From: Aquimarina sp. RZ0
GTDB taxonomy: Bacteria; Bacteroidota; Bacteroidia; Flavobacteriales; Flavobacteriaceae
DNA length: 64,000 bases
Reading direction: 5' to 3'
NCBI RefSeq assembly: GCF_008370685.1
Contig: NZ_VTZU01000004.1
Location: 124,001-188,000 of the forward strand
Positions 1 to 64,000 of the stretch are shown here, one piece after another. Both the position numbers and the translations under genes were made by a program. Under the pieces are notes generated by a model that did not search any database, had not been told where the DNA came from, and worked only from the letters and a program-made list of their open reading frames with translations. Position 1 is the stretch's first letter; each line of letters begins with the position of its first letter.

Positions 1-266
1 CCTATATCTGCTTTATAGATTCCTGTATAATCAATAATAATGGCATTGGTAAAAATTAAATCCAATGCATCTTCTTGATTGATGCCTGTGGCTTGCCCCA
101 TGCCATCTCTCAGTACTTTTCCTCCACCAAACTTGCATTCTTCACCGTAAATCGTAAAATCTTTTTCGATACTAATTTGGAGGTTGGTATCTCCTAACGT
201 CAATGTATCTCCTGTGGTGATTCCATACATATCTGCATAGGCATCACGATGTATCTTTTTACTCAT
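1..266 (-). CDS. ureC: Urease alpha subunit, N-terminal part (cut by window edge)
   Basis: Only the first 88 or so codons are inside the window; the gene continues past position 1. The start ATG is at 266-264, 4 bp after the stop of the fused gamma/beta subunit. The protein begins [20 protein letters not shown] and continues with [20 protein letters not shown] and [13 protein letters not shown], the usual start of urease alpha subunits. The Ni-binding histidines, carbamylated lysine and catalytic histidine lie further on and cannot be checked. UreC is the catalytic subunit that hydrolyses urea to ammonia and carbamate in the cytoplasm. It is the last gene of the operon seen here; accessory genes ureEFGD would be expected beyond the edge. 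Confidence 0.95.
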
Positions 267-270
267 AAGA

Positions 271-1020
271 TTATGATTGTATATAGTTTTGCTGCTTCAT
301 AGTAGCTATTATTTCTTCTTCTCGATTTTCAATGGTTCCGTTGATTAATGCATTGCCTCCATATACTTTTACTTCTCCTGCCATTTCGACAAGTTCGACT
401 TCTTTTTCCTCTCCTGGTTCAAAACGGACAGCGGTTCCCGCAGGAATATTTAAACGATATTTTAATGTTATCGCTCTATCAAACTCTAAGCATTGATTTG
501 TTTCTGCAAAGGGGTAGTGGGATCCCACCTGGACGGGTCGATCTCCTTTATTTATTACCAAAAGTGATATGGTCTCTCGTCCTTGGTTTAACTCTATTTC
601 TTCATCTAGCACTTCATAATTCCCTGGATGTTTGTTAGAGCTATTATCCACCTCAATTTTTTGTTCACTTTTTGTTAATCCAGATCCATAGAGTGCTAAG
701 CCATTGGTGATATTTTTTTGACAAATCGGATGGTGTACAGTCACTAATTTGGTTCCGTCAGGGAAAGTTCCTTCTACTTGTACTTCATGGATCATTTTCT
801 CGACGCCTTCCATCACATCATCTAAGCCGATAATTTGTTTTCCCAGATTCATTAATTCTGCCACTGCATATCCTTCTCGTATGAGTTCTAGCAGTTGTGT
901 GCTTATTAGCGCTATAGTTTCTGGATAATTTAGTTTTAACCCTCTGGCATAGCGCTTTTGAGCTACAAAGCCTGCCTGATGCAGCATTAATTTTTCAATA
1001 TCTCTTGGTGTAAGTCTCAT
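271..1020 (-). CDS. ureAB: Urease gamma-beta fusion subunit (UreA-UreB)
   Basis: A 249-residue protein joining two structural urease subunits. Residues 1 to about 100 are the gamma subunit ([20 protein letters not shown], then [20 protein letters not shown] and VHHPI). A linker rich in K, E and N follows, and residues about 130-235 are the beta subunit ([51 protein letters not shown]). In most bacteria these are two genes; the fused form is known from Helicobacter UreA. No stop or frameshift separates the halves. It sits 9 bp after urtE and 4 bp before ureC, so the three are surely co-transcribed. The product forms the heterotrimer core with UreC. Confidence 0.95.
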
Positions 1021-1029
1021 CTGCTATTT

Positions 1030-1725
1030 TTATATAGAATTGTGCGAGTTTATTTCTTCCACACTTATTTCTGAAGCTTTAGATTCTGCAACTACTTTTC
1101 CTCTATTCATAAAATAATAGTAATCCGTAATTCCTTTTGCAAAATCTATCTTTTGCTCCACCAATAAGGTGGCTATGTTTTTTTCTTTTTTTAAACGTAC
1201 TAAAATTTTTGCTATTTCCTGACTTATAGAAGGCTGAATTCCTTCGGTTGGTTCATCTAGTAATAACAGTTTTGGTCGTCCTGTAATGGCACGTGCAATG
1301 GCTAATTGCTGTTGCTGACCACCGCTTAAATTTCCGCCTAAACGTTTTCTAAAATCTTTTAAAATAGGAAACAACTCATAAATTTCCTCTTCGGGGATGG
1401 TATCCTCTTTGGTGCTTTCTAACCCTAATTTTAGATTTTCATATACGGTAAGTTTTGGAATAATCTCCCTTCCTTGTGGTACATATCCAATTCCTAATTT
1501 CGCCCGTTTGTGTGGTGCTAATTTCGAAATGTCCTGGCCTTCATATATGATCTCACCTTCTGAGTTTTTTAATAAACCAATGACAGTTTTTAATAAGCTA
1601 GTTTTTCCGACCCCATTACGCCCCATAATGGTCGTAATAGTAGCGGGTTGTACTTTTATATCTACTCCCCAAAGTATTTGACTTTCTCCATAGGCAGCAG
1701 TAATATTTTTTGTTTCTAATACCAT
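1030..1725 (-). CDS. urtE: Urea ABC transporter ATP-binding protein UrtE
   Basis: A 231-residue ABC ATPase of the branched-chain amino acid/urea (LivF-like) type. Walker A is GRNGVGKT (residues 35-42), the ABC signature LSGGQ is at 133-137 and Walker B LLLLDEP at 153-159, followed by the switch-region VEQK. LivF-type members often have VEQ at this place where the partner LivG-type has EHD; the neighbouring UrtD indeed has EHD, so the two form the expected heterodimer. It energises high-affinity urea import at the inner membrane. Its start is 10 bp after the stop of urtD, in the same operon. Assignment to urea rather than amino acids rests on the adjacent urease genes and UrtA. Confidence 0.93.
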   Translation of the reverse strand: MVLETKNITAAYGESQILWGVDIKVQPATITTIMGRNGVGKTSLLKTVIGLLKNSEGEIIYEGQDISKLAPHKRAKLGIGYVPQGREIIPKLTVYENLKLGLESTKEDTIPEEEIYELFPILKDFRKRLGGNLSGGQQQQLAIARAITGRPKLLLLDEPTEGIQPSISQEIAKILVRLKKEKNIATLLVEQKIDFAKGITDYYYFMNRGKVVAESKASEISVEEINSHNSI

Positions 1726-1735
1726 TTCTGTAGGT

Positions 1736-2491
1736 TTAAACTACTTTTCCTAAATAACTATTAATCACTCTTTCGTCTGCTCTTACCTCCTGAAAAGAAC
1801 CTTCCGTAAGTAATTTTCCGGCGACCAAAACACTTACTTTTTCTATAGCGATTTGCTCCACAAAATTCATATCGTGTTCTATAACAATTACCGAATGATC
1901 TTCTACCAGACTCAAAATTAAATCTCCTGTTTTGGACGTTTCTGTATCAGACATACCTGCGGCAGGCTCATCGATAAGCATTAGTTTTGGGTTTTGGATA
2001 ACGACAATCCCGATCTCTAACCATTGTTTTTGACCGTGAGATAATCCTCCGGCTTCTACCTCTAAAAAATTTTCTAAACCAACTTTTTTGGCCACTGCAT
2101 GAATCCGATCCACTACAGCAGAATTTATTTTGAATCGAATGGAACTCCAAACATCTTTGGGCATTTGATAGGCCAATAGCAAATTATCATTGACAGATAA
2201 GCTAGCAAATACAGAAGGTTTTTGGAATTTTCTACCAATGCCCATTTGAGCAATTTCCACTTCCTTTTTTCCTAAAATTTCTTCGTTTTGAAATAATATT
2301 TTTCCAGAATCAGCTTTAGTTTTTCCGCAAATTAAATCCATAAATGTGGATTTTCCAGCACCGTTGGGACCAATGATTACTCTAAGTTCATTTTCTTCTA
2401 ACTTAAATAAATCTAAATTCAATGCTTGTACACCACCAAAAGCTACTTTTAGGTTATGTGCTTCCAATATCAATTTTCTTACCGGTCTCAT
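1736..2491 (-). CDS. urtD: Urea ABC transporter ATP-binding protein UrtD
   Basis: A 251-residue ABC ATPase (LivG-like). Walker A GPNGAGKS is at residues 41-48, the signature has the UrtD-type form LSHGQKQWLEIG, and Walker B is LMLIDEPAAGMSD followed by VIEHDMNF. I chose the ATG at 2491 (protein start MRPVRKLILEAHNLKVAFGG) because it overlaps the urtC stop by 4 nt (ATGA), the classic translational-coupling arrangement. The open frame runs on upstream to 2608, but that part lies inside urtC and has no homology-like character. Together with UrtE it hydrolyses ATP to drive urea import through UrtB/UrtC. Confidence 0.93.
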   Translation of the reverse strand: MRPVRKLILEAHNLKVAFGGVQALNLDLFKLEENELRVIIGPNGAGKSTFMDLICGKTKADSGKILFQNEEILGKKEVEIAQMGIGRKFQKPSVFASLSVNDNLLLAYQMPKDVWSSIRFKINSAVVDRIHAVAKKVGLENFLEVEAGGLSHGQKQWLEIGIVVIQNPKLMLIDEPAAGMSDTETSKTGDLILSLVEDHSVIVIEHDMNFVEQIAIEKVSVLVAGKLLTEGSFQEVRADERVINSYLGKVV

Positions 2492-3567
2492 AGTTCTGCT
2501 GATTTTTGCTTTGAAAAATATTTTTTGAGCTGTTGAGGTAAGCCTATGATACCTTGATCTAGATAAAGCACGGTAACTATAAACAAAATACCAATGACAT
2601 AAAGCCAAGAACCGGGAAGTGCTGAGGTAAAAATACTGTATAAAAAGTTGACCAATAGTGTTCCGAAAACGGCACCTTTTAATTTTCCTCTACCGCCTAG
2701 AGCGACCCAGATAATCATTTCTATAGAGGCTTTTACATCCATACGTCCTGGTGTTATAATTCCTGTTTGTGGCACATACAAAATTCCGCCAATTGCCGCA
2801 ATAACTGCTGCAATTATAAAAATGGTCAACTGGTAATTTTTTATTTCATAAGAAGTATATCTAATTCGGGATTCACTATCTCTTATCGCAACCAATACTT
2901 TTCCGAATTTTGAATTTACTAGTTTTTTGGAACCAATATAAACACCTATTAGGGCCATGCAGGAAACCAAATATAATAACAGTTTTGTAGAGGATGCCGT
3001 TAGATCAAGTCCTGCAAGTTGTTTAAAATCAGTAAGCCCATTGGTTCCTCCGAGCATGGTTTCATTTCTCAAAAAAATCAACCACATAGCTAGTGCCAAT
3101 GCTTGAGTGATGATGGCAAAATAAACACCTTTGAGTCTACTTCTAAAAATAAAATAGCCAAAAATACCAGCAAATAATGCGGGTACGAGTAAGGCAAATA
3201 TAATCGCTACAGGAAAATAATGGAACGGCTCCCAAAAAAATGGTAACTCGGTTACTTGATTCCAGACCATAAAATCCGGAATTGCTTTTCCGTAAGTGCC
3301 TTCTCCTGAGGAAGAAAGTAACATATGCATGGCGACTCCATAACCACCCATACAAAAAAATAATGCCTGGCACATACACAAAATCCCTGTATATCCCCAC
3401 AACATATCCAATCCAATAGCAGCGATGGCAAAGCAAAAATACCGTCCCCATAATGAAATGGTATTCACGGAAATAATTCCCAGCATGTTGCCCAGTGGTA
3501 GTATGAGTAGAAATAATGCCAGGAAAATAATATAGTCGTACGACTTGTTTTTTAAAATTGCTTTCAT
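2488..3567 (-). CDS. urtC: Urea ABC transporter permease UrtC
   Basis: A 359-residue inner-membrane permease of the LivM/branched-chain type. It has about eight to ten hydrophobic segments, beginning with YIIFLALFLLILPLGNMLGI. The family-typical stretches GLDMLWGYTGILCMCQALFF and GVYFAIITQALALAMWLIF, the conserved ETMLGGTNGLTDF, and IRDSESRIRYTSYEIKNYQL before the last helices are all visible. It starts 2 bp after the urtB stop and overlaps urtD by 4 nt. It forms the translocation pore with UrtB. Reading it as UrtC rather than LivM depends on the operon context. Confidence 0.93.
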   Translation of the reverse strand: MKAILKNKSYDYIIFLALFLLILPLGNMLGIISVNTISLWGRYFCFAIAAIGLDMLWGYTGILCMCQALFFCMGGYGVAMHMLLSSSGEGTYGKAIPDFMVWNQVTELPFFWEPFHYFPVAIIFALLVPALFAGIFGYFIFRSRLKGVYFAIITQALALAMWLIFLRNETMLGGTNGLTDFKQLAGLDLTASSTKLLLYLVSCMALIGVYIGSKKLVNSKFGKVLVAIRDSESRIRYTSYEIKNYQLTIFIIAAVIAAIGGILYVPQTGIITPGRMDVKASIEMIIWVALGGRGKLKGAVFGTLLVNFLYSIFTSALPGSWLYVIGILFIVTVLYLDQGIIGLPQQLKKYFSKQKSAEL

Positions 3568-3569
3568 AA

Positions 3570-5219
3570 TTAATCGTCTGCGATTCTGCCTTTAGGAGGA
3601 AATAATCCTTTGGGCTTAAATTGTAAAAAGAATATAATGATCCCTAAAATGATTACTTTACCATACACGGCGTGGAATATTGGTTCCAGTATTTTGGTAA
3701 ACTGACCGATTCCTAATCCCGCAACAATAGTCCCCATTAAATTACCTACTCCTCCAGTAACTACTACTAAAAAAGAGTCTACAATATAGGTTTGTCCCAT
3801 ATCGGGAACTATATTGCCTATCAATGTCATACAACAGCCTGCGATTCCTGCGATTCCTGAACCTATGAAAAAAGTCATCGCATCAATTTTTTTAGTAGAA
3901 ATACCTAAACAAGCACTCATGTTTCTGTTCTGCGTTACGGATCGTATTCGTAAACCAAACCTTGATTTGTACAGGAATAAAAATGTGAGTATGATCATTA
4001 CAACAGTAATGATGATGATAAAAATTCTATTATAAGGCAATACCAGTTGAGGCGCTACATGCCAGCCTCCAGATAGTAGGGCAGGAGCTTTTACTGAAGT
4101 CAAATCTCCAAAAACGGTGCGTGCCAATTGTATAAAAACTAAACTAACGCCCCAGGTAGCCAAAAGGCTTTGGAGTGGGCTTCCATATAATTTACGGATG
4201 ATTAAACGTTCAATGACCAATCCAAAAACTCCAGAAACCAGAAATGCTACTGGTATAGAACACCAAAAGAAGGCATCACTAAGTGGACCGCCACTGATCA
4301 TTTTAAAAATCTCCTGAACACAAAATGTCGTATAAGCACCAATCATCATAAACTCCCCATGTGCCATATTAATGACGCCTGCTAATCCATAAATAATGGA
4401 TAGCCCTAATGCAATAAGAATTAAGATACTGCCTAAACTCAATCCACTAAATAGGTTTTGAATCCAATCAATACGGGTTGCTCTATCGTTTAGACTAGTG
4501 ACAGCCTGACCTATTTTTTTTTCGACTTTAGCATCTATGTCATTATTCTTTTCTAAAAAGTCGTTTAGTAAAAAAACAGTATTATCACCTTTGTTTTCTT
4601 TGAGATTCTTGATGTGCAACAGCTGTTTTTCAGCACTTTTTTCGTTTTGTAATTGGATTGCTATAATGGTCTCTTTGGCAAAACGCATTAATTCTATATC
4701 TGTTTCTTTGGCAAATGCTTTTTCTAAAATAGGGAGATTATCGAATTGCGGTTTATTTTGAAACTGTGTGTACGCTAATTTTCTTAGATCCTTATCGGTA
4801 GAAGTTAAATTGATATGGGGTAACAAGGGTATTATACTAAGCCGCTCTTTACGAGAAAATTTTATAGCCTTTAGCTCACTCATCGGTATTTTTAACGCTT
4901 TGTCATTTGCATCTTTTAGTACTTTTATTTCAGGGAAAAGAAGCAAAACTTTATAAGTGACCTTATCTGATGTTCCGTTTTTTTCTCCTATGGTTACCAG
5001 GTTGTCTTTATACGTAAAAAGTTTTTTGCCGTTAATAGCATTTAAAACAGGAAAAGTTGTTACTTTCTTTGCTGTCAATAATCTAGAGAAAGCTTCGGAC
5101 TTAATGTTTTTGTCTGGAGACATTAGTAAACGAATATCATTATTTGTTTGAGCAAACGAAATGAGAGGAATTAATAGTACCAGGAATCTAATCACTTTAG
5201 CTACTCTTTTTGTTGCCAT
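3570..5219 (-). CDS. urtB: Urea ABC transporter permease UrtB with N-terminal periplasmic-type domain
   Basis: From the ATG at 5219 this is 549 residues. It starts MATKRVAKVIRFLVLLIPLI and a signal-peptide-like segment ends at FAQ. About 230 residues of soluble, lysine-rich sequence follow, containing alpha-helical repeats such as LRKLAYTQFQNKPQFDNLPI. The permease domain begins near IQNLFSGLSLGSILILIALG and contains GLAGVINMAHGEFMMIGAY, the hallmark of LivH/UrtB proteins. Long UrtB proteins with such an N-terminal extension are known, so this need not be a recent fusion. An in-frame ATG at 5282 would add 21 residues, but the shorter form gives the cleaner signal peptide. A REP-like repeat (5326-5418) lies between this gene and urtA. 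Confidence 0.9.
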   Translation of the reverse strand: MATKRVAKVIRFLVLLIPLISFAQTNNDIRLLMSPDKNIKSEAFSRLLTAKKVTTFPVLNAINGKKLFTYKDNLVTIGEKNGTSDKVTYKVLLLFPEIKVLKDANDKALKIPMSELKAIKFSRKERLSIIPLLPHINLTSTDKDLRKLAYTQFQNKPQFDNLPILEKAFAKETDIELMRFAKETIIAIQLQNEKSAEKQLLHIKNLKENKGDNTVFLLNDFLEKNNDIDAKVEKKIGQAVTSLNDRATRIDWIQNLFSGLSLGSILILIALGLSIIYGLAGVINMAHGEFMMIGAYTTFCVQEIFKMISGGPLSDAFFWCSIPVAFLVSGVFGLVIERLIIRKLYGSPLQSLLATWGVSLVFIQLARTVFGDLTSVKAPALLSGGWHVAPQLVLPYNRIFIIIITVVMIILTFLFLYKSRFGLRIRSVTQNRNMSACLGISTKKIDAMTFFIGSGIAGIAGCCMTLIGNIVPDMGQTYIVDSFLVVVTGGVGNLMGTIVAGLGIGQFTKILEPIFHAVYGKVIILGIIIFFLQFKPKGLFPPKGRIADD

Positions 5220-5325
5220 TATTCGATGTTGGTTAAAAGGTTTTTTAATATAAAAGGCTATCTGGAAAATTGATTTCTTCAATTTTACTTTTTTGGATAG
5301 CCGTTTCAGGGAGAATTGACTATTT

Positions 5326-5418
5326 CTCGATGATCGAGATTTAAACGCTCTGGCTTGCCCTGAAATTGAAATATTTTTTTCTGATAAATGCCTCGTGAGC
5401 TTGCCGAGGTAGTTTACT
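5326..5418 (+). repeat. REP-like dispersed repeat, copy A (diverged)
   Basis: A roughly 93-bp non-coding unit. It begins with the hairpin CTCGATGATCGAG, continues GATTTAAACGCTCTGGCTTG, an A/T tract, then AAATGCCTCGTGAGCTTGCC and GAGGTAGTTTACT. The same plan is found at 40395-40497, 46944-47037 and 58017-58118, with a fragment at 9124-9151. This is the most diverged full copy and sits between urtA and urtB inside the urea operon. Confidence 0.85.
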
Positions 5419-5433
5419 GTAATTCAATCATAG

Positions 5434-6765
5434 CTACTTGGTATACGTACCTCCGCGATTTACGTGGTCACAACTTTTGTCAGGAGAAGTGTATTTTGAC
5501 CAAGGCTCTGGATCAACTAAACCTTCCGTTTCCCAAATCACATCAAATTGCCCATCTACTTTTATTTCACCTATTTTAACTGGTTTTGCCAAATGATGAT
5601 TTTTAGGATCCATTTTTACTAGACCACCTGGAGAATTAAATTCCATACCGTACAGTGCAGGACGTACTTTGTCCACTTCGACAGAACCTGCTTTTTCTGC
5701 AGCTTGTTTCCATAAATACACACCTGTATATGCCCAACATATTGGATCATCAGTTACACGAGCGTTTCCGCCTGGTAAATTATTTTTAGCACAAAAAGCT
5801 TTGAAATTCTTTACAAATTTGTCGTTTTCGGGTGATGATGGAGATTGATAATAGTTCCAAGCTGCCAAGTGACCTGCCAAAAATTCTGTGTCCATGGCTC
5901 TTAATTCATCCTCAGCAACTGAAAAAGCCATAATAGGACATGCTGTTGCGGTTAATCCTTGATTTGCAAATTCTTTATAGAACGGTACGTTTGAATCGCC
6001 ATTTACTGTGCTCAAAACACACGCTTTTCCACCTGCAGAAAACTTCTTGATTTTTGAAACAATCGTTTGGTAATCCTGGTGATGAAAAGGGGTGTATTCT
6101 TCGATTATATTTTTTTCTGGCACCCCTTTTGCTAATAAAAAGGCCTTCAAAATCTTGTTTGCGGTACGCGGAAATACATAATCTGTTCCTAATAAATAGA
6201 ATTTTTCATAAGCACCTCCTTCTTCGCTCATCATATATTCTGCAGCAGGAATCAATTGTTGGTTTGGTGTAGCTCCCGTGTAGATTACATTCTTAGAACA
6301 TTCTTCCCCTTCATACTGTACAGGATAAAATAACAATCCGTTATTTTCTTCAAATACGGGCAATACCGATTTACGAGAAACAGAGGTCCAACATCCAAAT
6401 ACGGCTGACACTTTTTCCTCGATCAATAATTCTTTTGATTTCTCTGCAAACAAATCCCAGTCAGAAGCAGGATCCACTACTTTAGTTTCTAATGGTTTTC
6501 CTAAAACACCACCTGCAGCATTAATTTCCTCTACAGCCATTTCTACCACATCTTTCAAGGATACTTCTGAAATTGCCATTGTACCACTCAAGGAATGTAA
6601 TACACCGATTTTGATAGGTGCCACTTCTGCAGTTGTGGGTGTTTCTGCTTCTTCAGCAGTTGATTCTGTCTTTGCTTTTTTTCCGCAAGACGCCAATAAC
6701 AATGCACCGGATATAATAATAGTGAATGAATGCAATGTCTTCCTTTGTATTGATTTAATAGTCAT
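5434..6765 (-). CDS. urtA: Urea ABC transporter substrate-binding lipoprotein UrtA
   Basis: A 443-residue periplasmic binding protein of the LivJ/FmdD type. The N-terminus MTIKSIQRKTLHSFTIIISG leads into the lipobox LLASC (Cys27), so it should be lipid-anchored. The mature part begins PIKIGVLHSLSGTMAISEVS, then AVEEINAAGGVLGKPLE, FGCWTSVSRKSVLPVFEENN and LLFYPVQYEGEECSKNVIYT, typical of UrtA. It captures urea outside the inner membrane for UrtBC. It lies 24 bp downstream of the nickel permease gene and is followed by a 214-bp gap with a REP-like repeat before urtB, an unusual break within an otherwise tight operon. Confidence 0.95.
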   Translation of the reverse strand: MTIKSIQRKTLHSFTIIISGALLLASCGKKAKTESTAEEAETPTTAEVAPIKIGVLHSLSGTMAISEVSLKDVVEMAVEEINAAGGVLGKPLETKVVDPASDWDLFAEKSKELLIEEKVSAVFGCWTSVSRKSVLPVFEENNGLLFYPVQYEGEECSKNVIYTGATPNQQLIPAAEYMMSEEGGAYEKFYLLGTDYVFPRTANKILKAFLLAKGVPEKNIIEEYTPFHHQDYQTIVSKIKKFSAGGKACVLSTVNGDSNVPFYKEFANQGLTATACPIMAFSVAEDELRAMDTEFLAGHLAAWNYYQSPSSPENDKFVKNFKAFCAKNNLPGGNARVTDDPICWAYTGVYLWKQAAEKAGSVEVDKVRPALYGMEFNSPGGLVKMDPKNHHLAKPVKIGEIKVDGQFDVIWETEGLVDPEPWSKYTSPDKSCDHVNRGGTYTK

Positions 6766-6789
6766 TTTATTAATTTTATATAGTTAATG

Positions 6790-7365
6790 TTAGCTAAATT
6801 TGTATATCATAAACAGTCCATAGCCTATAGAAAGCACTGGGATCAGCCACTGTATTTTTTTGATGTATGCGAGCAGCCCTTCAATTTTGCCTAGAAATAA
6901 ATTAATTATTCCCATACCTGTCATGGAACCTATGGAGAACCCAAAAAAGTAAAGTACTTGAGTAGCGACAGAAGTTTGCGTTCCTGTATGAGCCAAAATT
7001 ACAGATGAAGAACCCGCTAGTCCGTGTAAAAGCCCTACTAAAAGTATTGCTTTTATATGGTTGTTTAATTTTTCTGATCTTGGTTTACGAGTAAGTTTAA
7101 AAACTCCTGCAACGATAAGTACAATCCCTACGATCACTTCTAGGCTAAATGGCATATCTCTTAATATGAAAATCTTTGACCATATATATAGCGTTCCTAT
7201 GAGAATGATGGGAATTGAATGTCCTATTCCCCAGGTAACCTCTTGATAAAAAAGTGATTTAGCCTTTGTTTCTTTTGCAGAAACCGTAGCTACAGCCAAT
7301 ACATGATCTGTCTCAAGGCAGTGTACCAGACTCAGGAATATTGGAAACAGTGTTGTTGCAGTCAT
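6790..7365 (-). CDS. UreH/NicO-type nickel permease
   Basis: A 191-residue, six-helix membrane protein. The first helix carries HCLETDH, the HX4DH signature of nickel/cobalt permeases (NiCoT/UreH). The last part has GLLHGLAGSSSVILA, a second histidine-containing motif of UreH-like urease accessory proteins, and FGFSIGSMTGMG. The likely role is nickel uptake for urease maturation; the operon position directly between the porin and urtA supports this. It starts 8 bp after the porin stop. It could in principle carry cobalt, but the urease context favours nickel. Confidence 0.85.
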   Translation of the reverse strand: MTATTLFPIFLSLVHCLETDHVLAVATVSAKETKAKSLFYQEVTWGIGHSIPIILIGTLYIWSKIFILRDMPFSLEVIVGIVLIVAGVFKLTRKPRSEKLNNHIKAILLVGLLHGLAGSSSVILAHTGTQTSVATQVLYFFGFSIGSMTGMGIINLFLGKIEGLLAYIKKIQWLIPVLSIGYGLFMIYKFS

Positions 7366-7373
7366 TTGTTATG

Positions 7374-8663
7374 TTAAAAAATAAAGAATTGTGTTTGTAA
7401 CCAAACCTGACCTTGTGTTTGGCTATCTCCCAGGGAATTTTCTTGTTTCCATGTAGTGTATGATAATCTGATATTGGTATTATATCCTGCAAACCAATAA
7501 TTTAGGCCTCCTCCAAGAACAGTGACCGTATTTAGATCATTAAATGCATCTACAGGAATTCCTCCGGTTTGCACTAAACCATCGGCATCAATACCCTGTT
7601 TTTCATAACGAATCCAAGGTTGCAATTTTGATTTGTTAAAATAGTATCCCAATTCTAAAAATTGAGTAGTTTGCTTAGGAATCAGAGTTGCAAATGAAGT
7701 TCCTGTGGTATCAGTGCCACCCGTAATAGCTGAAAATGCAGCATTAGCAGTAATGGAGCCAGCAGCACCTGCGGGTATATCTAAAAACAAATCCAAACCG
7801 AAATTTTGATACGTTCCTTGTAAATCAAAACCACCGGCTAGTGCTAATGTTTTTCCAGAACCAAGCTTTGTACCAGCATAATAATAATCTTTTTCGGCAT
7901 CAAAAAAGTTATATGCAAGTCTACCTACATATCGTAAAGCAGGGTCGTCGTTTACAAACTCACCTGTATTTCTACCTGTAAAAATTCCAAAACGATATTC
8001 TAATTTATCGTCCAAAAAGAACCCTCTGGAGTTAATCCCTAAGTCACGACCAAAGTTTCCTTGCAAAGGTTGATCCGCAAACAGATTGTATGGGTATTGA
8101 AAATATGTAAAATCATTGGCCATCAAACCTGCAGCCCCTTGTAAACCATTACGATTGTGCGATATCAATTGTAAACCAGCGATGACCATATGATTACCGA
8201 ATGTGTGTTCATATTGTGCATCCAATATTATGGGGGAAACTTTAACATTTTTACTGTCACCGCTGCCTCTACCAACAATAGATGGTAAATCGGTTTCTAA
8301 AAAGAAAGATCCGTTTTTGGATAATTTACCTCCAACTAAAACTCTAGCTCGATATAAATTAAAATCTTTGCTCCATCCGTCTGGATCATTTCCAGTTGTC
8401 TCGCGATTACCACCTGGACCAAAACCATTTTGTTGATAGGAAGCAAACATATGGACTATGGAACCTACCTGAATAGATGGTTTAAAAGACTTTTTCTTTT
8501 TTGCGACGGTATCTTTTCTGCTTTTTTTAACAGGATGTAAATTTGGGATTTCTCTAAAAAGTTTAATGTCAGCATTTTTGTTAATCGACACTATTTGTGA
8601 ATAACCAAAATATGTAACTATACTAAATAATATAGTTAAAGTACTCTTCAAATTTTTTTTCAT
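7374..8663 (-). CDS. Outer-membrane porin (phosphate-selective porin O/P-like)
   Basis: A 429-residue protein with a signal peptide (MKKNLKSTLTILFSIVTYFG, then YSQ). A short basic stretch follows, then a beta-barrel pattern of alternating aromatic and polar residues: FNLYRARVLVGGKLSKNGSF, EYRFGIFTGRN, YYYAGTKLGSGKTLALAGGF, LELGYYFNKSKLQPWIRYEK. It ends in F (WLQTQFFIF), as barrels do. The fold resembles OprO/OprP-type porins, though the substrate cannot be read from sequence. As first gene of the urea/urease operon it probably lets urea or a related small nitrogen compound across the outer membrane; that role is inferred. Confidence 0.8.
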   Translation of the reverse strand: MKKNLKSTLTILFSIVTYFGYSQIVSINKNADIKLFREIPNLHPVKKSRKDTVAKKKKSFKPSIQVGSIVHMFASYQQNGFGPGGNRETTGNDPDGWSKDFNLYRARVLVGGKLSKNGSFFLETDLPSIVGRGSGDSKNVKVSPIILDAQYEHTFGNHMVIAGLQLISHNRNGLQGAAGLMANDFTYFQYPYNLFADQPLQGNFGRDLGINSRGFFLDDKLEYRFGIFTGRNTGEFVNDDPALRYVGRLAYNFFDAEKDYYYAGTKLGSGKTLALAGGFDLQGTYQNFGLDLFLDIPAGAAGSITANAAFSAITGGTDTTGTSFATLIPKQTTQFLELGYYFNKSKLQPWIRYEKQGIDADGLVQTGGIPVDAFNDLNTVTVLGGGLNYWFAGYNTNIRLSYTTWKQENSLGDSQTQGQVWLQTQFFIF

Positions 8664-8736
8664 GCTTTGGTGTTTTTGCTGGTTAATTTTTTATTATCAA
8701 TTTTTGAAAATTGTGTATTATAAAAATAAGTACTAG

Positions 8737-8849
8737 TACGTATATAAAACTACGTATTAAGTATTTCAAACCTTTTGTTTAAGCTTGTTTTATCTATATT
8801 TTTTAGAATTTCATAAAAAAATACTTATGGGAATAGCGTAAATTACGTA
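8737..8849. promoter_or_regulatory. Cluster of three TACGTA palindromes upstream of the urea operon
   Basis: TACGTA occurs at 8737-8742, 8751-8756 and 8844-8849, 74 to 186 bp upstream of the porin start codon. Three copies of a 6-bp palindrome in 113 bp is more than expected in AT-rich DNA. They could be half-sites for a nitrogen-responsive regulator; no known consensus is matched and this is only a candidate. Confidence 0.3.
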
Positions 8850-8964
8850 CTTGTCTATAGAAAGGGGGTATTTTTAGAATTATAATAAAGTAAAAGTTAT
8901 CTATAACCTTATGTTTTTACTAATAAGTACTGTTCAGAGTCTTCCAAAAAGGTGAAAACCATAG

Positions 8965-9108
8965 CTAAAATTGGAGACTGATCAAAAAATAACAAAATCT
9001 TTACTCGATACCTATGGACTAGAGAACCGAACCGCAGATTTTGAAGTATGAATTTAATCCGCTTTAATCCAAACAGGAGAAGTAGTAATCGGTTTCTGGA
9101 ATCAATAA
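8965..9108 (+). pseudogene. Possible remnant of a short protein gene
   Basis: Reading frame 1 from 8965 gives a protein-like string (KLETDQKITKSLLDTYGLEN, then RTADFEV) that is interrupted by two stops at about 9049-9057 and then continues ALIQTGEVVIGFWNQ before a third stop. No start codon or ribosome site is seen. The family is not recognised. It may equally be chance in AT-rich DNA, although the balanced residue composition on both sides of the stops argues for decay of a real gene. Confidence 0.25.
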
Positions 9109-9123
9109 TTGAATAAATCTAAA

Positions 9124-9151
9124 GGTGGGCTTGCCCCGAGGTAGTTTACTT
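9124..9151 (+). repeat. REP-like repeat, fragment B (right end only)
   Basis: Contains GGGCTTGCCCCGAGGTAGTT followed by TACTT, identical to the right end of copy C (40395-40497). The left hairpin and the middle of the unit are missing, so this is a truncated copy or an independent right half. Confidence 0.7.
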
Positions 9152-9406
9152 TAGTATTAAATACTTTCTGTTGTAATCATATAATATTTGTCCTATTGGT
9201 CTCTCTGCTTGATAGAGCAGACCGTGCGAAGATGTTAAATGCTGATTTATAATATATCCTATGGAGTAAGAATTTGTATTGCCTGTATTATAATTTGTCG
9301 ATAAATTAATATACTTATGTGAAGATTTTACAGCGAGTTATTTGATTGCTGCGCACCATCCTAAATATTTATTAAGAAGAAAAATATTGGATTATAATCT
9401 AGAGTT

Positions 9407-9568
9407 ATACGATTTATAACTAAAAATTTCGCATATTCATCGTTTCTTTTTCCTTTCTACTTCGTTTAAAAAATAAACCGTAGCTATAGCTATGCTTGAT
9501 TTTTTTGCCTTGCATAAAGAAAAAATAATTCAATGAATTTATACGAATTTTTTAATCACAAATCGTAT
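9407..9568 (+). mobile_element. 162-bp MITE-like element, copy 1
   Basis: Starts ATACGATTTATAACTAAAAA and ends ATTTTTTAATCACAAATCGT plus AT; the right end, reverse-complemented, matches the left end over roughly 35 bp with a few mismatches. The centre is the palindrome AGCTATAGCT flanked by A/T-rich arms that are also roughly complementary, so the whole unit can fold on itself. Copies 2 (50908-51069) and 3 (57819-57980) have the same length and orientation. Copy 2 is identical and copy 3 differs by a single base near its right end. It has no coding capacity. The flanking TA at each end fits insertion at TA, but this cannot be separated from the palindromic ends. Confidence 0.8.
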
Positions 9569-9593
9569 TATACTGAAACAAGTATAAATCACT

Positions 9594-9633
9594 TCATAAA
9601 AAAATGCTGTTTGTACTAGTACAAACAGCATTT
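9594..9633 (-). terminator. Rho-independent terminator after mscS
   Basis: A perfect inverted repeat, AAATGCTGTTTGTA and TACAAACAGCATTT around a CTAG centre (9602-9633). It is followed on the minus strand by a run of seven T. It lies 21 bp after the stop of the mechanosensitive channel gene. Confidence 0.85.
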
Positions 9634-9653
9634 CTAAAACAGATTGAGTTTTA

Positions 9654-10475
9654 TTATTTTACGTTATGGATATGTACATCACGCTGGGGATAAGGAATAG
9701 AGACGCCAGCAGCGTCTAATGCATTTTTAGAATCTTCAAGAGCTTCAAAATAAACATCCCAATAATTTACTACATCAGCAAAAGGTCTTACTACCAGATT
9801 AATGGCATTGTCTCCTAATTCGCTGACAGCTACAGTAGGAGCTGGGTCTTTTAATACTTTAGGATTGTCTGTCAGAGCTTTCATAATAACATCTTTTGCT
9901 TTTTTAATATCATCACCATACCCAATACCAATAGTAAGATCAACTCTAAGAGTTCCCTGAGAAGTGTAATTGATAATGTTTCCGTTGGATAATGTTCCAT
10001 TAGGAATAATAGCCTCCTTATTGTCTGGAGTAGATAATTTGGTAGTAAAGATTTCAATTTCTTTGACAACCCCAATAATCCCTTGAGCTTCTATAAGGTC
10101 ACCAATCTTGAAAGGTTTAAAAATCATAATGAGTACTCCTCCGGCAAAATTGCCAAGAGATCCCTGCAATGCCAAACCAATGGCCAGACCAGCAGCAGCG
10201 AGGATAGCTGCAAAAGAAGTAGTTTCTACTCCTACAGTTCCCAAAACTGCTAATATCAGCATTATTTTAAGAACCCAACCGAGTAAATTAGTTAGGAATT
10301 TTTGCAAGCTTTGATCATAGTTTCTGACGGACATAACTTTTGATACACCTTTCATTAGTTTTTTGATAATCCAGGAGCCTATAATCCAAATTAAAATAGC
10401 ACCAATAACTTTGGGACCAAAATCCACAATAAATTCAAGACCTTTGTCCCACCATTTTTCGATATCCATAAACAA
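9654..10475 (-). CDS. mscS: Small-conductance mechanosensitive channel (MscS family)
   Basis: A 273-residue membrane protein close to the length of E. coli MscS. Three hydrophobic segments lead into the pore-lining helix FAAILAAAGLAIGLALQGSL followed by GNFAGGVLIMIFKPFKIGDL, the MscS signature with alternating Ala and Gly. The cytoplasmic beta domain (GIIGVVKEIEIFTTKLSTPD, NKEAIIPNGTLSNGNIINYT) and C-terminal domain follow. It opens on membrane tension and protects against osmotic downshock. A second ATG two codons downstream (10469) is equally possible. It is monocistronic, with its own terminator. Confidence 0.95.
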   Translation of the reverse strand: MFMDIEKWWDKGLEFIVDFGPKVIGAILIWIIGSWIIKKLMKGVSKVMSVRNYDQSLQKFLTNLLGWVLKIMLILAVLGTVGVETTSFAAILAAAGLAIGLALQGSLGNFAGGVLIMIFKPFKIGDLIEAQGIIGVVKEIEIFTTKLSTPDNKEAIIPNGTLSNGNIINYTSQGTLRVDLTIGIGYGDDIKKAKDVIMKALTDNPKVLKDPAPTVAVSELGDNAINLVVRPFADVVNYWDVYFEALEDSKNALDAAGVSIPYPQRDVHIHNVK

Positions 10476-10689
10476 ATTTTTAAGTTAATGTTTTGTGAAT
10501 TTTAAAATTAAGAATTTCTAAGCTAAAAAAGCATTAGTTCTATTTTAATAATAGTAAGAATATCGATGAATGGTAATTCAGTTCTTTGAGAGGTGTTTTT
10601 TTCATAAACATTTTATAAGAATTCTATAAGTTTTTAAGGTTCTCCAATTTTAATTGTACATTAGTCCAACCTCAAAAAATCATGAAAAT

Positions 10690-11274
10690 ATGTCAGAATT
10701 TTGGCTTTATATAAAGCTCGGTTTAACTCATGTGCTGGATTGGAAAGCCTATGATCATATCCTTTTTTTAATCATATTAACTGTTGCATATACTTTTGAT
10801 AGTTGGAAAAGAATTTTGGTACTTGTTACATTGTTTACTTTAGGACATACAACTTCACTTTTTTTGGCAACATATGGTGTAGTATCTGTAAATTCCAGAT
10901 TAATAGAGTTTTTGATTCCATTGACTATCTTGGTGGGTGCTGTATTTAATGTATTTACAGCCGGAAAAGGAGCTAATAAAAATAAAATAGGAGTGTTGTA
11001 TGCGGCTACCATTTTTTTTGGGCTTATCCATGGACTAGGGTTCTCAGGTTTTTTTAAGGCTGTAAGTAGTAATGTTGATTCTAAAATTTTACCCTTAATT
11101 GAGTTTGCTGTTGGAATCGAAATAGCACAAATTATAGTTGTTTTGGTAGTATTGATTCTGAGTTTTATTATACAGACTATTTTTAGATTTAATAAAAGAG
11201 ACTGGATATTAGTTATTTCTTCTATAGTCATAGGTATGGTTATTCCAATGATAATAGCAAACAGGATATGGTAA
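10690..11274 (+). CDS. HupE/UreJ-like membrane protein
   Basis: A 194-residue protein from the ATG at 10690 (MSEFWLYIKLGLTHVLDWKA). The open frame begins at 10654, but the extra 12 residues look untranslated. Six hydrophobic segments are seen. The first motif GLTHVLDWKAYDHILFLI matches the HupE/UreJ pattern GxxH..DH.LF, and the later FFGLIHGLGFSGFF is the second conserved histidine motif. Family members are proposed nickel or cobalt carriers for hydrogenase or urease. With a urease operon 2 kb away a nickel role is possible, but the gene stands alone, so this remains inference. Confidence 0.75.
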   Translation: MSEFWLYIKLGLTHVLDWKAYDHILFLIILTVAYTFDSWKRILVLVTLFTLGHTTSLFLATYGVVSVNSRLIEFLIPLTILVGAVFNVFTAGKGANKNKIGVLYAATIFFGLIHGLGFSGFFKAVSSNVDSKILPLIEFAVGIEIAQIIVVLVVLILSFIIQTIFRFNKRDWILVISSIVIGMVIPMIIANRIW

Positions 11275-11360
11275 TTAATTGTCAGTTAGGGTTGTATTTG
11301 ACACATAGTCATAATATCTTCGTATTTGATTAATATCAATATAATCCAATTAGTTAGTGT

Positions 11361-11792
11361 ATGCCGAAAAAGAAACAACTAAAATATGATAAAGCCTATC
11401 TGAGAATAGCCAGAGAGTGGGGTAAATTATCTCATTGTGAAAGAAAAAAAGTTGGTGCGGTTATTGTTAAAGATAGAATGATTATTTCTGATGGATTCAA
11501 TGGAACCCCTACAGGTTTTGAAAATCCATGCGAAGATGATGAAGGGTATACAAAATGGTACGTATTACACGCAGAAGCAAATGCTATTTCTAAAGTAGCA
11601 TCTTCTACACAGTCGTGTAAAGGAGCTACCTTGTATATAACACTGTCTCCCTGTAAGGAGTGCAGCAAACTAATCCATCAGGCAGGAATTAAGCGCATTG
11701 TATATCAGTCTGGGTATAAAGATGACGCTGGACTGGTATTTTTAGAAAAAGCAGGAGTAGAAATAGAGAAGATTACAGATTTAGACAATTAA
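11361..11792 (+). CDS. Deoxycytidylate (dCMP) deaminase family protein
   Basis: A 143-residue zinc deaminase. The zinc and catalytic site is HAEANAI, with the two cysteines in SPCKECSKLI. The stretch KVGAVIVKDRMIISDGFNGT followed by PTGFENPCEDDEG is characteristic of dCMP deaminase/ComEB proteins rather than of cytidine deaminase. It converts dCMP to dUMP for thymidylate synthesis. Its stop TAA overlaps the next start (TAATGA, ATG at 11792), so it is translationally coupled to the S41 protease gene, an arrangement I regard as common in Flavobacteria. Confidence 0.9.
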   Translation: MPKKKQLKYDKAYLRIAREWGKLSHCERKKVGAVIVKDRMIISDGFNGTPTGFENPCEDDEGYTKWYVLHAEANAISKVASSTQSCKGATLYITLSPCKECSKLIHQAGIKRIVYQSGYKDDAGLVFLEKAGVEIEKITDLDN

Positions 11793-13369
11793 TGAGTTAT
11801 TCAAAAAAATACTTACCATTATTTATAGGATTGGCGATGGGAGCAGGAGTTTTTTTAGGAAGTAAACTCGATTTTAGTAATCCATCTGCTAAACTATTTT
11901 CATATAATGCAAAAAAAGAAAAGCTAAACCGGCTCATAGATTATATAGATTATGAGTATGTAGATAATATCAATACAGATAGTATTGTAGATGTTACTGT
12001 CAATAGAATTCTGGAAAATCTAGATCCACATTCTGTATATATTCCGCCAGAAGAATTAGAAGGGATAACAGAGAGTATGCAGGGAGATTTTATTGGAATC
12101 GGTGTGAGCTATTATCAATATAGAGATACTATTTCTGTAATTAATACGATCAAAGGTGGTCCAAGTGAGCGTTCCGGAATTATGGCTGGAGATAGAATTC
12201 TTATGGCAGATAAGGATACACTTTTTGGGGAACGATTAAGGAGAGAAGAGCTGGCAAATAAGCTAAAGGGAGCGTTAAACAGTCAGGTTCAATTAAAGGT
12301 ATATAGAAAAGGAAAAGGAATATTTGATGTGGTGGTCAAGAGAGGTCGCGTACCCTTAAAAAGTGTGGATGCCAGTTATATGCTGAATGATAAGTATGGT
12401 TACATAAAAGTAAATCGATTTGCAGAAACGACCTATAGAGAATTTAAAACTGCGCTGGATTCCCTGTTGGATATGGGAACAAATACTTTAGTAATAGATC
12501 TCAGAGATAATGGAGGTGGTTTTATTGCTCCTGCATTAAAAATGGCTGATGAATTTTTAAAGGATGATTCCCTCATTATGTTTACTAAAAATAAAAAGGG
12601 TGCTATCGAAAATAATTATGCTACCCGTAATGGAAGTTTTGAAGAGGGGAAGGTATATGTTTTAATTAATGAAAATTCTGCTTCTGCCAGCGAAATTTTT
12701 GCCGGAGCAATACAAGATAATGATAGGGGAACTATTGTTGGAAGGCGATCTTATGGTAAAGGGTTAGTACAAAGAGAAATGTCTCTTGGAGATGGTAGTG
12801 CCATCAGACTTACCATTTCCAGATATTATACCCCAACGGGTCGTTCTATCCAAAAATCTTATAGTAATGGGAATAAGGAATATTTTAATGAATATCTACA
12901 GCGTTATAAGAATGGAGAACTACAAAATGCTGATAGTATACAAGTAGCGGATTCATTAAAATTCAGAACTCCAGGAGGCAAAATTGTGTATGGTGGGGGA
13001 GGTATAATACCAGATATTTTTGTAAGTAAGGATACTACCAGAGTAGGAGAAACACTTAATTATTTGCTTAGATCAGGGCGTATGGGCGGATATGTTTTTG
13101 AAGAGTTAGATAAAAAGAGAGCGTTTTATAATAATCTGTCTAAAGAGCAATTTAAAACAGAAATAAATATAGATGAAGATTTTGCTGATGGTTTTTTGAT
13201 GTATGCCAAGAAAGGAGGTATTGATATTATTCTGGATGATTACAGAGACCAGTTAAAAAAATATTTGAAAGCTATCATGGCGCAACAGTTATTTGGAACT
13301 AGTGCTTTTGAAAAGATTATAAATGAGGATGATAAGATGATTCAGAAAGTCTTGTCGTTATCTCAATAA
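11792..13369 (+). CDS. C-terminal processing peptidase, S41 family (CtpA-type)
   Basis: A 525-residue protease with an N-terminal membrane anchor (YLPLFIGLAMGAGVFLG). A PDZ domain lies around residues 85-165 (GIGVSYYQYRDTISVINTIK, SGIMAGDRILMADKDT), then the S41 domain (DLRDNGGGFIAPALKMADEF). The serine motif SASASEIFAGAIQD is at 296-309 and the catalytic lysine in SYGKGLVQ is Lys323. The sequence YYTPTGRSIQKSY is typical of the family. It degrades or trims proteins at their C-terminus in the periplasm. A tail of about 120 residues after the core is usual for Bacteroidota members. Confidence 0.95.
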   Translation: MSYSKKYLPLFIGLAMGAGVFLGSKLDFSNPSAKLFSYNAKKEKLNRLIDYIDYEYVDNINTDSIVDVTVNRILENLDPHSVYIPPEELEGITESMQGDFIGIGVSYYQYRDTISVINTIKGGPSERSGIMAGDRILMADKDTLFGERLRREELANKLKGALNSQVQLKVYRKGKGIFDVVVKRGRVPLKSVDASYMLNDKYGYIKVNRFAETTYREFKTALDSLLDMGTNTLVIDLRDNGGGFIAPALKMADEFLKDDSLIMFTKNKKGAIENNYATRNGSFEEGKVYVLINENSASASEIFAGAIQDNDRGTIVGRRSYGKGLVQREMSLGDGSAIRLTISRYYTPTGRSIQKSYSNGNKEYFNEYLQRYKNGELQNADSIQVADSLKFRTPGGKIVYGGGGIIPDIFVSKDTTRVGETLNYLLRSGRMGGYVFEELDKKRAFYNNLSKEQFKTEINIDEDFADGFLMYAKKGGIDIILDDYRDQLKKYLKAIMAQQLFGTSAFEKIINEDDKMIQKVLSLSQ

Positions 13370-13386
13370 TGATAATTTAGAATATA

Positions 13387-13695
13387 ATGTTCGCATTTGT
13401 AGATACCGACTTCATAGTAGTAGTCTCTTTCCTTTTCTTTTTTATAGGAATTTTACTAAGACTTACCGATAGTAGTGCATCAGTGTTTCTAAAGAATAAA
13501 ATTTTTGTAGAATCCTCTTATGTTTCAAAATCAACAATAAGAACATATCTTAAGAAGACAAAAGACGGTTGTGCATTCAAAAAATCATTAAAAAGACTAC
13601 TTTTATGGAGAAAACTACATGATTTTTTTATGATGTTTTTCGCAGTATTTTTTTTGCTAGCTGTCATTAAAAGCATAGTTCCCTTAACAAACTAA
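13387..13695 (+). CDS. Small membrane protein of unknown function (paralogue 1)
   Basis: A 102-residue protein with a hydrophobic N-terminal helix (FIVVVSFLFFFIGILLRL), a basic middle part and a C-terminal helix (DFFMMFFAVFFLLAVI). It is clearly related to the next gene: both contain a D/N-S-SAS-FL motif, then SSYVS, IR, a KK-LKR-L pattern, RKLH and FM in the same order. No known family recognised. It starts 17 bp after the protease stop, so it may be in the same transcript. Hairpin topology is likely, with the basic part in the cytoplasm. Confidence 0.7.
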   Translation: MFAFVDTDFIVVVSFLFFFIGILLRLTDSSASVFLKNKIFVESSYVSKSTIRTYLKKTKDGCAFKKSLKRLLLWRKLHDFFMMFFAVFFLLAVIKSIVPLTN

Positions 13696-13725
13696 ATAAA
13701 ATATAAAGAAGAGAAGTCTCAAGAA

Positions 13726-14040
13726 ATGTTGAAGTTAACAGAATATTTGATAGCAATTGCGATTTGCTCTCCACTTTTTTTCTTTATAGTGGCAGTAGCA
13801 TTTAGGCTATTGGATAACAGCGCTTCAATTTTTTTAGATCATGAAATATTAGTAGACTCATCATATGTATCTAGAGATTTAATTAGAAATCACATAGAAA
13901 ACACGGAAGATGTAAAACTTAAAAAGCTATTAAAAAGAGCATTGGTTTATAGAAAATTACATAATCTTTTTATGATTTTGGCAGTCATATCTTTGCCACC
14001 GGTTGTTATTACGTGTTTTATCATACCTTTTATAGCTTGA
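13726..14040 (+). CDS. Small membrane protein of unknown function (paralogue 2)
   Basis: A 104-residue tandem paralogue of the preceding gene, 30 bp downstream. It has an N-terminal hydrophobic segment (LIAIAICSPLFFFIVAVAF), the shared SSYVSRDLIRNHIENTED region, a basic KKLLKRALVYRKLHNLF stretch and a C-terminal helix (LPPVVITCFIIPFI). Divergence between the two is substantial, so the duplication is not recent. Function unknown. Confidence 0.7.
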   Translation: MLKLTEYLIAIAICSPLFFFIVAVAFRLLDNSASIFLDHEILVDSSYVSRDLIRNHIENTEDVKLKKLLKRALVYRKLHNLFMILAVISLPPVVITCFIIPFIA

Positions 14041-14060
14041 TAAATGTCATTTTTTTTGAC

Positions 14061-14261
14061 TTAATACTTTTTCTGTTTTGTTTGTATTTCTCTGGATACA
14101 AGAAGAATACATAGTAAAACGATCACACACGCAGATGCCAGAATACTAATAAGTGCTGTTTTGCTATCCCCATTAAGAAGATTATCAAAATTTAAAACAG
14201 TTGCATTATATACAATTAATCCCAGTCCGATAATAATAAGTAGATAAATAAAATATTTCAT
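14061..14261 (-). CDS. Small two-helix membrane protein, unknown function
   Basis: A 66-residue protein: helix 1 FIYLLIIIGLGLIVYNATVL, a short polar loop, helix 2 ALISILASACVIVLLCILLV, then a basic tail (REIQTKQKKY). Its ATG abuts the stop codon of the upstream MarC gene (14262), which supports co-translation. No family is recognised, although similar small proteins often accompany MarC-type genes in Flavobacteria. Confidence 0.6.
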   Translation of the reverse strand: MKYFIYLLIIIGLGLIVYNATVLNFDNLLNGDSKTALISILASACVIVLLCILLVSREIQTKQKKY

Positions 14262-14834
14262 CTAAAAAAGTCCTTTAATATTAGTAGCAAATAGTTTTAC
14301 AGCAATCGCAAGCAGAATTACTCCGAATATCTTTCTGATCACATTGATTCCTTGTTTTCCTAATACCCTCTCTATTCTACCTGAAGATTTTAATACGATA
14401 TAAACAAAAATGATATTGATAATTATGGCGATTACTATATTAATGGGTTGATATTCTGCTCTTAGTGATAAGATAGAAGTCATAGTTCCTGCTCCCGCAA
14501 TTAGAGGGAAAGCAAGTGGAACGACTGCTGCCGTTTCTGGTTCATCATCCCTGTATAACTGGATACCTAAAATCATTTCTAATGCAATAAAAAATATAAT
14601 AAAAGCACCGGCAACCGCAAAAGAATTGACGTCAATACCAATAAGGGTAAGCATTTCTTTTCCTACAAAAAGAAAAACAATCATTAAAATAGCTGCGACA
14701 ATAGAAGCTTTTTCACTTTGTATATGTCCTACCTTTTTACGAAGATCGATAATAATTGGGATGCTTCCGATAATATCTATTACCGCAAAAAGAATCATAC
14801 TCGCTGTCAATATTTCTTTTATATCAAAATGCAT
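14262..14834 (-). CDS. MarC family membrane protein (NAAT-type)
   Basis: A 190-residue protein with six hydrophobic segments. The first helix reads ILTASMILFAVIDIIGSIPI, matching the MarC pattern (F.v.dP.g..P). Further on, AVAGAFIIFFIALEMILGIQ and the conserved VVPLAFPLIAGAGTMTSILS identify the family; the last is the PLA.P...GPG motif. Members were once linked to antibiotic resistance, a link later withdrawn; transport substrates are unknown. It is followed without a gap by a 66-residue membrane protein gene. Confidence 0.88.
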   Translation of the reverse strand: MHFDIKEILTASMILFAVIDIIGSIPIIIDLRKKVGHIQSEKASIVAAILMIVFLFVGKEMLTLIGIDVNSFAVAGAFIIFFIALEMILGIQLYRDDEPETAAVVPLAFPLIAGAGTMTSILSLRAEYQPINIVIAIIINIIFVYIVLKSSGRIERVLGKQGINVIRKIFGVILLAIAVKLFATNIKGLF

Positions 14835-14947
14835 ATCGTATTAATTTTGATTTTTAGCAAAAGTAAACAGACTTTACTTAATACAAGCATTATAAAAAGA
14901 CTAATAAATTGTAAAAATTATTCGTGTATAAAAATTATCTTCGCACT

Positions 14948-15517
14948 ATGTTTCAATTAGGAAAAACCATAGTTTCAGAGGATATTATCGAAAAAAATTT
15001 CGTTTGTAATCTTTCTGCCTGTAAAGGAGCTTGCTGTGTTGATGGAGAAGCAGGAGCGCCTATAGAAGAATCAGAAACTCAAATACTGGAGAGAATTTAT
15101 CCGATGGTCAAGTCTTATTTAAGAAAAGAAGGAATTGATGCAATTGAGAAACAAGGTGTTTATGTCAAAACTGCTCAGGGAGAATTAGAAACACCTCTAA
15201 TTGATGGAGGAGATTGTGCATATGTGATCTTTGATGAAAAAGGAACAGCATTGTGTGCTATAGAAGAAGCCTATAATCAAGGAGAAATAGATTGGAAAAA
15301 ACCTATTTCTTGTCATTTGTATCCAATCAGAGTGCAGGAATATACAGAGTTCTCCGCCGTGAATTATCATAAATGGGAGATTTGTGATGATGCATGTACT
15401 TTGGGGGCGTCGCTACAAATACCTGTTTATAAGTTCGTAAAGCAAGCCTTAATTCGAAAGTTTGGTGAAGATTGGTATATGGAGCTAGAAAAAGTAGCAG
15501 AAAGCCTTAAAAAATAA
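14948..15517 (+). CDS. DUF3109 family protein
   Basis: A 189-residue soluble protein from the ATG at 14948 (MFQLGKTIVSEDIIEKNFVC). The longer frame from 14924 adds eight unlikely residues. It is cysteine-rich near the N-terminus (FVCNLSACKGACCVDGEAGA), with further Cys at GGDCAYV, LCAIEEA, SCHLYPIR and EICDDACTLG, which suggests a bound metal or iron-sulphur centre, as in the YkgJ-like CxxxCC group. DUF3109 proteins are conserved in Bacteroidota; the function is unknown. A near-consensus -7 element TATCTTCG lies just upstream. Confidence 0.85.
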   Translation: MFQLGKTIVSEDIIEKNFVCNLSACKGACCVDGEAGAPIEESETQILERIYPMVKSYLRKEGIDAIEKQGVYVKTAQGELETPLIDGGDCAYVIFDEKGTALCAIEEAYNQGEIDWKKPISCHLYPIRVQEYTEFSAVNYHKWEICDDACTLGASLQIPVYKFVKQALIRKFGEDWYMELEKVAESLKK

Positions 15518-15595
15518 TTTTATATTTTTATGTGATAAGATGTTGACCTTTTTGTGTTGATTTCTACTAACAAGAAAACCAAAACAATAATTCAC

Positions 15596-16255
15596 ATGAA
15601 AACATTAAAAAAAGTATGGCTTATACCATTGACACTTGTTGTATTTTTATATACAAGTTGCTCAGACGATGACGATGTTATAAATGTTATTACTCTTGAT
15701 GCCGAAGAAACAGGAGTATTCTTAGAGCAAGATTTGCATTTGCTATTTCTAAGTAGAAAGGATGATCTTATAGAAGAAGATATAGTATCTGTGCAGGCAG
15801 ATTTAGAAGGTGATCCGGATAACCAGGATTTACAGGCTCAGTTAATAGAATTAGAGGAACAACGAGCAACAAATACTGATCAGATTAATTTTCTTAATGA
15901 ACAAATTAGCCTCATTTCTGGGAATGAAGAATTAGTAGGCATAGTCCCTAGAATACCACCTCCTCCTATTCCACCTAGTCCATGTAGTTGTTTTTTACCG
16001 CTGGATTTAACTCGATTGAGAGAGATTGTTCTTTTGGGGAATACAGAAAATTATGCAATTACTGTTTTTTCAGAAAATCAAGAGGTACTAGAAGAATTGG
16101 GAAGCTTAGATTCATTTATGGGGACCAATTTAAGTTCACTTTCACTGAGTGATACAATTAATTTTCAAGGAGATGTAACAATTCAGGTAACAAAGTTTTT
16201 TGAGCCTATTCAAGACCTTGTTACCTATTCATTAAATGGGGTGATAAATCCATAA
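15596..16255 (+). CDS. Small lipoprotein of unknown function
   Basis: From the ATG at 15596 the protein is 219 residues: MKTLKKVWLIPLTLVVFLYT, then SCSDDDD, a Bacteroidota lipoprotein signal with the cysteine followed by acidic residues (the export signal to the surface is often of this type). The middle is coiled-coil-like (EDIVSVQADLEGDPDNQDLQ, then LIELEEQRATNTDQINFLNE). A proline-rich segment PRIPPPPIPPSPCSCF with two cysteines follows, and a beta-rich C-terminal domain. No family recognised. It ends 54 bp before the TPR-CHAT gene on the same strand, with a terminator hairpin between them. Confidence 0.75.
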   Translation: MKTLKKVWLIPLTLVVFLYTSCSDDDDVINVITLDAEETGVFLEQDLHLLFLSRKDDLIEEDIVSVQADLEGDPDNQDLQAQLIELEEQRATNTDQINFLNEQISLISGNEELVGIVPRIPPPPIPPSPCSCFLPLDLTRLREIVLLGNTENYAITVFSENQEVLEELGSLDSFMGTNLSSLSLSDTINFQGDVTIQVTKFFEPIQDLVTYSLNGVINP

Positions 16256-16280
16256 CTAACTGATAGATAATGCGTAAATT

Positions 16281-16309
16281 AGCTTTCTAATTTCTAGAAA
16301 GCTTTTTTT
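16281..16309 (+). terminator. Terminator hairpin directly before the CHAT start codon
   Basis: Stem AGCTTTCTA (16281-16289) and TAGAAAGCT (16295-16303) with a 5-nt loop, followed by six more T. The A of the CHAT gene ATG (16310) immediately follows the T run. It ends the lipoprotein transcript and may attenuate read-through into the CHAT gene. Confidence 0.75.
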
Positions 16310-19156
16310 ATGAATAAATTTTTATTCGTTACATATTCATTGTGTATTACGTGCTTTTCATTTGGACAAAATGAACAAAAATTGATTGAAATTGGAGAGT
16401 TGTTTAATAAAGGGAGTTATTATTTATACTCGCATAATGATAGTGTTCATAAATACCTTGAAAAAAGTTTGGAGCTCTCATATGAAATTGATGATTTAGA
16501 ATGGAAATTATCCAATTTACTCTATCTTATTAATGCTGAGGATTATCACTATGATTTAGTTTCATTCGAAAAGAATTTAAACCTAATGGCATCAATTCTC
16601 AAAAATGACAAGCGCTTAGATACGCTTATGAATAAATCTGTGTATGTCAAAAATTTTCTAATCCAAAAAGGGAACTATCACTATAAAATTAAAAACTATA
16701 CTACTGCTAAGCTTAGTTTTCAAGAACTTATCGATCTGTTAGAAAAATCTGAATTAGATGTCTTGACTATCGAAGATAGAACACTTTTATTTAGTACGTA
16801 TAATTATTTAGCTTCAATTAATGAAGCAACAGGTAAAAATAAATCAGCAAAAGATTTCTATAAGAAAAGTCTGTTGATAGGAGAAAACTACGAAATAGGA
16901 AATTCACACGCAAGAATCGCAGGTACCAAAGGGAGATTGGCAGCAGTTTTTGAGAATGAAGAAGATTATACCGTTGCCAATAGTATATTGGGAGAAATAC
17001 TTCCCTTATACATATCTCTAAAAGATAATCCTAGAATTAAAAATAATCTTCTTTCTACATATCAGCGCTTATCAAGAAATTACTTGTTTCAGGATAGTAT
17101 TCCTAAAGCTATCGATGTTTTAAAAGAAAGTGAGCTGTATTATTCAGAAAATGATGCTTTTGAACGATTGGCAATTCTTTTATATGGAGATATTTATTTT
17201 GCAGACAAACAGTATGATATAGCGTATACCTATTATCAGGATTACCTGTCTAAAACACAAACTTATCGCGGCAATCAAAAACATCAGGATATTGCAGAAG
17301 CCTATACTCGTTTGGGTAAGTTGGATGTAGAAATAGGAAAGCCAAAAGAAGCATTAGTTCAATATCAAAAGGCATTGATGCAGTTGTCTTCGACATTTGA
17401 GAGTGAATATATTACTGAGAACCCTACTCCGGAAAAAGTGTCATCAAAAATAGAACTCATTAAAATACTCAGAGAAAAACTGAAAACTTTGCAAGTTTTG
17501 TATGAAAAAAACAGTGATGTAGAAAACCTAAAAATAGCATTGACGACTTCCTATACTATTATAGCTGTTCTGGATGTGTTAAAACCAGAGTTTGAGAGTA
17601 AAGTAGATAAACAATTTCTGATTTCTGATATGTATCCTGCTTTTCATACTATGGTTGCCATTGCGTATAACTTATATAAGGATACCCATGATGTCAATTA
17701 TATTGCAGACGCATTTCATTTTATGGAGAAAAGTAAAAGTATACTTCTTCTTCAAGCTACCAGAAGTGCTCAAGCTAGTTCATTTGGTAATATTCCAGAA
17801 AAAATAATAGATCAAGAACAGCGATACAGAGCCCAAATCATTCATTTGGAAAAAAAATTATTTAATCAGAAGTCTAATACAGTAGTTTTTGATTCGCTTT
17901 TTAAACTCAAAAACAAATACTATGATTTTATTACGGATATTGAAGAGAAATATCCTAAATATTATGATCTGAAATATAATAATAGTGTGGTAAAACTGGA
18001 GAACCTACAAGAAATATTAGGAGATACTAAAGCGCTGTTTAGTTACTTTTCTTCTGGAGATTATCTTTTCCTAATTACATCAGAAAAAGAAGATGCTAAT
18101 TTTTATAAAATACCTTTTGGGGCTGAGATCAAGAATAGTATAGAAGTATTTTATAGTAAAGTATCCGTGTTGGATATTAATGATTTACCTGTTATATATG
18201 AGGTAGGTAATTACTTGTATAAAGAGTTGTTAGAAGAACCACTGCAGGGAATCACATCAAAAGAATTAATTATCATACCAGATGATATATTGAATTATGT
18301 ACCATTTGAAGCGCTTTCTACTGCAGAGACATCAGGAGGGTATCTTATAAAAGAATACCAGATAAGTTATAGTAATTCTGCGACCTTATTGCAGGAACAA
18401 TTAACAAATCACAAAGAGGATGAGAATAGGGTATTGGCATATGCTCCAACTTTTGAAGGAAGACACAGAGAGGTAAATAATAGAACGAAGTTCGGGCCAT
18501 TACTTTACAATACTGAAGAGGCAAAAACCATTACCGAATATTTTAATGGTAAAGCGGTTCTCGGGCAGGAAGCTTCACTACATTCCTTTACTAGTAATAG
18601 TGCGGCATATAATATCCTTCATTTTGCGACACATGCTGCAGCAAATGATGAATTCCCTGATTATTCATACTTAGCATTTGCAACAACAAAAGAACAAAAT
18701 CTTTTGTATGTAAAAGATTTATATGCGTATAATATCAATGCAGATTTAGTGACATTAAGTGCCTGTCAAACTGGATTAGGAAAACTACAAAAAGGAGAAG
18801 GAATGCTAAGCCTGGCCAGGGGTTTTAACTATGCCGGAGCTCGTTCATTAGTAACCACATTATGGAAAATTAATGATCAAACAACTTCAAAATTAATAGG
18901 TAATTTTTATAAGAACCTGAGTAATGCATCCCCAAAGGACGCAGCACTTAGAAATGCGAAATTAAAATACTTATCTTCTGTAGATGATGAATTGCTAACA
19001 CATCCATACTACTGGTCAGGATTTATAATTTCGGGAAACACTTCTTCATTAACATCAGGCAATACATATATATATTGGTGGTTACTACTGCTTATTCCAT
19101 TAATAGTGGCTATTTACAAGAAAAGAAAATCTAAAAAAATTAATCTAAAACCTTAA
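16310..19156 (+). CDS. Membrane-anchored TPR-CHAT domain protein (caspase-like)
   Basis: A 948-residue protein. A signal peptide (MNKFLFVTYSLCITCFSFGQ) is followed by TPR repeats over about residues 60-420, an alpha-helical linker, and a C-terminal CHAT domain. The catalytic pair is visible: His775 in HFATHA and Cys819 in LSACQTGLG, followed by GEGMLSLARGFNYAGARSLV and TTLWKIND. Near the end, YIYWWLLLLIPLIVAI (about 920-935) is a membrane helix with a basic tail, so the CHAT domain should face the periplasm. CHAT proteins are caspase/separase-related proteases. The 3' end overlaps the convergent anti-sigma gene by 17 bp. A link between the two is inferred from position and topology. Confidence 0.9.
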   Translation: MNKFLFVTYSLCITCFSFGQNEQKLIEIGELFNKGSYYLYSHNDSVHKYLEKSLELSYEIDDLEWKLSNLLYLINAEDYHYDLVSFEKNLNLMASILKNDKRLDTLMNKSVYVKNFLIQKGNYHYKIKNYTTAKLSFQELIDLLEKSELDVLTIEDRTLLFSTYNYLASINEATGKNKSAKDFYKKSLLIGENYEIGNSHARIAGTKGRLAAVFENEEDYTVANSILGEILPLYISLKDNPRIKNNLLSTYQRLSRNYLFQDSIPKAIDVLKESELYYSENDAFERLAILLYGDIYFADKQYDIAYTYYQDYLSKTQTYRGNQKHQDIAEAYTRLGKLDVEIGKPKEALVQYQKALMQLSSTFESEYITENPTPEKVSSKIELIKILREKLKTLQVLYEKNSDVENLKIALTTSYTIIAVLDVLKPEFESKVDKQFLISDMYPAFHTMVAIAYNLYKDTHDVNYIADAFHFMEKSKSILLLQATRSAQASSFGNIPEKIIDQEQRYRAQIIHLEKKLFNQKSNTVVFDSLFKLKNKYYDFITDIEEKYPKYYDLKYNNSVVKLENLQEILGDTKALFSYFSSGDYLFLITSEKEDANFYKIPFGAEIKNSIEVFYSKVSVLDINDLPVIYEVGNYLYKELLEEPLQGITSKELIIIPDDILNYVPFEALSTAETSGGYLIKEYQISYSNSATLLQEQLTNHKEDENRVLAYAPTFEGRHREVNNRTKFGPLLYNTEEAKTITEYFNGKAVLGQEASLHSFTSNSAAYNILHFATHAAANDEFPDYSYLAFATTKEQNLLYVKDLYAYNINADLVTLSACQTGLGKLQKGEGMLSLARGFNYAGARSLVTTLWKINDQTTSKLIGNFYKNLSNASPKDAALRNAKLKYLSSVDDELLTHPYYWSGFIISGNTSSLTSGNTYIYWWLLLLIPLIVAIYKKRKSKKINLKP

Positions 19157-19877
19157 GTAGTTGTGTTGCAGATCCTTTTTTAAAAACTCCTTTTTGGATT
19201 ATTTCTTTCAGTATTGCAATAGATTCTTTTTTTCTTTTTTCTTTTAAATAGGCTAGCGCAAGATACCATTTTCCTCTTTCTGCCAGTTGATCATTTAATT
19301 TTATGTGTTGTTCTAAAAGAGGAATAGCTTTTTTAGCATCATCAATTGCCATCAAAGCATTTGCCTGGTATAATAAAAAATAAGGTCTTTTTGTGGTTTC
19401 GAATAAGGTTTCAAATTGAGCAGCTGCCAGTTTATAATTTTCACTCTCGTACGAGGCAAATGCCATGACTTCATTTTCCTCTGTATTTTCTCCTCTAATT
19501 ATCGGAGTAACTACGTTTTTATAAGGTTCAAAATTAGAGGCATAAAGTTTATTGGTGTCCAGAGCGAATGGCCGTAAAAAAGTAATGCTTCCAATCGCAA
19601 CCAAGAGCAGTATAGAAGCGGCTACGAGTATTTTTTTGTACTTTCCAAATAAGGAGATTACCTTGTTTTCCTTCGTATCAATTTTAGTTTCAAAAGTTTT
19701 CATGCTTTTTCGTAGCTCTTCTCTATCTTCTATGCCTGATACTACTTTTAAGTCTTTTAGGAGGGTAACATCGCTTCTGAATGCTGGATCATTTTTTAAT
19801 AAATCGTCAAATTGATCCTTTTCATTTTGGGTAAGTTCTCCTTTCAGGTATTTATCGATTCGCTCTTCCTGTTCCAT
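19140..19877 (-). CDS. Putative transmembrane anti-sigma factor with TPR-like C-terminal domain
   Basis: A 245-residue protein: an acidic helical N-terminal region (MEQEERIDKYLKGELTQNEK, DQFDDLLKNDPAFRSDV) as in cytoplasmic anti-sigma parts, one membrane helix (ILVAASILLLVAIGSITFL, about 84-102), then an extracytoplasmic domain with TPR-like repeats (YKLAAAQFETLFETTKRPYF, AKKAIPLLEQHIKL). Just after the helix is TPIIRGENTEEN; the similar protein at 58112-58855 has YNIIRGENKDS at the same place. It abuts the sigma gene (stop 19878), so it should sequester that sigma factor. No FecR domain is present. The identity as anti-sigma rests on context and architecture. Confidence 0.7.
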   Translation of the reverse strand: MEQEERIDKYLKGELTQNEKDQFDDLLKNDPAFRSDVTLLKDLKVVSGIEDREELRKSMKTFETKIDTKENKVISLFGKYKKILVAASILLLVAIGSITFLRPFALDTNKLYASNFEPYKNVVTPIIRGENTEENEVMAFASYESENYKLAAAQFETLFETTKRPYFLLYQANALMAIDDAKKAIPLLEQHIKLNDQLAERGKWYLALAYLKEKRKKESIAILKEIIQKGVFKKGSATQLLKVLD

Positions 19878-20420
19878 TTAGCTGGGGGTTTTAATTAATT
19901 CCTTTAGGGATTTCAGACAACGTGATTTTTGACTTTTTACTACGTTTTTGTTTTCGTAGCCCAAGCTTTCTGTAATCTCGTCAATCGTTAGTCCGCGATA
20001 ATAAAACAAGGTTAACATTTCTTGACAACGTTTTCCTAAGTTCTTGAAATATTGTCTCAGCAATTGCTGTTTAGAGGTTAATTCTGGCTCTTCAAAAAAA
20101 AACTCTTCATCAGCAGTTTCTTTAAACTCCACAGAATGTTCATAAGGAATGGTTTTTTTTTGTTTTCTTAAAAGATCATAGATCATATATTTTCCTATAC
20201 TGAATAAATATGTTTTGACTGAGCTTTTGATATTATCTAATTTTCCTTGTATAGCATGCTCCCTCAATGCTATAAATGCATCTTGATATACATCAATTAC
20301 TGAATCGTGATCTAGCTCATATTTTTTTGCAAATTGCAAAAAAGAACTGCGATACTCGTTATAAATTTTTTCCAGTGCCTGATTATGGCTTTTTTTTAAC
20401 GTTAAAAGCTCTTCCTTCAT
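19878..20420 (-). CDS. ECF-type sigma-70 factor
   Basis: A 180-residue sigma factor. Region 2 is visible as YRSSFLQFAKKYELDHDSVI followed by DVYQDAFIALREHA, with the -10 recognition helix in VKTYLFSIGKYMIYDLLRKQ. Region 4 is the HTH CQEMLTLFYYRGLTIDEITE then SLGYENKNVVKSQKSRCLKS. It directs RNA polymerase to a small regulon, presumably released when the adjacent membrane protein is inactivated. Its ATG is followed upstream by the long gene-free stretch, so the pair has its own promoter. Confidence 0.9.
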   Translation of the reverse strand: MKEELLTLKKSHNQALEKIYNEYRSSFLQFAKKYELDHDSVIDVYQDAFIALREHAIQGKLDNIKSSVKTYLFSIGKYMIYDLLRKQKKTIPYEHSVEFKETADEEFFFEEPELTSKQQLLRQYFKNLGKRCQEMLTLFYYRGLTIDEITESLGYENKNVVKSQKSRCLKSLKELIKTPS

Positions 20421-21788
20421 ACTTGATAACCTGATTAGGGTAGTAGGTTAGTTTTATCTCCCATTTTATTAAAGTACTCATGCTTCTGAATTCATCAAAA
20501 CAAAACATTCTTTTTAGCAAATATTTTAACTAAAAGTTGATTTTTTATTTATCTGCAGTATTGTTTTTTTTATGTAAACAACAACGAATAAAAAATTTTA
20601 AATAAGCAAATTCAAAGCATATTATAGATACTATTTGGTATTAAAGTTAACCTTTTTTATAGGAAATACACAAACAGATAAAACCAAATAGACAGTCACT
20701 AAGGGAAATTTAAAACTAACCAAATAGGAGGTAGTGGATTGATTTGTAGTGTATTTGGCGCAATAATCTTAAGTGCTATTTTGGATAAAAACGATTAAAA
20801 CTGAAAAAAAAATTGGATAAGAAAATAGTCATTGATACTATATTATGATTTGAAACTACGCATTAAAATTTGCTCTTTTCGTTTATACTTCAAAATATAA
20901 ATCGTAAATAAGAAATACTATGTGCACTCTTATTATTGATGTACCGGAGTGGTTTAAACTTTTTTCTAAATTTAGATTTGAAAATCAGAATAAGATATAA
21001 GTTGGATTATGTAAAAATCATTTTTAATTATTTTTTTAAAATACCGGGGAATTTTCCTTAAAAACAAGTACCTTTAGACCACAAAAAAGGATTAACCATC
21101 TTAAAACCTAATAAATGAAATATTTATTTTCCTACCAATCTGCTAGACCACCATTTTTATATTCAAAAATTGAACACAATTTGTCAAAAATTCATCTACA
21201 GAATAAGGTTTGTTCATAAGGTAAAATTGGGATTTTACCTGTAATAACACAATCTTTAGAAAAAACTAAAGTTATTATGTAAGTATATTCTTCTTTGGGA
21301 GATTAGACATACGATAATTTTGTAGGGTTATTATATTTATATCAAGATATTTTTTTCAAATGTAAGGATGTATCTTACTAATGATATTTGTGTAAATGAA
21401 TTTGACCCTAACTAAATAGTTCTGAAAAATTATTTTGAGTTTTATTGAAAAATTTGCCGTAATTTAATTAGGGTATTTTTGAAGTTATTTGTTTATATAA
21501 TAAAAGAAATGAATATGTTTTTCAGATGTTACAAAGTAGATACTATATTATTCAAATAAAAATAATGAGATTGAAACCTTCATAATTATATATAAGTTGA
21601 GTTTGTGTTAAATATTATAATTAAGTTTCAATTAGATCCTCAGGAGTAGTTAACCTGGGGATCGTTTTTTTTATACCTATACAGGTACAGTAGTGTTTTG
21701 TAAATATAGAATCAGAGAAAAAACTGGATCAAGGCAGATTATGGATTATTCTCGAAATTTGCCTATTCGTTGCCCTTAAATAAAAACA
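20421..21788. other. Gene-free AT-rich stretch between sigma factor and tRNA-Leu
   Basis: About 1.37 kb without a convincing reading frame on either strand. It must contain the promoter of the sigma/anti-sigma pair near 20430-20600. The only clear structure is a strong plus-strand terminator at 21635-21672, which has no recognised gene upstream. Tiny frames of 16-19 codons near 21510-21590 are not supported. Confidence 0.7.
21635..21672 (+). terminator. Strong terminator with no recognised upstream gene
   Basis: Stem GATCCTCAGG (21635-21644) with CCTGGGGATC (21654-21663), 9-nt loop, then G and eight T. All ten pairs form (one G-T). No plus-strand gene ends within 2 kb upstream, so it may close an unannotated small RNA. 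Confidence 0.75.
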
Positions 21789-21820
21789 AAACCCTGACAA
21801 ATAAATATTTATCAGGGTTT
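21789..21820 (-). terminator. Terminator of tRNA-Leu
   Basis: An inverted repeat with ACCCTGA and TCAGGGT arms around an A/T-rich loop. On the minus strand it is followed by a T-rich tract, and it begins 5 nt after the tRNA 3' end. Confidence 0.8.
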
Positions 21821-21824
21821 CTAG

Positions 21825-21906
21825 TACTCAAGGCGGGAATCGAACCCGCACGTCTTGCGACATTGGATTTTGAATCCAACGTGTCTACCAATTCCACCAC
21901 TTGAGC
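21825..21906 (-). tRNA. tRNA-Leu (anticodon CAA)
   Basis: 82 nt on the minus strand. The acceptor stem is GCTCAAG with CTTGAGT (a G-U closing pair), the D-arm contains GGAATTGGTAGACAC, and the anticodon arm is TTGGA-TTCAAAA-TCCAA, giving anticodon CAA (codon UUG). A long variable arm (TGTCGCAAGACG), as in class II tRNAs, and the T-arm GCGGGTTCGATTCCCGC follow. The 3' CCA is not encoded (the sequence runs into CTAG). Confidence 0.95.
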
Positions 21907-21918
21907 AGTAACGGATGG

Positions 21919-21926
21919 CAAAATTA
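21919..21926 (-). promoter_or_regulatory. Promoter -7 element of tRNA-Leu
   Basis: Reads TAATTTTG on the minus strand, an exact match to the Bacteroidota TAnnTTTG element, 12 nt before the tRNA 5' end. No clear TTTG -33 element is seen. Confidence 0.5.
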
Positions 21927-21993
21927 ATAATTATTTTTTTACTAGAGCTATAAAATAAGTAATAAAATAAGAGTCAGAGTTGAAATAAATTTC

Positions 21994-22001
21994 TAAATTT
22001 G
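21994..22001 (+). promoter_or_regulatory. Promoter -7 element of prs
   Basis: TAAATTTG matches TAnnTTTG, 53 nt upstream of the prs start codon. The -33 TTTG is not evident at normal spacing. Confidence 0.45.
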
Positions 22002-22054
22002 CACCTTGTTTTTAGGAAAAGATTTAACTCATTATAAAACAATAATTTACCTCT

Positions 22055-22996
22055 ATGCCTAATGTAATTACAGAAGCTAAGTTTTTTACGTGTAGTCAAA
22101 GTACGGAATTAGCAAAAAAAATAGTCTCGGCTTATGGGTCTAAATTAGGTAATGTAATAACCTCAACCTATAGTGATGGAGAGTTTCAACCTTCTTTTGA
22201 AGAATCTGTAAGAGGGTCTAGAGTATTTATTATTGGATCTACACATCCAGGATCGGATCACTTAATGGAAATGTTGTTAATGCTTGATGCTGCCAAAAGA
22301 GCTTCTGCAAGGCATATAACAGCGGTTTTGCCATACTATGGGTGGGCACGTCAGGATAGAAAAGACAAACCAAGAGTACCAATTGCAGCAAAATTAATTG
22401 CTAAAATGCTTGAAACTGCAGGAGCGACGAGAATCATTACCATGGATTTACACGCAGATCAAATTCAGGGATTCTTTGAGAAACCGGTAGATCATTTATT
22501 TGCGTCAACTATATTTCTTCCCCACTTACAATCGTTGAATCTAAGTGATCTTACGATTGCATCTCCTGATATGGGAGGTTCTAAGCGGGCATATGCCTAC
22601 TCAAAAGCATTACAGAGCGATGTTGTAATCTGTTACAAACAAAGAGCAAAAGCAAATGTAATCTCGCATATGGAGTTGATTGGAGATGTAACGGGTAAGA
22701 ATGTGGTATTGGTTGATGATATGGTTGATACAGCAGGAACACTGACAAAGGCAGCAGATCTTATGATGGAGAGAGGAGCAAAAAGTGTAAGAGCAATTTG
22801 TACGCACCCTATATTATCAGGTAATGCATATGAGAGAGTAGAAAAATCAAAATTAGAAGAACTAATTGTTACTGATTCTATTCCTTTAAAAGGAGAAAGT
22901 AGAAAGATTAAAGTAGTGAGTTGTGCAAATTTATTTGCAGATGTTATGGATAGAGTTCATAATAATCAATCAATTAGTTCTAAATTCGTAATGTAA
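22055..22996 (+). CDS. prs: Ribose-phosphate pyrophosphokinase
   Basis: A 313-residue cytoplasmic enzyme making PRPP from ribose 5-phosphate and ATP for nucleotide, histidine and tryptophan synthesis. Diagnostic stretches are SDGEFQPSFEESVRG, the ATP-loop region PYYGWARQDRKDKPRVPIAA, the divalent-cation motif TMDLHADQIQGFFEKPVDHL, PDMGGSKRAYAYSKAL, and the PRPP-binding loop VVLVDDMVDTAGTL. The length is usual. rplY follows after 28 bp, so the two are probably co-transcribed up to the terminator at 23657. Confidence 0.97.
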   Translation: MPNVITEAKFFTCSQSTELAKKIVSAYGSKLGNVITSTYSDGEFQPSFEESVRGSRVFIIGSTHPGSDHLMEMLLMLDAAKRASARHITAVLPYYGWARQDRKDKPRVPIAAKLIAKMLETAGATRIITMDLHADQIQGFFEKPVDHLFASTIFLPHLQSLNLSDLTIASPDMGGSKRAYAYSKALQSDVVICYKQRAKANVISHMELIGDVTGKNVVLVDDMVDTAGTLTKAADLMMERGAKSVRAICTHPILSGNAYERVEKSKLEELIVTDSIPLKGESRKIKVVSCANLFADVMDRVHNNQSISSKFVM

Positions 22997-23024
22997 ATAA
23001 TAACTATTAATTAATATATTAAAA

Positions 23025-23633
23025 ATGAAATCATTAACAATCAATGCATCTCAAAGAGAAAGCGTAGGCAAAAAAGCAACAAAAGCCTTACGTAATGCTG
23101 GACAGGTACCTTGTGTAATTTACGGTGGAGACACTATTGTACACTTTGCAGCGCCAGAAATCGCTTTTAAAAATCTAGTGTACACTCCAGACGTTCATAC
23201 CGTGGTAATTGAGTTGGATAATGGTACAAAATTAAATGCGATCCTACAGGATATCCAATTTCATCCGGTAACAGATAGAATTTTACATATTGATTTTGTT
23301 CAGATATTTGATGATAAACCAATTACTGTTCAACTTCCATTTAAAACAACCGGAGCGGCAAAAGGAGTGCTTAATGGAGGTGTGTTACGTTTTAACTTGC
23401 GTCGAATTAAGGTAAAAGGATTAGCTTCTAAGCTTCCTGATCTTATCGAGGGCGATATTACAAATCTTAAAATTGGAAACAAACTGTATGTAACAGATGT
23501 AGCCGCTGAAGATTTTGAAATCTTACATCCTGATAATACAGTAGTATGTCAAGTGAGAACTTCTCGTAATGCTGTTGAAGACAGTGATGACGAAGAAGAA
23601 AATACAGAAGCTACTGCAGAAGCTGAAGCATAA
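23025..23633 (+). CDS. rplY: 50S ribosomal protein L25/general stress protein Ctc
   Basis: A 202-residue, long (CTC-type) L25 that binds 5S rRNA. The N-terminal domain starts [20 protein letters not shown] with [15 protein letters not shown] and [20 protein letters not shown]. The C-terminal beta domain ([35 protein letters not shown]) is present. The tail is very acidic ([17 protein letters not shown]), as is common in Bacteroidota. It shares an operon with prs and is followed by a terminator. Confidence 0.96.
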
Positions 23634-23656
23634 TCTTTTTTGAAAAAATTATATAA

Positions 23657-23697
23657 AAAAAGCATTCTGAGAATTATTCAGGATGCTTTTTTATTTT
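23657..23697 (+). terminator. Terminator after rplY
   Basis: Stem AGCATTCTGA (23661-23670) with TCAGGATGCT (one G-T pair) and a 7-nt loop, followed by TTTTTTATTTTT. Closes the prs-rplY transcript 24 bp after the rplY stop. Confidence 0.85.
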
Positions 23698-23717
23698 TGT
23701 GATAAACTTAAGTTGTT

Positions 23718-24356
23718 ATGATTTCTGTATTCAGAAAATTAGTGTCTAAACAACATACAATCGTAAAAGAAGAAACTCGAGAAGATCTTATGAAAAAATT
23801 TCTTGTTGTAGGTCTTGGTAATATAGGACCAAAATATGCTAATACACGTCATAATGTAGGTTTTAAGATTTTGGATGCGTTGGCAAATTCAGAATCGCTG
23901 ACTTTTGAAACTGAAAAACTAGGAGATTTAACCACTTATAAATATAAAGGAAGGACGATTCTTTTATTAAAACCAAATACGTATATGAATCTTAGTGGGA
24001 AATCAGTTAGGTATTGGTTGACTAAAGAGAAAATTCTCATTGAAAATTTACTAGTGATAACAGACGATATAAATCTTTCTTTTGGGACAATACGATTAAA
24101 AGCTAATGGAAGTGCTGGTGGTCATAACGGTCTTAAAGATATCGAAGCTCAGTTAAATACTTCTAAATATTGTAGATTTAGGTTTGGAGTAGGTGCAGAA
24201 TTTAGTAAAGGTAGGCAGGTAGATTATGTATTGGGAGAATGGAATTCTGAAGAAGAATCCGCTATGCCAGAGCGATTAGACAAGGGGATTGAACTTGTCA
24301 AATCCTTTACTACGGCAGGATTAGCAAATACGATGAATACCTTTAACGGAAAATAA
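23718..24356 (+). CDS. pth: Peptidyl-tRNA hydrolase
   Basis: A 212-residue enzyme that frees tRNA from prematurely released peptidyl-tRNA. The catalytic core starts at MKKFLVVGLGNIGPKYANTR with the active-site His in NTRHNVGF. KPNTYMNLSGKSVRYW, the acid DD in ITDDINLSFGTIRLKANGSA and GGHNGLKDIEAQL follow. The core ATG is at 23790; the first ATG at 23718 adds 24 basic residues (MISVFRKLVSKQHTIVKEET). Such a lead peptide may be real, so I give the longer form but rate the two starts about equal. Confidence 0.95.
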   Translation: MISVFRKLVSKQHTIVKEETREDLMKKFLVVGLGNIGPKYANTRHNVGFKILDALANSESLTFETEKLGDLTTYKYKGRTILLLKPNTYMNLSGKSVRYWLTKEKILIENLLVITDDINLSFGTIRLKANGSAGGHNGLKDIEAQLNTSKYCRFRFGVGAEFSKGRQVDYVLGEWNSEEESAMPERLDKGIELVKSFTTAGLANTMNTFNGK

Positions 24357-24507
24357 GTAGTAGATCTCACAACATTTGTTTAATTTTATATTGTATAAAC
24401 TATACTATTCTAATTAAATGTGGCAAAGCATAATTTTTACCCTGAGCATAGAATATTTTTACCAAAATTACAGTTCTTACCATGAGATATAAAGATCAAA
24501 TCAATAT

Positions 24508-24522
24508 AGATCAAAATGATCT
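24508..24522. promoter_or_regulatory. Short palindrome upstream of ribF
   Basis: AGATCA and TGATCT arms separated by three A, 47 nt before the ribF start. Could be an operator; no flavin riboswitch is seen here. Confidence 0.25.
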
Positions 24523-24568
24523 TCAGTAATTTTCATCTGACTTTTACAAAATCAATAAATAAAATAGG

Positions 24569-25501
24569 ATGAAACGCTATACAGACGCAGATACTTACGA
24601 TAATAAAATACCATCGGTAGTAACTATAGGGACATTTGATGGAGTGCATATAGGACATAAGAAAATAATCGAACAGCTAGTCGAAGCTGCAATGCAAAAT
24701 AACCTGGAATCAGTTATTCTTACTTTTTTTCCTCATCCTAGAATGGTTTTGCAAAAAGACACGAATATTAAACTTATTAATACCATTGATGAACGGATAC
24801 AGATACTAGAAAAGACGGGATTAGATAATTTGGTCATTCATCCGTTTACTAAAGCATTCTCACGTCTTAGTGCAGGAGAGTATGTGGAAAAAATGCTTGT
24901 CGAAAAACTTAATGTGCGCCATGTAATTATTGGGTATGATCATAGATTTGGTCGAAATCGTAATTCGAATATTATAGACCTGGCGTCATATGGTATCCAA
25001 AATGATTTTACTGTAGAAGAGATCTCTAAGCAGGATATAGACAATGTAGCTGTGAGTTCTACTAAAATCAGAGAAGCGTTACTTGACGGAGATATTACAA
25101 AGGCCAATGTGTACTTAGGTTATAATTTTATGTTGACAGGGAAAATAGTACGAGGTAAAGAGCTTGGACGCACGCTGGAATATCCTACTGCTAATTTGCA
25201 TATAAAGGAGAACTATAAGTTAATTCCAAAAAAAGGAGTATATATTGTAAAATCCGAGATTGAGAATAAAACTTGTTATGGGATGATGAACATAGGTAAT
25301 AACCCCACAGTAAATGGCACGCATCAAACGATAGAAACTCACTTTTTTGATGCTTCTTTTAACTTGTATGACAGGAAAATACAAATTGAAATGTTAAAAC
25401 GTATAAGAGATGAGAAAAAATTTGATTCTGTAGAAGATTTAAAAATGGCGATGCAACAAGATGAAAATTTCTCTCGGGAATATATAAATTCCATACTATG
25501 A
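24569..25501 (+). CDS. ribF: Bifunctional riboflavin kinase/FAD synthetase
   Basis: A 310-residue enzyme that phosphorylates riboflavin to FMN and adenylates it to FAD. The N-terminal nucleotidyltransferase has VVTIGTFDGVHIGHKKI (with the HxGH motif), LTFFPHPRMVL and IGYDHRFGRNR. The C-terminal kinase has LGYNFMLTGKIVRGKELGRT, LEYPTANLHI and NIGNNPTVNGTHQTIETHFF. Length is normal. The stop TGA overlaps the start of the following HTTM gene (ATGA), so the two are translationally coupled. Confidence 0.96.
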   Translation: MKRYTDADTYDNKIPSVVTIGTFDGVHIGHKKIIEQLVEAAMQNNLESVILTFFPHPRMVLQKDTNIKLINTIDERIQILEKTGLDNLVIHPFTKAFSRLSAGEYVEKMLVEKLNVRHVIIGYDHRFGRNRNSNIIDLASYGIQNDFTVEEISKQDIDNVAVSSTKIREALLDGDITKANVYLGYNFMLTGKIVRGKELGRTLEYPTANLHIKENYKLIPKKGVYIVKSEIENKTCYGMMNIGNNPTVNGTHQTIETHFFDASFNLYDRKIQIEMLKRIRDEKKFDSVEDLKMAMQQDENFSREYINSIL

Positions 25502-26820
25502 TCAATCGTTGGTTGTTTACATATATAGACAACAGTGCTTTAGTCATTTTTCGAATTTTTTTTGGCTTCCTTATTGCTGCAGAGTCATTTGGAGCCATAA
25601 TGACAGGATGGGTGCATAGAACACTGATTGAGCCGCAATTTACCTTTAATTTTATTGGATTTGATTTTTTGCAACCCCTTCCAGGAAATGGCATGTATTA
25701 TTATTTTGCTTTAATGGGTGTTTTTGGAGTTTTGGTAATGATCGGATATAAATACAGATGGAGCATGATAGCCTATACAATACTTTGGGCAGGAGTGTAC
25801 TATATGCAAAAATCATCTTATAATAATCATTATTATCTGCTATTGTTATTGTGTGTTCTTATGAGCATGCTACCGGCTGGAAACTATTTTTCTGTTGATG
25901 TAAAACTAAATCCATCCTTAAAAAAAATATCGATGCCTCGCTGGTGCGTCCTTATCATTATAATACAACTCTGGATTGTATACACCTATGCTTCTGTAGC
26001 CAAGTTGTATCCCGATTGGCTGGATTATACAGTTGCCAGAAACTTAATGGCATCAAGAATAAATTACCCTATTGTTGGTACACTGTTGCAGCAACACTGG
26101 ATCCACGTATTCATTACATATTTTGGAATTTTATTTGATTTGCTAATCATTCCTCTGTTACTCTGGAGAAAAACAAGAATGACTGCCTTTTGTGTGAGTA
26201 TATTTTTTCATTTATTTAATTCTATTGTGTTTCAGATAGGTATTTTTCCATATTTATCCTTAGCATTTAGTGTGTTCTTTTTCTCTAAGGAAAGGATACA
26301 CCATGTTTTTATGAAAAAAAAAGAATTTTATACAGCTAATGAAATAGCAGTGCCTTCTTATAAAAAAATCTTGATCCCGCTAATGTTTGTATGGTTCATT
26401 ATACAAATATCACTACCGATACGGCATTGGTTTATTCCTGGAGATGTATTATGGACAGAAGAAGGACATAAACTTAGTTGGCGTATGATGTTAAGAGGTA
26501 GATCGGGATATACCAATTTTTATATTGTTGATAAAAATGACCCCAAAGCCAAGAGAAAACGAGTAGATAAAAATAAATATCTTTCAAAAAAGCAACTTCG
26601 GTTAGTCTCTACAAAACCCGATGCTATGTGGCAATTTGCTCAGCGACTCAAAAAAGAGTATAATAATCAGGAAAAAGACGTAGCTATCTATGTAAAAAGT
26701 AAAGTCTCTATAAATGGCAAAGAAAGCAAAGTTCTGATTGACCCCGAAGTTGATTTGGCTAGTGTAGCTTGGAATTATTTTACAACTAACCCCTGGATAA
26801 TTACCTATGAAAATGAGTAG
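25498..26820 (+). CDS. HTTM domain membrane protein (vitamin K-dependent carboxylase-like)
   Basis: A 440-residue protein with many hydrophobic segments and a soluble C-terminal part of about 110 residues. The opening (YIDNSALVIFRIFFGFLIAA) and the stretches SSYNNHYYLLLLLCVLMSML, PRWCVLIIIIQLWIVYTYAS and VAKLYPDWL match the HTTM family, which includes gamma-glutamyl carboxylase. Whether it has carboxylase activity is unknown; bacterial members are mostly uncharacterised. It overlaps the ribF stop by 4 nt, which suggests co-expression with flavin synthesis and may hint at a flavin or redox link. Confidence 0.85.
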   Translation: MINRWLFTYIDNSALVIFRIFFGFLIAAESFGAIMTGWVHRTLIEPQFTFNFIGFDFLQPLPGNGMYYYFALMGVFGVLVMIGYKYRWSMIAYTILWAGVYYMQKSSYNNHYYLLLLLCVLMSMLPAGNYFSVDVKLNPSLKKISMPRWCVLIIIIQLWIVYTYASVAKLYPDWLDYTVARNLMASRINYPIVGTLLQQHWIHVFITYFGILFDLLIIPLLLWRKTRMTAFCVSIFFHLFNSIVFQIGIFPYLSLAFSVFFFSKERIHHVFMKKKEFYTANEIAVPSYKKILIPLMFVWFIIQISLPIRHWFIPGDVLWTEEGHKLSWRMMLRGRSGYTNFYIVDKNDPKAKRKRVDKNKYLSKKQLRLVSTKPDAMWQFAQRLKKEYNNQEKDVAIYVKSKVSINGKESKVLIDPEVDLASVAWNYFTTNPWIITYENE

Positions 26821-26875
26821 ATATGTTTTTTTGAAATTCATTCTTATAACTCCTTCCTAAAACCAAGCTTTTATT

Positions 26876-26883
26876 TAAATTTG
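26876..26883 (+). promoter_or_regulatory. Promoter -7 element upstream of serS
   Basis: TAAATTTG matches TAnnTTTG, 107 nt before the serS start codon, giving a leader of about 100 nt. Confidence 0.4.
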
Positions 26884-26990
26884 TTTCTTAATTGCGATAT
26901 AGGTATTGCAAAATTCTCTGTATTTTTTCAGAGATCAAGTAGATAGTCCGAACTATTAATAAATAGGTGAATTAGCCCAAAAAAGATATC

Positions 26991-28262
26991 ATGTTACTAG
27001 TACAACAAATTATAGAAAATAAAGAAAATTATATTGACGCACTAGCTAAAAGAAATTTTAATGCTGCACCAGTGCTGGAAAAAGTAATTAATCTAGATGA
27101 AGAAAGGCGAGCCACACAGACATCACTTGATAACATCAAAGCAGATTCGAATAAGCTGAACAAAGAGATTGGTGTTCTTTTTAAGAATGGAGAGCAACAA
27201 AAGGCAGGTATTTTAAGGGAGAAAGCTTCCAAAATAAAAGAAAGCATGAGTGAACTCTCAGAAAAGCTTCCTGAAATTAAGGAAGAGCTTGTCAATCTTT
27301 TGTATACCATTCCTAATATTCCTCATGATTCTGTACCCAATGGGCAAAGTGAAGATGATAACGAAGAAATATTTAAGGAAGGTGATATTCCTGTGCTGGA
27401 AGAAGGAGCATTGCCACATTGGGAATTAGCTAAGAAATATGATATTATTGATTTTGAGCTAGGTGTCAAAATTACAGGTGCTGGATTTCCTGTTTATAAA
27501 GGAAAAGGAGCCAGATTACAGCGTGCTTTGATTAATTATTTTCTAGATAAAAATACTGCTGCTGGATATAGAGAGTATCAGGTTCCGCACCTTGTTAACG
27601 AAGTTTCAGGCTATGGCACGGGGCAATTACCGGATAAGGAAGGCCAGATGTACTATGTAACAGCAGATGATCTATATTTGATTCCTACCGCAGAAGTACC
27701 TGTTACCAATATGTTTAGAGATGAATTGGTGACAGAAAAAGAGTTACCTATTTGCTGTACTGGGTATACACCCTGTTTTAGAAGAGAAGCAGGTTCTTAT
27801 GGAGCGCATGTACGTGGATTAAATAGGCTTCATCAATTTGATAAAGTAGAAATTGTACGTGTCGAAAAACCGGAAAACTCTTATAAGGCGTTAGATGGAA
27901 TGGTTGATCATGTAAAAGAAATTCTTAATGAACTGAAACTACCATATCGTATTTTACGTCTTTGCGGGGGTGATATTGGTTTTACTGCAGCATTGACATA
28001 TGATTTTGAGGTATTCTCTACAGCGCAGGATCGTTGGTTAGAGATAAGTTCTGTATCAAATTTTGAGTCGTATCAGGCTAATCGTTTAAAATTAAGATTC
28101 AAAGATACTAATGGAAAAAACCAATTGGCGCATACATTAAACGGTAGCTCATTAGCATTGCCTAGAGTACTTGCAGGAATTCTGGAGAACTATCAAACTC
28201 CTAAAGGCATCAAAATACCAGATGTATTGATCCCTTATTGCGGGTTTGAGTATATTGATTGA
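26991..28262 (+). CDS. serS: Seryl-tRNA synthetase
   Basis: A 423-residue class II synthetase. The N-terminal long coiled-coil arm that clasps the tRNA variable loop is clear (residues about 25-105, VINLDEERRATQTSLDNIKA, KASKIKESMSELSEKLPEIK). The catalytic core shows the motif 2 region TPCFRREAGSYGAHVRGLNR with LHQFDKVEIVRVEKPE and motif 3 as TLNGSSLALPRVLAGILENY. It charges tRNA-Ser and tRNA-Sec type acceptors in the cytoplasm. The start is well fixed by the conserved N-terminus MLLVQQIIENKENY. Confidence 0.97.
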   Translation: MLLVQQIIENKENYIDALAKRNFNAAPVLEKVINLDEERRATQTSLDNIKADSNKLNKEIGVLFKNGEQQKAGILREKASKIKESMSELSEKLPEIKEELVNLLYTIPNIPHDSVPNGQSEDDNEEIFKEGDIPVLEEGALPHWELAKKYDIIDFELGVKITGAGFPVYKGKGARLQRALINYFLDKNTAAGYREYQVPHLVNEVSGYGTGQLPDKEGQMYYVTADDLYLIPTAEVPVTNMFRDELVTEKELPICCTGYTPCFRREAGSYGAHVRGLNRLHQFDKVEIVRVEKPENSYKALDGMVDHVKEILNELKLPYRILRLCGGDIGFTAALTYDFEVFSTAQDRWLEISSVSNFESYQANRLKLRFKDTNGKNQLAHTLNGSSLALPRVLAGILENYQTPKGIKIPDVLIPYCGFEYID

Positions 28263-28320
28263 TTCTTATTTGGTTCGTTAATAGTTAAATACAGTTTAAC
28301 AATACCCTACAACAAAATAA

Positions 28321-28363
28321 GGCGCATTTTACTATATTTACAAAAAAACTTGTAAAATGCGCC
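28321..28363. promoter_or_regulatory. 12-bp perfect inverted repeat spanning the promoter and start codon of the TPR gene
   Basis: GGCGCATTTTAC (28321-28332) and GTAAAATGCGCC (28352-28363) are exact complements separated by 19 nt. The right arm contains the ATG (28357), and the gap contains TATATTTA (28333-28340), a near-consensus -7 element. It could be a DNA operator around the promoter, a start-codon-masking hairpin in read-through RNA from serS, or a T-poor serS terminator. Confidence 0.55.
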
Positions 28364-30150
28364 CCATTCTTTTGTTAATGATATTTCTTCTTACTGTTCC
28401 AGTAGTTGGTCAATCCGAACAACTGGCAAAAAATTATATGCATCAGGGCGAATATGAAAAAGCGCTGTCTGTGTATCAAAAATTATATAAAAGAAATCCA
28501 AATCGGATCAATTATCTTTTGGGATTGGTAGAATCTCATCAGCAATTAGAGCAATTTGTTGAGGCTGAAGATATATTAAAAAAACAAATAGAAAGGAGAC
28601 CTAGAAATGCACAACTAAAGGTTGAGTTGGGTCATCACTATGAAGTGCAGGGTAATACCGAAAAAGCTAAAGCATATTATAACAAGGTTCTAGATAGTTT
28701 TGGTAATAAAGATGTAAATCAGGCATATCCGCTCGCACAAACATTCGAAAAATATAATTTACTAGACGAGGCTGCTTTGATTTATGAAAAAGGAATGGCA
28801 TCTAATCCGGGTTCTAATTTTAATTTGCAATTGGCAAAAATATATGGCGAACAAGGTAAATTAGAAAAAATGTTTAATAGTTATCTTTCATTACTACAGC
28901 TACAGCCCAATTATAAAAATATTGTCCAACGAAATTTTAGCCGATATCTATCTGACGATCCTTTGAATGAATCAAATGTTATTTTCAGAAAATTACTGAT
29001 AAAAAAACTACAACAAAACCCTGATATTATTTATAATGAAATTCTGAGTTGGCTTTTTGTTCAGCAAAAAGAGTTTAAAAAAGCTTTTGTGCAAGAAAAA
29101 GCAATCTATAAGCGAAAAGAAGATCAGGGATTACGTGGGATTATAAGTTTAGCGCGTATAGCAATCGGCGAAAAAGATATACAATCGGCAACTAAAATAT
29201 TAGATTATATTTTACAAGCTCCAGATGCCTCTAGTGATATAAAACTTACGGCTCATAAAATAATTCTTAAGGCAAAAACAGATGTTGCCGATAAAAGTGA
29301 GTATAAGAAGATTAATGAGCAGTATAATCTGGTTTTTGATACGTATGGTAAATCTAGTGAGACAATAGGATTGCAGATTGATTATGCTCATTTTCTAGCC
29401 TTTAATGAAAACAAAAAAACAGAGGCTATTAATTTTCTAAAACGGTTATTAAAAGGGGAGAAATTATCAAGATTTCAGACTTCGAGAACTAAAATGAAAA
29501 TTGCAGATATTCTGGTATTAGATCAAAAATTTAATCAAGCTCTTATTTACTATACCCAAGTGCAAAACGCACTTAAAAATAATTTCCTGGCTCAGGATGC
29601 AAGGTTTAAAGTAGCTAAAACCAGTTACTATAAAGGGGATTTTGCCTGGGCGCAAACTCAATTAGATGTCCTGAAATCTTCGACTTCTCAATTGATAGCA
29701 AATGATGCTATGGAGCTTAGTTTAATCATCAGCGATAATTCATTAGAAGATTCTACACAAACCGCTCTTAAGATTTTTGCAAAAGCAGATTTATTAGCAT
29801 TTCAAAATAAAAATGAAGAAGCGATTGCTAAATATCAGGAAATACTCACAAAACATAGAGGAGAGAAAATAGAAGATGAAACTTTTTTGAGACAGGCTAA
29901 ATTATATGAAGAAGAAAAGCAGTACGAAAAAGCAAAGGTTAATTATTTAAAAATCATTGAGTTTTATAATGAAGATATACTTGTAGATGATGCATATTAT
30001 TGGCTTGCAGAATTATATGTAAATGTCCTGGGAGAACCAGAAAAGGCTAAAGAGTTATATGAAAAGCTGATTTTTAATCATGCGGATAGTATCTATTTTG
30101 TTAATGCCAGAAAGAAATATAGGACATTACGAGGAGATGCAATTAATTAA
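28357..30150 (+). CDS. Secreted TPR-repeat protein
   Basis: A 597-residue protein. The N-terminus MRPILLLMIFLLTVPVVGQ is a signal peptide, so it acts outside the cytoplasm. The rest is nearly all tetratricopeptide helices: AKNYMHQGEYEKALSVYQKL, VELGHHYEVQGNTEKAKAYY, then a long middle, and LRQAKLYEEEKQYEKAKVNY with YWLAELYVNVLGEPEKAKEL at the C-terminus. TPR arrays bind proteins or peptidoglycan-related partners; no catalytic domain is present. It starts 94 bp after serS, with an inverted repeat over its start. Confidence 0.88.
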   Translation: MRPILLLMIFLLTVPVVGQSEQLAKNYMHQGEYEKALSVYQKLYKRNPNRINYLLGLVESHQQLEQFVEAEDILKKQIERRPRNAQLKVELGHHYEVQGNTEKAKAYYNKVLDSFGNKDVNQAYPLAQTFEKYNLLDEAALIYEKGMASNPGSNFNLQLAKIYGEQGKLEKMFNSYLSLLQLQPNYKNIVQRNFSRYLSDDPLNESNVIFRKLLIKKLQQNPDIIYNEILSWLFVQQKEFKKAFVQEKAIYKRKEDQGLRGIISLARIAIGEKDIQSATKILDYILQAPDASSDIKLTAHKIILKAKTDVADKSEYKKINEQYNLVFDTYGKSSETIGLQIDYAHFLAFNENKKTEAINFLKRLLKGEKLSRFQTSRTKMKIADILVLDQKFNQALIYYTQVQNALKNNFLAQDARFKVAKTSYYKGDFAWAQTQLDVLKSSTSQLIANDAMELSLIISDNSLEDSTQTALKIFAKADLLAFQNKNEEAIAKYQEILTKHRGEKIEDETFLRQAKLYEEEKQYEKAKVNYLKIIEFYNEDILVDDAYYWLAELYVNVLGEPEKAKELYEKLIFNHADSIYFVNARKKYRTLRGDAIN

Positions 30151-30239
30151 GATTTTTTTCTTGTTATTGTGTTTATCTATTTATTTCGAAAGCCCTGACT
30201 GATTTGCTTTTCGATATTTTTCATGATTTAAATGTCAAT

Positions 30240-33200
30240 TTATGGCAAATAAAGAGATTGTTGGTTGACTCTATATAGATCGTGTTGATCATTATTGTTT
30301 ACAACAAAAAGTAATGTGTAATCCGGATAATTTATAGTCAGTATATTTCGTACATCTTTATCAGCGTAAAAACCAGTTTTTGTATTTGCTATGTACGTAA
30401 ACTCTCCAGGGCTGATACCTTTTAGATAGGATCCGATTCCTGCATCAGATCTGGTAGTTTCTACTTCTGATAAATGATTATTGCCGGCTAATACTAAATC
30501 TTTAATATTATCTCCGTCAAAATCATGAAATACGATACTGTTGATTGGAGATCGTTGTACTTCTAATGAAAAAGGCACGAAATTAAATTGATTAATTCCA
30601 TCGTTGATAAAAATTCCAGACCGAAATTCTACAGCTTCATAATGCAATGCAGTTTTCAAGCGTTTTCCTACAATGTCTGTTAAATCTTTATTAGCAAACT
30701 CATTAAACGTAGGTATTTTGTTTGCCAGATGAGGCATCTGCTGTGTCATACAAACTTTGCCTCTTACTGGTACCTGTTTGTCATTATAATACTTAGCAAG
30801 CATAACGTCTTCTACCCCATTAAAATCGAAATCACTTGTGTAAATATGAAAAGGTTTTTCATTAGTCGCATGGAATTTATGGTTAAGTCCCAGATTGCCA
30901 GCTATAATATCTTTGTCTCCATCTTTATCAATATCTGTAACCAGAATCTTATTCCACCAGCCCGTTTGCTCGGATAACATCTGATATGCCTCGTCCTTGA
31001 CTAATTTGTTATTTTTATTAATAAATACTTCAATACCCATCCATTCTCCGGTTATAATAAGATCTAAGGAGTTGTCATTATTAATATCGACCCATTGTGC
31101 ATCAGTAACCATTCCTGCATTTGTGATTTCAGGAGCAAATTCCTGATTACCGATAGCAAAAGTACCTTGGTTGTTTATTAATAAGTAACTAGTAGGGGAG
31201 TATGGATATTTTCCAGGGATTACTCTTCCTCCTACAAACAGATCCATGTCTCCATCATTATCATAATCACTAGCAACAACTACAGATCCTGCAGAAGGCA
31301 TGCTGGGCAGTTTTTCTTGTGTTTTAGTGAATTTCCCTTTACCATTATTAAGATATAATCTGTCTTGTAGAAGTTTTGGAGTTCTTGCAAATTCATAACT
31401 ACCACTTACAACATATAGATCTTGATCACCATCATTATCCGCATCAAAAAAACAAGCGCCAATATCTTCTCTACGTTTGTCCTTTTCAAAGTCTATTGTT
31501 TTGATGGATGAAAAAGATCCGTTTTTTCTGCCTATTAATAACTGTCCAGCTTGTTTATGTCCACCACCCAGAAAGATATCTTCCTGTCCATCATTGTTAA
31601 TATCGGCTTTGGCTATTGCAGGACCAGTTTGTGAAAGCTTATGAGGTAGTAGTACCTGTAGGTTGTAATCGTTAAAATAAGGGTCGATATGAGTGTATTG
31701 AGAAGCTATTTTACTAAATAATTGCTGATTATTGTTTTTTGCAATTTCTTTTTTTGTCTCTCCAGTATTGGAGTACGATATGGTTAACAGTTGATTGGGC
31801 TTTGCATCTGATACTATTTGTTGGTGTCCATCGGGCCATAAGACTTCTATTTCAGAAATTGTGTTTTCTTTCTGTATTCCAAAATGTAATCTATTAGAAA
31901 CCGATGATAAAAATCCTCTTGTGTTTATATGTTGACGCACTTGTTTGGTGCCATTTGTAAAATGCATAGTTACACTGGCTCCAATACCATGCTTATTATT
32001 ACCTGGGCCTTCAAGCAGAACTTCTAAATAATTTCCTTTTTCTAACTGGATTGAATTATTTCTTAAAAGCGTAGCTTCTTCATTAATGTTGTTAACTACG
32101 ATATCCAGATCACCATCATTATCAAGATCAGCATAGGTAGCGCCATTAGAAAATGTAGGTGTCATATTTGACCATTCTGTTGAGGTGTCAGTAAAACTAA
32201 GATCTCCATTGTTTTTAAAAAAATAATTAGTAAGTTTTTGTTGTGGTAATTTCTTTGTGAAATTTAAAAAATCCTCTGGAGTAGGTTTTCTCTGGTTAAT
32301 TCTCAGTGTTTGCAGGATCTCATTATTTTTGTCTCTATCAATTACATCTCTATAGACGCCATTGGTAATATAAATGTCATTGTAACCATCCAGATCAAAA
32401 TCGGCAGATAATATGGACCAACTCCAATCAGTATTGGCAATTCCTGACATGTTACCGATTTCACTAAACGTATTATTGCCATTATTGAGTTGCAACATAT
32501 TATGCATATATTGATAATGATATCCATTGGCAACCATTTGTTCGAAGCTTTCGGTAGAGGTCATTGCCATGGTAGTTTTGGATCTAATGTAATCCTCGGG
32601 ATTCATATCCAGCGTCATTAGATCAAATAAACCATCATTATTCATATCTGATATATCACTCCCCATACTATTAAAAGACATATGCTTGAATAGTTCATCT
32701 TTGGCATCTCTAAAAGTACCGTCCTGATTATTGATATATGCCAAATCGGGGACGTTAAAATCATTACAAATGTATATATCCAGCCAACCATCATCATTAA
32801 GATCGCCAACTTGTGGATTTAAACCAAAGCCGATATCAGGAAGAATACCAGCTTTATCCGAAACATCTGTAAAATGCCCTGTGCCATCATTGGCGTATAA
32901 CCGATCATTCCCTTTTAATTTTAGATTGTTTTTATCCTTTTGTACACGTTGGATATCTACTATTTTAACTTTACCAGTAATGTCTGGTGTATTGGATACA
33001 TAAGCATCCAAATCATTATCATTGTCATAATCAAAGAAGGTTGTATTAATTGTACGATTTGTATCTGCCAACCCAAGAGATGCCGCTTTTTCTGAAAAGG
33101 TGAGATCTCCATTATTGATATATAACATATTGGCAAATTTATTATCTTCATCTTTCCAGCCCCCGCGAGATACATAAATATCAATAAACCCATCATTATT

Positions 33201-33632
33201 TACATCAACAACAGTTACCCCTGTGTCAAAACCGTCTCTTTTCAGGATTCCTGCTTTTTGGGTAATATCTTCAAATTCAAAATTCCCTTTATTAAGATAT
33301 AGTTTATTGTCGTGACTGTTTGATGTAAAAAAAAGATCGATCAATCCATCATTATTAAAATCCGCTGATGCTACTCCTCCGCCTATATAGGTGTACATGT
33401 ATTCATAATAATTAGATTCGATGGTTTCTATGAGGGTGTTTTTAAAATCTACTCCGGATTGAGAGGAGGGAACATGGGAAAAGAGTTTTTCCTCTTTTGT
33501 ATTTTCTGTTACGGATTCAATATCCGTTACATTTTCCGATTTTGAGCAAAAAGCAAAAAGCACAGAAAAGATGAAATAAAGAGATATTCTTATAAAAGAA
33601 TTGAAGAAAGATAATTTTACTTTATACATCAT
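30240..33632 (-). CDS. VCBS/FG-GAP repeat protein with ASPIC/UnbV domain
   Basis: A 1130-residue exported protein, possibly a lipoprotein (IFSVLFAFCSKSENVTD). It has many FG-GAP/VCBS calcium-binding motifs of the form DxNxDGxxD: ASADFNNDGLIDLFFTSNSH, DVNNDGFIDIYVS, GDLNDDGWLDIYICND and DFDGDNIKDLVLAGNNHL, suggesting two beta-propellers. Between them, near residues 530-620, lies an ASPIC/UnbV-type stretch ending EVLWPDGHQQIV. Such proteins commonly accompany SusC/SusD pairs in Bacteroidota and are thought to bind carbohydrate or other surface ligands. It lies downstream of susD, after a terminator, so it may have its own promoter. Confidence 0.9.
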   Translation of the reverse strand: MMYKVKLSFFNSFIRISLYFIFSVLFAFCSKSENVTDIESVTENTKEEKLFSHVPSSQSGVDFKNTLIETIESNYYEYMYTYIGGGVASADFNNDGLIDLFFTSNSHDNKLYLNKGNFEFEDITQKAGILKRDGFDTGVTVVDVNNDGFIDIYVSRGGWKDEDNKFANMLYINNGDLTFSEKAASLGLADTNRTINTTFFDYDNDNDLDAYVSNTPDITGKVKIVDIQRVQKDKNNLKLKGNDRLYANDGTGHFTDVSDKAGILPDIGFGLNPQVGDLNDDGWLDIYICNDFNVPDLAYINNQDGTFRDAKDELFKHMSFNSMGSDISDMNNDGLFDLMTLDMNPEDYIRSKTTMAMTSTESFEQMVANGYHYQYMHNMLQLNNGNNTFSEIGNMSGIANTDWSWSILSADFDLDGYNDIYITNGVYRDVIDRDKNNEILQTLRINQRKPTPEDFLNFTKKLPQQKLTNYFFKNNGDLSFTDTSTEWSNMTPTFSNGATYADLDNDGDLDIVVNNINEEATLLRNNSIQLEKGNYLEVLLEGPGNNKHGIGASVTMHFTNGTKQVRQHINTRGFLSSVSNRLHFGIQKENTISEIEVLWPDGHQQIVSDAKPNQLLTISYSNTGETKKEIAKNNNQQLFSKIASQYTHIDPYFNDYNLQVLLPHKLSQTGPAIAKADINNDGQEDIFLGGGHKQAGQLLIGRKNGSFSSIKTIDFEKDKRREDIGACFFDADNDGDQDLYVVSGSYEFARTPKLLQDRLYLNNGKGKFTKTQEKLPSMPSAGSVVVASDYDNDGDMDLFVGGRVIPGKYPYSPTSYLLINNQGTFAIGNQEFAPEITNAGMVTDAQWVDINNDNSLDLIITGEWMGIEVFINKNNKLVKDEAYQMLSEQTGWWNKILVTDIDKDGDKDIIAGNLGLNHKFHATNEKPFHIYTSDFDFNGVEDVMLAKYYNDKQVPVRGKVCMTQQMPHLANKIPTFNEFANKDLTDIVGKRLKTALHYEAVEFRSGIFINDGINQFNFVPFSLEVQRSPINSIVFHDFDGDNIKDLVLAGNNHLSEVETTRSDAGIGSYLKGISPGEFTYIANTKTGFYADKDVRNILTINYPDYTLLFVVNNNDQHDLYRVNQQSLYLP

Positions 33633-33799
33633 AGTGTGATTTATTAAAAGCTATATGTATTCGATATATTTTGTTTCAGGATATAGATAATTATAATTCT
33701 ATTTAGGAATCTGAAATAAAACATACGGATAATCAAGATTTAAGCTCTAAAATCCGTAATTTTTTATTCTTATCAAAATAAGTCTCCTAAAATATTAGG

Positions 33800-33837
33800 A
33801 TATAAAAAACGGGAAGATTTTTTAAATCTTCCCGTTT
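33800..33837 (-). terminator. Terminator after the SusD-like gene
   Basis: AAACGGGAAGATTT with its complement AAATCTTCCCGTTT (33807-33837), followed on the minus strand by TTTTTTATA. It lies 28 bp after the SusD-like stop. Confidence 0.85.
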
Positions 33838-33864
33838 AGAGTTATGATTAACTCAAAAAATATC

Positions 33865-35400
33865 TTAATTCCCCAAATTAGGATTGTCATCAATCGCTGC
33901 TTGTGGAATAGGAGCAAAATAGTTATCTGTTCCTAAGCTCCCCAAAATTGGATTACGTTCATCAATTATTGAACCTGTAGCAGGGTCTATAGAGACTTGT
34001 GGTTGTCTGTCTCCTAGTGCTTGTTCTATTCTTTCTAATCGTACTAAGTCATACCAGCGTAAAAACTCTCCTGCAAACTCCCATTTACGTTCTGTTACTG
34101 CTAATTCTGCAATATCACCGGTAGTGAGATCAACGCTAGGATCCGGAGTAGCAAATGGTAGTCCTTCTGCTCTTCTTCTAATCATATTCAGGGCTTCCCA
34201 GGCTTCTGGAGTAACATTTCCAGATCGTCCAGAGGATTCTGCATAAATAAGTAATACTTCTGCATATCGTATCCAAAAATCACTTCTATCGGTTAAGAAT
34301 GCTCTCGGTGCTAAATCTCCGATTGGACCCGTAATTTTTGCAAATACAGGATTCTTTTGATCATTAAAACTTTCCCATTCAAGATCTGTTCTATACGTAG
34401 CTTCTTTCCTTGGTCCGGCAGGGAAATCTTCAAAGAATTTGATTTCTGCTAGACATTCTTGCCAACCACTTAAATCACCAGGTAACCCTAGAATTCCATA
34501 TTTGAAATTTCCTAATCCACAAGCGTTGCAATAAGGAATGGTGTATACACCCTCTGTATTAAATCTATTTTCTACTTTCCATAAATCTCCAAAATCAGAT
34601 ACCAATTCAAAACCATGAGCGCCTTTATTATTTATTACCTGGCTTGCTTTTTGTTGAGCATCTGTATATTTAGAAGTGTCACGTTCGGGAAAACCTGCCC
34701 AATCCATATATAACCTTGCTAGCAATGCTCTTGCAGATCCTTTATTAGGTCTGGTTGCTCCAGTTACAGAATCTGGATTCGTATCAGGAAGTCTGCTTTC
34801 TGCTTCTAAAAAATCTGATTCGATTTGTTCATATACTTCTATTTGTGAAGATAAAGACGAGTATATGATAGGGTCAACTGTTATGGGAAGTATGATTCTT
34901 CCATGAATTCTTGCTAGATGTTGAAATATCATCCCTCTTAGGAAATAGGCTTCTCCGATTATTCTTTCTAATATTAGTTGATCCACAGTATCATTACCAA
35001 CCAAATCATTTGCACGGTCGATAACGATGTTCGCATTATTAATAATATTTAATGAATTTCTCCAATTATTATTGAGACGAGCATTCGTAGATTCTACATT
35101 TCGTTGGTCAAATTGTCTAAAATCCTCTTTATTGGCTCCGAAATTTGTTGTTATATCATCCCCTCCCCAAGACGGAGCATAGGCGTCGTTAAAATTAGTC
35201 GCGCTATATAATTGATTATAAACTCCTGTTATACCTTCTTGTGCATCAATGATATCTTCATATTTCCCAGGTATTTCAGTGAATTCTTCAATATTGGGAT
35301 CCAAATCAGCACAACTCTGCAATAGCATGCTAAACACTATTAAGAAAACAGCATATCCAGATAACTGTTTCAAAACTGTATTAAATTGTATTATTTGCAT
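33865..35400 (-). CDS. SusD/RagB family nutrient-binding outer-membrane lipoprotein
   Basis: A 511-residue lipoprotein. The signal ends in the lipobox LLQSC (Cys30), followed by ADLDPNIEEFTEIPG. SusD features: an alpha-helical TPR-rich core with NIINNANIVIDRANDLV, EAYFLRGMIFQHLARIHGRI and GSARALLARLYMDWAGFPER, and the C-terminal AEVLLIYAESSG, ALNMIRRRAEG, ERKWEFAGEFLRWYDLVRLE motifs. It forms the surface lid over the SusC transporter encoded just upstream (29 bp). The ligand is unknown; no sugar-processing enzyme is adjacent in this operon. Confidence 0.95.
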   Translation of the reverse strand: MQIIQFNTVLKQLSGYAVFLIVFSMLLQSCADLDPNIEEFTEIPGKYEDIIDAQEGITGVYNQLYSATNFNDAYAPSWGGDDITTNFGANKEDFRQFDQRNVESTNARLNNNWRNSLNIINNANIVIDRANDLVGNDTVDQLILERIIGEAYFLRGMIFQHLARIHGRIILPITVDPIIYSSLSSQIEVYEQIESDFLEAESRLPDTNPDSVTGATRPNKGSARALLARLYMDWAGFPERDTSKYTDAQQKASQVINNKGAHGFELVSDFGDLWKVENRFNTEGVYTIPYCNACGLGNFKYGILGLPGDLSGWQECLAEIKFFEDFPAGPRKEATYRTDLEWESFNDQKNPVFAKITGPIGDLAPRAFLTDRSDFWIRYAEVLLIYAESSGRSGNVTPEAWEALNMIRRRAEGLPFATPDPSVDLTTGDIAELAVTERKWEFAGEFLRWYDLVRLERIEQALGDRQPQVSIDPATGSIIDERNPILGSLGTDNYFAPIPQAAIDDNPNLGN

Positions 35401-35429
35401 TTTTAATATTTTTAATTTGTTTTTATTTT

Positions 35430-38400
35430 TTAAAATCCTAATTTAACTCCTAAAGTAAAAGTTCTTGGATTAGGAAAAGCTCCTAAATTAATTCCAGAAC
35501 CTACATCTGCGTTGCTGCCGCCTTGTACTGGATTAGAAGTAACTTCAGGATCATATCCACTGTAGTCTGTTATTAAGAATACATTTTGCCCACTAACATA
35601 TACCTGTGCGCTGTCCAAATTTTTGAAAAAACTTCCGAAATTATATCCCAAAGTTACATTACTTAATCGAATATAACTACCGTCTTCTATATAACGTGAA
35701 GAATTTAAAAGATTAGTACTACCTGCTCTAGGAATCTCAGTTTCGTTGTCTGGAGTCCACGCATTAAAACTGTTAGGAGATAAATTATCTCTGAAATCTC
35801 CTGTTCCTCCATTCAATGCTCCTTCTACCTGGTTATATACGTCAAAATCATGTGCTGCTTGAACAAAGATATTTAAATTCCAGTTTTTGTAGTCAAAAGT
35901 ATTGTTAAATCCCCAGGTTAGTGTAGGAGTACCGTTTCCAATACCACCAAACACATTATCACCATTCTCATCCATAAGATATCTTGCATCTCCTGGTTGA
36001 GCAATAGCAGTGCCTTGGTCATTAAGAGGGATGTCATCTGTGCTTTTCCAGGTACCTAAATATGTCAATCCATAAAATTGCCCTAATGGTTGCCCCACCT
36101 CAATTACATTCAGCGCATTTGTCGTTCCATCAATAGATGTTATATTTCCGATAATTTGATTGCGACCATCATCTAATTCTATAACTTCATTTTTAACGTG
36201 AGAAACTACAAAGTTAGAATTCCAGGTGAAATTATCAGTATCAATGATGTCGGCAGAAATAGAAAAATCGATACCTTTATTTTCTACTTCACCGACATTT
36301 TCGAATCTAGTGAAAGCAGAATTTTCAACTCTGGTTTGCAACAGAAGATCAATCGTGTTTTTCTGATAGTAATCTACGCTTATATCAATTCTGTTATTCA
36401 AAAAACCTAAGTCTAATCCTACATTGAATTGCGTTGTTGTTTCCCATTTTAAATCTGGGTTTCCTATTTGAGTAGATATTACTCCATTATCGACACCCAC
36501 TCCATCTCCAGAAGCAGATACATTTCCTAATAAAGCGAACCTTGCAGGACCTGGGACATTTTGGTTTCCAACTTCTCCGTATCCTCCTCTAAATTTTAAG
36601 TTACTAAAAGTGCTTCCATCTGCAATAAAACTCATGTTGTTGAAACTATAGGCTATAGCAGCAGAAGGGAAATACCCTGTTCTGTTGTCACCAGAGAATC
36701 TTGAAGATTGATCTGCTCTAATAGAGGCAGTCAAAAATAAGCTTTTGTTGAAATCGTATTGCAGTCTACCTAAGTACGACTGAATTGAGTTAACTCCTTT
36801 GTTATTAAAGAAGTTTTCTCTCAACTGGTCTCCATTATCAGAAAGGAAAAACCCTCCAGCTAAAACATCGTTAGTAAAATATCCGTTACTTGTGCCTTCG
36901 TCCCCTTGAAATTCATATACTCCTGTTATATCAAAGTTATGGTCACCAAAGCTTTTTTTCCAGTTTATAATATTACTTATTTGAAATGCCGTGAATCGGC
37001 CTGCATTAAAGTTGATAAAGGTATGATTAGAGTCTGGAATAGAAGTGTCTCCTTCTACTCTAAAAGATTGGGTGGCACTATTCCAAGTATTAGCACCAGC
37101 TATTAAGTTATAGGTAAGCCCATCTAAAAGCTTATATTTAATGTCAAAATTGGCATTAAAACGATCATTAACAGTTTCAATTTGACTTCTCAATAGCGCT
37201 GCTATTGGATTAAAACCATTATTAGCGATATCTGATGTCAAAATAAAATTACCGTCTTCATCATGTACGGGAACTGTTGGATCCCAAGTAAGTGCTCTTA
37301 AAACTAGTCCTCCTTTAAAACGGTTAAAAGAATCTACATTGTTTAGGAAACTTTCTCTACTGGCAAACAAATTTAGACCAATACTTAGTCTGTCATTTAT
37401 CTTTGCGTTAAAATTCGATCGTATAGAATATCGCTCATAGCCGGTAGAAAGTATAATACCTTCCTGATCGGTATAGTTACCAGAGATAAAATATTTAAAT
37501 TTTTCATCACCTCCACTTATAGATGCTTGTGTGGTGTTGCTAACTCCTGTCCTAAACAATTCATCTTGATAGTCTATAGGATTGTTCTGAAAACCGCTAA
37601 TTTGTTCATCCGTATATCTAGCTGGACTTCCTACAGCTAATAAATCTCTGTTTTTTAGTGTTGCAAAATCTGCTGAACTAAGCACATCCACTTCTCTAGA
37701 AACATCCGATATGGAGGTAAAGTGTTCTAAACTTATTTTAGTTTTTCCAGCACCTTTTTTAGTCGTTACCAAAATAACACCATTAGAACCTCTAGATCCA
37801 TAGATTGCCAATGAAGATGCGTCTTTAAGTACTTCTATAGAAGCAATATCATTAGGGTTTATGGTTCTTAAGTCTCCTCCAAAAATACCATCAATAACTA
37901 CAAGAGGAGTGTTGTTTCCAGTAATAGAATTAACACCTCTTACTCTTATTTTTACACCTGCACCGGGAGCACCGTTGTTTCTGGCTACTGTTACCCCAGC
38001 GGCTCTACCTTGTATAGCTTCTTCTACACGAGTAATTGGCTGGCTTTCAAAGGATTTTGCGGTTACTTGTGATACGGCTCCTGTAAGATCACTTTTTCTT
38101 CTGGTACCATATCCAATTACTACTACGTCATCCAGAGTTGCTACATCTTCTTTTAATTGTACGAATATATTAGTTTGGCTACCCACGGTAATTTTTTCAG
38201 TTATATATCCAATGTAGGAAATGACCAGGACGTCTTCTGGGGACGCATTGATACTAAAATTACCATCAAAATCGGTTATTTCACCGATTGATTTTCCTTG
38301 AAGGGCTATATTTACGCCTGGAATTCCAATATTGCTCTGATCAACAATTTGTCCGGTTACTGTCTGTTGTGCATACAACTGGTGGCTAAACAGCAACATT

Positions 38401-38459
38401 ATAAATATTCCTTTCATAAAGTGTCCTCCTATAGTACACTTAAATAGTTTTTCTCTCAT
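35430..38459 (-). CDS. SusC/RagA family TonB-dependent outer-membrane transporter
   Basis: A 1009-residue receptor. After the signal peptide (GIFIMLLFSHQLYAQ) comes a carboxypeptidase-like domain (TVTGQIVDQSNIGIPGVNIA, LQGKSIGEITDFDGNFS), the TonB-box region, and the plug starting DVVVIGYGTRRKSDLTGAVS. The plug contains the typical IEVLKDASSLAIYGSRGSNG, and a 22-strand-type barrel follows, ending in aromatic F (LGVKLGF). It imports SusD-bound ligands using TonB energy. The ATG at 38459 gives a long signal region; an alternative at 38417 (MKGIFIMLLF) has an AGGAGG seven bases upstream and is equally likely. Confidence 0.95.
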   Translation of the reverse strand: MREKLFKCTIGGHFMKGIFIMLLFSHQLYAQQTVTGQIVDQSNIGIPGVNIALQGKSIGEITDFDGNFSINASPEDVLVISYIGYITEKITVGSQTNIFVQLKEDVATLDDVVVIGYGTRRKSDLTGAVSQVTAKSFESQPITRVEEAIQGRAAGVTVARNNGAPGAGVKIRVRGVNSITGNNTPLVVIDGIFGGDLRTINPNDIASIEVLKDASSLAIYGSRGSNGVILVTTKKGAGKTKISLEHFTSISDVSREVDVLSSADFATLKNRDLLAVGSPARYTDEQISGFQNNPIDYQDELFRTGVSNTTQASISGGDEKFKYFISGNYTDQEGIILSTGYERYSIRSNFNAKINDRLSIGLNLFASRESFLNNVDSFNRFKGGLVLRALTWDPTVPVHDEDGNFILTSDIANNGFNPIAALLRSQIETVNDRFNANFDIKYKLLDGLTYNLIAGANTWNSATQSFRVEGDTSIPDSNHTFINFNAGRFTAFQISNIINWKKSFGDHNFDITGVYEFQGDEGTSNGYFTNDVLAGGFFLSDNGDQLRENFFNNKGVNSIQSYLGRLQYDFNKSLFLTASIRADQSSRFSGDNRTGYFPSAAIAYSFNNMSFIADGSTFSNLKFRGGYGEVGNQNVPGPARFALLGNVSASGDGVGVDNGVISTQIGNPDLKWETTTQFNVGLDLGFLNNRIDISVDYYQKNTIDLLLQTRVENSAFTRFENVGEVENKGIDFSISADIIDTDNFTWNSNFVVSHVKNEVIELDDGRNQIIGNITSIDGTTNALNVIEVGQPLGQFYGLTYLGTWKSTDDIPLNDQGTAIAQPGDARYLMDENGDNVFGGIGNGTPTLTWGFNNTFDYKNWNLNIFVQAAHDFDVYNQVEGALNGGTGDFRDNLSPNSFNAWTPDNETEIPRAGSTNLLNSSRYIEDGSYIRLSNVTLGYNFGSFFKNLDSAQVYVSGQNVFLITDYSGYDPEVTSNPVQGGSNADVGSGINLGAFPNPRTFTLGVKLGF

Positions 38460-40394
38460 AATTTATTGTATGATTTTAGTTATTTTCTAAACTTAAAAGA
38501 AATTTTTTGGGATATTTCTAAAACCCTCTTTTTTTTTACGTTAATGGTTTCTCAATATTTTTACTGCTAACTTTACGAAACTTCATCAATTCATTTTATC
38601 TACATAGTCATTCATTTATTTATTATTTAATTATTAGTGGTGAATAAATTTGATAATACAAAATACTGTCATAGTTTGTTGGATTTCAGAGGGTAAATCA
38701 TCAAATGTACTTTTTGATCATACAATGTGCTTTATGTTGTTTATGAAAAATTTTTCTAAAATACATAATTCTCATTAAATTCGCTATAAACTCGAAAATA
38801 AGTTCTATGATTATTATTTTTTTTGTCTTTTTAATACTTTAAGATCTCAGCGTTTATGTACTTTGTTTTTTGGAGTATAGAATGTGTCTATTAAGTTTTT
38901 TAATATTAGAAATTTTTGTCCTAAAACTTTGATTGATATTTCTTTAAATAATGCTATGGATTTAATAGGTTGAAATTTTCATTTTATGAATTATTTTTGT
39001 CAGATGATTTTAATACGTATACTGTTTCTAAGATTTTACATATGTATATAGTAATTTTCTTTTTTAATAGATGCCTTAAGAATATTTAACAATAACACTA
39101 GATTCAACAATTGTTAAAATATTTATTCCTAGTTTAGTTATTTATAATCATTTTTATTTCCTATTTTCCGAGATCATTATGTTTAAGTTTTAAGATGCTG
39201 TATTTAGTATATAAAACAGTTGTTTCATAGAAATCCCTAAAAACAAATTCATATTTTTTAAATAAAAAATCCAGCTAAATCATTGCAATATATAGTTCTC
39301 TAAAATAAATGGATTTTAGGAAGTATCTTTTAGCTGATTCAGCAAGATTAATCTTAAAAAATTATTGGTTTCGTAATATAAACATAAGCATCCCGCGTAT
39401 TTCTGACGGTTAATTTAAACTAGACTTTAACTGAACATTATTTTTTTTTTACCAAAACACCATTATAAAAGTATGTGGAACCCTTATTTATCAATAGTGT
39501 AAGCGGATTTGTTAAAAAAATATTTTTATTGTGATAGAAGAGTAAAATTTAACAATTAGATTAAATTGAGGTTATAACAAAGCTTTAAAAGAAGGTTTTT
39601 TTCTGGATTTATTGTTAAAAAAGAAAAAAAATAAAGCTTTTTTTGATATCAAAAACACTATGAATTCAAAATTAAAAGTTAAATCTGTTAAAGGATGAAT
39701 TAATGCTTTTTTTGTTCATATTGGATTGAAAAAAATATAATTGATTTTCTTTTTTTAACAAAATTTAGTATTCAGATTTTTGCAGAATAATCCCTTCGTA
39801 GCGAATTGCTCTTTGAGTATTGGTTAGTATGACCAATATTTTTGAAAAAAACAATATTTGACTTATTTATATTTTCTCAGCAAAAGCAAACATGTTTTAG
39901 GGTAACTTTTTATGGATACTACAATTCAATTTTGATTTAAAATCTCTAATTGTAATTTTTTTTGGTTTGTATTTCAAAATAAAATAGCTGCTTTTTGTTT
40001 GAGTTTTTTAAAACCAGAAGTGATGTAATAAATTAAAAATCATAGTTGGTTTTCTTGCTACAGTAGACATGTAACAACCAAGTTGTAGGAGACAGTAATA
40101 ATCTGGGTTATGGGTTAGATTATTCATGTAGAAGATTAAAAACCATCAATTCGAGATATCTTGCAAAAATTTTATCAGAAAGGCGAAAGAATTGGAAATG
40201 TTAATTGTAATACAGTAAGTTAAATCATAAATTAATGACGGCACTTTTGCAAAGTGGAAATGTGGCAAGAATAGTTTTTAAACCCAAAAACACTTTTTTT
40301 TAGTACAAAGCCTTATCAGAACTTCATTCAAACTGATGCACGTGGGACTCATCGAGTTTTTGGTTAATTGCAGCCTAGTATAGAATTAATTCTC
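38460..40394. other. 1.9-kb gene-free AT-rich stretch upstream of susC
   Basis: No convincing reading frame on either strand. It must hold the susC promoter near its left end. A 43-codon open segment at 40073-40204 (NNQVVGDSNNLGYGLDYSC) has no start codon and no recognisable family; I do not call it. Composition is more A/T-rich and less structured than the genes around it. A REP-like repeat follows directly. Confidence 0.7.
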
Positions 40395-40497
40395 TTTACT
40401 CGATAATCGAGATTTAAATGCTGAAGGAGACATACCTCGAAATCAAAATGTTTTTTCAATAAATGCCTCGCGGGCTTGCCCCGAGGTAGTTTACTTC
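40395..40497 (+). repeat. REP-like dispersed repeat, copy C
   Basis: Begins TTTACTCGATAATCGAGATT and ends GGGCTTGCCCCGAGGTAGTT plus TACTT. It contains the hairpin CTCGATAATCGAG (40399-40411), the A/T-rich middle with CAATAAATGCCTCG, and the right hairpin CCTCG...CGAGG. It ends 48 bp before the DUF4286 start codon. Confidence 0.9.
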
Positions 40498-40501
40498 TTC
40501 G

Positions 40502-40509
40502 TAACTTTG
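40502..40509 (+). promoter_or_regulatory. Promoter -7 element of the DUF4286 gene
   Basis: TAACTTTG matches TAnnTTTG and lies five bases after the end of repeat copy C, 35 nt before the ATG at 40545. Any -33 element would have to lie inside the repeat. Confidence 0.45.
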
Positions 40510-40544
40510 CTTTTTTGCGATATCAAATTGTTAATAGTTACAAA

Positions 40545-40856
40545 ATGTATATATATAATGTTACAGTTAATATAGAAGAAACGGCTCATGATATGTGGTT
40601 GGATTGGATGAAAAATGAACATATTCCTGATATGTTAGCGACAAAAAAGTTTAGTAAAGCCCTGATGACAAGGGTTTTGGTAAAAGAAGAAATGGGAGGA
40701 TATACATATTCTATACAATACACAACAGATAGTAAGGAGACTCTGGATCGTTATTATGAAGAAGACGCTATCGAGTTACAAGCAAAAACCAATCGTTTTG
40801 TCGGTAAATTTGTAGCTTTTAGAACTGAACTGGAAATTATAAGCGAACAATATTAA
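40545..40856 (+). CDS. DUF4286 family protein
   Basis: A 103-residue small soluble protein from the ATG at 40545 (MYIYNVTVNIEETAHDMWLD, then WMKNEHIPDMLATKKFSKA). The longer open frame from 40476 would begin inside the repeat and before the promoter element, so it is rejected. The fold is likely a ferredoxin-like alpha/beta monomer as in dimeric alpha-beta barrel proteins. Function unknown; the family is conserved in Bacteroidota, often near rsmA as here. Confidence 0.85.
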   Translation: MYIYNVTVNIEETAHDMWLDWMKNEHIPDMLATKKFSKALMTRVLVKEEMGGYTYSIQYTTDSKETLDRYYEEDAIELQAKTNRFVGKFVAFRTELEIISEQY

Positions 40857-41083
40857 AGATTTTATCTGCTAATTTTGTTTTTTTAGGTTCTCTTTTATCA
40901 GGATGTCATCATTATTGGTATACTCTATGATAGAATTGTTATTGGGGTGAGTAAAAAAAATAAGGTGAGTCTCACTGTTTTATGTGGGATAATAGATTAA
41001 AATTTTCATTTTTTTTTAAATCATAAGAGAGGTTAAGATTAACAATACTATTTTAAAAAGCAATTGAACTAATCCCGAATTAT

Positions 41084-41950
41084 ATGTCTTCCAAATTTAA
41101 AAAACATCATCATAGCGTATCAAAAGATAGGAAAACATATCCTGAAACGGCTGTACGTGCCAAAAAACATTTAGGTCAGCATTTTCTTCAGGATGAGATG
41201 GTGGCAAAAGATATCGGTGATACCTTGACATTGAATGGATATAAGAATGTAATAGAGATTGGTCCAGGAATGGGTGTGCTGACTAAATATATTTTACAAA
41301 AAGATGTAGATCTTATTGCGATGGATCTGGATGTAGAATCTATCGAATATCTTACTACAAGTTTTGCTTTGGAGTACCCTGAACTTAGAAAGGGAAAAAT
41401 GAAGTTTAAGGTCATAGAAGGCGACTTTCTTAAATATGATTTAAAAACATTATTTGGTGAAGAGCCTTATGCGATTACAGGTAACTTTCCTTATAATATA
41501 TCTTCCCAAATTCTTTTTAAAACAATTGAAAACAGAGATCAGATTCCTGAGTTTACTGGGATGTTCCAGAAAGAAGTTGCTCAGCGTATTTGTGAGAAGC
41601 ATGGTAGTAAGGCATATGGTATTTTGTCAGTTCTTACACAGGCGTTTTATGATGCAGAATATTTGTTCACAGTGCCTCCTGATGTTTTTAACCCTCCTCC
41701 CAAAGTTGATAGCGGCGTGCTAAGATTGATTAGGAAAACTAATTATGCATTGTCTTGTAATGAGAAACTTTTGTTTACAGTTGTAAAAACAGCTTTTGGT
41801 CAACGTAGAAAAACACTGAGAAATAGTTTGAAAACATTTCAGTTATCAGATGAGATAAGAAAGATGGATTTATTGTCTAAAAGACCAGAGCAATTAAGTG
41901 TCACTCAATTTATAGAGTTAACCTCTATTATTGAAAAGCTAAAGGGCTAG
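41084..41950 (+). CDS. rsmA: 16S rRNA (adenine1518/1519-N6)-dimethyltransferase
   Basis: A 288-residue SAM-dependent enzyme (KsgA/RsmA) that dimethylates two adenines in helix 45 during 30S maturation. The core begins [20 protein letters not shown], then [17 protein letters not shown] (SAM site) and [14 protein letters not shown], which contains the NxPY catalytic motif (here NFPY). The end [13 protein letters not shown] is typical. The first 24 residues ([20 protein letters not shown]) are a basic, histidine-containing extension; no other ATG is closer to the core. Confidence 0.95.
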
Positions 41951-41992
41951 CTTCATTTAACGCTATCATAAAACTCAATTCAATTCTTTGAT

Positions 41993-42000
41993 TATCTTTG
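41993..42000 (+). promoter_or_regulatory. Promoter -7 element of mgtE
   Basis: TATCTTTG matches TAnnTTTG. It predicts transcription start near 42007, downstream of the first ATG of the frame (41998) and upstream of the ATG at 42037, which supports the latter as start. Confidence 0.5.
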
Positions 42001-42036
42001 TGGGCGTTTGCAAAGAAATCTATAAATAAGTATCCT

Positions 42037-43392
42037 ATGTCATTCGAGATTTCCAATGAACTTATTGATGAAGTAAAGCAATTTATACAAATTGAAGATG
42101 ATGCTCATTTGCAGGAAATGCTTAGTGAAATTCATTTTGCTGATATTGCAGAGATACTCGAAGAACTCAACTTACCCCAGGCAACATATTTAATAAAACT
42201 TTTAGATAGCGAAAAGACTTCAGAAGCCCTGATGGAGTTAGAAGATGATTTTCGTGAACGTATTCTGGAAAACCTTTCGATAAAGGAAATTGCAGAAGAA
42301 TTGGAGGAGATGGATACTGATGATGCTGCAGATATAGTAGCAGAACTTCCAGAAGTACGAGCAGAAAAAGTTATTGCTGAAATTGAAGATGAGAAATTAG
42401 CAGAAGATATTAAAGAATTGCTGAAGTATGAGGAAGATACGGCAGGTGGTTTAATGGCAAAAGAGTTGGTAAAGGTAAAAGAAACCTGGACGGTTGCCGG
42501 CTGTGTTAGGGAAATGCGTAGACAAGCAGAAAATGTTACCAGAGTACATTCTATATATGTAGTGGATAAAGAGGGAAGGCTGAAGGGAAGATTATCTCTT
42601 AAAGATTTATTGACTGCTACGGCAAAAACTCATATCAGTGAAGTATATATTCCTAAGGTAGATTTTGTGCGAGTAGATACAGAAGGTGAGGAGGTAGCGA
42701 GAATTATGCAAAAATATGATTTAGAAGCTATTCCCGTAATTGATGATAATGGTATTTTGGTAGGTCGTGTGACTATTGATGATATGGTAGACTTTATTAA
42801 AGATGAGGCCGAAAAAGATTATCAATTGGCTGCGGGTATTTCACAAGATGTAGAGGCAGATGATAATGTGTGGGAATTAACAAGAGCAAGGCTGCCCTGG
42901 CTTATACTTGGGCTCTTTGGAGGGCTGGGGAGTGTGTTTATTATGGAAGGTTTTGAGGAATTAATGACTGATCCTAAAAATAAAAGCCTCTTTTTTTATA
43001 CCCCTTTGATTGCTGCAATGGCAGGAAATGTAGGAGTTCAGTCTTCTGCGATTATTGTACAAGGCTTGGCAAATAATGTGGTAAAAGGAAGTCTCCTGAG
43101 TAGGTTGTTAAAAGAAATAAGCCTTAGTCTTATCAACGGTATTGCTTTGGCGCTACTCATTATTATTTTTGGTTTTATCATGAACTATGATATTTTCTTT
43201 AGTATAACCATAGCTGTTGCGCTTATGTGTGTTATTATAGTGGCAGCACTAATTGGAACATTTGTTCCGATAGTACTAGATAAAAGAGGTATTGATCCGG
43301 CAATTGCTACAGGACCTTTTATAACCACCAGTAATGATATTTTTGGAATTTTTTTATTTTTCTATATAGCAAAGTTGATTCTGGGTTTCTGA
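42037..43392 (+). CDS. mgtE: Magnesium transporter MgtE
   Basis: A 451-residue MgtE. The N-terminal helical domain (residues about 5-115; EMLSEIHFADIAEILEELNL, EEMDTDDAADIVAELP) acts with the CBS pair (SIYVVDKEGRLKGRLSLKDL, YDLEAIPVIDDNGILVGRVT) as a cytoplasmic Mg sensor. Five membrane helices follow, with the conserved AAMAGNVGVQSSAIIVQGLA and the pore-lining DPAIATGPFITTSNDIFGI. Start 42037 is preferred over 41998 because of the promoter position and because the extra 13 residues do not fit the family. In other organisms it is controlled by cytoplasmic Mg; no riboswitch is seen here. Confidence 0.95.
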   Translation: MSFEISNELIDEVKQFIQIEDDAHLQEMLSEIHFADIAEILEELNLPQATYLIKLLDSEKTSEALMELEDDFRERILENLSIKEIAEELEEMDTDDAADIVAELPEVRAEKVIAEIEDEKLAEDIKELLKYEEDTAGGLMAKELVKVKETWTVAGCVREMRRQAENVTRVHSIYVVDKEGRLKGRLSLKDLLTATAKTHISEVYIPKVDFVRVDTEGEEVARIMQKYDLEAIPVIDDNGILVGRVTIDDMVDFIKDEAEKDYQLAAGISQDVEADDNVWELTRARLPWLILGLFGGLGSVFIMEGFEELMTDPKNKSLFFYTPLIAAMAGNVGVQSSAIIVQGLANNVVKGSLLSRLLKEISLSLINGIALALLIIIFGFIMNYDIFFSITIAVALMCVIIVAALIGTFVPIVLDKRGIDPAIATGPFITTSNDIFGIFLFFYIAKLILGF

Positions 43393-43427
43393 GTACGGGT
43401 GAAAGAGAGAGGTATTTAGGGAAAACA

Positions 43428-43466
43428 CCGTCATACGATATTTGCAATTCCAAAATCATATGACGG
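43428..43466 (-). terminator. Hairpin after the cysteine-rich peptide gene
   Basis: CCGTCATA (43428-43435) and TATGACGG (43459-43466) form an 8-bp stem with a 23-nt loop, 10 bp beyond the peptide stop. On the minus strand it is followed by GTTTTCCC, a weak T run. It may end both the peptide gene and mgtE. Confidence 0.5.
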
Positions 43467-43475
43467 TAACAGGTG

Positions 43476-43667
43476 CTAAGAAGTCTGTAGGCAGGTATAA
43501 ATTTGCGGGCAAGCATGAATTGTATTACAGTAGGACGGACCAGTAACGGATCCACTACAAGAACAGCCGCATAAGGATAAGTCGTTTCCTCCAAGTCCCT
43601 TGATTTGACGTTGGCTTTCTTTGGTAAGAACCTTAATACCTTCAATGTTGAAAAAAATTGTTTTCAT
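43476..43667 (-). CDS. Candidate RiPP/bacteriocin-like precursor peptide
   Basis: A 63-residue peptide. Residues 1-27 look like a double-glycine leader: MKTIFFNIEGIKVLTKESQR, then QIKGLGG. The predicted core (28-63) is NDLSLCGCSCSGSVTGPSYC then NTIHACPQIYTCLQTS. It contains six cysteines, two Gly-rich turns and little charge. The leader resembles those of Bacteroidota GG-peptides and bacteriocin-like proteins (the LTKESQRQIKG pattern). No transporter, lanthionine enzyme or radical-SAM gene lies next to it, so it is an orphan here. A -7-like element (43695-43702) and a downstream hairpin support a real transcription unit. Antisense frames were rejected. Confidence 0.65.
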   Translation of the reverse strand: MKTIFFNIEGIKVLTKESQRQIKGLGGNDLSLCGCSCSGSVTGPSYCNTIHACPQIYTCLQTS

Positions 43668-43694
43668 GTGTTATTTGTTTTTAAGTTAGTAAGG

Positions 43695-43702
43695 TAAATA
43701 TA
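43695..43702 (-). promoter_or_regulatory. Promoter -7-like element of the peptide gene
   Basis: TATATTTA on the minus strand (TAnnTTTG with final A), 27 nt before the peptide start codon. Confidence 0.35.
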
Positions 43703-43795
43703 TATCAAACGTCCTTAGTCTATAGCAGTTTTAACGTTTTTTTATTTTCGTTTTTGCTACTTTCAAGGACTATAAAATCGGTAATTTGATCAGCT

Positions 43796-44188
43796 ATGGA
43801 AACAGAAATTTTTGAATCTCAAATTATAGTACCAGCATCTGCAATTGATGACATCAACCATGTTAATAATGTGCAATATTTACAATGGGTTCAAGATATT
43901 GCTAAAGAACATTGGGAAGAAAAAACATCTCAAAAAATGAGAGATACTTATGTGTGGGTAGTGTTGAGTCATTTTATAGAGTATTATCATCCGGCGTTTG
44001 AAGGGGATCAGATTACACTCCAGACCTGGATTGATCATTACCGCGGGGTGAAAAGTGAGCGGCATACAAAAATAATAAATACCTATACTAAGAAGGTAAT
44101 TGTTTCTGCAAAGACCTCTTGGTGTTTGCTCTATAAAGAAACGTTAAGACCTGCCAGGATTACTGATGAAATTGTTACCTTGTTTTGA
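43796..44188 (+). CDS. Acyl-CoA thioesterase, hotdog fold
   Basis: A 130-residue single hotdog-domain protein. The active-site Asp and following residues AIDDINHVNNVQYLQWVQDI with AKEHWEE match the 4HBT/YbgC group (D-x-x-x-H-V-x-N motif). It hydrolyses acyl-CoA thioesters, substrate unknown. It lies 17 bp before a cupin gene on the same strand and probably forms a two-gene transcript. Confidence 0.88.
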   Translation: METEIFESQIIVPASAIDDINHVNNVQYLQWVQDIAKEHWEEKTSQKMRDTYVWVVLSHFIEYYHPAFEGDQITLQTWIDHYRGVKSERHTKIINTYTKKVIVSAKTSWCLLYKETLRPARITDEIVTLF

Positions 44189-44205
44189 GATGTTTAAAAT
44201 AGTAT

Positions 44206-44571
44206 ATGAAAGCAATAAATATTCAAGAAAAGTTATCTAAATTTGATGCTCAGTGGCATCCTCATAGGATTGCTACCATAGATGATAATCAGGTATATCT
44301 AGCAAAAATATCAGGAGATTTTGTCTGGCACACACATGAAAAGGAAGATGAACTTTTTCAGGTTATAAAGGGCACACTATTTATGAAGTTTAGAGATAAA
44401 ACGGTAAAAGTTGAAGCTGGGGAACTTATTGTAGTGCCAAAAGGGATAGAGCACTGTCCTTCTGCAAAAGATGGAGAAGAGGTCCATCTTTTATTATTTG
44501 AAAAAGCAACTACCAAGCATACAGGAGAAACTAGTACTGAACGAACTGTTTCGCAGTATGTTGATATTTAA
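44206..44571 (+). CDS. Cupin-domain protein
   Basis: A 121-residue small cupin (DUF/YlbA-like). The first cupin motif HTHEKEDELFQVIKGTLFMK provides metal ligands H, H and E; the second motif is AGELIVVPKGIEHCPSAKDG with the third His. The metal site is therefore complete. Likely a metal-dependent small-molecule enzyme or binding protein; the substrate is unknown. It is probably co-transcribed with the thioesterase gene just upstream. Confidence 0.85.
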   Translation: MKAINIQEKLSKFDAQWHPHRIATIDDNQVYLAKISGDFVWHTHEKEDELFQVIKGTLFMKFRDKTVKVEAGELIVVPKGIEHCPSAKDGEEVHLLLFEKATTKHTGETSTERTVSQYVDI

Positions 44572-44685
44572 AAGGTTTTAAGTATGTTTTTTGTATAACT
44601 GTGTGTGGTGTTTAGTATTTTACTTGTCCCAGAGTTTAGATATGGGTAAATCAAGTTAAAAATTCTGAAAAGTAATCTTTTATAG

Positions 44686-44720
44686 TAAAAAATCCAGTAA
44701 GCAATAACCTACTGGATTTT
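44686..44720 (-). terminator. Terminator after the GH16 gene
   Basis: AAAATCCAGTA (44689-44699) and TACTGGATTTT (44710-44720) form an 11-bp stem with a 10-nt loop. On the minus strand it runs into a short T tract. Confidence 0.8.
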
Positions 44721-44763
44721 CAAACTATTTTACTATTAGTACTATATGAATATTCCTAAGTAT

Positions 44764-46461
44764 TTATTGTTTTACAAATCTCAGTGATTTACTTTCGGTA
44801 TCTCCTGTTAGTCTGACAAAATATATTCCAGCATTTAGATTCGCTATTTTTAATTGTCCGCTAAAATCAGAGTTGTTTATGGTTTGCTTTTGATGAACCT
44901 TACCTAGCATATCAATTATTTGGATAGAATTATATGTTGAACTATTTCCGAGAGAGATATTAAGAATATCTTTCGCAGGATTTGGATATAGCATTACTTT
45001 TCCATTGGCTAAGCTTTCTGGGGTAACGTCTGATCCAGATGCTTTAGCAGAAGAATAGAATTGAATATTCCATTTTTCGTTATTGCTATTGCTGTTGAAC
45101 CAGAATATTTGTGCATTAGCATTTGTTGCTCCATTGTGTCTATCCATTCCCAGGTTGCTACAATGCACTGGTTTAATCGAATAATTACCTCCGTTTTGTG
45201 CAATTTTCCATTTTCTGTTATTGCCACTAGAGCTAGTTCCAGTAGATACATTTGCATTGTTAGTACAGGCTGAATTATCTACCTGTAAATATCTTCCTGT
45301 ACCAGAATTTCTAATTGTGTATTCGTTGTTTCCTTGGTGTATGAATACCCATCTTTGATCATTATAATTACCTGGATTGATCATACGAGCATTATAATTA
45401 GCCCAAGAAGGAGCAAGTAAGCGTTGAGAATTCTGAGGGGAAGTGATGTAGTATGTTCCGTCTGAGATAATTTGATTACCGCTATTACCGCCGCCGCCAG
45501 AAGAAGCAACAGGTTTATAAACACGAATCCAATCTATGAGCATTACATTTTTTGCTGAGTTATTTAGATCATAAGATGGAGAAATAGGTCTTCCGTGATG
45601 ACTTTCTGTATCTATAATAATGAATAACTCCTTGGTAATTTGATTCTCCCACTGACTTTTGTTTAGAGGAGTGGAGGATACATTCGGGTTTGGATTTTGC
45701 AATATTGCCTGATTATAACTACCGTTTAAGTTATTTTTGTATCGCCCGTCAACAAAATGTTCTCCTTTTGATGTAGGGACTCCATCGATATAAAATGTAA
45801 TATCAGTAGGGCTTTTCCAGTAGCATCCAAAAGTATGAAATCCGTCTCTCCAATAAGGATTTTGAGCTAGACTTTGATTGGGATTAACTTTAAAAAACGT
45901 TTGATATGTATGATCGTTTCCTGATTTCCAGATATGAAAATTTGTGGACATTTGCTTACTGAAAAATTGATTTGTATCGCCACCATACACTTCTAGAATA
46001 TCAAGTTCTTGCCACCAGCCTGGATTGTTATTGTCTTTTTGACTCAGTAACCAGAAATTGGATGAATTTAATATATTAGATGCTTTAATTCTGGCTTCCA
46101 TGTAGACTGGGTACTTTATCTTGGTTTTAGAAGAGATAACACCGCAGTTTACTTTGCTTCCAGAACCCTGTGTTCCTCTTATTTCTAGAAATCCTCCAGA
46201 AACATTAGAGTTCCCGGTTACCCAATTGGTTTCTCCCGGACCAGGCCATCCCGGATCAGGCATGTAGTAATCTACCCATTTATTAGTAAAGTTAGCATTC
46301 CCTTTTCCATTATAATTGAAGTCGTCAGAAAAGTTGGATTGTAATTGCCATTGCTTACCTGATCCAGCGTTGGCAGGAATAGGAACTCCTGACCAATCTT
46401 GCCCAAAGGTAAAAAGACAGGTGCAAATTAAAAAAACACTTAACAAGTAATTATTTTTCAT
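44764..46461 (-). CDS. GH16 glycoside hydrolase with ricin-like lectin domain and T9SS sorting domain
   Basis: A 565-residue secreted enzyme. A signal peptide (residues 1-20, ending FTFG) is followed by a GH16 catalytic domain (about 25-320). The active-site motif ExDxxE is seen as QELDILEVYGG (Glu152, Asp154, Glu157), with nearby SSNFWLLSQKDNNNPGWW and FYIDGVPTSKGEHFVDGRY. The sequence most resembles agarase/porphyranase/carrageenase-type GH16. A GGGG linker leads to a CBM13/ricin-like lectin domain (about 330-470; SGTGRYLQVDNSAC, NGGNYSIKPVHCSN). A T9SS type A sorting domain ends the protein (VMLYPNPAKDILNISLGNSS). It probably cuts marine galactans at the cell surface. Confidence 0.9.
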   Translation of the reverse strand: MKNNYLLSVFLICTCLFTFGQDWSGVPIPANAGSGKQWQLQSNFSDDFNYNGKGNANFTNKWVDYYMPDPGWPGPGETNWVTGNSNVSGGFLEIRGTQGSGSKVNCGVISSKTKIKYPVYMEARIKASNILNSSNFWLLSQKDNNNPGWWQELDILEVYGGDTNQFFSKQMSTNFHIWKSGNDHTYQTFFKVNPNQSLAQNPYWRDGFHTFGCYWKSPTDITFYIDGVPTSKGEHFVDGRYKNNLNGSYNQAILQNPNPNVSSTPLNKSQWENQITKELFIIIDTESHHGRPISPSYDLNNSAKNVMLIDWIRVYKPVASSGGGGNSGNQIISDGTYYITSPQNSQRLLAPSWANYNARMINPGNYNDQRWVFIHQGNNEYTIRNSGTGRYLQVDNSACTNNANVSTGTSSSGNNRKWKIAQNGGNYSIKPVHCSNLGMDRHNGATNANAQIFWFNSNSNNEKWNIQFYSSAKASGSDVTPESLANGKVMLYPNPAKDILNISLGNSSTYNSIQIIDMLGKVHQKQTINNSDFSGQLKIANLNAGIYFVRLTGDTESKSLRFVKQ

Positions 46462-47823
46462 AATTATGATGAATTATTAGAAATAGAATATTGTAGTGTG
46501 GAGAGTTAAATTGAGTTTGTGATGATTAATTCTATTCTGGGTTAGTAATTAAATAACGTATTTTTATTACGGTTTTAACGTAAAATGTTGATTTCAAATC
46601 TACTGAAAAAAATAGATTAAATACAAAAAAAAAGGATAAAATTTATAAATTAAATTTAAAAACCTATATTCTATAAGGGTTTTAAAGAAGCATAATAATT
46701 TTATTTTTATAGTTTTATATGAAATTATATTAAAAATTATGTTATAAAATTGAATAATATTTAAAATTCGTTAATATTTAATTTCATTTATGGCACATGT
46801 AAAAGTAGTCTTAAGATTACTTTTTTTTAGTTAAAATATAAATCCTTAATTTGACGATTTTTCAATGCTTTGCATATAACACGGTTAGAAAGTTTTGATG
46901 TAGATGGTTTTCGTTGTATTTGTGTTTTTGATTACATAGTGATTTTACTCGATAATCGAGATTTAAATGGAGGCTTGCCTCGAAATCATTTTTTTTTCAA
47001 TACATGCCTCGTGGGATTGCCCTGAGATAGTTTACTCTTATCTGGAATGTATTAATAAGATAATTATGGTAATTACATTGGTTTTTCTAAGGGTTTTGAT
47101 CTTTTTAAATACAAGAGTTCTTAATAATTAATAAGTGTTCATTTACATTTCATAGGACTAAAAATGAAAAGCGAATAAAATTTATAATTACACCAGCCTT
47201 AGATAGCATCACGGTAAACGGAAATAAGAAGAAATGATTTTAGTAGTTAATTTCATTTGAAAAATGGGACTTACTACTATACCAGGATAGGAAAATATTT
47301 TAGAATACCCCAAAATATTTATATGAAGTGACTAAAAAAACAGGATAAAACAGGTAACACTTTTTGATAAAGATCAAATTAGATGATTTAAAATAGAATA
47401 TAACTAAAAGAAATATCAAAACAGTAAGAATGATAAGTAGGTATTAAAAATGTTAAAACCTTAATAATAGTACTGTTTTTTAGTAATAAATATCTTGATT
47501 TTATAGACTTAGTGAAGTTATGCCTTGAAAAATAAACCCACAATTACAAAAATTGAACCACTTTTTGAACTAAAATTTCAATAAAAAGCTAGGGTTAAAG
47601 CTCTTATAAACGTTTAACTAATGGTGTAATGTAGATTATTAAACTATTAACTGATTAGAACAAATTTTTTCACATACAATTCTTTATGAAGCTTTCTTAC
47701 TCTATAAATAATAATATGGAGCTGGAAAATCTTTTTCCTGAATTAAAAGTCTTTATTTTTTGTTTACATCAAAAACGTTTAACTGCTTTTTATCCATTAA
47801 ATAAATGAATTTAAATTTTTTCA
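46462..47823. other. 1.36-kb gene-free stretch between two T9SS cargo genes
   Basis: No convincing reading frame is seen on either strand. It separates the divergent starts of the GH16 and GEVED genes, so it holds both promoters. REP-like repeat D (46944-47037) lies in the middle; the rest shows nothing I recognise. Confidence 0.7.
46944..47037 (+). repeat. REP-like dispersed repeat, copy D
   Basis: Begins TTTACTCGATAATCGAGATT, like copy C, with the hairpin CTCGATAATCGAG at 46949-46961, then TTAAATGGAGGCTTGCCTCG. It ends CCTCGTGGGATTGCCCTGAG followed by ATAGTTTACTC. The right hairpin carries several mismatches compared with copies C and E. Confidence 0.9.
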
Positions 47824-50811
47824 ATGAGACAAATCTTTTTTTATGTCATATGTGCAATTGGCATAGTAACTACAATTTCTGCGCAACAATCAGGAGGTCC
47901 TTCTAGTATTGCTAAAGGTACTTTTATAGGAAAAACAAAAGTATTTAAAGAGTACCCAACAATAAAGGGTCACTCAAAAAGTGTAAAAGAGGTAACTATA
48001 GTATCAAATAATTTGAGAGCAAATGAAAAAGTAAATCAAAACGCTCTACCATTAGGTCCGGATCCGTCGAGACAGCAAAAATTTGGAGTTTTTGCTACTA
48101 AAAATTTACTTGTAAATTTTGAAGGAACTAATATCAATGAATCAGGAGGGAAATTGCCGCCAGATCCATCGGGAGCAGCAGGTCCTAATCATTATGTACA
48201 TGGAGTAAATATAGCGATCAAAATTTTTGATAAAAATGGGAATTTACTAGCAGGTCCTACTTCACTAGCTGATTTTTTAGGCACTGGAAATAATGATGGT
48301 GATCCCATTATATTGTATGATCATCTGGCAGATCGCTTTTTTGTAAGTCAGTTTAGAAAATCAGATAATGCATTAATCATTGCTGTGTCTGATACCCCTG
48401 ATCCTACAGGTGCTTATAATGTATATGAGTTTCCTTTGGATGATTTTCCAGATTACCCCCATTATTCTATCTGGCCAGATGGTTATTATTTGACAGCGAA
48501 CAAGGCATCCGGTAATACTACATATGCATTGGAGAGAGAGGTAATGATTGCAGGTGGAAGTGATCCTCAGATTATAGGTTTCGATCTTCCTGGTATTAGG
48601 CGTAATCCCACTACAATTTTTAGTCCGGAACCTGCAAATCTGGTAGGGTTTGACTTTCCTGTTGATGTTCCCGGATATATCGTATATCTGCAAGATGATG
48701 GCTGGAGTACTGCTATCACCGAAGATCATCTTAAAATATGGGAAATTGATATAGATTTTGCTAACCCTGCAAATTCTACAATTTCACAACCATTAGAAGT
48801 GGCTACAGCTCCTTTTGACAGTGTGTTTGCAAGATTCGGATCTGGAGATATAGAACAACCAGGAACCACTCAGAAAATTGATGCCCTTGGAGGAGTGATA
48901 TCATATGCAGCAAATTATCGATCTTTTGCAGATCACAATTCCTGGCTAATTACATTTAATGTGGATGTTGATGGTAATGACACCTCTGGGATACGCTGGA
49001 TTGAACTGAGAAATAATAATACAGACGGTTGGACAATCTTTCAGGAAGGTACTTATGCGCCTGATGATGGTCATAGTCGATTTATGGGAAGTGCTTGTAT
49101 GGATGAAAATGGAAATATAGGGTTAGCATTTAATATCGCTAGTGCTACGCTTGCTGCTGGTATTAGATATACAGGTAGATTTTCGGATGATACTACGGGA
49201 GAAATGACGCTGGCAGAAGAATCGATCATTGAAGGTGCGGGAGTACAGACATTTTCAAATAGATTTGGTGATTATTCACATCTTACTATGGATCCGGATC
49301 AATCTACTTTTTGGCATACTGCAGAATATTTTAAATCAGATAATGTATGGGCTACTAGGATTGCGTCTTTTGGATTGGTGTCCGGTCTGACAAATGATGT
49401 AGGAGTAAATGTTATTTCAAGTCCTAATACTAATGGTTTTCTTACCGGTTCAGAAACAGTTGAGGTACGACTAAGAAACTTTGGAACTATCCCTCAGAGC
49501 AATATTCCAATACAATTATGGCTTGATGGAAATCTGGTTGCTACAGAAACCTATACAGGAACTTTGGATCGAAACCAATCAGATATTTATGTGTTTACAC
49601 AAACAATTGATTTATCCAATGTTGGGCAGACATATGCTATTGAAGTAAGAACAGCCTTGAACAATGATGAATTTTCAGAGAATAATAGTGCTAGCCAAAG
49701 GGTGACAAATTTATTCACTGATGATGCAGGAATCACTAATATCATAATACCATCTACAGGAGCTGGATTAGGGCTGGAAGATGTTACAGTTGAGATCACA
49801 AATTTCGGAGGACAAACCATTACGAGCACAGAATTACAATATGCTGTAGATGGAGGAACCCCAGTTACTGAAACATTTTCAGGGATAATTGCAGCAGAGG
49901 AAACAGTTTCTTATACGTTTACTACGCAAGTAGATTTGAGTACTGTTGGTAGAACTTATGAAATAGAGGTAAGAACAAATCTGAACGGTGATTTACAATC
50001 AGGGAATGATGCAATTTCAAAGCGTATAACACATACCGCTTGTGTGCCCGAAGCTTTAGAAGGATGCAGAGCAAGTGGTATAAAAAAGTTTGTTCTCAAT
50101 ACGATTAATACTGATGATGGTATTAATGGTTGTAATACAGAGGGAGTATCTGGTGTAAGGGGATATGCTGATCGTACTAATCTTTCGACAATGCTTCTTA
50201 ATGTTGCTGGAGAAAATGAATATGTATTACAGGTAAAGCAAAATCTGGATTTGACACTAGGAGCGATGGCTCTTTCTGTTTGGATTGATTTTAATGATAA
50301 TACTATTTTTGAACCTTCTGAGCAATTGATCCAGGGAGAACTTTTTCAATCTTTTGAAGAGTTAGAAGATTTTAATTTGGTAATTCCTGTGGGAGCTCCT
50401 ATTGGGGGTCATGTGTTAAGAGCAAAAGCTATAGATACTTCGGTAACTGGAGATGTTAACGATCCTTGTGGAGATTATAATTTTGGAGAAATTCAGGATT
50501 ATACAGTGGTTATCGATGCAGTTTTAAGTACCGAAGAACAGCAATTTAATAATTCTGAATTACTTGTTATAACAAAGCCAGAAAATAGATATGAAATTAC
50601 TTTGAAATCAGATGATTCATACGATGGAATGGTCTACATGGGAGTATTTAATATGTTAGGGCAACAGCTATCCACAAAAACCTTAACAAGGGTAGGAAGT
50701 GAGTACAAAATAAATCTAAATATGTCAGAAGCCACATCTGGAGTTTATTTTTTAAGGATAGGAGATATAAAAGTCCGATCAGCTAAAACAGTAAAAATAA
50801 TTGTTCAATAG
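47824..50811 (+). CDS. Large T9SS cargo protein with CARDB-like and GEVED domains
   Basis: A 995-residue secreted protein. A signal peptide (MRQIFFYVICAIGIVTTISA, then QQ) is followed by a long beta-rich N-terminal domain (residues about 90-520, with PPDPSGAAGPNHYVHGVN and HYSIWPDGYYLTANK). Two CARDB-like repeats come next (VEVRLRNFGTIPQSNIPIQL, VEITNFGGQTITSTELQYAV, each ending RTYEIEVRTNLN-like) at about 525-740. A GEVED domain lies at about 750-900 (MALSVWIDFNDNTIFEPSEQ, CGDYNFGEIQDYTVVI) and the C-terminal T9SS sorting domain ends SGVYFLRIGDIKVRSAKTVK. No catalytic motif is seen; likely an adhesin or surface-binding protein. It stands alone with long flanking gaps. Confidence 0.85.
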   Translation: MRQIFFYVICAIGIVTTISAQQSGGPSSIAKGTFIGKTKVFKEYPTIKGHSKSVKEVTIVSNNLRANEKVNQNALPLGPDPSRQQKFGVFATKNLLVNFEGTNINESGGKLPPDPSGAAGPNHYVHGVNIAIKIFDKNGNLLAGPTSLADFLGTGNNDGDPIILYDHLADRFFVSQFRKSDNALIIAVSDTPDPTGAYNVYEFPLDDFPDYPHYSIWPDGYYLTANKASGNTTYALEREVMIAGGSDPQIIGFDLPGIRRNPTTIFSPEPANLVGFDFPVDVPGYIVYLQDDGWSTAITEDHLKIWEIDIDFANPANSTISQPLEVATAPFDSVFARFGSGDIEQPGTTQKIDALGGVISYAANYRSFADHNSWLITFNVDVDGNDTSGIRWIELRNNNTDGWTIFQEGTYAPDDGHSRFMGSACMDENGNIGLAFNIASATLAAGIRYTGRFSDDTTGEMTLAEESIIEGAGVQTFSNRFGDYSHLTMDPDQSTFWHTAEYFKSDNVWATRIASFGLVSGLTNDVGVNVISSPNTNGFLTGSETVEVRLRNFGTIPQSNIPIQLWLDGNLVATETYTGTLDRNQSDIYVFTQTIDLSNVGQTYAIEVRTALNNDEFSENNSASQRVTNLFTDDAGITNIIIPSTGAGLGLEDVTVEITNFGGQTITSTELQYAVDGGTPVTETFSGIIAAEETVSYTFTTQVDLSTVGRTYEIEVRTNLNGDLQSGNDAISKRITHTACVPEALEGCRASGIKKFVLNTINTDDGINGCNTEGVSGVRGYADRTNLSTMLLNVAGENEYVLQVKQNLDLTLGAMALSVWIDFNDNTIFEPSEQLIQGELFQSFEELEDFNLVIPVGAPIGGHVLRAKAIDTSVTGDVNDPCGDYNFGEIQDYTVVIDAVLSTEEQQFNNSELLVITKPENRYEITLKSDDSYDGMVYMGVFNMLGQQLSTKTLTRVGSEYKINLNMSEATSGVYFLRIGDIKVRSAKTVKIIVQ

Positions 50812-50834
50812 TTTTTGATCTGTAATCATAATAT

Positions 50835-50868
50835 AACTGGCTTAAGTTTTATAAAACTTAAGCCAGTT
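50835..50868. terminator. Long perfect palindrome after the GEVED protein gene
   Basis: AACTGGCTTAAGTTTT (50835-50850), AT, then AAAACTTAAGCCAGTT (50853-50868): 16 perfect pairs with almost no loop. It lacks a T run, so it may be a bidirectional terminator between this gene and the convergent metalloprotease gene. A 162-bp element follows within 40 bp. Confidence 0.6.
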
Positions 50869-50907
50869 TGCATATAGTATATGTTACTCGTACTCAGGAT
50901 TTGTTTT

Positions 50908-51069
50908 ATACGATTTATAACTAAAAATTTCGCATATTCATCGTTTCTTTTTCCTTTCTACTTCGTTTAAAAAATAAACCGTAGCTATAGCTATGCTTGA
51001 TTTTTTTGCCTTGCATAAAGAAAAAATAATTCAATGAATTTATACGAATTTTTTAATCACAAATCGTAT
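50908..51069 (+). mobile_element. 162-bp MITE-like element, copy 2
   Basis: Identical to copy 1 (9407-9568) over the full 162 bp by direct reading. Same orientation and no coding capacity. It sits in the convergent gap between a T9SS gene and the HExxH lipoprotein gene. The remaining 51070-51217 shows nothing I recognise. Confidence 0.85.
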
Positions 51070-51217
51070 TACACCTTTTCCATTTTTAAATTACTCATTA
51101 AAATTTGCGCTTCTTGATCCAAAGAAAGTTTACATGATATACTTATATTTTATTTAAAATAGAACTGGTATTATAGTACATCTTCCCAATTTGGATAAGC
51201 GTGTAATTACTACAATC

Positions 51218-52414
51218 TTAGTTTAGAGTTTGCCACACTGATACCTTAGTTTGTATCGCATTCCAATCTACTGAGTTTTTAGCATTCTGTAATTGTTGTG
51301 CAAGTTCAGTTTCACTCATATTGAAAAGGTTTTTTGCAACTTCAAACAACGTTTTATCAGTATTTATATCATCCAGAGCTTCTCTGTCAATAGTACTGAT
51401 TGCCAAACAGACAGAAGCTCCAATTTCATATAATAATACAGAATCAAATACTAACGTAAGAATTTCTTGATTTGTAATTCCATAGTCATTATCTAATACA
51501 CTTCCTGGAATAAAAGACTCATTTGATCTTTTTGGGAAAAGTGCTCTTACAGCCATTCTTTCAATATATCGTGCACTCCCTTCATCCGTTTCTGATAAAT
51601 CATATGCATATTTTATAGATGAATCCAGTTCACTTTCTTTAGATCTGATTGCTACATATTGCTTTAGTTTCTCTTCCAGAACGGTTCGACTGATAGCTCC
51701 ATTAGGGAAATCCTTAAAGATCTGATGTGTTAAGGTTCTTAGTTCCAGTATTTCCTTAGAGATTGATGATTTTTGATGCTGTTCTATATTTTTAATTGAC
51801 GTTCTTTTTGGATTCCAGCTATCCTGGTATGTATGAAAGTTTTCGTGAAGTATAAAATCAATAGCACCAATTGTGATTGTATCCGGATCAAAGAAACCAC
51901 CAGGATATATTGCCAATTCTTCGCCAGCAATAACCTCATCATCACTATATATCTGTAGATAGTAGTTTTGGTTATCAATTTTAAAATTAAAATCATATAA
52001 CCCATTTCCAGTATCTGATGTGATCAATTGAAAAGCTCTTAGAATTTCATCATCATAGCGATAAACTTCTAATCCATTATTATTTTCCTCATCAATTTCT
52101 AAAGCATTGCTTATAGCAGACTGTGGATTGATTATAATTCCTCTGTCTACTTTCCCTTCTTTGTTTTTATGCACAAGATACATAGGTGTTTCTGTCAGAT
52201 TAAAACCAGTCCAGATTTCATCGGCGTCAAATAGGATTCCTGCTTTTTTAATTTGTGATAATAACTGTTTATCTATGCTGGAAATTTGATCAGATGGGAT
52301 CACAATTTCATTCATATCTATATTGTTATTATTAGGAGTATCATCATCGGTACTACAAGAGATAAATAATAGCGCTAGTAATAGCAAAGGGTTTATTAAA
52401 AATTTAGTTTTCAT
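51218..52414 (-). CDS. Lipoprotein with HExxH zinc metallopeptidase motif
   Basis: A 398-residue protein. The lipobox LLFISC places Cys20 as lipid anchor, followed by an acidic STDDDTPNNNN run. The zinc motif HENFH is at residues 190-194, inside AIDFILHENFHTYQDSW. A possible third ligand, Glu278, lies in SETDEGSARYIERMA, as in gluzincin-type peptidases. Before it is a beta-rich domain (DNQNYYLQIYSDDEVIAG). The family is not recognised by name. It is the last gene downstream of the FecI/FecR/TonB receptor/DUF4249 cluster, 112 bp after DUF4249, so co-expression is plausible. Catalysis has not been shown and depends on the motif being real. Confidence 0.7.
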   Translation of the reverse strand: MKTKFLINPLLLLALLFISCSTDDDTPNNNNIDMNEIVIPSDQISSIDKQLLSQIKKAGILFDADEIWTGFNLTETPMYLVHKNKEGKVDRGIIINPQSAISNALEIDEENNNGLEVYRYDDEILRAFQLITSDTGNGLYDFNFKIDNQNYYLQIYSDDEVIAGEELAIYPGGFFDPDTITIGAIDFILHENFHTYQDSWNPKRTSIKNIEQHQKSSISKEILELRTLTHQIFKDFPNGAISRTVLEEKLKQYVAIRSKESELDSSIKYAYDLSETDEGSARYIERMAVRALFPKRSNESFIPGSVLDNDYGITNQEILTLVFDSVLLYEIGASVCLAISTIDREALDDINTDKTLFEVAKNLFNMSETELAQQLQNAKNSVDWNAIQTKVSVWQTLN

Positions 52415-52526
52415 TTGTTTTTATTTAAAAATATTAATCAAATCTTATGTGTATCACTGAAAATCTACTGCAGCTCGAAATCAGCAACTACACATACGAT
52501 ATATTTAGAATGTTATGTAATTTATT

Positions 52527-53390
52527 TTAAAATGTAATTTCTTTTTCGGTTAACTGGAAGCCAGCAAAAACGCCATAACCTCCAGTTTCCAATATATTAT
52601 TAGGAGGAATTATGACTTCTTCTACAGGGCTTCCCTCACTTTGGGAATTAAGATAAGAAGCGAGTAACGATTGATATAAAATTTGCTCTACATTGGCCAC
52701 TTGTAGTTTTAAAATATTACCACTTAAAAAGTCATTTTTTCTTAAGATTCCTTCAGAACTTATTGTTGTTCCATCTCCCAGATTGTCGGTAGCAAAGCGA
52801 TCAGATTCAAAATCAAATGAATTTCTAGAAATAAATATATTGGGATCTGTGTTTTCAATTTTTGCACCTACGATATAGAAATTTTGAGTTTCTGTAATGT
52901 CATCAAATCGTACTTTTACAACCTTTACAGAGCCTTTGTCGTCATCTTCTTTGTCACTTAGAAGCTCAGAAATAGATTGAATTCTTTTATCAGGAATTCT
53001 ACAAGAGGCGTTAAATTCTTTTTCATTGACTATTACTTTGAGAAAGTACCTTTTTCCTTCTACGATCGAAAAATCTGATGCCATAATCTGGTATCTGAAA
53101 TTATTTTCGGAGTATGGTAAGTCTACGCTTGCTCCATCTTCATCGGTTATAGAAACAATAGCATTTGTAATGGCAAATTTATTGTCGACACTAAAATCAT
53201 TAATAGGTTGCCCAATTATAAACTCTGTTCTGGAAACCTTGACAGCGATAACATCGCTTTGTGGAGCTATAAAACTATTAATGATTACCAGTGATTCATT
53301 GTTATCCAATAAACCATCAGGATCGATAATATCTTCACAGCTATATAAACTGAGTAATAGGCAAAGAATCAAATAAAAATAAGTTCTCAT
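52527..53390 (-). CDS. DUF4249 family lipoprotein
   Basis: A 287-residue outer-membrane-associated lipoprotein. The signal MRTYFYLILCLLLSLYSC gives the lipid-anchor Cys18, followed by EDIIDPDGLLDNNESLVIIN, SFIAPQSDVIAVKVSRTEFI and FAITNAIVSITDEDGASVDL, the usual DUF4249 opening (beta-sandwich). DUF4249 genes occur next to TonB receptors carrying an N-terminal STN domain, as here (4 bp after the receptor). The protein probably works as a surface partner of that receptor; the cargo is unknown. Confidence 0.88.
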   Translation of the reverse strand: MRTYFYLILCLLLSLYSCEDIIDPDGLLDNNESLVIINSFIAPQSDVIAVKVSRTEFIIGQPINDFSVDNKFAITNAIVSITDEDGASVDLPYSENNFRYQIMASDFSIVEGKRYFLKVIVNEKEFNASCRIPDKRIQSISELLSDKEDDDKGSVKVVKVRFDDITETQNFYIVGAKIENTDPNIFISRNSFDFESDRFATDNLGDGTTISSEGILRKNDFLSGNILKLQVANVEQILYQSLLASYLNSQSEGSPVEEVIIPPNNILETGGYGVFAGFQLTEKEITF

Positions 53391-53394
53391 TTTT

Positions 53395-56022
53395 TTAAAA
53401 TTTTAAGGTATAATTAAAAGAAGGAATAAATACAAGTAATGAATAACGCCTTAGTGTTTTTTCTGTAGCTGTTGAGTTATCACCTCCCAAAGCTGTAAAG
53501 CTGGTATTGTTAGTGGAGACATAGTAAAATAAAGGATTTCTGTTGCCATAACTATTGTATAGAGAAAACCCCCAGGTTCTCTCATTGTTTCTTTTGGTTT
53601 TTTTGTGAAATTGCACCCCGAGATCTAATCGGTGGTATGCTTCTCCTCTAAAATTATTACGCTTTGTAGCGAATTCAAATACAGGATCTCCTATTACATC
53701 GGATCCTGAATCAATCGGAAATTGATCATCAGAACCTGCTGTTTGGAGATTAGGTAATGTATAATTGAGCCCGGATGAATATACCCAGTTTGCCGATACA
53801 GTTATTTTTTTGTTAGGCTTATAAATACCTACCAGAGATATATTATGTCTTCTGTCATATCTGGCATTAAATTTTTTTCCTAAATTTAATTCGTCAAATT
53901 GCCTCTCGGATTTAGCAATAGTGTACCCGATCCAACCTGTTAATTTTCCAAGTTGTTTTCTGAACAGGAATTCAGCACCATATGCCCAGCCTTTTCCTAT
54001 GGTGATATTTTCTTCCCAGGAAACATTTTTTCCACTCTCCAGATCGCTCAGAACAAGAAATGAAGCGCCTTCCCGATACGAAATAACATTGTTCATTTTT
54101 TTGTAATACCCTTCTATTGTTAATGAGTATCCCGTATCTCCAAAATCTTTTGCTATACCCAAGGCTATCTGTTCTGAGAGTTGGGGTCTCACTTTATCTG
54201 TAGAGGAAACCCATAAATCAGTAGGTAAGCCTATTCCCGAGTTGGTCAATAGATGGATATATTGATTCATTTTAGAATATGAAGTTTTAATTGCTATATC
54301 CGGAGTCATTCTCCAGGCTACAGTAAGCCTGGGTTCCAGAGCAGCATAGTTAGATAACTTATATGTAAAATTGCTAAACCGTAATCCAGAAGAAAAACTC
54401 CATCGATCAGTAATACGCCAATTATCCTCCGCATAAACAGCGCTTTCAAAAGAATTCAATTCCTGACTTTTATTGATGTCATCAATACCAGTTTCCTTGA
54501 GAACAAATCGTTGAGGTGTGAAGTTATGATAGATACCTACAGCTCCAAAACTCCAAGTATGTTTTGGGTTTGGGAGATATTGTATATCAGTTTTAAAACC
54601 ATAATCATTAATCCCAGAACTTGTATTAAATGTGAAATTGATATACTGAGATTCGTTTTCTGCTGCTACCTTAAATTTGTAATTACTAAATATTAGGGAT
54701 GTATTTGAAAAAAGTCGACTGTTGAATTGATGGTTCCAACGGAGTGTAGAAGTGATATTGCCCCAGGCAATTTTGTTATCGCTTCTATCATTATTTTTTC
54801 TGTTTTTAGAAGTAAAATTATCCTGACCATAGTAGGTGCTTAAGAATAATTTATTTTTAGTATTAAACACGTGATGGATTTTAAAATTAACATCCTGGAA
54901 ATAATAGCCTACTGCAAGATCTTTGGGTTGAAAAGGTTTGGAGACTAGATCAGCATAGGTTCTTCTTGCACTGATAAGAAATGATGTTTTGCCTCTGTTG
55001 ATAGGGCCTTCTAATAAGGCAGAAGAAGAAATAATCCCAAGACTAACGTTGCCTTCTAGTTTTTCTTTATTACCATCTTTCATATTAATATTAATTACTG
55101 AAGAAAGCCGTCCTCCAAATCTTGCAGGAAATCCTCCCTTAAAAACTTCAACAGATTTTATGGCATCTCCGTTAAAAACAGAAAATAATCCAAAAAGATG
55201 ATTAGAATTATATACGGGCGCTTCATCCAGAATAATTAAGTTTTGATCTGGAGTACCGCCTCTGATATACACTCCAGAACTTGCTTCTACTCCTGATTGG
55301 ATACCAGGAAGTAATTGTAACGTTTTTAATACATCTTTTTCTCCTAAAAGAGAAGGTGTATTTGCTACATCGCTAATTTTTAATGGAGTCACTCCCATGC
55401 GTGTAGTTTGACTTTGTCGAGTAACCTTTTGATCTGTGATCAGTACTTCTTCTAAGGACTCTTCTACTATTTGCAGATCAATATTAAGTTCAGAATTTTC
55501 TATAAGATTTATAGCTGTATTAATAGTTCCATACCCTAAATAAGAGATGAGTAATTTATAATGCCCTTCTGGTAATGTAAGCGAGTAGAAGCCATAATTA
55601 TTTGTTATGGTGCCTAGACCTAACTCAGGAATATATATTGATACCCCAGGCAGGTGTTCTCCGCTTCCCTTTTCTTTTATATATCCATTGATAGTTTTTC
55701 TTTCAGTTTTTTTCCTGAACAGCAAGATATTTTTCTGTAATACTTTGAATTGATATCTTGTACCTGTCATTAATTCTTCTAAAATTTCTCTAACCGTTTT
55801 ATTTTGTAGATTAACAGTTATTTCTTTGTCAAAAACAGTAGTGTCTCCAGCATATCCGATTTTAGTACCACTAAGTTTTTCGAGTTGTTTTAGCGCTTTT
55901 TTTAAGCTTTGATTTTGTACTGTAAAATGTTCAATTTGTATATCAAAAATTGAATTGTTTTCTTCCTGAGCATTACAAAATACTGTAAGAAGTATCATGA
56001 AAAATGTACTAACTAGTTTCAT
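53395..56022 (-). CDS. TonB-dependent receptor with STN (secretin/TonB N-terminal) domain
   Basis: An 875-residue outer-membrane transporter. After the signal peptide comes an STN domain at about residues 30-100 (QNQSLKKALKQLEKLSGTKI, QNKTVREILEELMTGTRYQF). Then a carboxypeptidase-like domain (INGYIKEKGSGEHLPGVSIY, ITNNYGFYSLTLPEGHYKLL), a plug (KDVLKTLQLLPGIQSGVEAS, SGVYIRGGTPDQNLIILDEA) and a barrel ending in aromatic F (SFNYTLKF). STN domains contact periplasmic FecR-like proteins, and a FecR/FecI pair lies directly upstream, so ligand binding should trigger transcription. The ligand is unknown; the neighbours point to proteins or peptides. Confidence 0.93.
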   Translation of the reverse strand: MKLVSTFFMILLTVFCNAQEENNSIFDIQIEHFTVQNQSLKKALKQLEKLSGTKIGYAGDTTVFDKEITVNLQNKTVREILEELMTGTRYQFKVLQKNILLFRKKTERKTINGYIKEKGSGEHLPGVSIYIPELGLGTITNNYGFYSLTLPEGHYKLLISYLGYGTINTAINLIENSELNIDLQIVEESLEEVLITDQKVTRQSQTTRMGVTPLKISDVANTPSLLGEKDVLKTLQLLPGIQSGVEASSGVYIRGGTPDQNLIILDEAPVYNSNHLFGLFSVFNGDAIKSVEVFKGGFPARFGGRLSSVININMKDGNKEKLEGNVSLGIISSSALLEGPINRGKTSFLISARRTYADLVSKPFQPKDLAVGYYFQDVNFKIHHVFNTKNKLFLSTYYGQDNFTSKNRKNNDRSDNKIAWGNITSTLRWNHQFNSRLFSNTSLIFSNYKFKVAAENESQYINFTFNTSSGINDYGFKTDIQYLPNPKHTWSFGAVGIYHNFTPQRFVLKETGIDDINKSQELNSFESAVYAEDNWRITDRWSFSSGLRFSNFTYKLSNYAALEPRLTVAWRMTPDIAIKTSYSKMNQYIHLLTNSGIGLPTDLWVSSTDKVRPQLSEQIALGIAKDFGDTGYSLTIEGYYKKMNNVISYREGASFLVLSDLESGKNVSWEENITIGKGWAYGAEFLFRKQLGKLTGWIGYTIAKSERQFDELNLGKKFNARYDRRHNISLVGIYKPNKKITVSANWVYSSGLNYTLPNLQTAGSDDQFPIDSGSDVIGDPVFEFATKRNNFRGEAYHRLDLGVQFHKKTKRNNERTWGFSLYNSYGNRNPLFYYVSTNNTSFTALGGDNSTATEKTLRRYSLLVFIPSFNYTLKF

Positions 56023-56079
56023 TTTAATAAGTTAATGTAAAATATTGATTGTTTGTTTGGAGTTTTTGTTGCTATGCAG

Positions 56080-57057
56080 TTAGCATTTTCCTCCCTTAAT
56101 TCGATATGTATTTTCGCTCTCTAATTGATATTCAATTTCATAAAGAATTTGAAGAGTTTCTAAGACGTTTTGGAGAGATGCCTGATCAAATTGCATGGTA
56201 AGATGACAACTCAGTAATTCTTTATCTTCTATCGAAAAAGTGATCTGATACAATTGACTGATATCCTGAATAACCTTAGTCATTGGAGTTTCATCAAATT
56301 TTAGAACTCTTGTTTTCCAGGCCATAAAATTAGCATCTGGATTTTTGACTTTTAAAAGGTTTCCAGAAAGGTTTGAACTTATTTTTTCGCCTGGAGCAAC
56401 AATTAGTTGTTCTTGTTCGGTACTAAACGCTACACTACCTTCTACCAAAACTAATGCTACAGACGTATCTGTATTTTCTTTTAGGTTAAATTGTGTTCCT
56501 AATACGCTGGTTTTAGTATTGTTTAATTGTATTGTGAAAGGTTTATGAGGGTTTTTCTTTACCTCAAAATAACCTTCTCCTTTTAATAGTAAGTCTCTAG
56601 AGTTTCTGGAGAATTCTTTTTTGTATGATAGCTCACTGCCTTTGTTTAACCAAACCAAAGACCCATCCGGGAGCTCAAATTTTTCGGGAGCATCAATTGC
56701 AAGAAGCGTAATTTTTTGATTTTCTGTATATTGATATAAACTAATAGCAATAAGTAATGCAAATCCAGCTGCTATTTTCCATAGTATAGCTGGAGTGAGT
56801 TTTCTGGTTTTTTTCTTTAATTTTAAGGTGTTAATTCTTGTTTGTACTTTTTTCCAATCTTTTTCGATATCAATATCGTTAAGATCTTTTTGAGAATTAG
56901 AAGCACTCCAAAGATTTGTGAGCTCTCTAAAATATGTTTTATTTTGATCAGAAAACGAAATCCAGTCTTCTATAAAAATAGTTTCTTGTTCTGTAGCGTC
57001 TTTTTCTAAATATCGGATCAAAAGATCATCATCAATAGGTTGTTTGCCCATATTCAT
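56080..57057 (-). CDS. FecR-type anti-sigma factor
   Basis: A 325-residue inner-membrane protein. The cytoplasmic part has the FecR pattern (DDLLIRYLEKDATEQETIFI, EDWISFSDQNKTYFRELTNL). A membrane helix lies near residues 92-106 (ILWKIAAGFALLIAISLYQY). The periplasmic FecR domain (KFELPDGSLVWLNKGSELSY, LLLKGEGYFEVKKNPHKPFT, LVLVEGSVAFSTEQEQLIV) is followed by a DUF4974 C-terminal domain (VIQDISQLYQITFSIEDKEL). It couples the receptor's STN domain to release of the sigma factor. Sits 6 bp after the sigma gene and 57 bp before the receptor gene. Confidence 0.93.
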   Translation of the reverse strand: MNMGKQPIDDDLLIRYLEKDATEQETIFIEDWISFSDQNKTYFRELTNLWSASNSQKDLNDIDIEKDWKKVQTRINTLKLKKKTRKLTPAILWKIAAGFALLIAISLYQYTENQKITLLAIDAPEKFELPDGSLVWLNKGSELSYKKEFSRNSRDLLLKGEGYFEVKKNPHKPFTIQLNNTKTSVLGTQFNLKENTDTSVALVLVEGSVAFSTEQEQLIVAPGEKISSNLSGNLLKVKNPDANFMAWKTRVLKFDETPMTKVIQDISQLYQITFSIEDKELLSCHLTMQFDQASLQNVLETLQILYEIEYQLESENTYRIKGGKC

Positions 57058-57063
57058 CGTTTA

Positions 57064-57654
57064 TTATTTGACACTATGACAACAAAAAAATAGAAACACG
57101 TAAAAAAAATAAAAAAATATCAGATTATTTTTTTTCACAAGCTCTTTTAATTTTTTCAAGGCATTACTGATGTGAGTTTCTACGGTTCTTTTGGTTAGCC
57201 CTAACTGATCTGCAATCTCTTGATTAGAGTAACCGTCCAACTTGCTCATTCTGAATATCTTTTGATTTTGACTAGGAAGTTTGTCAATTGCTTTGTATAG
57301 TTTTTCTGAAAGTTCTGCCAGATCTATCATCTCGGATACATCAGTATCCATTGCATCTATATCATTGAGTATATGCTGATGGTGTACCAGAGATTTAGAT
57401 TTTTTAATGTAATTGAGCGTGTGATTACGAACAGATGTATATAAAAATGATTTTATAGAAGTATGGATCTTAAGCGTTTCTCTTTTTTCGAATATCATAA
57501 CAAAAACATCTTGTACCAAATCTTCGGCAATTGCTCTATCGTGGATATAATTGTTAGAGAAAATAACAAGTACTTTGTAATATTTTTTAAATAAGCTTTC
57601 CAGTGCCTGATTGTTATCAGCCTTTAGTTCATCTATAAAAAAGATATTTGACAT
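57064..57654 (-). CDS. ECF sigma factor (FecI-type)
   Basis: A 196-residue sigma factor from the ATG at 57654 (MSNIFFIDELKADNNQALES). The longer open frame to 57726 lies in likely leader sequence. Region 2: LVIFSNNYIHDRAIAEDLVQ, DVFVMIFEKRETL; region 4: QNQKIFRMSKLDGYSNQEIA, then DQLGLTKRTVETHISNALKK. The protein ends in a hydrophobic tail (LIFFYFFYVFLFFCCHSV), which is odd for a soluble sigma factor but is seen in some Bacteroidota ECF sigmas. It should transcribe the receptor operon once released by FecR. Confidence 0.92.
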   Translation of the reverse strand: MSNIFFIDELKADNNQALESLFKKYYKVLVIFSNNYIHDRAIAEDLVQDVFVMIFEKRETLKIHTSIKSFLYTSVRNHTLNYIKKSKSLVHHQHILNDIDAMDTDVSEMIDLAELSEKLYKAIDKLPSQNQKIFRMSKLDGYSNQEIADQLGLTKRTVETHISNALKKLKELVKKNNLIFFYFFYVFLFFCCHSVK

Positions 57655-57818
57655 GTATTTTATGTTGAAAATTCTTCCATTTAGGATATCAAAAGTTACA
57701 TATTTTTTTTGAGAAGAAGTAAGCATTAATAAACTAAAGTCAAAAAATGAAATTCAATTTGTATGTAAACAGATGTCTTTATTGTACGTAAAAAAGTATA
57801 TTATAAAAACAGTATCTA

Positions 57819-57980
57819 ATACGATTTATAACTAAAAATTTCGCATATTCATCGTTTCTTTTTCCTTTCTACTTCGTTTAAAAAATAAACCGTAGCTATA
57901 GCTATGCTTGATTTTTTTGCCTTGCATAAAGAAAAAATAATTCAATGAATTTATACGAATTTTTTAATCACAAATTGTAT
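57819..57980 (+). mobile_element. 162-bp MITE-like element, copy 3
   Basis: Same length and orientation as copies 1 and 2, differing only by C to T near the right end (AAATTGTAT in place of AAATCGTAT). Lies upstream of the ECF sigma gene (57654) and 36 bp before REP-like copy E, so the two repeat families are neighbours here. Confidence 0.85.
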
Positions 57981-58016
57981 AATTCAATTTTCAAATGAAA
58001 TTACATACCGAAGTCA

Positions 58017-58118
58017 TTACTCGATAATCGAGATTTAAATGCTCCGAGGCTTGCCTCGAAGTCAAAATGTTTTTTTTCAATAAATGCCTCGTATCCTTGC
58101 CCCGAGGTAGTTTACTTT
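58017..58118 (+). repeat. REP-like dispersed repeat, copy E
   Basis: Contains ACTCGATAATCGAGATTTAA, the middle hairpin CGAGGCTTGCCTCG, a T-rich tract and the right end CCTTGCCCCGAGGTAGTTTA. The stop codon of the anti-sigma gene (58112-58114) falls inside its right end. Confidence 0.9.
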
Positions 58119-58855
58119 AATTTTATTTCCTGATTATTATCTGATGGAATTTCTAAAAATTGCCTGGCAGCCTTGAGGTTACCCTCATCAAGATAGATAA
58201 GCCCTTCATACCACTTAGCTACATATGATTTTCTTCCTGTAGGATGCTGGATTAGTGAATCCAATGTTTGCAATGCAGCCGTCGTGTTTCCTGTCCTATA
58301 AAGAGATAAGCCTCGGAGTAATAATGCATCCTCATACGCCTCTTGAGTTTGATTAATATCTTTTAGTTTTGTGATAACTTTCTGATAATCACCATTTTCA
58401 TATTTTTCAAAAGCAGAACGAATTATTTGTCTGATTGAGTCCTTATTTTCTCCTCTTATGATATTATAGCTCAATCCAATCTTTTTGTTCCAGGCATCTG
58501 CTATACGTGTATTGATATCAGGTTCTTGTTGTCCATTATTGAATTGCCATATACTCAATACTAAGATAAAGCCAGCTGCAATACCACCAATCCACCGCCA
58601 GGGAATATGCTTCTTTTCTAATTTTTCCTCACTATCCAGTATCTTGTCCCATTGTTCAGTTCGCTTTTGATGTTTTGAATTCTCAAAAGCTTGTGTGACT
58701 ATAGTTTCACTTTGTTGGTAGGTCTGTAATTTTTGAAAAAAATTAGTATCTGTTGTTAATTTTTTTTCAAAAGAAACTAATTCCTTCTCAGAAAGCTGGA
58801 AGTCCAAATACTTGTTAATTAAGGCGATATCTTTTTCTTCGGCATCCATAATCAT
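58112..58855 (-). CDS. Putative transmembrane anti-sigma factor (second pair)
   Basis: A 247-residue protein with the same architecture as the one at 19140-19877: an acidic helical N-terminus (DAEEKDIALINKYLDFQLSE), a single membrane helix (WIGGIAAGFILVLSIWQF, about 91-108), then a TPR-like extracytoplasmic domain (AFEKYENGDYQKVITKLKDI, AKWYEGLIYLDEGNLKAARQ). Just after the helix is SYNIIRGENKDSI; the RGEN motif is shared with the first pair. The ATG lies 4 nt inside the upstream sigma gene. Unlike the first pair, no CHAT gene is next to it; a REP-like repeat occupies that place and supplies the stop codon. Confidence 0.7.
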   Translation of the reverse strand: MIMDAEEKDIALINKYLDFQLSEKELVSFEKKLTTDTNFFQKLQTYQQSETIVTQAFENSKHQKRTEQWDKILDSEEKLEKKHIPWRWIGGIAAGFILVLSIWQFNNGQQEPDINTRIADAWNKKIGLSYNIIRGENKDSIRQIIRSAFEKYENGDYQKVITKLKDINQTQEAYEDALLLRGLSLYRTGNTTAALQTLDSLIQHPTGRKSYVAKWYEGLIYLDEGNLKAARQFLEIPSDNNQEIKLK

Positions 58856-59469
58856 CTGTTTAGTAAGGTAGTCTCTTTAAGTTGGTTTAGTAATTCGTAT
58901 ACTTTTTTCACCAATCTTTTTTTGCAATTATACTTGGCCTGTACTAGTGCCTGATAATTAGTATACCCTAATGGTTCTTGTAAGCTTTTTAACTGATTTT
59001 TAGGATCCAGATCTGTTTCCATAATAGTTTTACATTTAGGAGACAATGTTTCCAAAGCCATAGTCAGTGCCTTATGTTTAAGTGTATGTTCTTCTGCTTC
59101 CATTTCACGGTCAAATGCACTGTTTTCTGGACTTTCATTAATTTGATTATCAACTTGTGTATGAATAATTTCATTATTTAAAACCGCAATACGTTCCTGT
59201 TCTCTTTTCTGAAGTAACCAGGCATTCTTACACATTATATAAATATATCCAATGCTATTATGAGGTAATTTTTGCTGTTTTATTACGAAGCATTCCCAGA
59301 ATTTTTGCATAGAAATAATAAAAACTTCTTTGGCTTCATCTCTGGATTTTGTTAGTACAAGTAGCTTAGGAAGTAACGCGGTAAATGTTTCTTTAAGAAA
59401 CGTATTAAAAGGTAATTCATTTCCTTGAATTGCCTTACTGATTATCTGTTCCATCCGCTCATCTGCCAT
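58852..59469 (-). CDS. Sigma-70-like factor, divergent (second pair)
   Basis: A 205-residue protein. Region 2 is recognisable (FTALLPKLLVLTKSRDEAKE, VFIISMQKFWECFV). Region 4 resembles a sigma HTH but is divergent (LSPKCKTIMETDLDPKNQLK, LQEPLGYTNYQALVQAKYNC). It overlaps the anti-sigma gene start by 4 nt, which supports a functional pair. The divergence from ordinary ECF sigmas suggests a specialised promoter target; confidence in the class is therefore lower than for the two other sigma genes here. Confidence 0.75.
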   Translation of the reverse strand: MADERMEQIISKAIQGNELPFNTFLKETFTALLPKLLVLTKSRDEAKEVFIISMQKFWECFVIKQQKLPHNSIGYIYIMCKNAWLLQKREQERIAVLNNEIIHTQVDNQINESPENSAFDREMEAEEHTLKHKALTMALETLSPKCKTIMETDLDPKNQLKSLQEPLGYTNYQALVQAKYNCKKRLVKKVYELLNQLKETTLLNR

Positions 59470-59927
59470 ATATATCTTTTTAATAAATCGTGATTGCTAA
59501 AATTATCAGTAATTTTTTTGAATTCCTTAAATGTAAATTAATCAATATTCACAATAATAATGAAAATTCCAGATAGAATTAATGGTTTTTCCATAAAAAT
59601 AGGATGCTATTCATTTTTTAAGTTTTTACTGAAACCGTAAATTTCATAGATGTTTTTTAAGAAAATAAAGTTGTAGCAAATATATGCTATAGTTTTGTAT
59701 CTTTCGTTTTGACAGTATTTCTTTACGTATTGAACTCATCTTGAGTAGTGGTTTTCAACCAAAAAGTTTGACTTTTGTACGATACTAAAGTAGGTTTTTT
59801 TCAGCATAGCCACGCTTTAAAAAACCAACAAAATTAGCGTGCAACATGTAAATTGTGTCAGTCAAAGCAGTAGTCAAGATGAGTTCATTATTCAGATTTT
59901 GAAACAGTATTTACAATTGTTTTATTT
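59470..59927. other. 458-bp gap upstream of the second sigma/anti-sigma pair
   Basis: Holds the promoter region of the sigma gene. A minus-strand TATATTTG at 59677-59684 fits the Bacteroidota -7 form, but it lies about 210 nt from the start codon. Otherwise I see nothing in it. Confidence 0.6.
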
Positions 59928-60806
59928 TTACGTGTTTTTCGATTTTCTAAAACCGTATACTATTTGCCCTATGAAATTCCTGGGAACAGTTTCATCACCA
60001 GGAAATCCAAGTTTTATTTTCCCACTGTCTTCTGGAACATAATTCGTTTTGAAAATGTAATCCCAAAGGCTCAGACTAATCCCAAAATTAACCCCATAGG
60101 TTCCTCGCGGTACTACATAGGAGTGATGGTATAAATGCATAACCGGATTGTTAATAATATACTTTAAGGGCCCCCAGGTAATTTTAATATTAGCATGATT
60201 AAGGTGCCCAATGGTAATGGCAAAAAAATGGACAATGTAAGCTTGTTCAGGTTCAAAACCGCCAAGTATCATAACTCCCAGAGTCTTTAATGGTTTATAA
60301 AAAATATTTTCCATCCAATGATATCGCAGGTGAGCGGCAAACCCCATTTCTTTTACAGAATGATGTATTTTATGAAATCTCCATAATAACGGGTATTTGT
60401 GCAGTAGGACATGAGTAAACCATTGCACAAAATCCAGAATGATAAAAAATAGAAGTAACTGAACCCACATCGATGCTCCAGAGATATCAATAATTGTGAG
60501 GCTTTTTGAAGAAATTCCTATAGTATCAAAAAATAACTCGAATACTTTATAAAACCCACTAATAATAATTGAGAAAGCAAAAAAATTGAAGAACATATAG
60601 AATCCATCTAGCCAAAAATCTTTTCTAATAATGGATTGCTGTTTTCTCCAGGGAAATGTTATTTCTAATCCCCAAATTAATATCGAAATCAAGATGACTC
60701 CCCAGAAATAATTGGAATACCAAGGTACTCTGAAAAGTATAGAATCCCAGATCCAATGCATATTATCCATAATTGCATTAAAAAATGCAGTGATATATTT
60801 TTCCAT
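59928..60806 (-). CDS. Sterol desaturase/fatty acid hydroxylase family protein
   Basis: A 292-residue membrane protein with four or five hydrophobic segments and the eight-histidine pattern of the family: FTHVLLHKYPLLWRFHKIHH (HX4H and HxxHH), HLRYHWMEN, GHLNHANIKI and MHLYHHSYV. The di-iron centre is therefore complete. It hydroxylates or desaturates a lipid; substrates of bacterial members include carotenoids, hopanoids, alkylglycerols and fatty acids, and cannot be chosen from sequence. The acylphosphatase gene lies 23 bp upstream on the same strand. Confidence 0.9.
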   Translation of the reverse strand: MEKYITAFFNAIMDNMHWIWDSILFRVPWYSNYFWGVILISILIWGLEITFPWRKQQSIIRKDFWLDGFYMFFNFFAFSIIISGFYKVFELFFDTIGISSKSLTIIDISGASMWVQLLLFFIILDFVQWFTHVLLHKYPLLWRFHKIHHSVKEMGFAAHLRYHWMENIFYKPLKTLGVMILGGFEPEQAYIVHFFAITIGHLNHANIKITWGPLKYIINNPVMHLYHHSYVVPRGTYGVNFGISLSLWDYIFKTNYVPEDSGKIKLGFPGDETVPRNFIGQIVYGFRKSKNT

Positions 60807-60829
60807 AATACAGTAATGATACTTGTTTA

Positions 60830-61099
60830 TTATAAGATTTCAAAACCTTTGTAAAATACCAGAGTGTCTTCCTTACAAGAAACATCAGATACCTCTGCAA
60901 ATTCGGGACCTTCATTACACCAGGTTAAAAACATATTGAGCAGGTTTTCTTCTCCTTCTCCTTCGATATAAACACTGCCATCTATTTGGTTTTTCACGAA
61001 TCCTTGTATCCCTAATTCCAAGGCTTTTTTTCGAGTATTTTTTCGATACCAAACCCCTTGTACTTTTCCTGTGACAATAATGGTATAATGTTTTTGCAT
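60830..61099 (-). CDS. acyP: Acylphosphatase
   Basis: An 89-residue small alpha/beta enzyme. Active-site loop: VTGKVQGVWYRKNTRKKALE, with the anion-binding GxVQGVxYR motif and catalytic Arg. The conserved later part is GIQGFVKNQIDGSVYIEGEG. It cleaves acyl phosphates; the physiological substrate is generally unclear. It begins 139 bp from the divergent universal stress protein gene. Confidence 0.93.
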   Translation of the reverse strand: MQKHYTIIVTGKVQGVWYRKNTRKKALELGIQGFVKNQIDGSVYIEGEGEENLLNMFLTWCNEGPEFAEVSDVSCKEDTLVFYKGFEIL

Positions 61100-61166
61100 T
61101 TTTTAAAATCATTTATCTTAAGGAAAGATACTGTAAATCTTGCAATTTTTGAAGTTTGTCATAGTA

Positions 61167-61209
61167 TGATAATTATCATATAAATTAGTGTAGACATCTT
61201 ATAATTTTG
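61167..61209 (+). promoter_or_regulatory. FNR-type box and -7 element of the universal stress protein gene
   Basis: TGATAATTATCA (61167-61178; within the 16-bp palindrome TATGATAATTATCATA) fits the FNR/CRP-type TGAT-N4-ATCA pattern. It is followed after 23 nt by TAATTTTG (61202-61209), an exact TAnnTTTG -7 element. With transcription starting about 7 nt later the box centre lies near -43, typical of activation next to RNA polymerase. The start codon is at 61238. Confidence 0.6.
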
Positions 61210-61237
61210 ATGATATAAAATCACTTAACACTTAATC

Positions 61238-62074
61238 ATGAAAAAAATTCTTGTACCCATAGATTTTTCAGAACATTCAGAATATGCATTGCAGGTAGCT
61301 GCAGATATTGCAAAAAAACAAGGAGCAGAAATAGTAGCTTTACATATGTTAGGACTCTCTGAAGCAATTCTTATTAAAGATGAAGCTCAGGAAGCAGCAG
61401 AGGCTATTTACTATTTGAAACTGGCAGAAAAAAGATTTACAACCTTTCTAAACAAAGAATATCTGGAAGGAGTTAAAGTCACAGAAACTGTTCGTAATTA
61501 TAGAATTTTCAGTGAGATAAATGAAGTGGCAAAAGAAAATGGAGCAGATCTTATTGTGATGGGGTCTCACGGAAGCAGTGGGTTGAGTGAAATTTTTGTT
61601 GGCTCTAATACAGAAAAAGTCGTTCGCACTTCTGATATACCTGTTTTGGTGATAAAAAATCAAATTGATTCATTTGATATTAAAGAGGTTTTATTCGCGT
61701 GCGATTTTAAAATGGAAAATATACGTCCATATCATAATGCAATTAAATTGTTCAACTCTTTTGAAGCAAATTTTAATTTGGTGTACATAAACCTTCCGGG
61801 AGAAAGGTTTAAAAGTTCTGATCAAATCGAGACACAGATCAAAGAGTTTCTTTTTAAAGCAGATGCTGGCAACCTGGAAAATTTTGATAAAATTGAAATT
61901 AGAAATGACTACTCTGTAGAGAGCGGCATCTTTAACTATAGTCAAAAAATAAATGCAGATATTATTGCGCTTCCTACCCACGGTCGGCAAGGTTTGTCAC
62001 ATTTTTTTAATGGAAGTATCGGAGAAGATATTGCCAATCACGTAAATAAACCTGTAATTACCTTCAAAATATAG
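61238..62074 (+). CDS. Universal stress protein with two USP domains
   Basis: A 278-residue protein containing two tandem USP domains. The first (residues 1 to about 140) begins MKKILVPIDFSEHSEYALQV and has the ATP-binding stretch VMGSHGSSGLSEIFVGSNTE. The second is more diverged, ending IALPTHGRQGLSHFFNGSIG, with G-rich GxxG. The partner or process is unknown; many such proteins respond to oxygen limitation or starvation. The FNR-type box upstream fits this. It stands alone on the plus strand and ends with a hairpin at 62131. Confidence 0.93.
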   Translation: MKKILVPIDFSEHSEYALQVAADIAKKQGAEIVALHMLGLSEAILIKDEAQEAAEAIYYLKLAEKRFTTFLNKEYLEGVKVTETVRNYRIFSEINEVAKENGADLIVMGSHGSSGLSEIFVGSNTEKVVRTSDIPVLVIKNQIDSFDIKEVLFACDFKMENIRPYHNAIKLFNSFEANFNLVYINLPGERFKSSDQIETQIKEFLFKADAGNLENFDKIEIRNDYSVESGIFNYSQKINADIIALPTHGRQGLSHFFNGSIGEDIANHVNKPVITFKI

Positions 62075-62130
62075 AGCATTTTATAGCAATTTAAAAAAAG
62101 CTTAAACCACTTCAATACTAATTCTTAGGA

Positions 62131-62166
62131 CAAAGCAGTCTGAAAAAAAAATTTCAGACTGCTTTG
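62131..62166. terminator. Hairpin between the stress protein and thioredoxin genes
   Basis: CAAAGCAGTCTGAAA (62131-62145) with TTTCAGACTGCTTTG (62152-62166): 15 perfect pairs, 6-nt A/T loop. No T run on either side; probably a bidirectional terminator, since the flanking genes converge. Confidence 0.6.
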
Positions 62167-62344
62167 TATTGAATTGAACTAAAAAGCAGGGATTTCTTGT
62201 TTAAACAAAAAAGAAAATTAGGCATGGCAGGACCCTTCTTTTTATTTTGAAGTATCAATAAAAATGAACAAATTTTAATGGGTAATTATAAATCAGTACT
62301 GGCATAAAGAAATAAAATATTTTGATACTATATCAGGGAGCGAA

Positions 62345-62644
62345 CTAACGGTGCATATTGATTACTTTGATAATATCATTTTTTTGTAAAACTCCTGATT
62401 GGCGCCACAGTTGTTTTCCTTCTTTAAACAACATCATAGTGGGTACACCTCTAACCTGATATTTTGCTGCGAGTGATTGATTTTTATCAACATCTATTTT
62501 TACAATTTTTATATGTTCTCCCAGTTCATCTTTTACATCTTTTAGAATAGGAGTCAACATTTTACAAGGTCCGCACCAATCAGCAAAAAAGTCTATGATC
62601 ACAGGTGTTTTAGAATCTATAATATTAGAAAAGTTATCCTTCAT
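62345..62644 (-). CDS. trxA: Thioredoxin
   Basis: A 99-residue thioredoxin-fold protein with the redox site FFADWCGPCKMLTPIL and the cis-proline VRGVPTMMLFKEG. It reduces disulphides in the cytoplasm. A little short at the N-terminus compared with E. coli TrxA. The gene overlaps the upstream DUF998 gene by 4 nt (62641-62644), which indicates coupling; an FNR-type box lies upstream of that pair. Because there is more than one thioredoxin in most genomes the symbol is provisional. Confidence 0.93.
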   Translation of the reverse strand: MKDNFSNIIDSKTPVIIDFFADWCGPCKMLTPILKDVKDELGEHIKIVKIDVDKNQSLAAKYQVRGVPTMMLFKEGKQLWRQSGVLQKNDIIKVINMHR

Positions 62645-63264
62645 TTTGATTTTCTATTTAGGATCTTAAAATACTCTTTTTTTGATATAGTAAACTCATA
62701 AAATTTAAAAGAATATAGTATCCACCCAAAAGCAATAATAAAAATACCTCTGTGATAGATTCCTCTGTAGCCAGAATGGATAAAAATAGAATAAGACAAT
62801 ATTAAAACGATAATTCCAATGACAATCGAAGCCATTTTTTGTTCGCTCCATCTGGCAATAAAACTAATAGATAAAGCATATATAAAAAAAGAGACTCCAT
62901 TGATTGTCGAAAAGATGGCATGCATCTCATTCTGAAATGAATCAAATACCAGCTCTCGATTCAGGGGAGCTGATAAGAATATCCCTGTCAATACCAAAGA
63001 AATACAAAAAACTAAAAGTAACAGCGTTTGGAGATGGTGTTTGTGCAAAATTTTAAACCCATTAATAAAAGTTATAAAACCCAACAATATAAAAATAAAG
63101 TTCATAATCCAATTGTACGGAGTATTTTGTGCTCCTAATTCACTTAATGTGTTTTTAAGTAAAGAATATTCCCGGTCAGTAAAAAAAGGAAGTATGAATG
63201 CTGCTAATAGAAGCATCGCGTATATGATCAAAAAAAATAGATAGCTAGATTTTGTCTGTTTCAT
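62641..63264 (-). CDS. DUF998 family membrane protein
   Basis: A 207-residue protein with six hydrophobic helices. The conserved opening loop LKNTLSELGAQNTPYNWIMN is the DUF998 signature. Others include SAPLNRELVFDSFQNEMHAI. No catalytic residues are known for this family and the function is unknown. It is translationally coupled to thioredoxin (4-nt overlap), and it lies 134 bp downstream of the FNR-type box at 63398-63409. Confidence 0.85.
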   Translation of the reverse strand: MKQTKSSYLFFLIIYAMLLLAAFILPFFTDREYSLLKNTLSELGAQNTPYNWIMNFIFILLGFITFINGFKILHKHHLQTLLLLVFCISLVLTGIFLSAPLNRELVFDSFQNEMHAIFSTINGVSFFIYALSISFIARWSEQKMASIVIGIIVLILSYSIFIHSGYRGIYHRGIFIIAFGWILYSFKFYEFTISKKEYFKILNRKSK

Positions 63265-63397
63265 ATTTTTGTTTTTTAAAGCATAAATAAAAATGGTATT
63301 ACATCAAGTTAGAACCAGGTAAAATTGAGGAATAGAATGCTCCTAATAATCTGAACTTTTGTTGTATATAATTAGGGATGAGAATGATTAAAAAAAA

Positions 63398-63409
63398 TGA
63401 TATCAATCA
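63398..63409 (-). promoter_or_regulatory. FNR-type box upstream of the DUF998-thioredoxin pair
   Basis: TGATATCAATCA is TGAT-N4-ATCA. At 23 nt downstream on the minus strand (63374-63367) is TAATTATA, only a weak -7 element. The start codon is 134 nt from the box. Confidence 0.45.
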
Positions 63410-63427
63410 ATGGAGGTAAAAGTACAA

Positions 63428-63453
63428 GCGGATTTCTTTAAAGAAAAATCCGC
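63428..63453 (-). terminator. Hairpin after the 94-residue membrane protein gene
   Basis: GCGGATTTCTTT and AAAGAAAAATCCGC form a stem with one bulge, 40 bp after the stop. No clear T run follows; termination is probable but weak. Confidence 0.45.
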
Positions 63454-63492
63454 CTGTATCTATGTGAATATAAAATAACCGGTATGTTGTGG

Positions 63493-63777
63493 TTAAAACA
63501 AGTTATTTCCGATAAGTAATAAACTGTTAACTACCAGGCTGATAATTAACAGATCTAGCACTAATTTAGGTTTTTGTACCGTTAAGATAGCGGCATTATG
63601 AGCACTACAGACAACGACGGTTAAGAAAACAAAGAACATTTGTAGTGGACCATTGCCGTCAAATAAAGTTGTCATAATTGCAATAGAGCCTAAACAGGTC
63701 GAAGCAATGATTGCCAGTGCAGAGTATCCAATATAGTTTTCTGAGAAATCAGCATTTATTTTAGCATATAATGTCAT
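63493..63777 (-). CDS. Small membrane protein of unknown function
   Basis: A 94-residue protein with three hydrophobic segments: SALAIIASTCLGSIAIMTTL, MFFVFLTVVVCSAHNAAILT and LLIISLVVNSLLLIGNNL. No family recognised. Its promoter has an FNR-type box with the same 23-nt spacing to a -7-like element as the universal stress protein gene, so it may be produced under oxygen limitation. Confidence 0.75.
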   Translation of the reverse strand: MTLYAKINADFSENYIGYSALAIIASTCLGSIAIMTTLFDGNGPLQMFFVFLTVVVCSAHNAAILTVQKPKLVLDLLIISLVVNSLLLIGNNLF

Positions 63778-63800
63778 AGTAGTATGTTTTATTTTTAAAG

Positions 63801-63843
63801 TAAAAGTAGGCAGCCAGGACTTTTTAAAATATGATAAAAATCA
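63801..63843 (-). promoter_or_regulatory. FNR-type box and -7 element of the small membrane protein gene
   Basis: On the minus strand the box (63832-63843, TGATTTTTATCA) lies 23 nt upstream of TACTTTTA (63808-63801), a -7-like element with final A. The start codon 63777 is 23 nt further on. The box-to-element spacing equals that of the universal stress protein promoter. Confidence 0.5.
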
Positions 63844-63947
63844 GTTTTATACTATAGATGATTAGGTAGATAAACTTTTTAAAAAGCAATTGTAGTTTTT
63901 TACAGGTAATATTCAGGTTTCATCAGAGCAGTTTATACGATCAATCA

Positions 63948-63990
63948 TAAATTTATAGGTTCAGAAGAATGTTTTTTATGATAAAAATCA
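63948..63990. promoter_or_regulatory. Second FNR-type box, sharing a 19-bp repeat with the previous one
   Basis: TATGATAAAAATCAGTTTT at 63977-63995 repeats 63830-63848 exactly. The box is 63979-63990. On the minus strand TAAATTTA (63955-63948) lies 23 nt away. It may be a second promoter of the gene at 63493-63777 or serve a gene beyond the window edge. Confidence 0.4.
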
Positions 63991-64000
63991 GTTTTGGTAA

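What the first reader, a model, noticed from the sequence alone, without database searches (positions are those of the whole stretch)
43476..43667. Orphan double-glycine, six-cysteine peptide: candidate RiPP or bacteriocin precursor
The leader (residues 1-27, ending KGLGG) and a 36-residue core with six Cys and almost no charge fit secreted GG-leader peptides exported by C39-peptidase transporters. It has its own -7-like element and a 3' hairpin. No modifying enzyme is adjacent, so it may rely on enzymes elsewhere, or form disulphides only. Orphan GG-peptides are poorly characterised in Flavobacteria.
Basis: partly seen in the sequence, partly recalled or inferred. Interest (0 to 1): 0.68.

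Follow-up and report, generated by a model that had tools for sequence, protein, structure and literature searches.

The report
Conserved secreted six-cysteine flavobacterial peptide
This small gene encodes a short cysteine-rich peptide, with much the same core in many flavobacteria, that is probably exported and locked by three disulphide bonds made by an enzyme encoded elsewhere in the genome; what it does outside the cell is still unknown.

Summary
The ORF is real (minus strand, 63 aa) and conserved. Congeners are Aquimarina. An intact orthologue is in 20 of 66 congeneric genomes, a broken one in one more; relatives occur in Flavobacterium, Kordia, Tenacibaculum, Lacinutrix, Dokdonia and Chryseobacterium. 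The spacing CxCxCx9Cx5Cx5C is exact in 20 of 20 orthologues and 78 of 79 wider loci. A -7-like element (20 of 20 orthologues) and a strong 3' hairpin support it. Neither C39 exporter nor LanB lies near it in 83 distinct loci. Genomes with the peptide carry a VKOR protein, in the cases examined a C39-like/VKOR/DsbA-type fusion, elsewhere: 50 of 50 non-Aquimarina genomes tested and all 21 Aquimarina, against 62 of 397 in a family sample. That fusion often adjoins a C39 exporter, HlyD and arrays of leader peptides with even Cys counts (77 even, 6 odd). Best reading: a leader-guided, disulphide-stapled secreted peptide made in trans. The VKOR link rests on co-occurrence and neighbourhood, not biochemistry; the target is unknown. 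Closest known kind: bacteroidetocin-type peptides; this is a distinct variant.

The parts
43476..43667 (-). 63-aa precursor peptide gene
   Evidence: relatives
43593..43667 (-). leader, residues 1-25 (M..IKGL), C39-type pattern L14, Q19, I22, G24, with Leu at -1
   Evidence: alignment register; the C39 consensus itself is recalled
43479..43592 (-). predicted mature core, residues 26-63, six Cys (C33, C35, C37, C47, C53, C59)
   Evidence: AlphaFold pLDDT 87-88 over residues 31-50, whole-model mean 76.3, pTM 0.40
43695..43702 (-). -7 promoter-like element TATATTTA, 27 nt before the ATG
   Evidence: TAnnTTT[G/A] in 20 of 20 orthologues against a shuffle mean of 2.4
43426..43468 (-). 3' hairpin, probable terminator between the convergent peptide and mgtE genes
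   Evidence: -22.2 kcal/mol, z -5.7. A strict hairpin-plus-T-tract scan scores 11 of 20 orthologues at 24 or more (0.00 of shuffles) but gives the window's own copy 0, probably because its T tract is short
41998..43392 (+). MgtE divalent cation transporter gene, convergent neighbour, no link in function inferred
   Evidence: Pfam MgtE; same neighbour in 18 of 21 Aquimarina loci
43796..44188 (+). thioesterase-family gene, divergent neighbour
   Evidence: Pfam Acyl-ACP_TE and 4HBT_2; cluster c5 in 14 of 21 loci

Best explanation
The gene encodes the precursor of a secreted, disulphide-stapled peptide. (1) It is transcribed as a single gene from its own promoter [inferred from conservation]. (2) The leader is recognised by the stand-alone C39-peptidase ABC exporter (G000:C113) with its HlyD partner, cut after G24-x25 and sent out [inferred from leader pattern and co-occurrence]. 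(3) The six Cys of the core are oxidised to three disulphides by a separate membrane enzyme (G000:C200:7538-9133) that joins a C39-like domain without the catalytic Cys, a VKOR domain and a DsbA-like thioredoxin domain; the dead C39-like domain probably holds the leader, so that oxidation is coupled to export [co-occurrence and domain make-up shown; leader binding inferred]. (4) Outside the cell it acts on a conserved partner; an antagonistic peptide with a conserved target is put slightly ahead of a signal [speculative].
For: Exact Cys spacing in 20 of 20 orthologues. VKOR proteins with open frames of 483-577 aa in 50 of 50 non-Aquimarina peptide genomes tested and VKOR in all 21 Aquimarina with the gene, but VKOR of any size in 62 of 397 Flavobacteriaceae sampled. 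The 12 Aquimarina without VKOR have no leader-family match; four of the ten of these searched for C39 do have C39 hits (G002, G003, G043, G060). Within the 128 C39-positive genomes of the family sample, leader-family hits occur in 19 of 57 with VKOR and 1 of 71 without. VKOR lies within 6 kb of a C39 exporter in 38 of the 50. Eight loci picked by VKOR position hold 31 leader peptides in 121 kb, against 17 in 1307 kb of control. Cys counts are even in 77 of 83. Six redox Cys are invariant in the 20 fusions aligned; the model of the own fusion matches DsbA/ScsC and the ComA C39 domain 3k8u.
Against: No VKOR or C39 gene is next to this gene: in 99 family stretches (83 distinct) none holds the C39 exporter and one (L163) a split VKOR-like pair. 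Co-occurrence can follow from shared ancestry; the Fisher tests ignore phylogeny. That the 50 VKOR proteins are all C39-like/VKOR/thioredoxin fusions was not checked one by one. The 62 of 397 includes three under the Pfam cut-off and some short proteins (190-201 aa). Residue -1 is Leu here and Gly in only 1 of 20 Aquimarina orthologues, unusual for a C39 site. Three of 22 family genomes with a leader-family hit lack VKOR: G093, G134 and G288 (the last hit has four stops). Seven of the eight loci picked by VKOR position come from genomes already known to hold a family hit, and 18 of the 31 peptides lie in one of them. The own exporter and three other Aquimarina exporters fetched (L185, L187, L188) have no VKOR beside them.
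Confidence: 0.66

Rival explanations
1. It is a thioether RiPP (lanthipeptide) precursor that uses the LanB/LanC/C39 cluster elsewhere in the same genome (G000:C197).
For: The own genome has Lant_dehydr_N/C and LANC_like proteins beside a C39 exporter.
Against: In 20 orthologues six Cys but no Ser/Thr are invariant; over 101 relatives T42 is fixed (partly by the search pattern), S31 is in 94 and T58 in 95. No NCBIfam lanthipeptide model reaches its cut-off for P0001 or the four relatives scanned. LanB was not searched genome-wide in the other peptide genomes, so co-occurrence with it is untested.
Confidence: 0.07
2. It is a radical-SAM-modified peptide of the TIGR04149 type.
For: A Chryseobacterium relative hits TIGR04149 at E 1.2e-4, below its cut-off (21.8 against 25 bits). 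A Radical_SAM protein lies about 3.5 kb from another leader peptide of the own genome (L182:12422-13309), with some likeness to spore photoproduct lyase.
Against: P0001 itself has no NCBIfam hit. Neighbours of family members were clustered but not scanned for radical SAM, so absence is untested. Even-Cys parity and the VKOR link fit disulphides better.
Confidence: 0.07
3. Same secretion and disulphides, but the product is a cell-to-cell signal or a surface/metal-binding factor and not an antagonistic peptide.
For: Core under stronger constraint than leader (pN/pS 0.27 against 0.43); one site per genus in most loci; no match to P0001 on the plasmids or phages searched.
Against: Bacteroidetocin regions also encode no obvious immunity protein, and those peptides are antibacterial (PMC6671954 passages). 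No receptor was looked for; near-saturated synonymous sites weaken pN/pS.
Confidence: 0.35
4. It is not secreted: a conserved ORF whose leader resemblance is incidental, for example a cytoplasmic metal-binding peptide.
For: CxCxC cluster; -1 Gly not conserved in Aquimarina.
Against: Leader pattern kept across genera, with Gly at -1 in 68 of 101 relatives; a C39 match in 50 of 50 non-Aquimarina peptide genomes tested.
Confidence: 0.08

Closest known systems
Bacteroidetocins (proposed class IIf bacteriocins, Coyne et al. 2019, PMC6671954; passages read)
   Same: Bacteroidota; small GG-leader peptide with Cys thought to be disulphide-bonded; [quoted passage not shown] a thiol oxidoreductase and a five-TM protein, deletion of either of which attenuates toxin activity
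   Different: Leader 15-16 aa, four Cys in A and B (at least two in the others), genes together; here the leader is about 25 aa, six Cys, the gene stands alone, and the proposed oxidase is one C39-like/VKOR/thioredoxin protein. No sequence comparison with bacteroidetocins was made
NCBIfam NF047798 'bacteriocin-like protein' (Chryseobacterium leader)
   Same: A peptide near a VKOR gene in a Chryseobacterium (L210) hits it at E 2.9e-9, over cut-off
   Different: P0001 does not hit it; the Chryseobacterium member of the P0001 family that was scanned is below cut-off (12.5 against 23.5 bits)
Bacterial VKOR/DsbA disulphide systems
   Same: VKOR by Pfam (E 1.8e-13) and a thioredoxin domain; invariant Cys pairs; DsbA-like fold
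   Different: Adds an N-terminal C39-like domain and sits with leader-peptide exporters and peptide arrays. No solved VKOR structure is among the 50 fold matches shown
C39 peptidase exporters such as ComA and PCAT1
   Same: The N-terminal domain of the proposed oxidase has the C39 fold (3k8u), and the genome has such exporters
   Different: No Cys is conserved in the C39-like part of the fusion

Membership tests
Double-glycine (C39/PCAT) substrate | hydrophobic leader pattern ending in GG/GA/GS (recalled) | tested here: inconclusive
   Pattern and G at -2 conserved; -1 is Leu here, and G, A or S in 6 of 20 Aquimarina orthologues
Double-glycine (C39/PCAT) substrate | C39 exporter encoded in the genome | tested here: met
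   17 of 17 searched Aquimarina with the gene
Double-glycine (C39/PCAT) substrate | cleavage and export by it | not testable with these tools
   needs MS and knockouts
Bacteroidetocin (class IIf) | leader of 15-16 aa | tested here: not met
   about 25 aa; definition from PMC6671954 passages
Bacteroidetocin (class IIf) | adjacent TM protein, thiol oxidoreductase and C39 ABC transporter | tested here: not met
   no C39 exporter or VKOR oxidase beside it; other oxidoreductases were not searched
Bacteroidetocin (class IIf) | antibacterial activity on Bacteroidetes | not testable with these tools
   no assay
Class I lanthipeptide | LanB/LanC in the cluster | tested here: not met
   the own LanB finds nothing in the 99 stretches or the window; LanC was not queried; a LanB/LanC cluster exists elsewhere in the genome
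Class I lanthipeptide | conserved Ser/Thr to pair with Cys | tested here: not met
   none invariant in 20 orthologues, three at 90% or more
TIGR04149 rSAM-modified RiPP | score over curated cut-off | tested here: not met
NF047798 bacteriocin-like protein | score over curated cut-off | tested here: not met

The most novel reading that the evidence does not exclude
Flavobacteria have a general leader-guided disulphide machine: a membrane oxidase in which a dead C39 domain captures GG-type leaders and a VKOR/DsbA pair installs disulphides before or during export through a partner C39 exporter and HlyD. It serves large, diverse arrays of even-Cys peptides and, in trans, this one strongly conserved peptide, kept as a stand-alone chromosomal gene across several genera, which points to a conserved extracellular role and not to an arms race.
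Probability: 0.45. Interest if true: 0.78.

Novelty: new variant of a known kind. Interest (0 to 1): 0.63.

Why it matters
It turns an isolated small ORF into a member of a widespread family that the searched libraries do not name, and proposes the enzyme that matures it although the genes are unlinked. If right, one knockout of the VKOR fusion would switch off a whole class of secreted flavobacterial peptides, and the fusion becomes a hook for finding disulphide-rich peptides that cluster-based mining may miss. The conserved core in Flavobacteriaceae and Chryseobacterium makes the question of its target directly testable with one synthetic peptide.

Tried and rejected
Pfam and NCBIfam gave nothing for P0001; PADLOC nothing for P0001 or the fusion; Rfam nothing at gathering scores in 42000-45000. 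The peptide model has no PDB match by fold and no credible one by sequence (best E 0.4). phmmer of the fusion against the PDB gave no credible hit; the fold search did. P0001 against plasmids and phages: no match at E 0.01. A loose terminator scan was uninformative (20 of 20 against 16.2 in shuffles) and was replaced by a stricter one. Linkage to VKOR, C39, HlyD or LanB was looked for in the family loci and not found, but for the split VKOR pair of L163 (one weak hit of the exporter in the window, at 1228-1719, is 26% identical and lies about 42 kb away). A lanthipeptide reading was set aside but not fully tested.

Selection in my own sets: the 101-sequence alignment came from a script that required the six-Cys pattern and G.[VA].GP, after a scan that required one of two core patterns, so its Cys and VTGP columns are fixed by construction; two sequences without a start were dropped. 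An unfiltered re-reading of the 79 matches gives the exact Cys spacing in 78 and VTGP in 77; the miss, L164, is a match that begins before a stop, and its ORF has the pattern. In the 20 orthologues, which were not chosen by Cys, the spacing is exact in 20 and VTGP in 18. For folding, 48 of the 101 were used. The 20 fusions were picked from those fetched; those whose frame my ORF listing started late (L204, L207, L209) were among those left out.

Literature: nine full-text searches of an open subset. The direct ones, VKOR with C39 and bacteriocin (0 papers), VKOR with RiPP and disulfide (2) and VKOR with bacteriocin (4), list nothing on such peptides; of the broader ones only the first 12-20 of up to 445 papers were listed. 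Most subscription papers are not held, so absence is weak evidence. Passages only were read of PMC6671954 (found through), PMC5524665 (a reference-list entry), PMC8939145 and PMC10352776; all other papers were seen as search listings.

Full report
The thing itself. The minus-strand ORF 43476-43667 encodes 63 residues. It lies alone between a convergent MgtE gene (41998-43392) and a divergent thioesterase-family gene (43796-44188), followed by a cupin gene; a ribosomal RNA adenine dimethylase gene precedes mgtE. The genome is a 7.0 Mb assembly; nearly all records that match its congeners' loci are titled Aquimarina.

Is it real. A search of 66 congeneric genomes gave 47 with some leader-type match at E <= 1 and 21 with a close match (E < 1e-8). 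In 20 of these 21 the gene is intact (G010 has two copies); in G051 the frame departs inside the core. The 20 intact sequences aligned have M1, L14, Q19, G24, C33, C35, C37, G39, V41, G43, P44, C47, C53 and C59 invariant and the spacing CxCxCx9Cx5Cx5C in 20 of 20. pN/pS is 0.43 in the leader and 0.27 in the core over 190 pairs, with synonymous sites near saturation. A TAnnTTT[G/A] element stands 24-34 nt before the ATG in 20 of 20, against 2.4 of 20 in shuffles; the pattern was set after seeing the sequences, and 4 of 20 have the strict TAnnTTTG. A hairpin follows the stop. So it is a gene under purifying selection.

The double glycine. In 101 family members the invariant Gly is G24 and the next column is Gly in 68, Gln 16, Ser 7, Ala 4, Lys 2, Glu 2, Leu 1, Met 1. 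This register puts L14 at -12, Q19 at -7 and I22 at -4, the C39 leader spacing as I recall it. In Aquimarina the -1 residue is Gln in 12 of 20, Ala 3, Ser 2, and Gly, Leu and Lys 1 each. The mature peptide is therefore more likely residues 26-63, with the cut after a non-canonical residue.

Spread and siting. A scan of genome contigs with the Aquimarina alignment found 155 relatives; 79 loci were kept: Aquimarina, Flavobacterium, Kordia, Tenacibaculum, Lacinutrix, Dokdonia and Chryseobacterium. Read without a Cys filter, 78 of the 79 matches have the exact spacing and 77 VTGP; the scan itself demanded one of two core patterns, so VTGP is partly built in. A profile of 48 family members hits 44 of 395 genomes of the order at E <= 1e-5, in 4 of 109 genera. 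The leader differs by genus more than the core. Within a genus the gene mostly keeps one site: mgtE in 18 of 21 Aquimarina loci, with three others at another shared site, and other recurring neighbours in Flavobacterium, Kordia, Tenacibaculum and Chryseobacterium. Of 99 family stretches (83 distinct, 16 fetched twice) none holds a match to the own C39 exporter, HlyD or LanB, and one (L163) holds a split VKOR-like pair. P0001 has no match on the plasmids or phages searched.

The likely machinery. The own genome has three C39-type ABC transporters: one with HlyD, standing alone on C113; one in a LanB/LanC cluster on C197; one with a weaker C39 match on C173. In two other Aquimarina (G042, G020) the C113-type exporter is preceded by a 526-532 aa protein with C39-like, VKOR and thioredoxin domains; in three others fetched (G013, G028, G010) and in the own genome it is not. 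The own copy, 531 aa, is at G000:C200:7538-9133; its C39 match is weak (E 0.015). In 20 aligned fusions the pairs C193/C201, C268/C271 and C381/C384 are invariant and no Cys is conserved in the C39-like part. The AlphaFold model of the own copy (mean pLDDT 82.5, pTM 0.58) matches DsbA/ScsC-type proteins and, at E 3.1e-4 and TM 0.67 to the target, the C39 domain of ComA.

Co-occurrence. VKOR is in 54 of 66 Aquimarina, and in all 21 with the gene. The 12 without it have no leader-type match; Fisher p 1e-8, or 6e-6 in the 58 genomes at least 90% complete. Ten of those 12 were searched for C39, and four have it (two short frames in G043). In the Flavobacteriaceae sample VKOR is in 62 of 397 (59 over the cut-off, a few short); 22 of the 397 have a leader-family hit and 19 of these have VKOR (p 3.7e-14). 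C39 alone does not explain it: of 128 C39-positive genomes 57 have VKOR; leader-family hits are in 19 of those 57 and in 1 of the other 71 (p 4e-7). Of the non-Aquimarina peptide genomes, 50 of 50 tested have VKOR and C39; in 38 of 50 the two lie within 6 kb. These tests ignore relatedness.

Neighbourhood. Around VKOR genes in other genera lie arrays of leader peptides. In 25 VKOR or C39 loci (344 kb) a leader pattern without a Cys requirement found 84 ORFs, 83 with at least three Cys: 4 Cys in 30, 6 in 41, 8 in 6, 5 in 5, 3 in 1; even 77, odd 6. Twelve of those 25 loci had been picked because a peptide hit lay near VKOR. The eight picked by VKOR position (seven from genomes already known to have a family hit) hold 31 in 121 kb, in 6 of 8, 18 of them in L209. 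The five C39-centred loci L184-L188 gave none with three or more Cys. The control, 79 family loci and the window without the family itself, gave 17 in 1307 kb. Array peptides are related to one another, so parity counts are not independent. The own genome has further leader peptides with Cys on C250, C221, C174, C168 and C187.

Mechanism. The best account is export by the stand-alone C39/HlyD pair and oxidation by the VKOR fusion, with the dead C39 domain as leader holder. Conservation, co-occurrence, neighbourhood, parity and domain make-up are shown; leader binding, the cleavage site, three disulphides and export are inferred; the target is a guess.

Comparison with the known. [quoted passage not shown] The present system may work in a similar way but fails the leader length and gene linkage, so it is not filed as a bacteroidetocin; it is called a new variant of that kind. 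The searches named under Tried and rejected listed no paper joining VKOR to such peptides.

Noticed in passing
G000:C197:1-13000 (L069): Class I lanthipeptide-type cluster in the same genome: C39-ABC exporter, LanB (Lant_dehydr_N and _C) and a LANC_like protein; a second LanC-like neighbour was not scanned.
   Followed up: partly
G000:C250, C221, C174, C168, C187 (L054, L055, L056, L182, L183): Further short peptides with the same kind of leader and several Cys, in unlike surroundings.
   Followed up: partly
L182:8756-8932 and 12422-13309: A Radical_SAM protein (some likeness to spore photoproduct lyase) lies about 3.5 kb from one of those peptides; a link is not claimed.
   Followed up: partly
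L202 (G384) and L209 (G482): Large arrays of leader peptides (20 and 18 by the strict pattern) around VKOR, transporter and HlyD-like genes.
   Followed up: partly
L184:3280-4554 and L186:7947-9230: Similar proteins are encoded just upstream of the VKOR fusion in two Aquimarina; the L184 one is DUF6734, the L186 one was not scanned.
   Followed up: no
L024 (G051): A broken copy of the gene at the conserved mgtE site, a sign of occasional loss.
   Followed up: no
43729-43735: A GTTAAAA element (minus strand) recurs upstream of most orthologues at the mgtE site but not of the three at the other site; it may belong to the divergent gene (by eye).
   Followed up: no
L163:10956-12405: In Chryseobacterium luteum a VKOR-like system split over two ORFs lies about 3 kb from a family member.
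   Followed up: no
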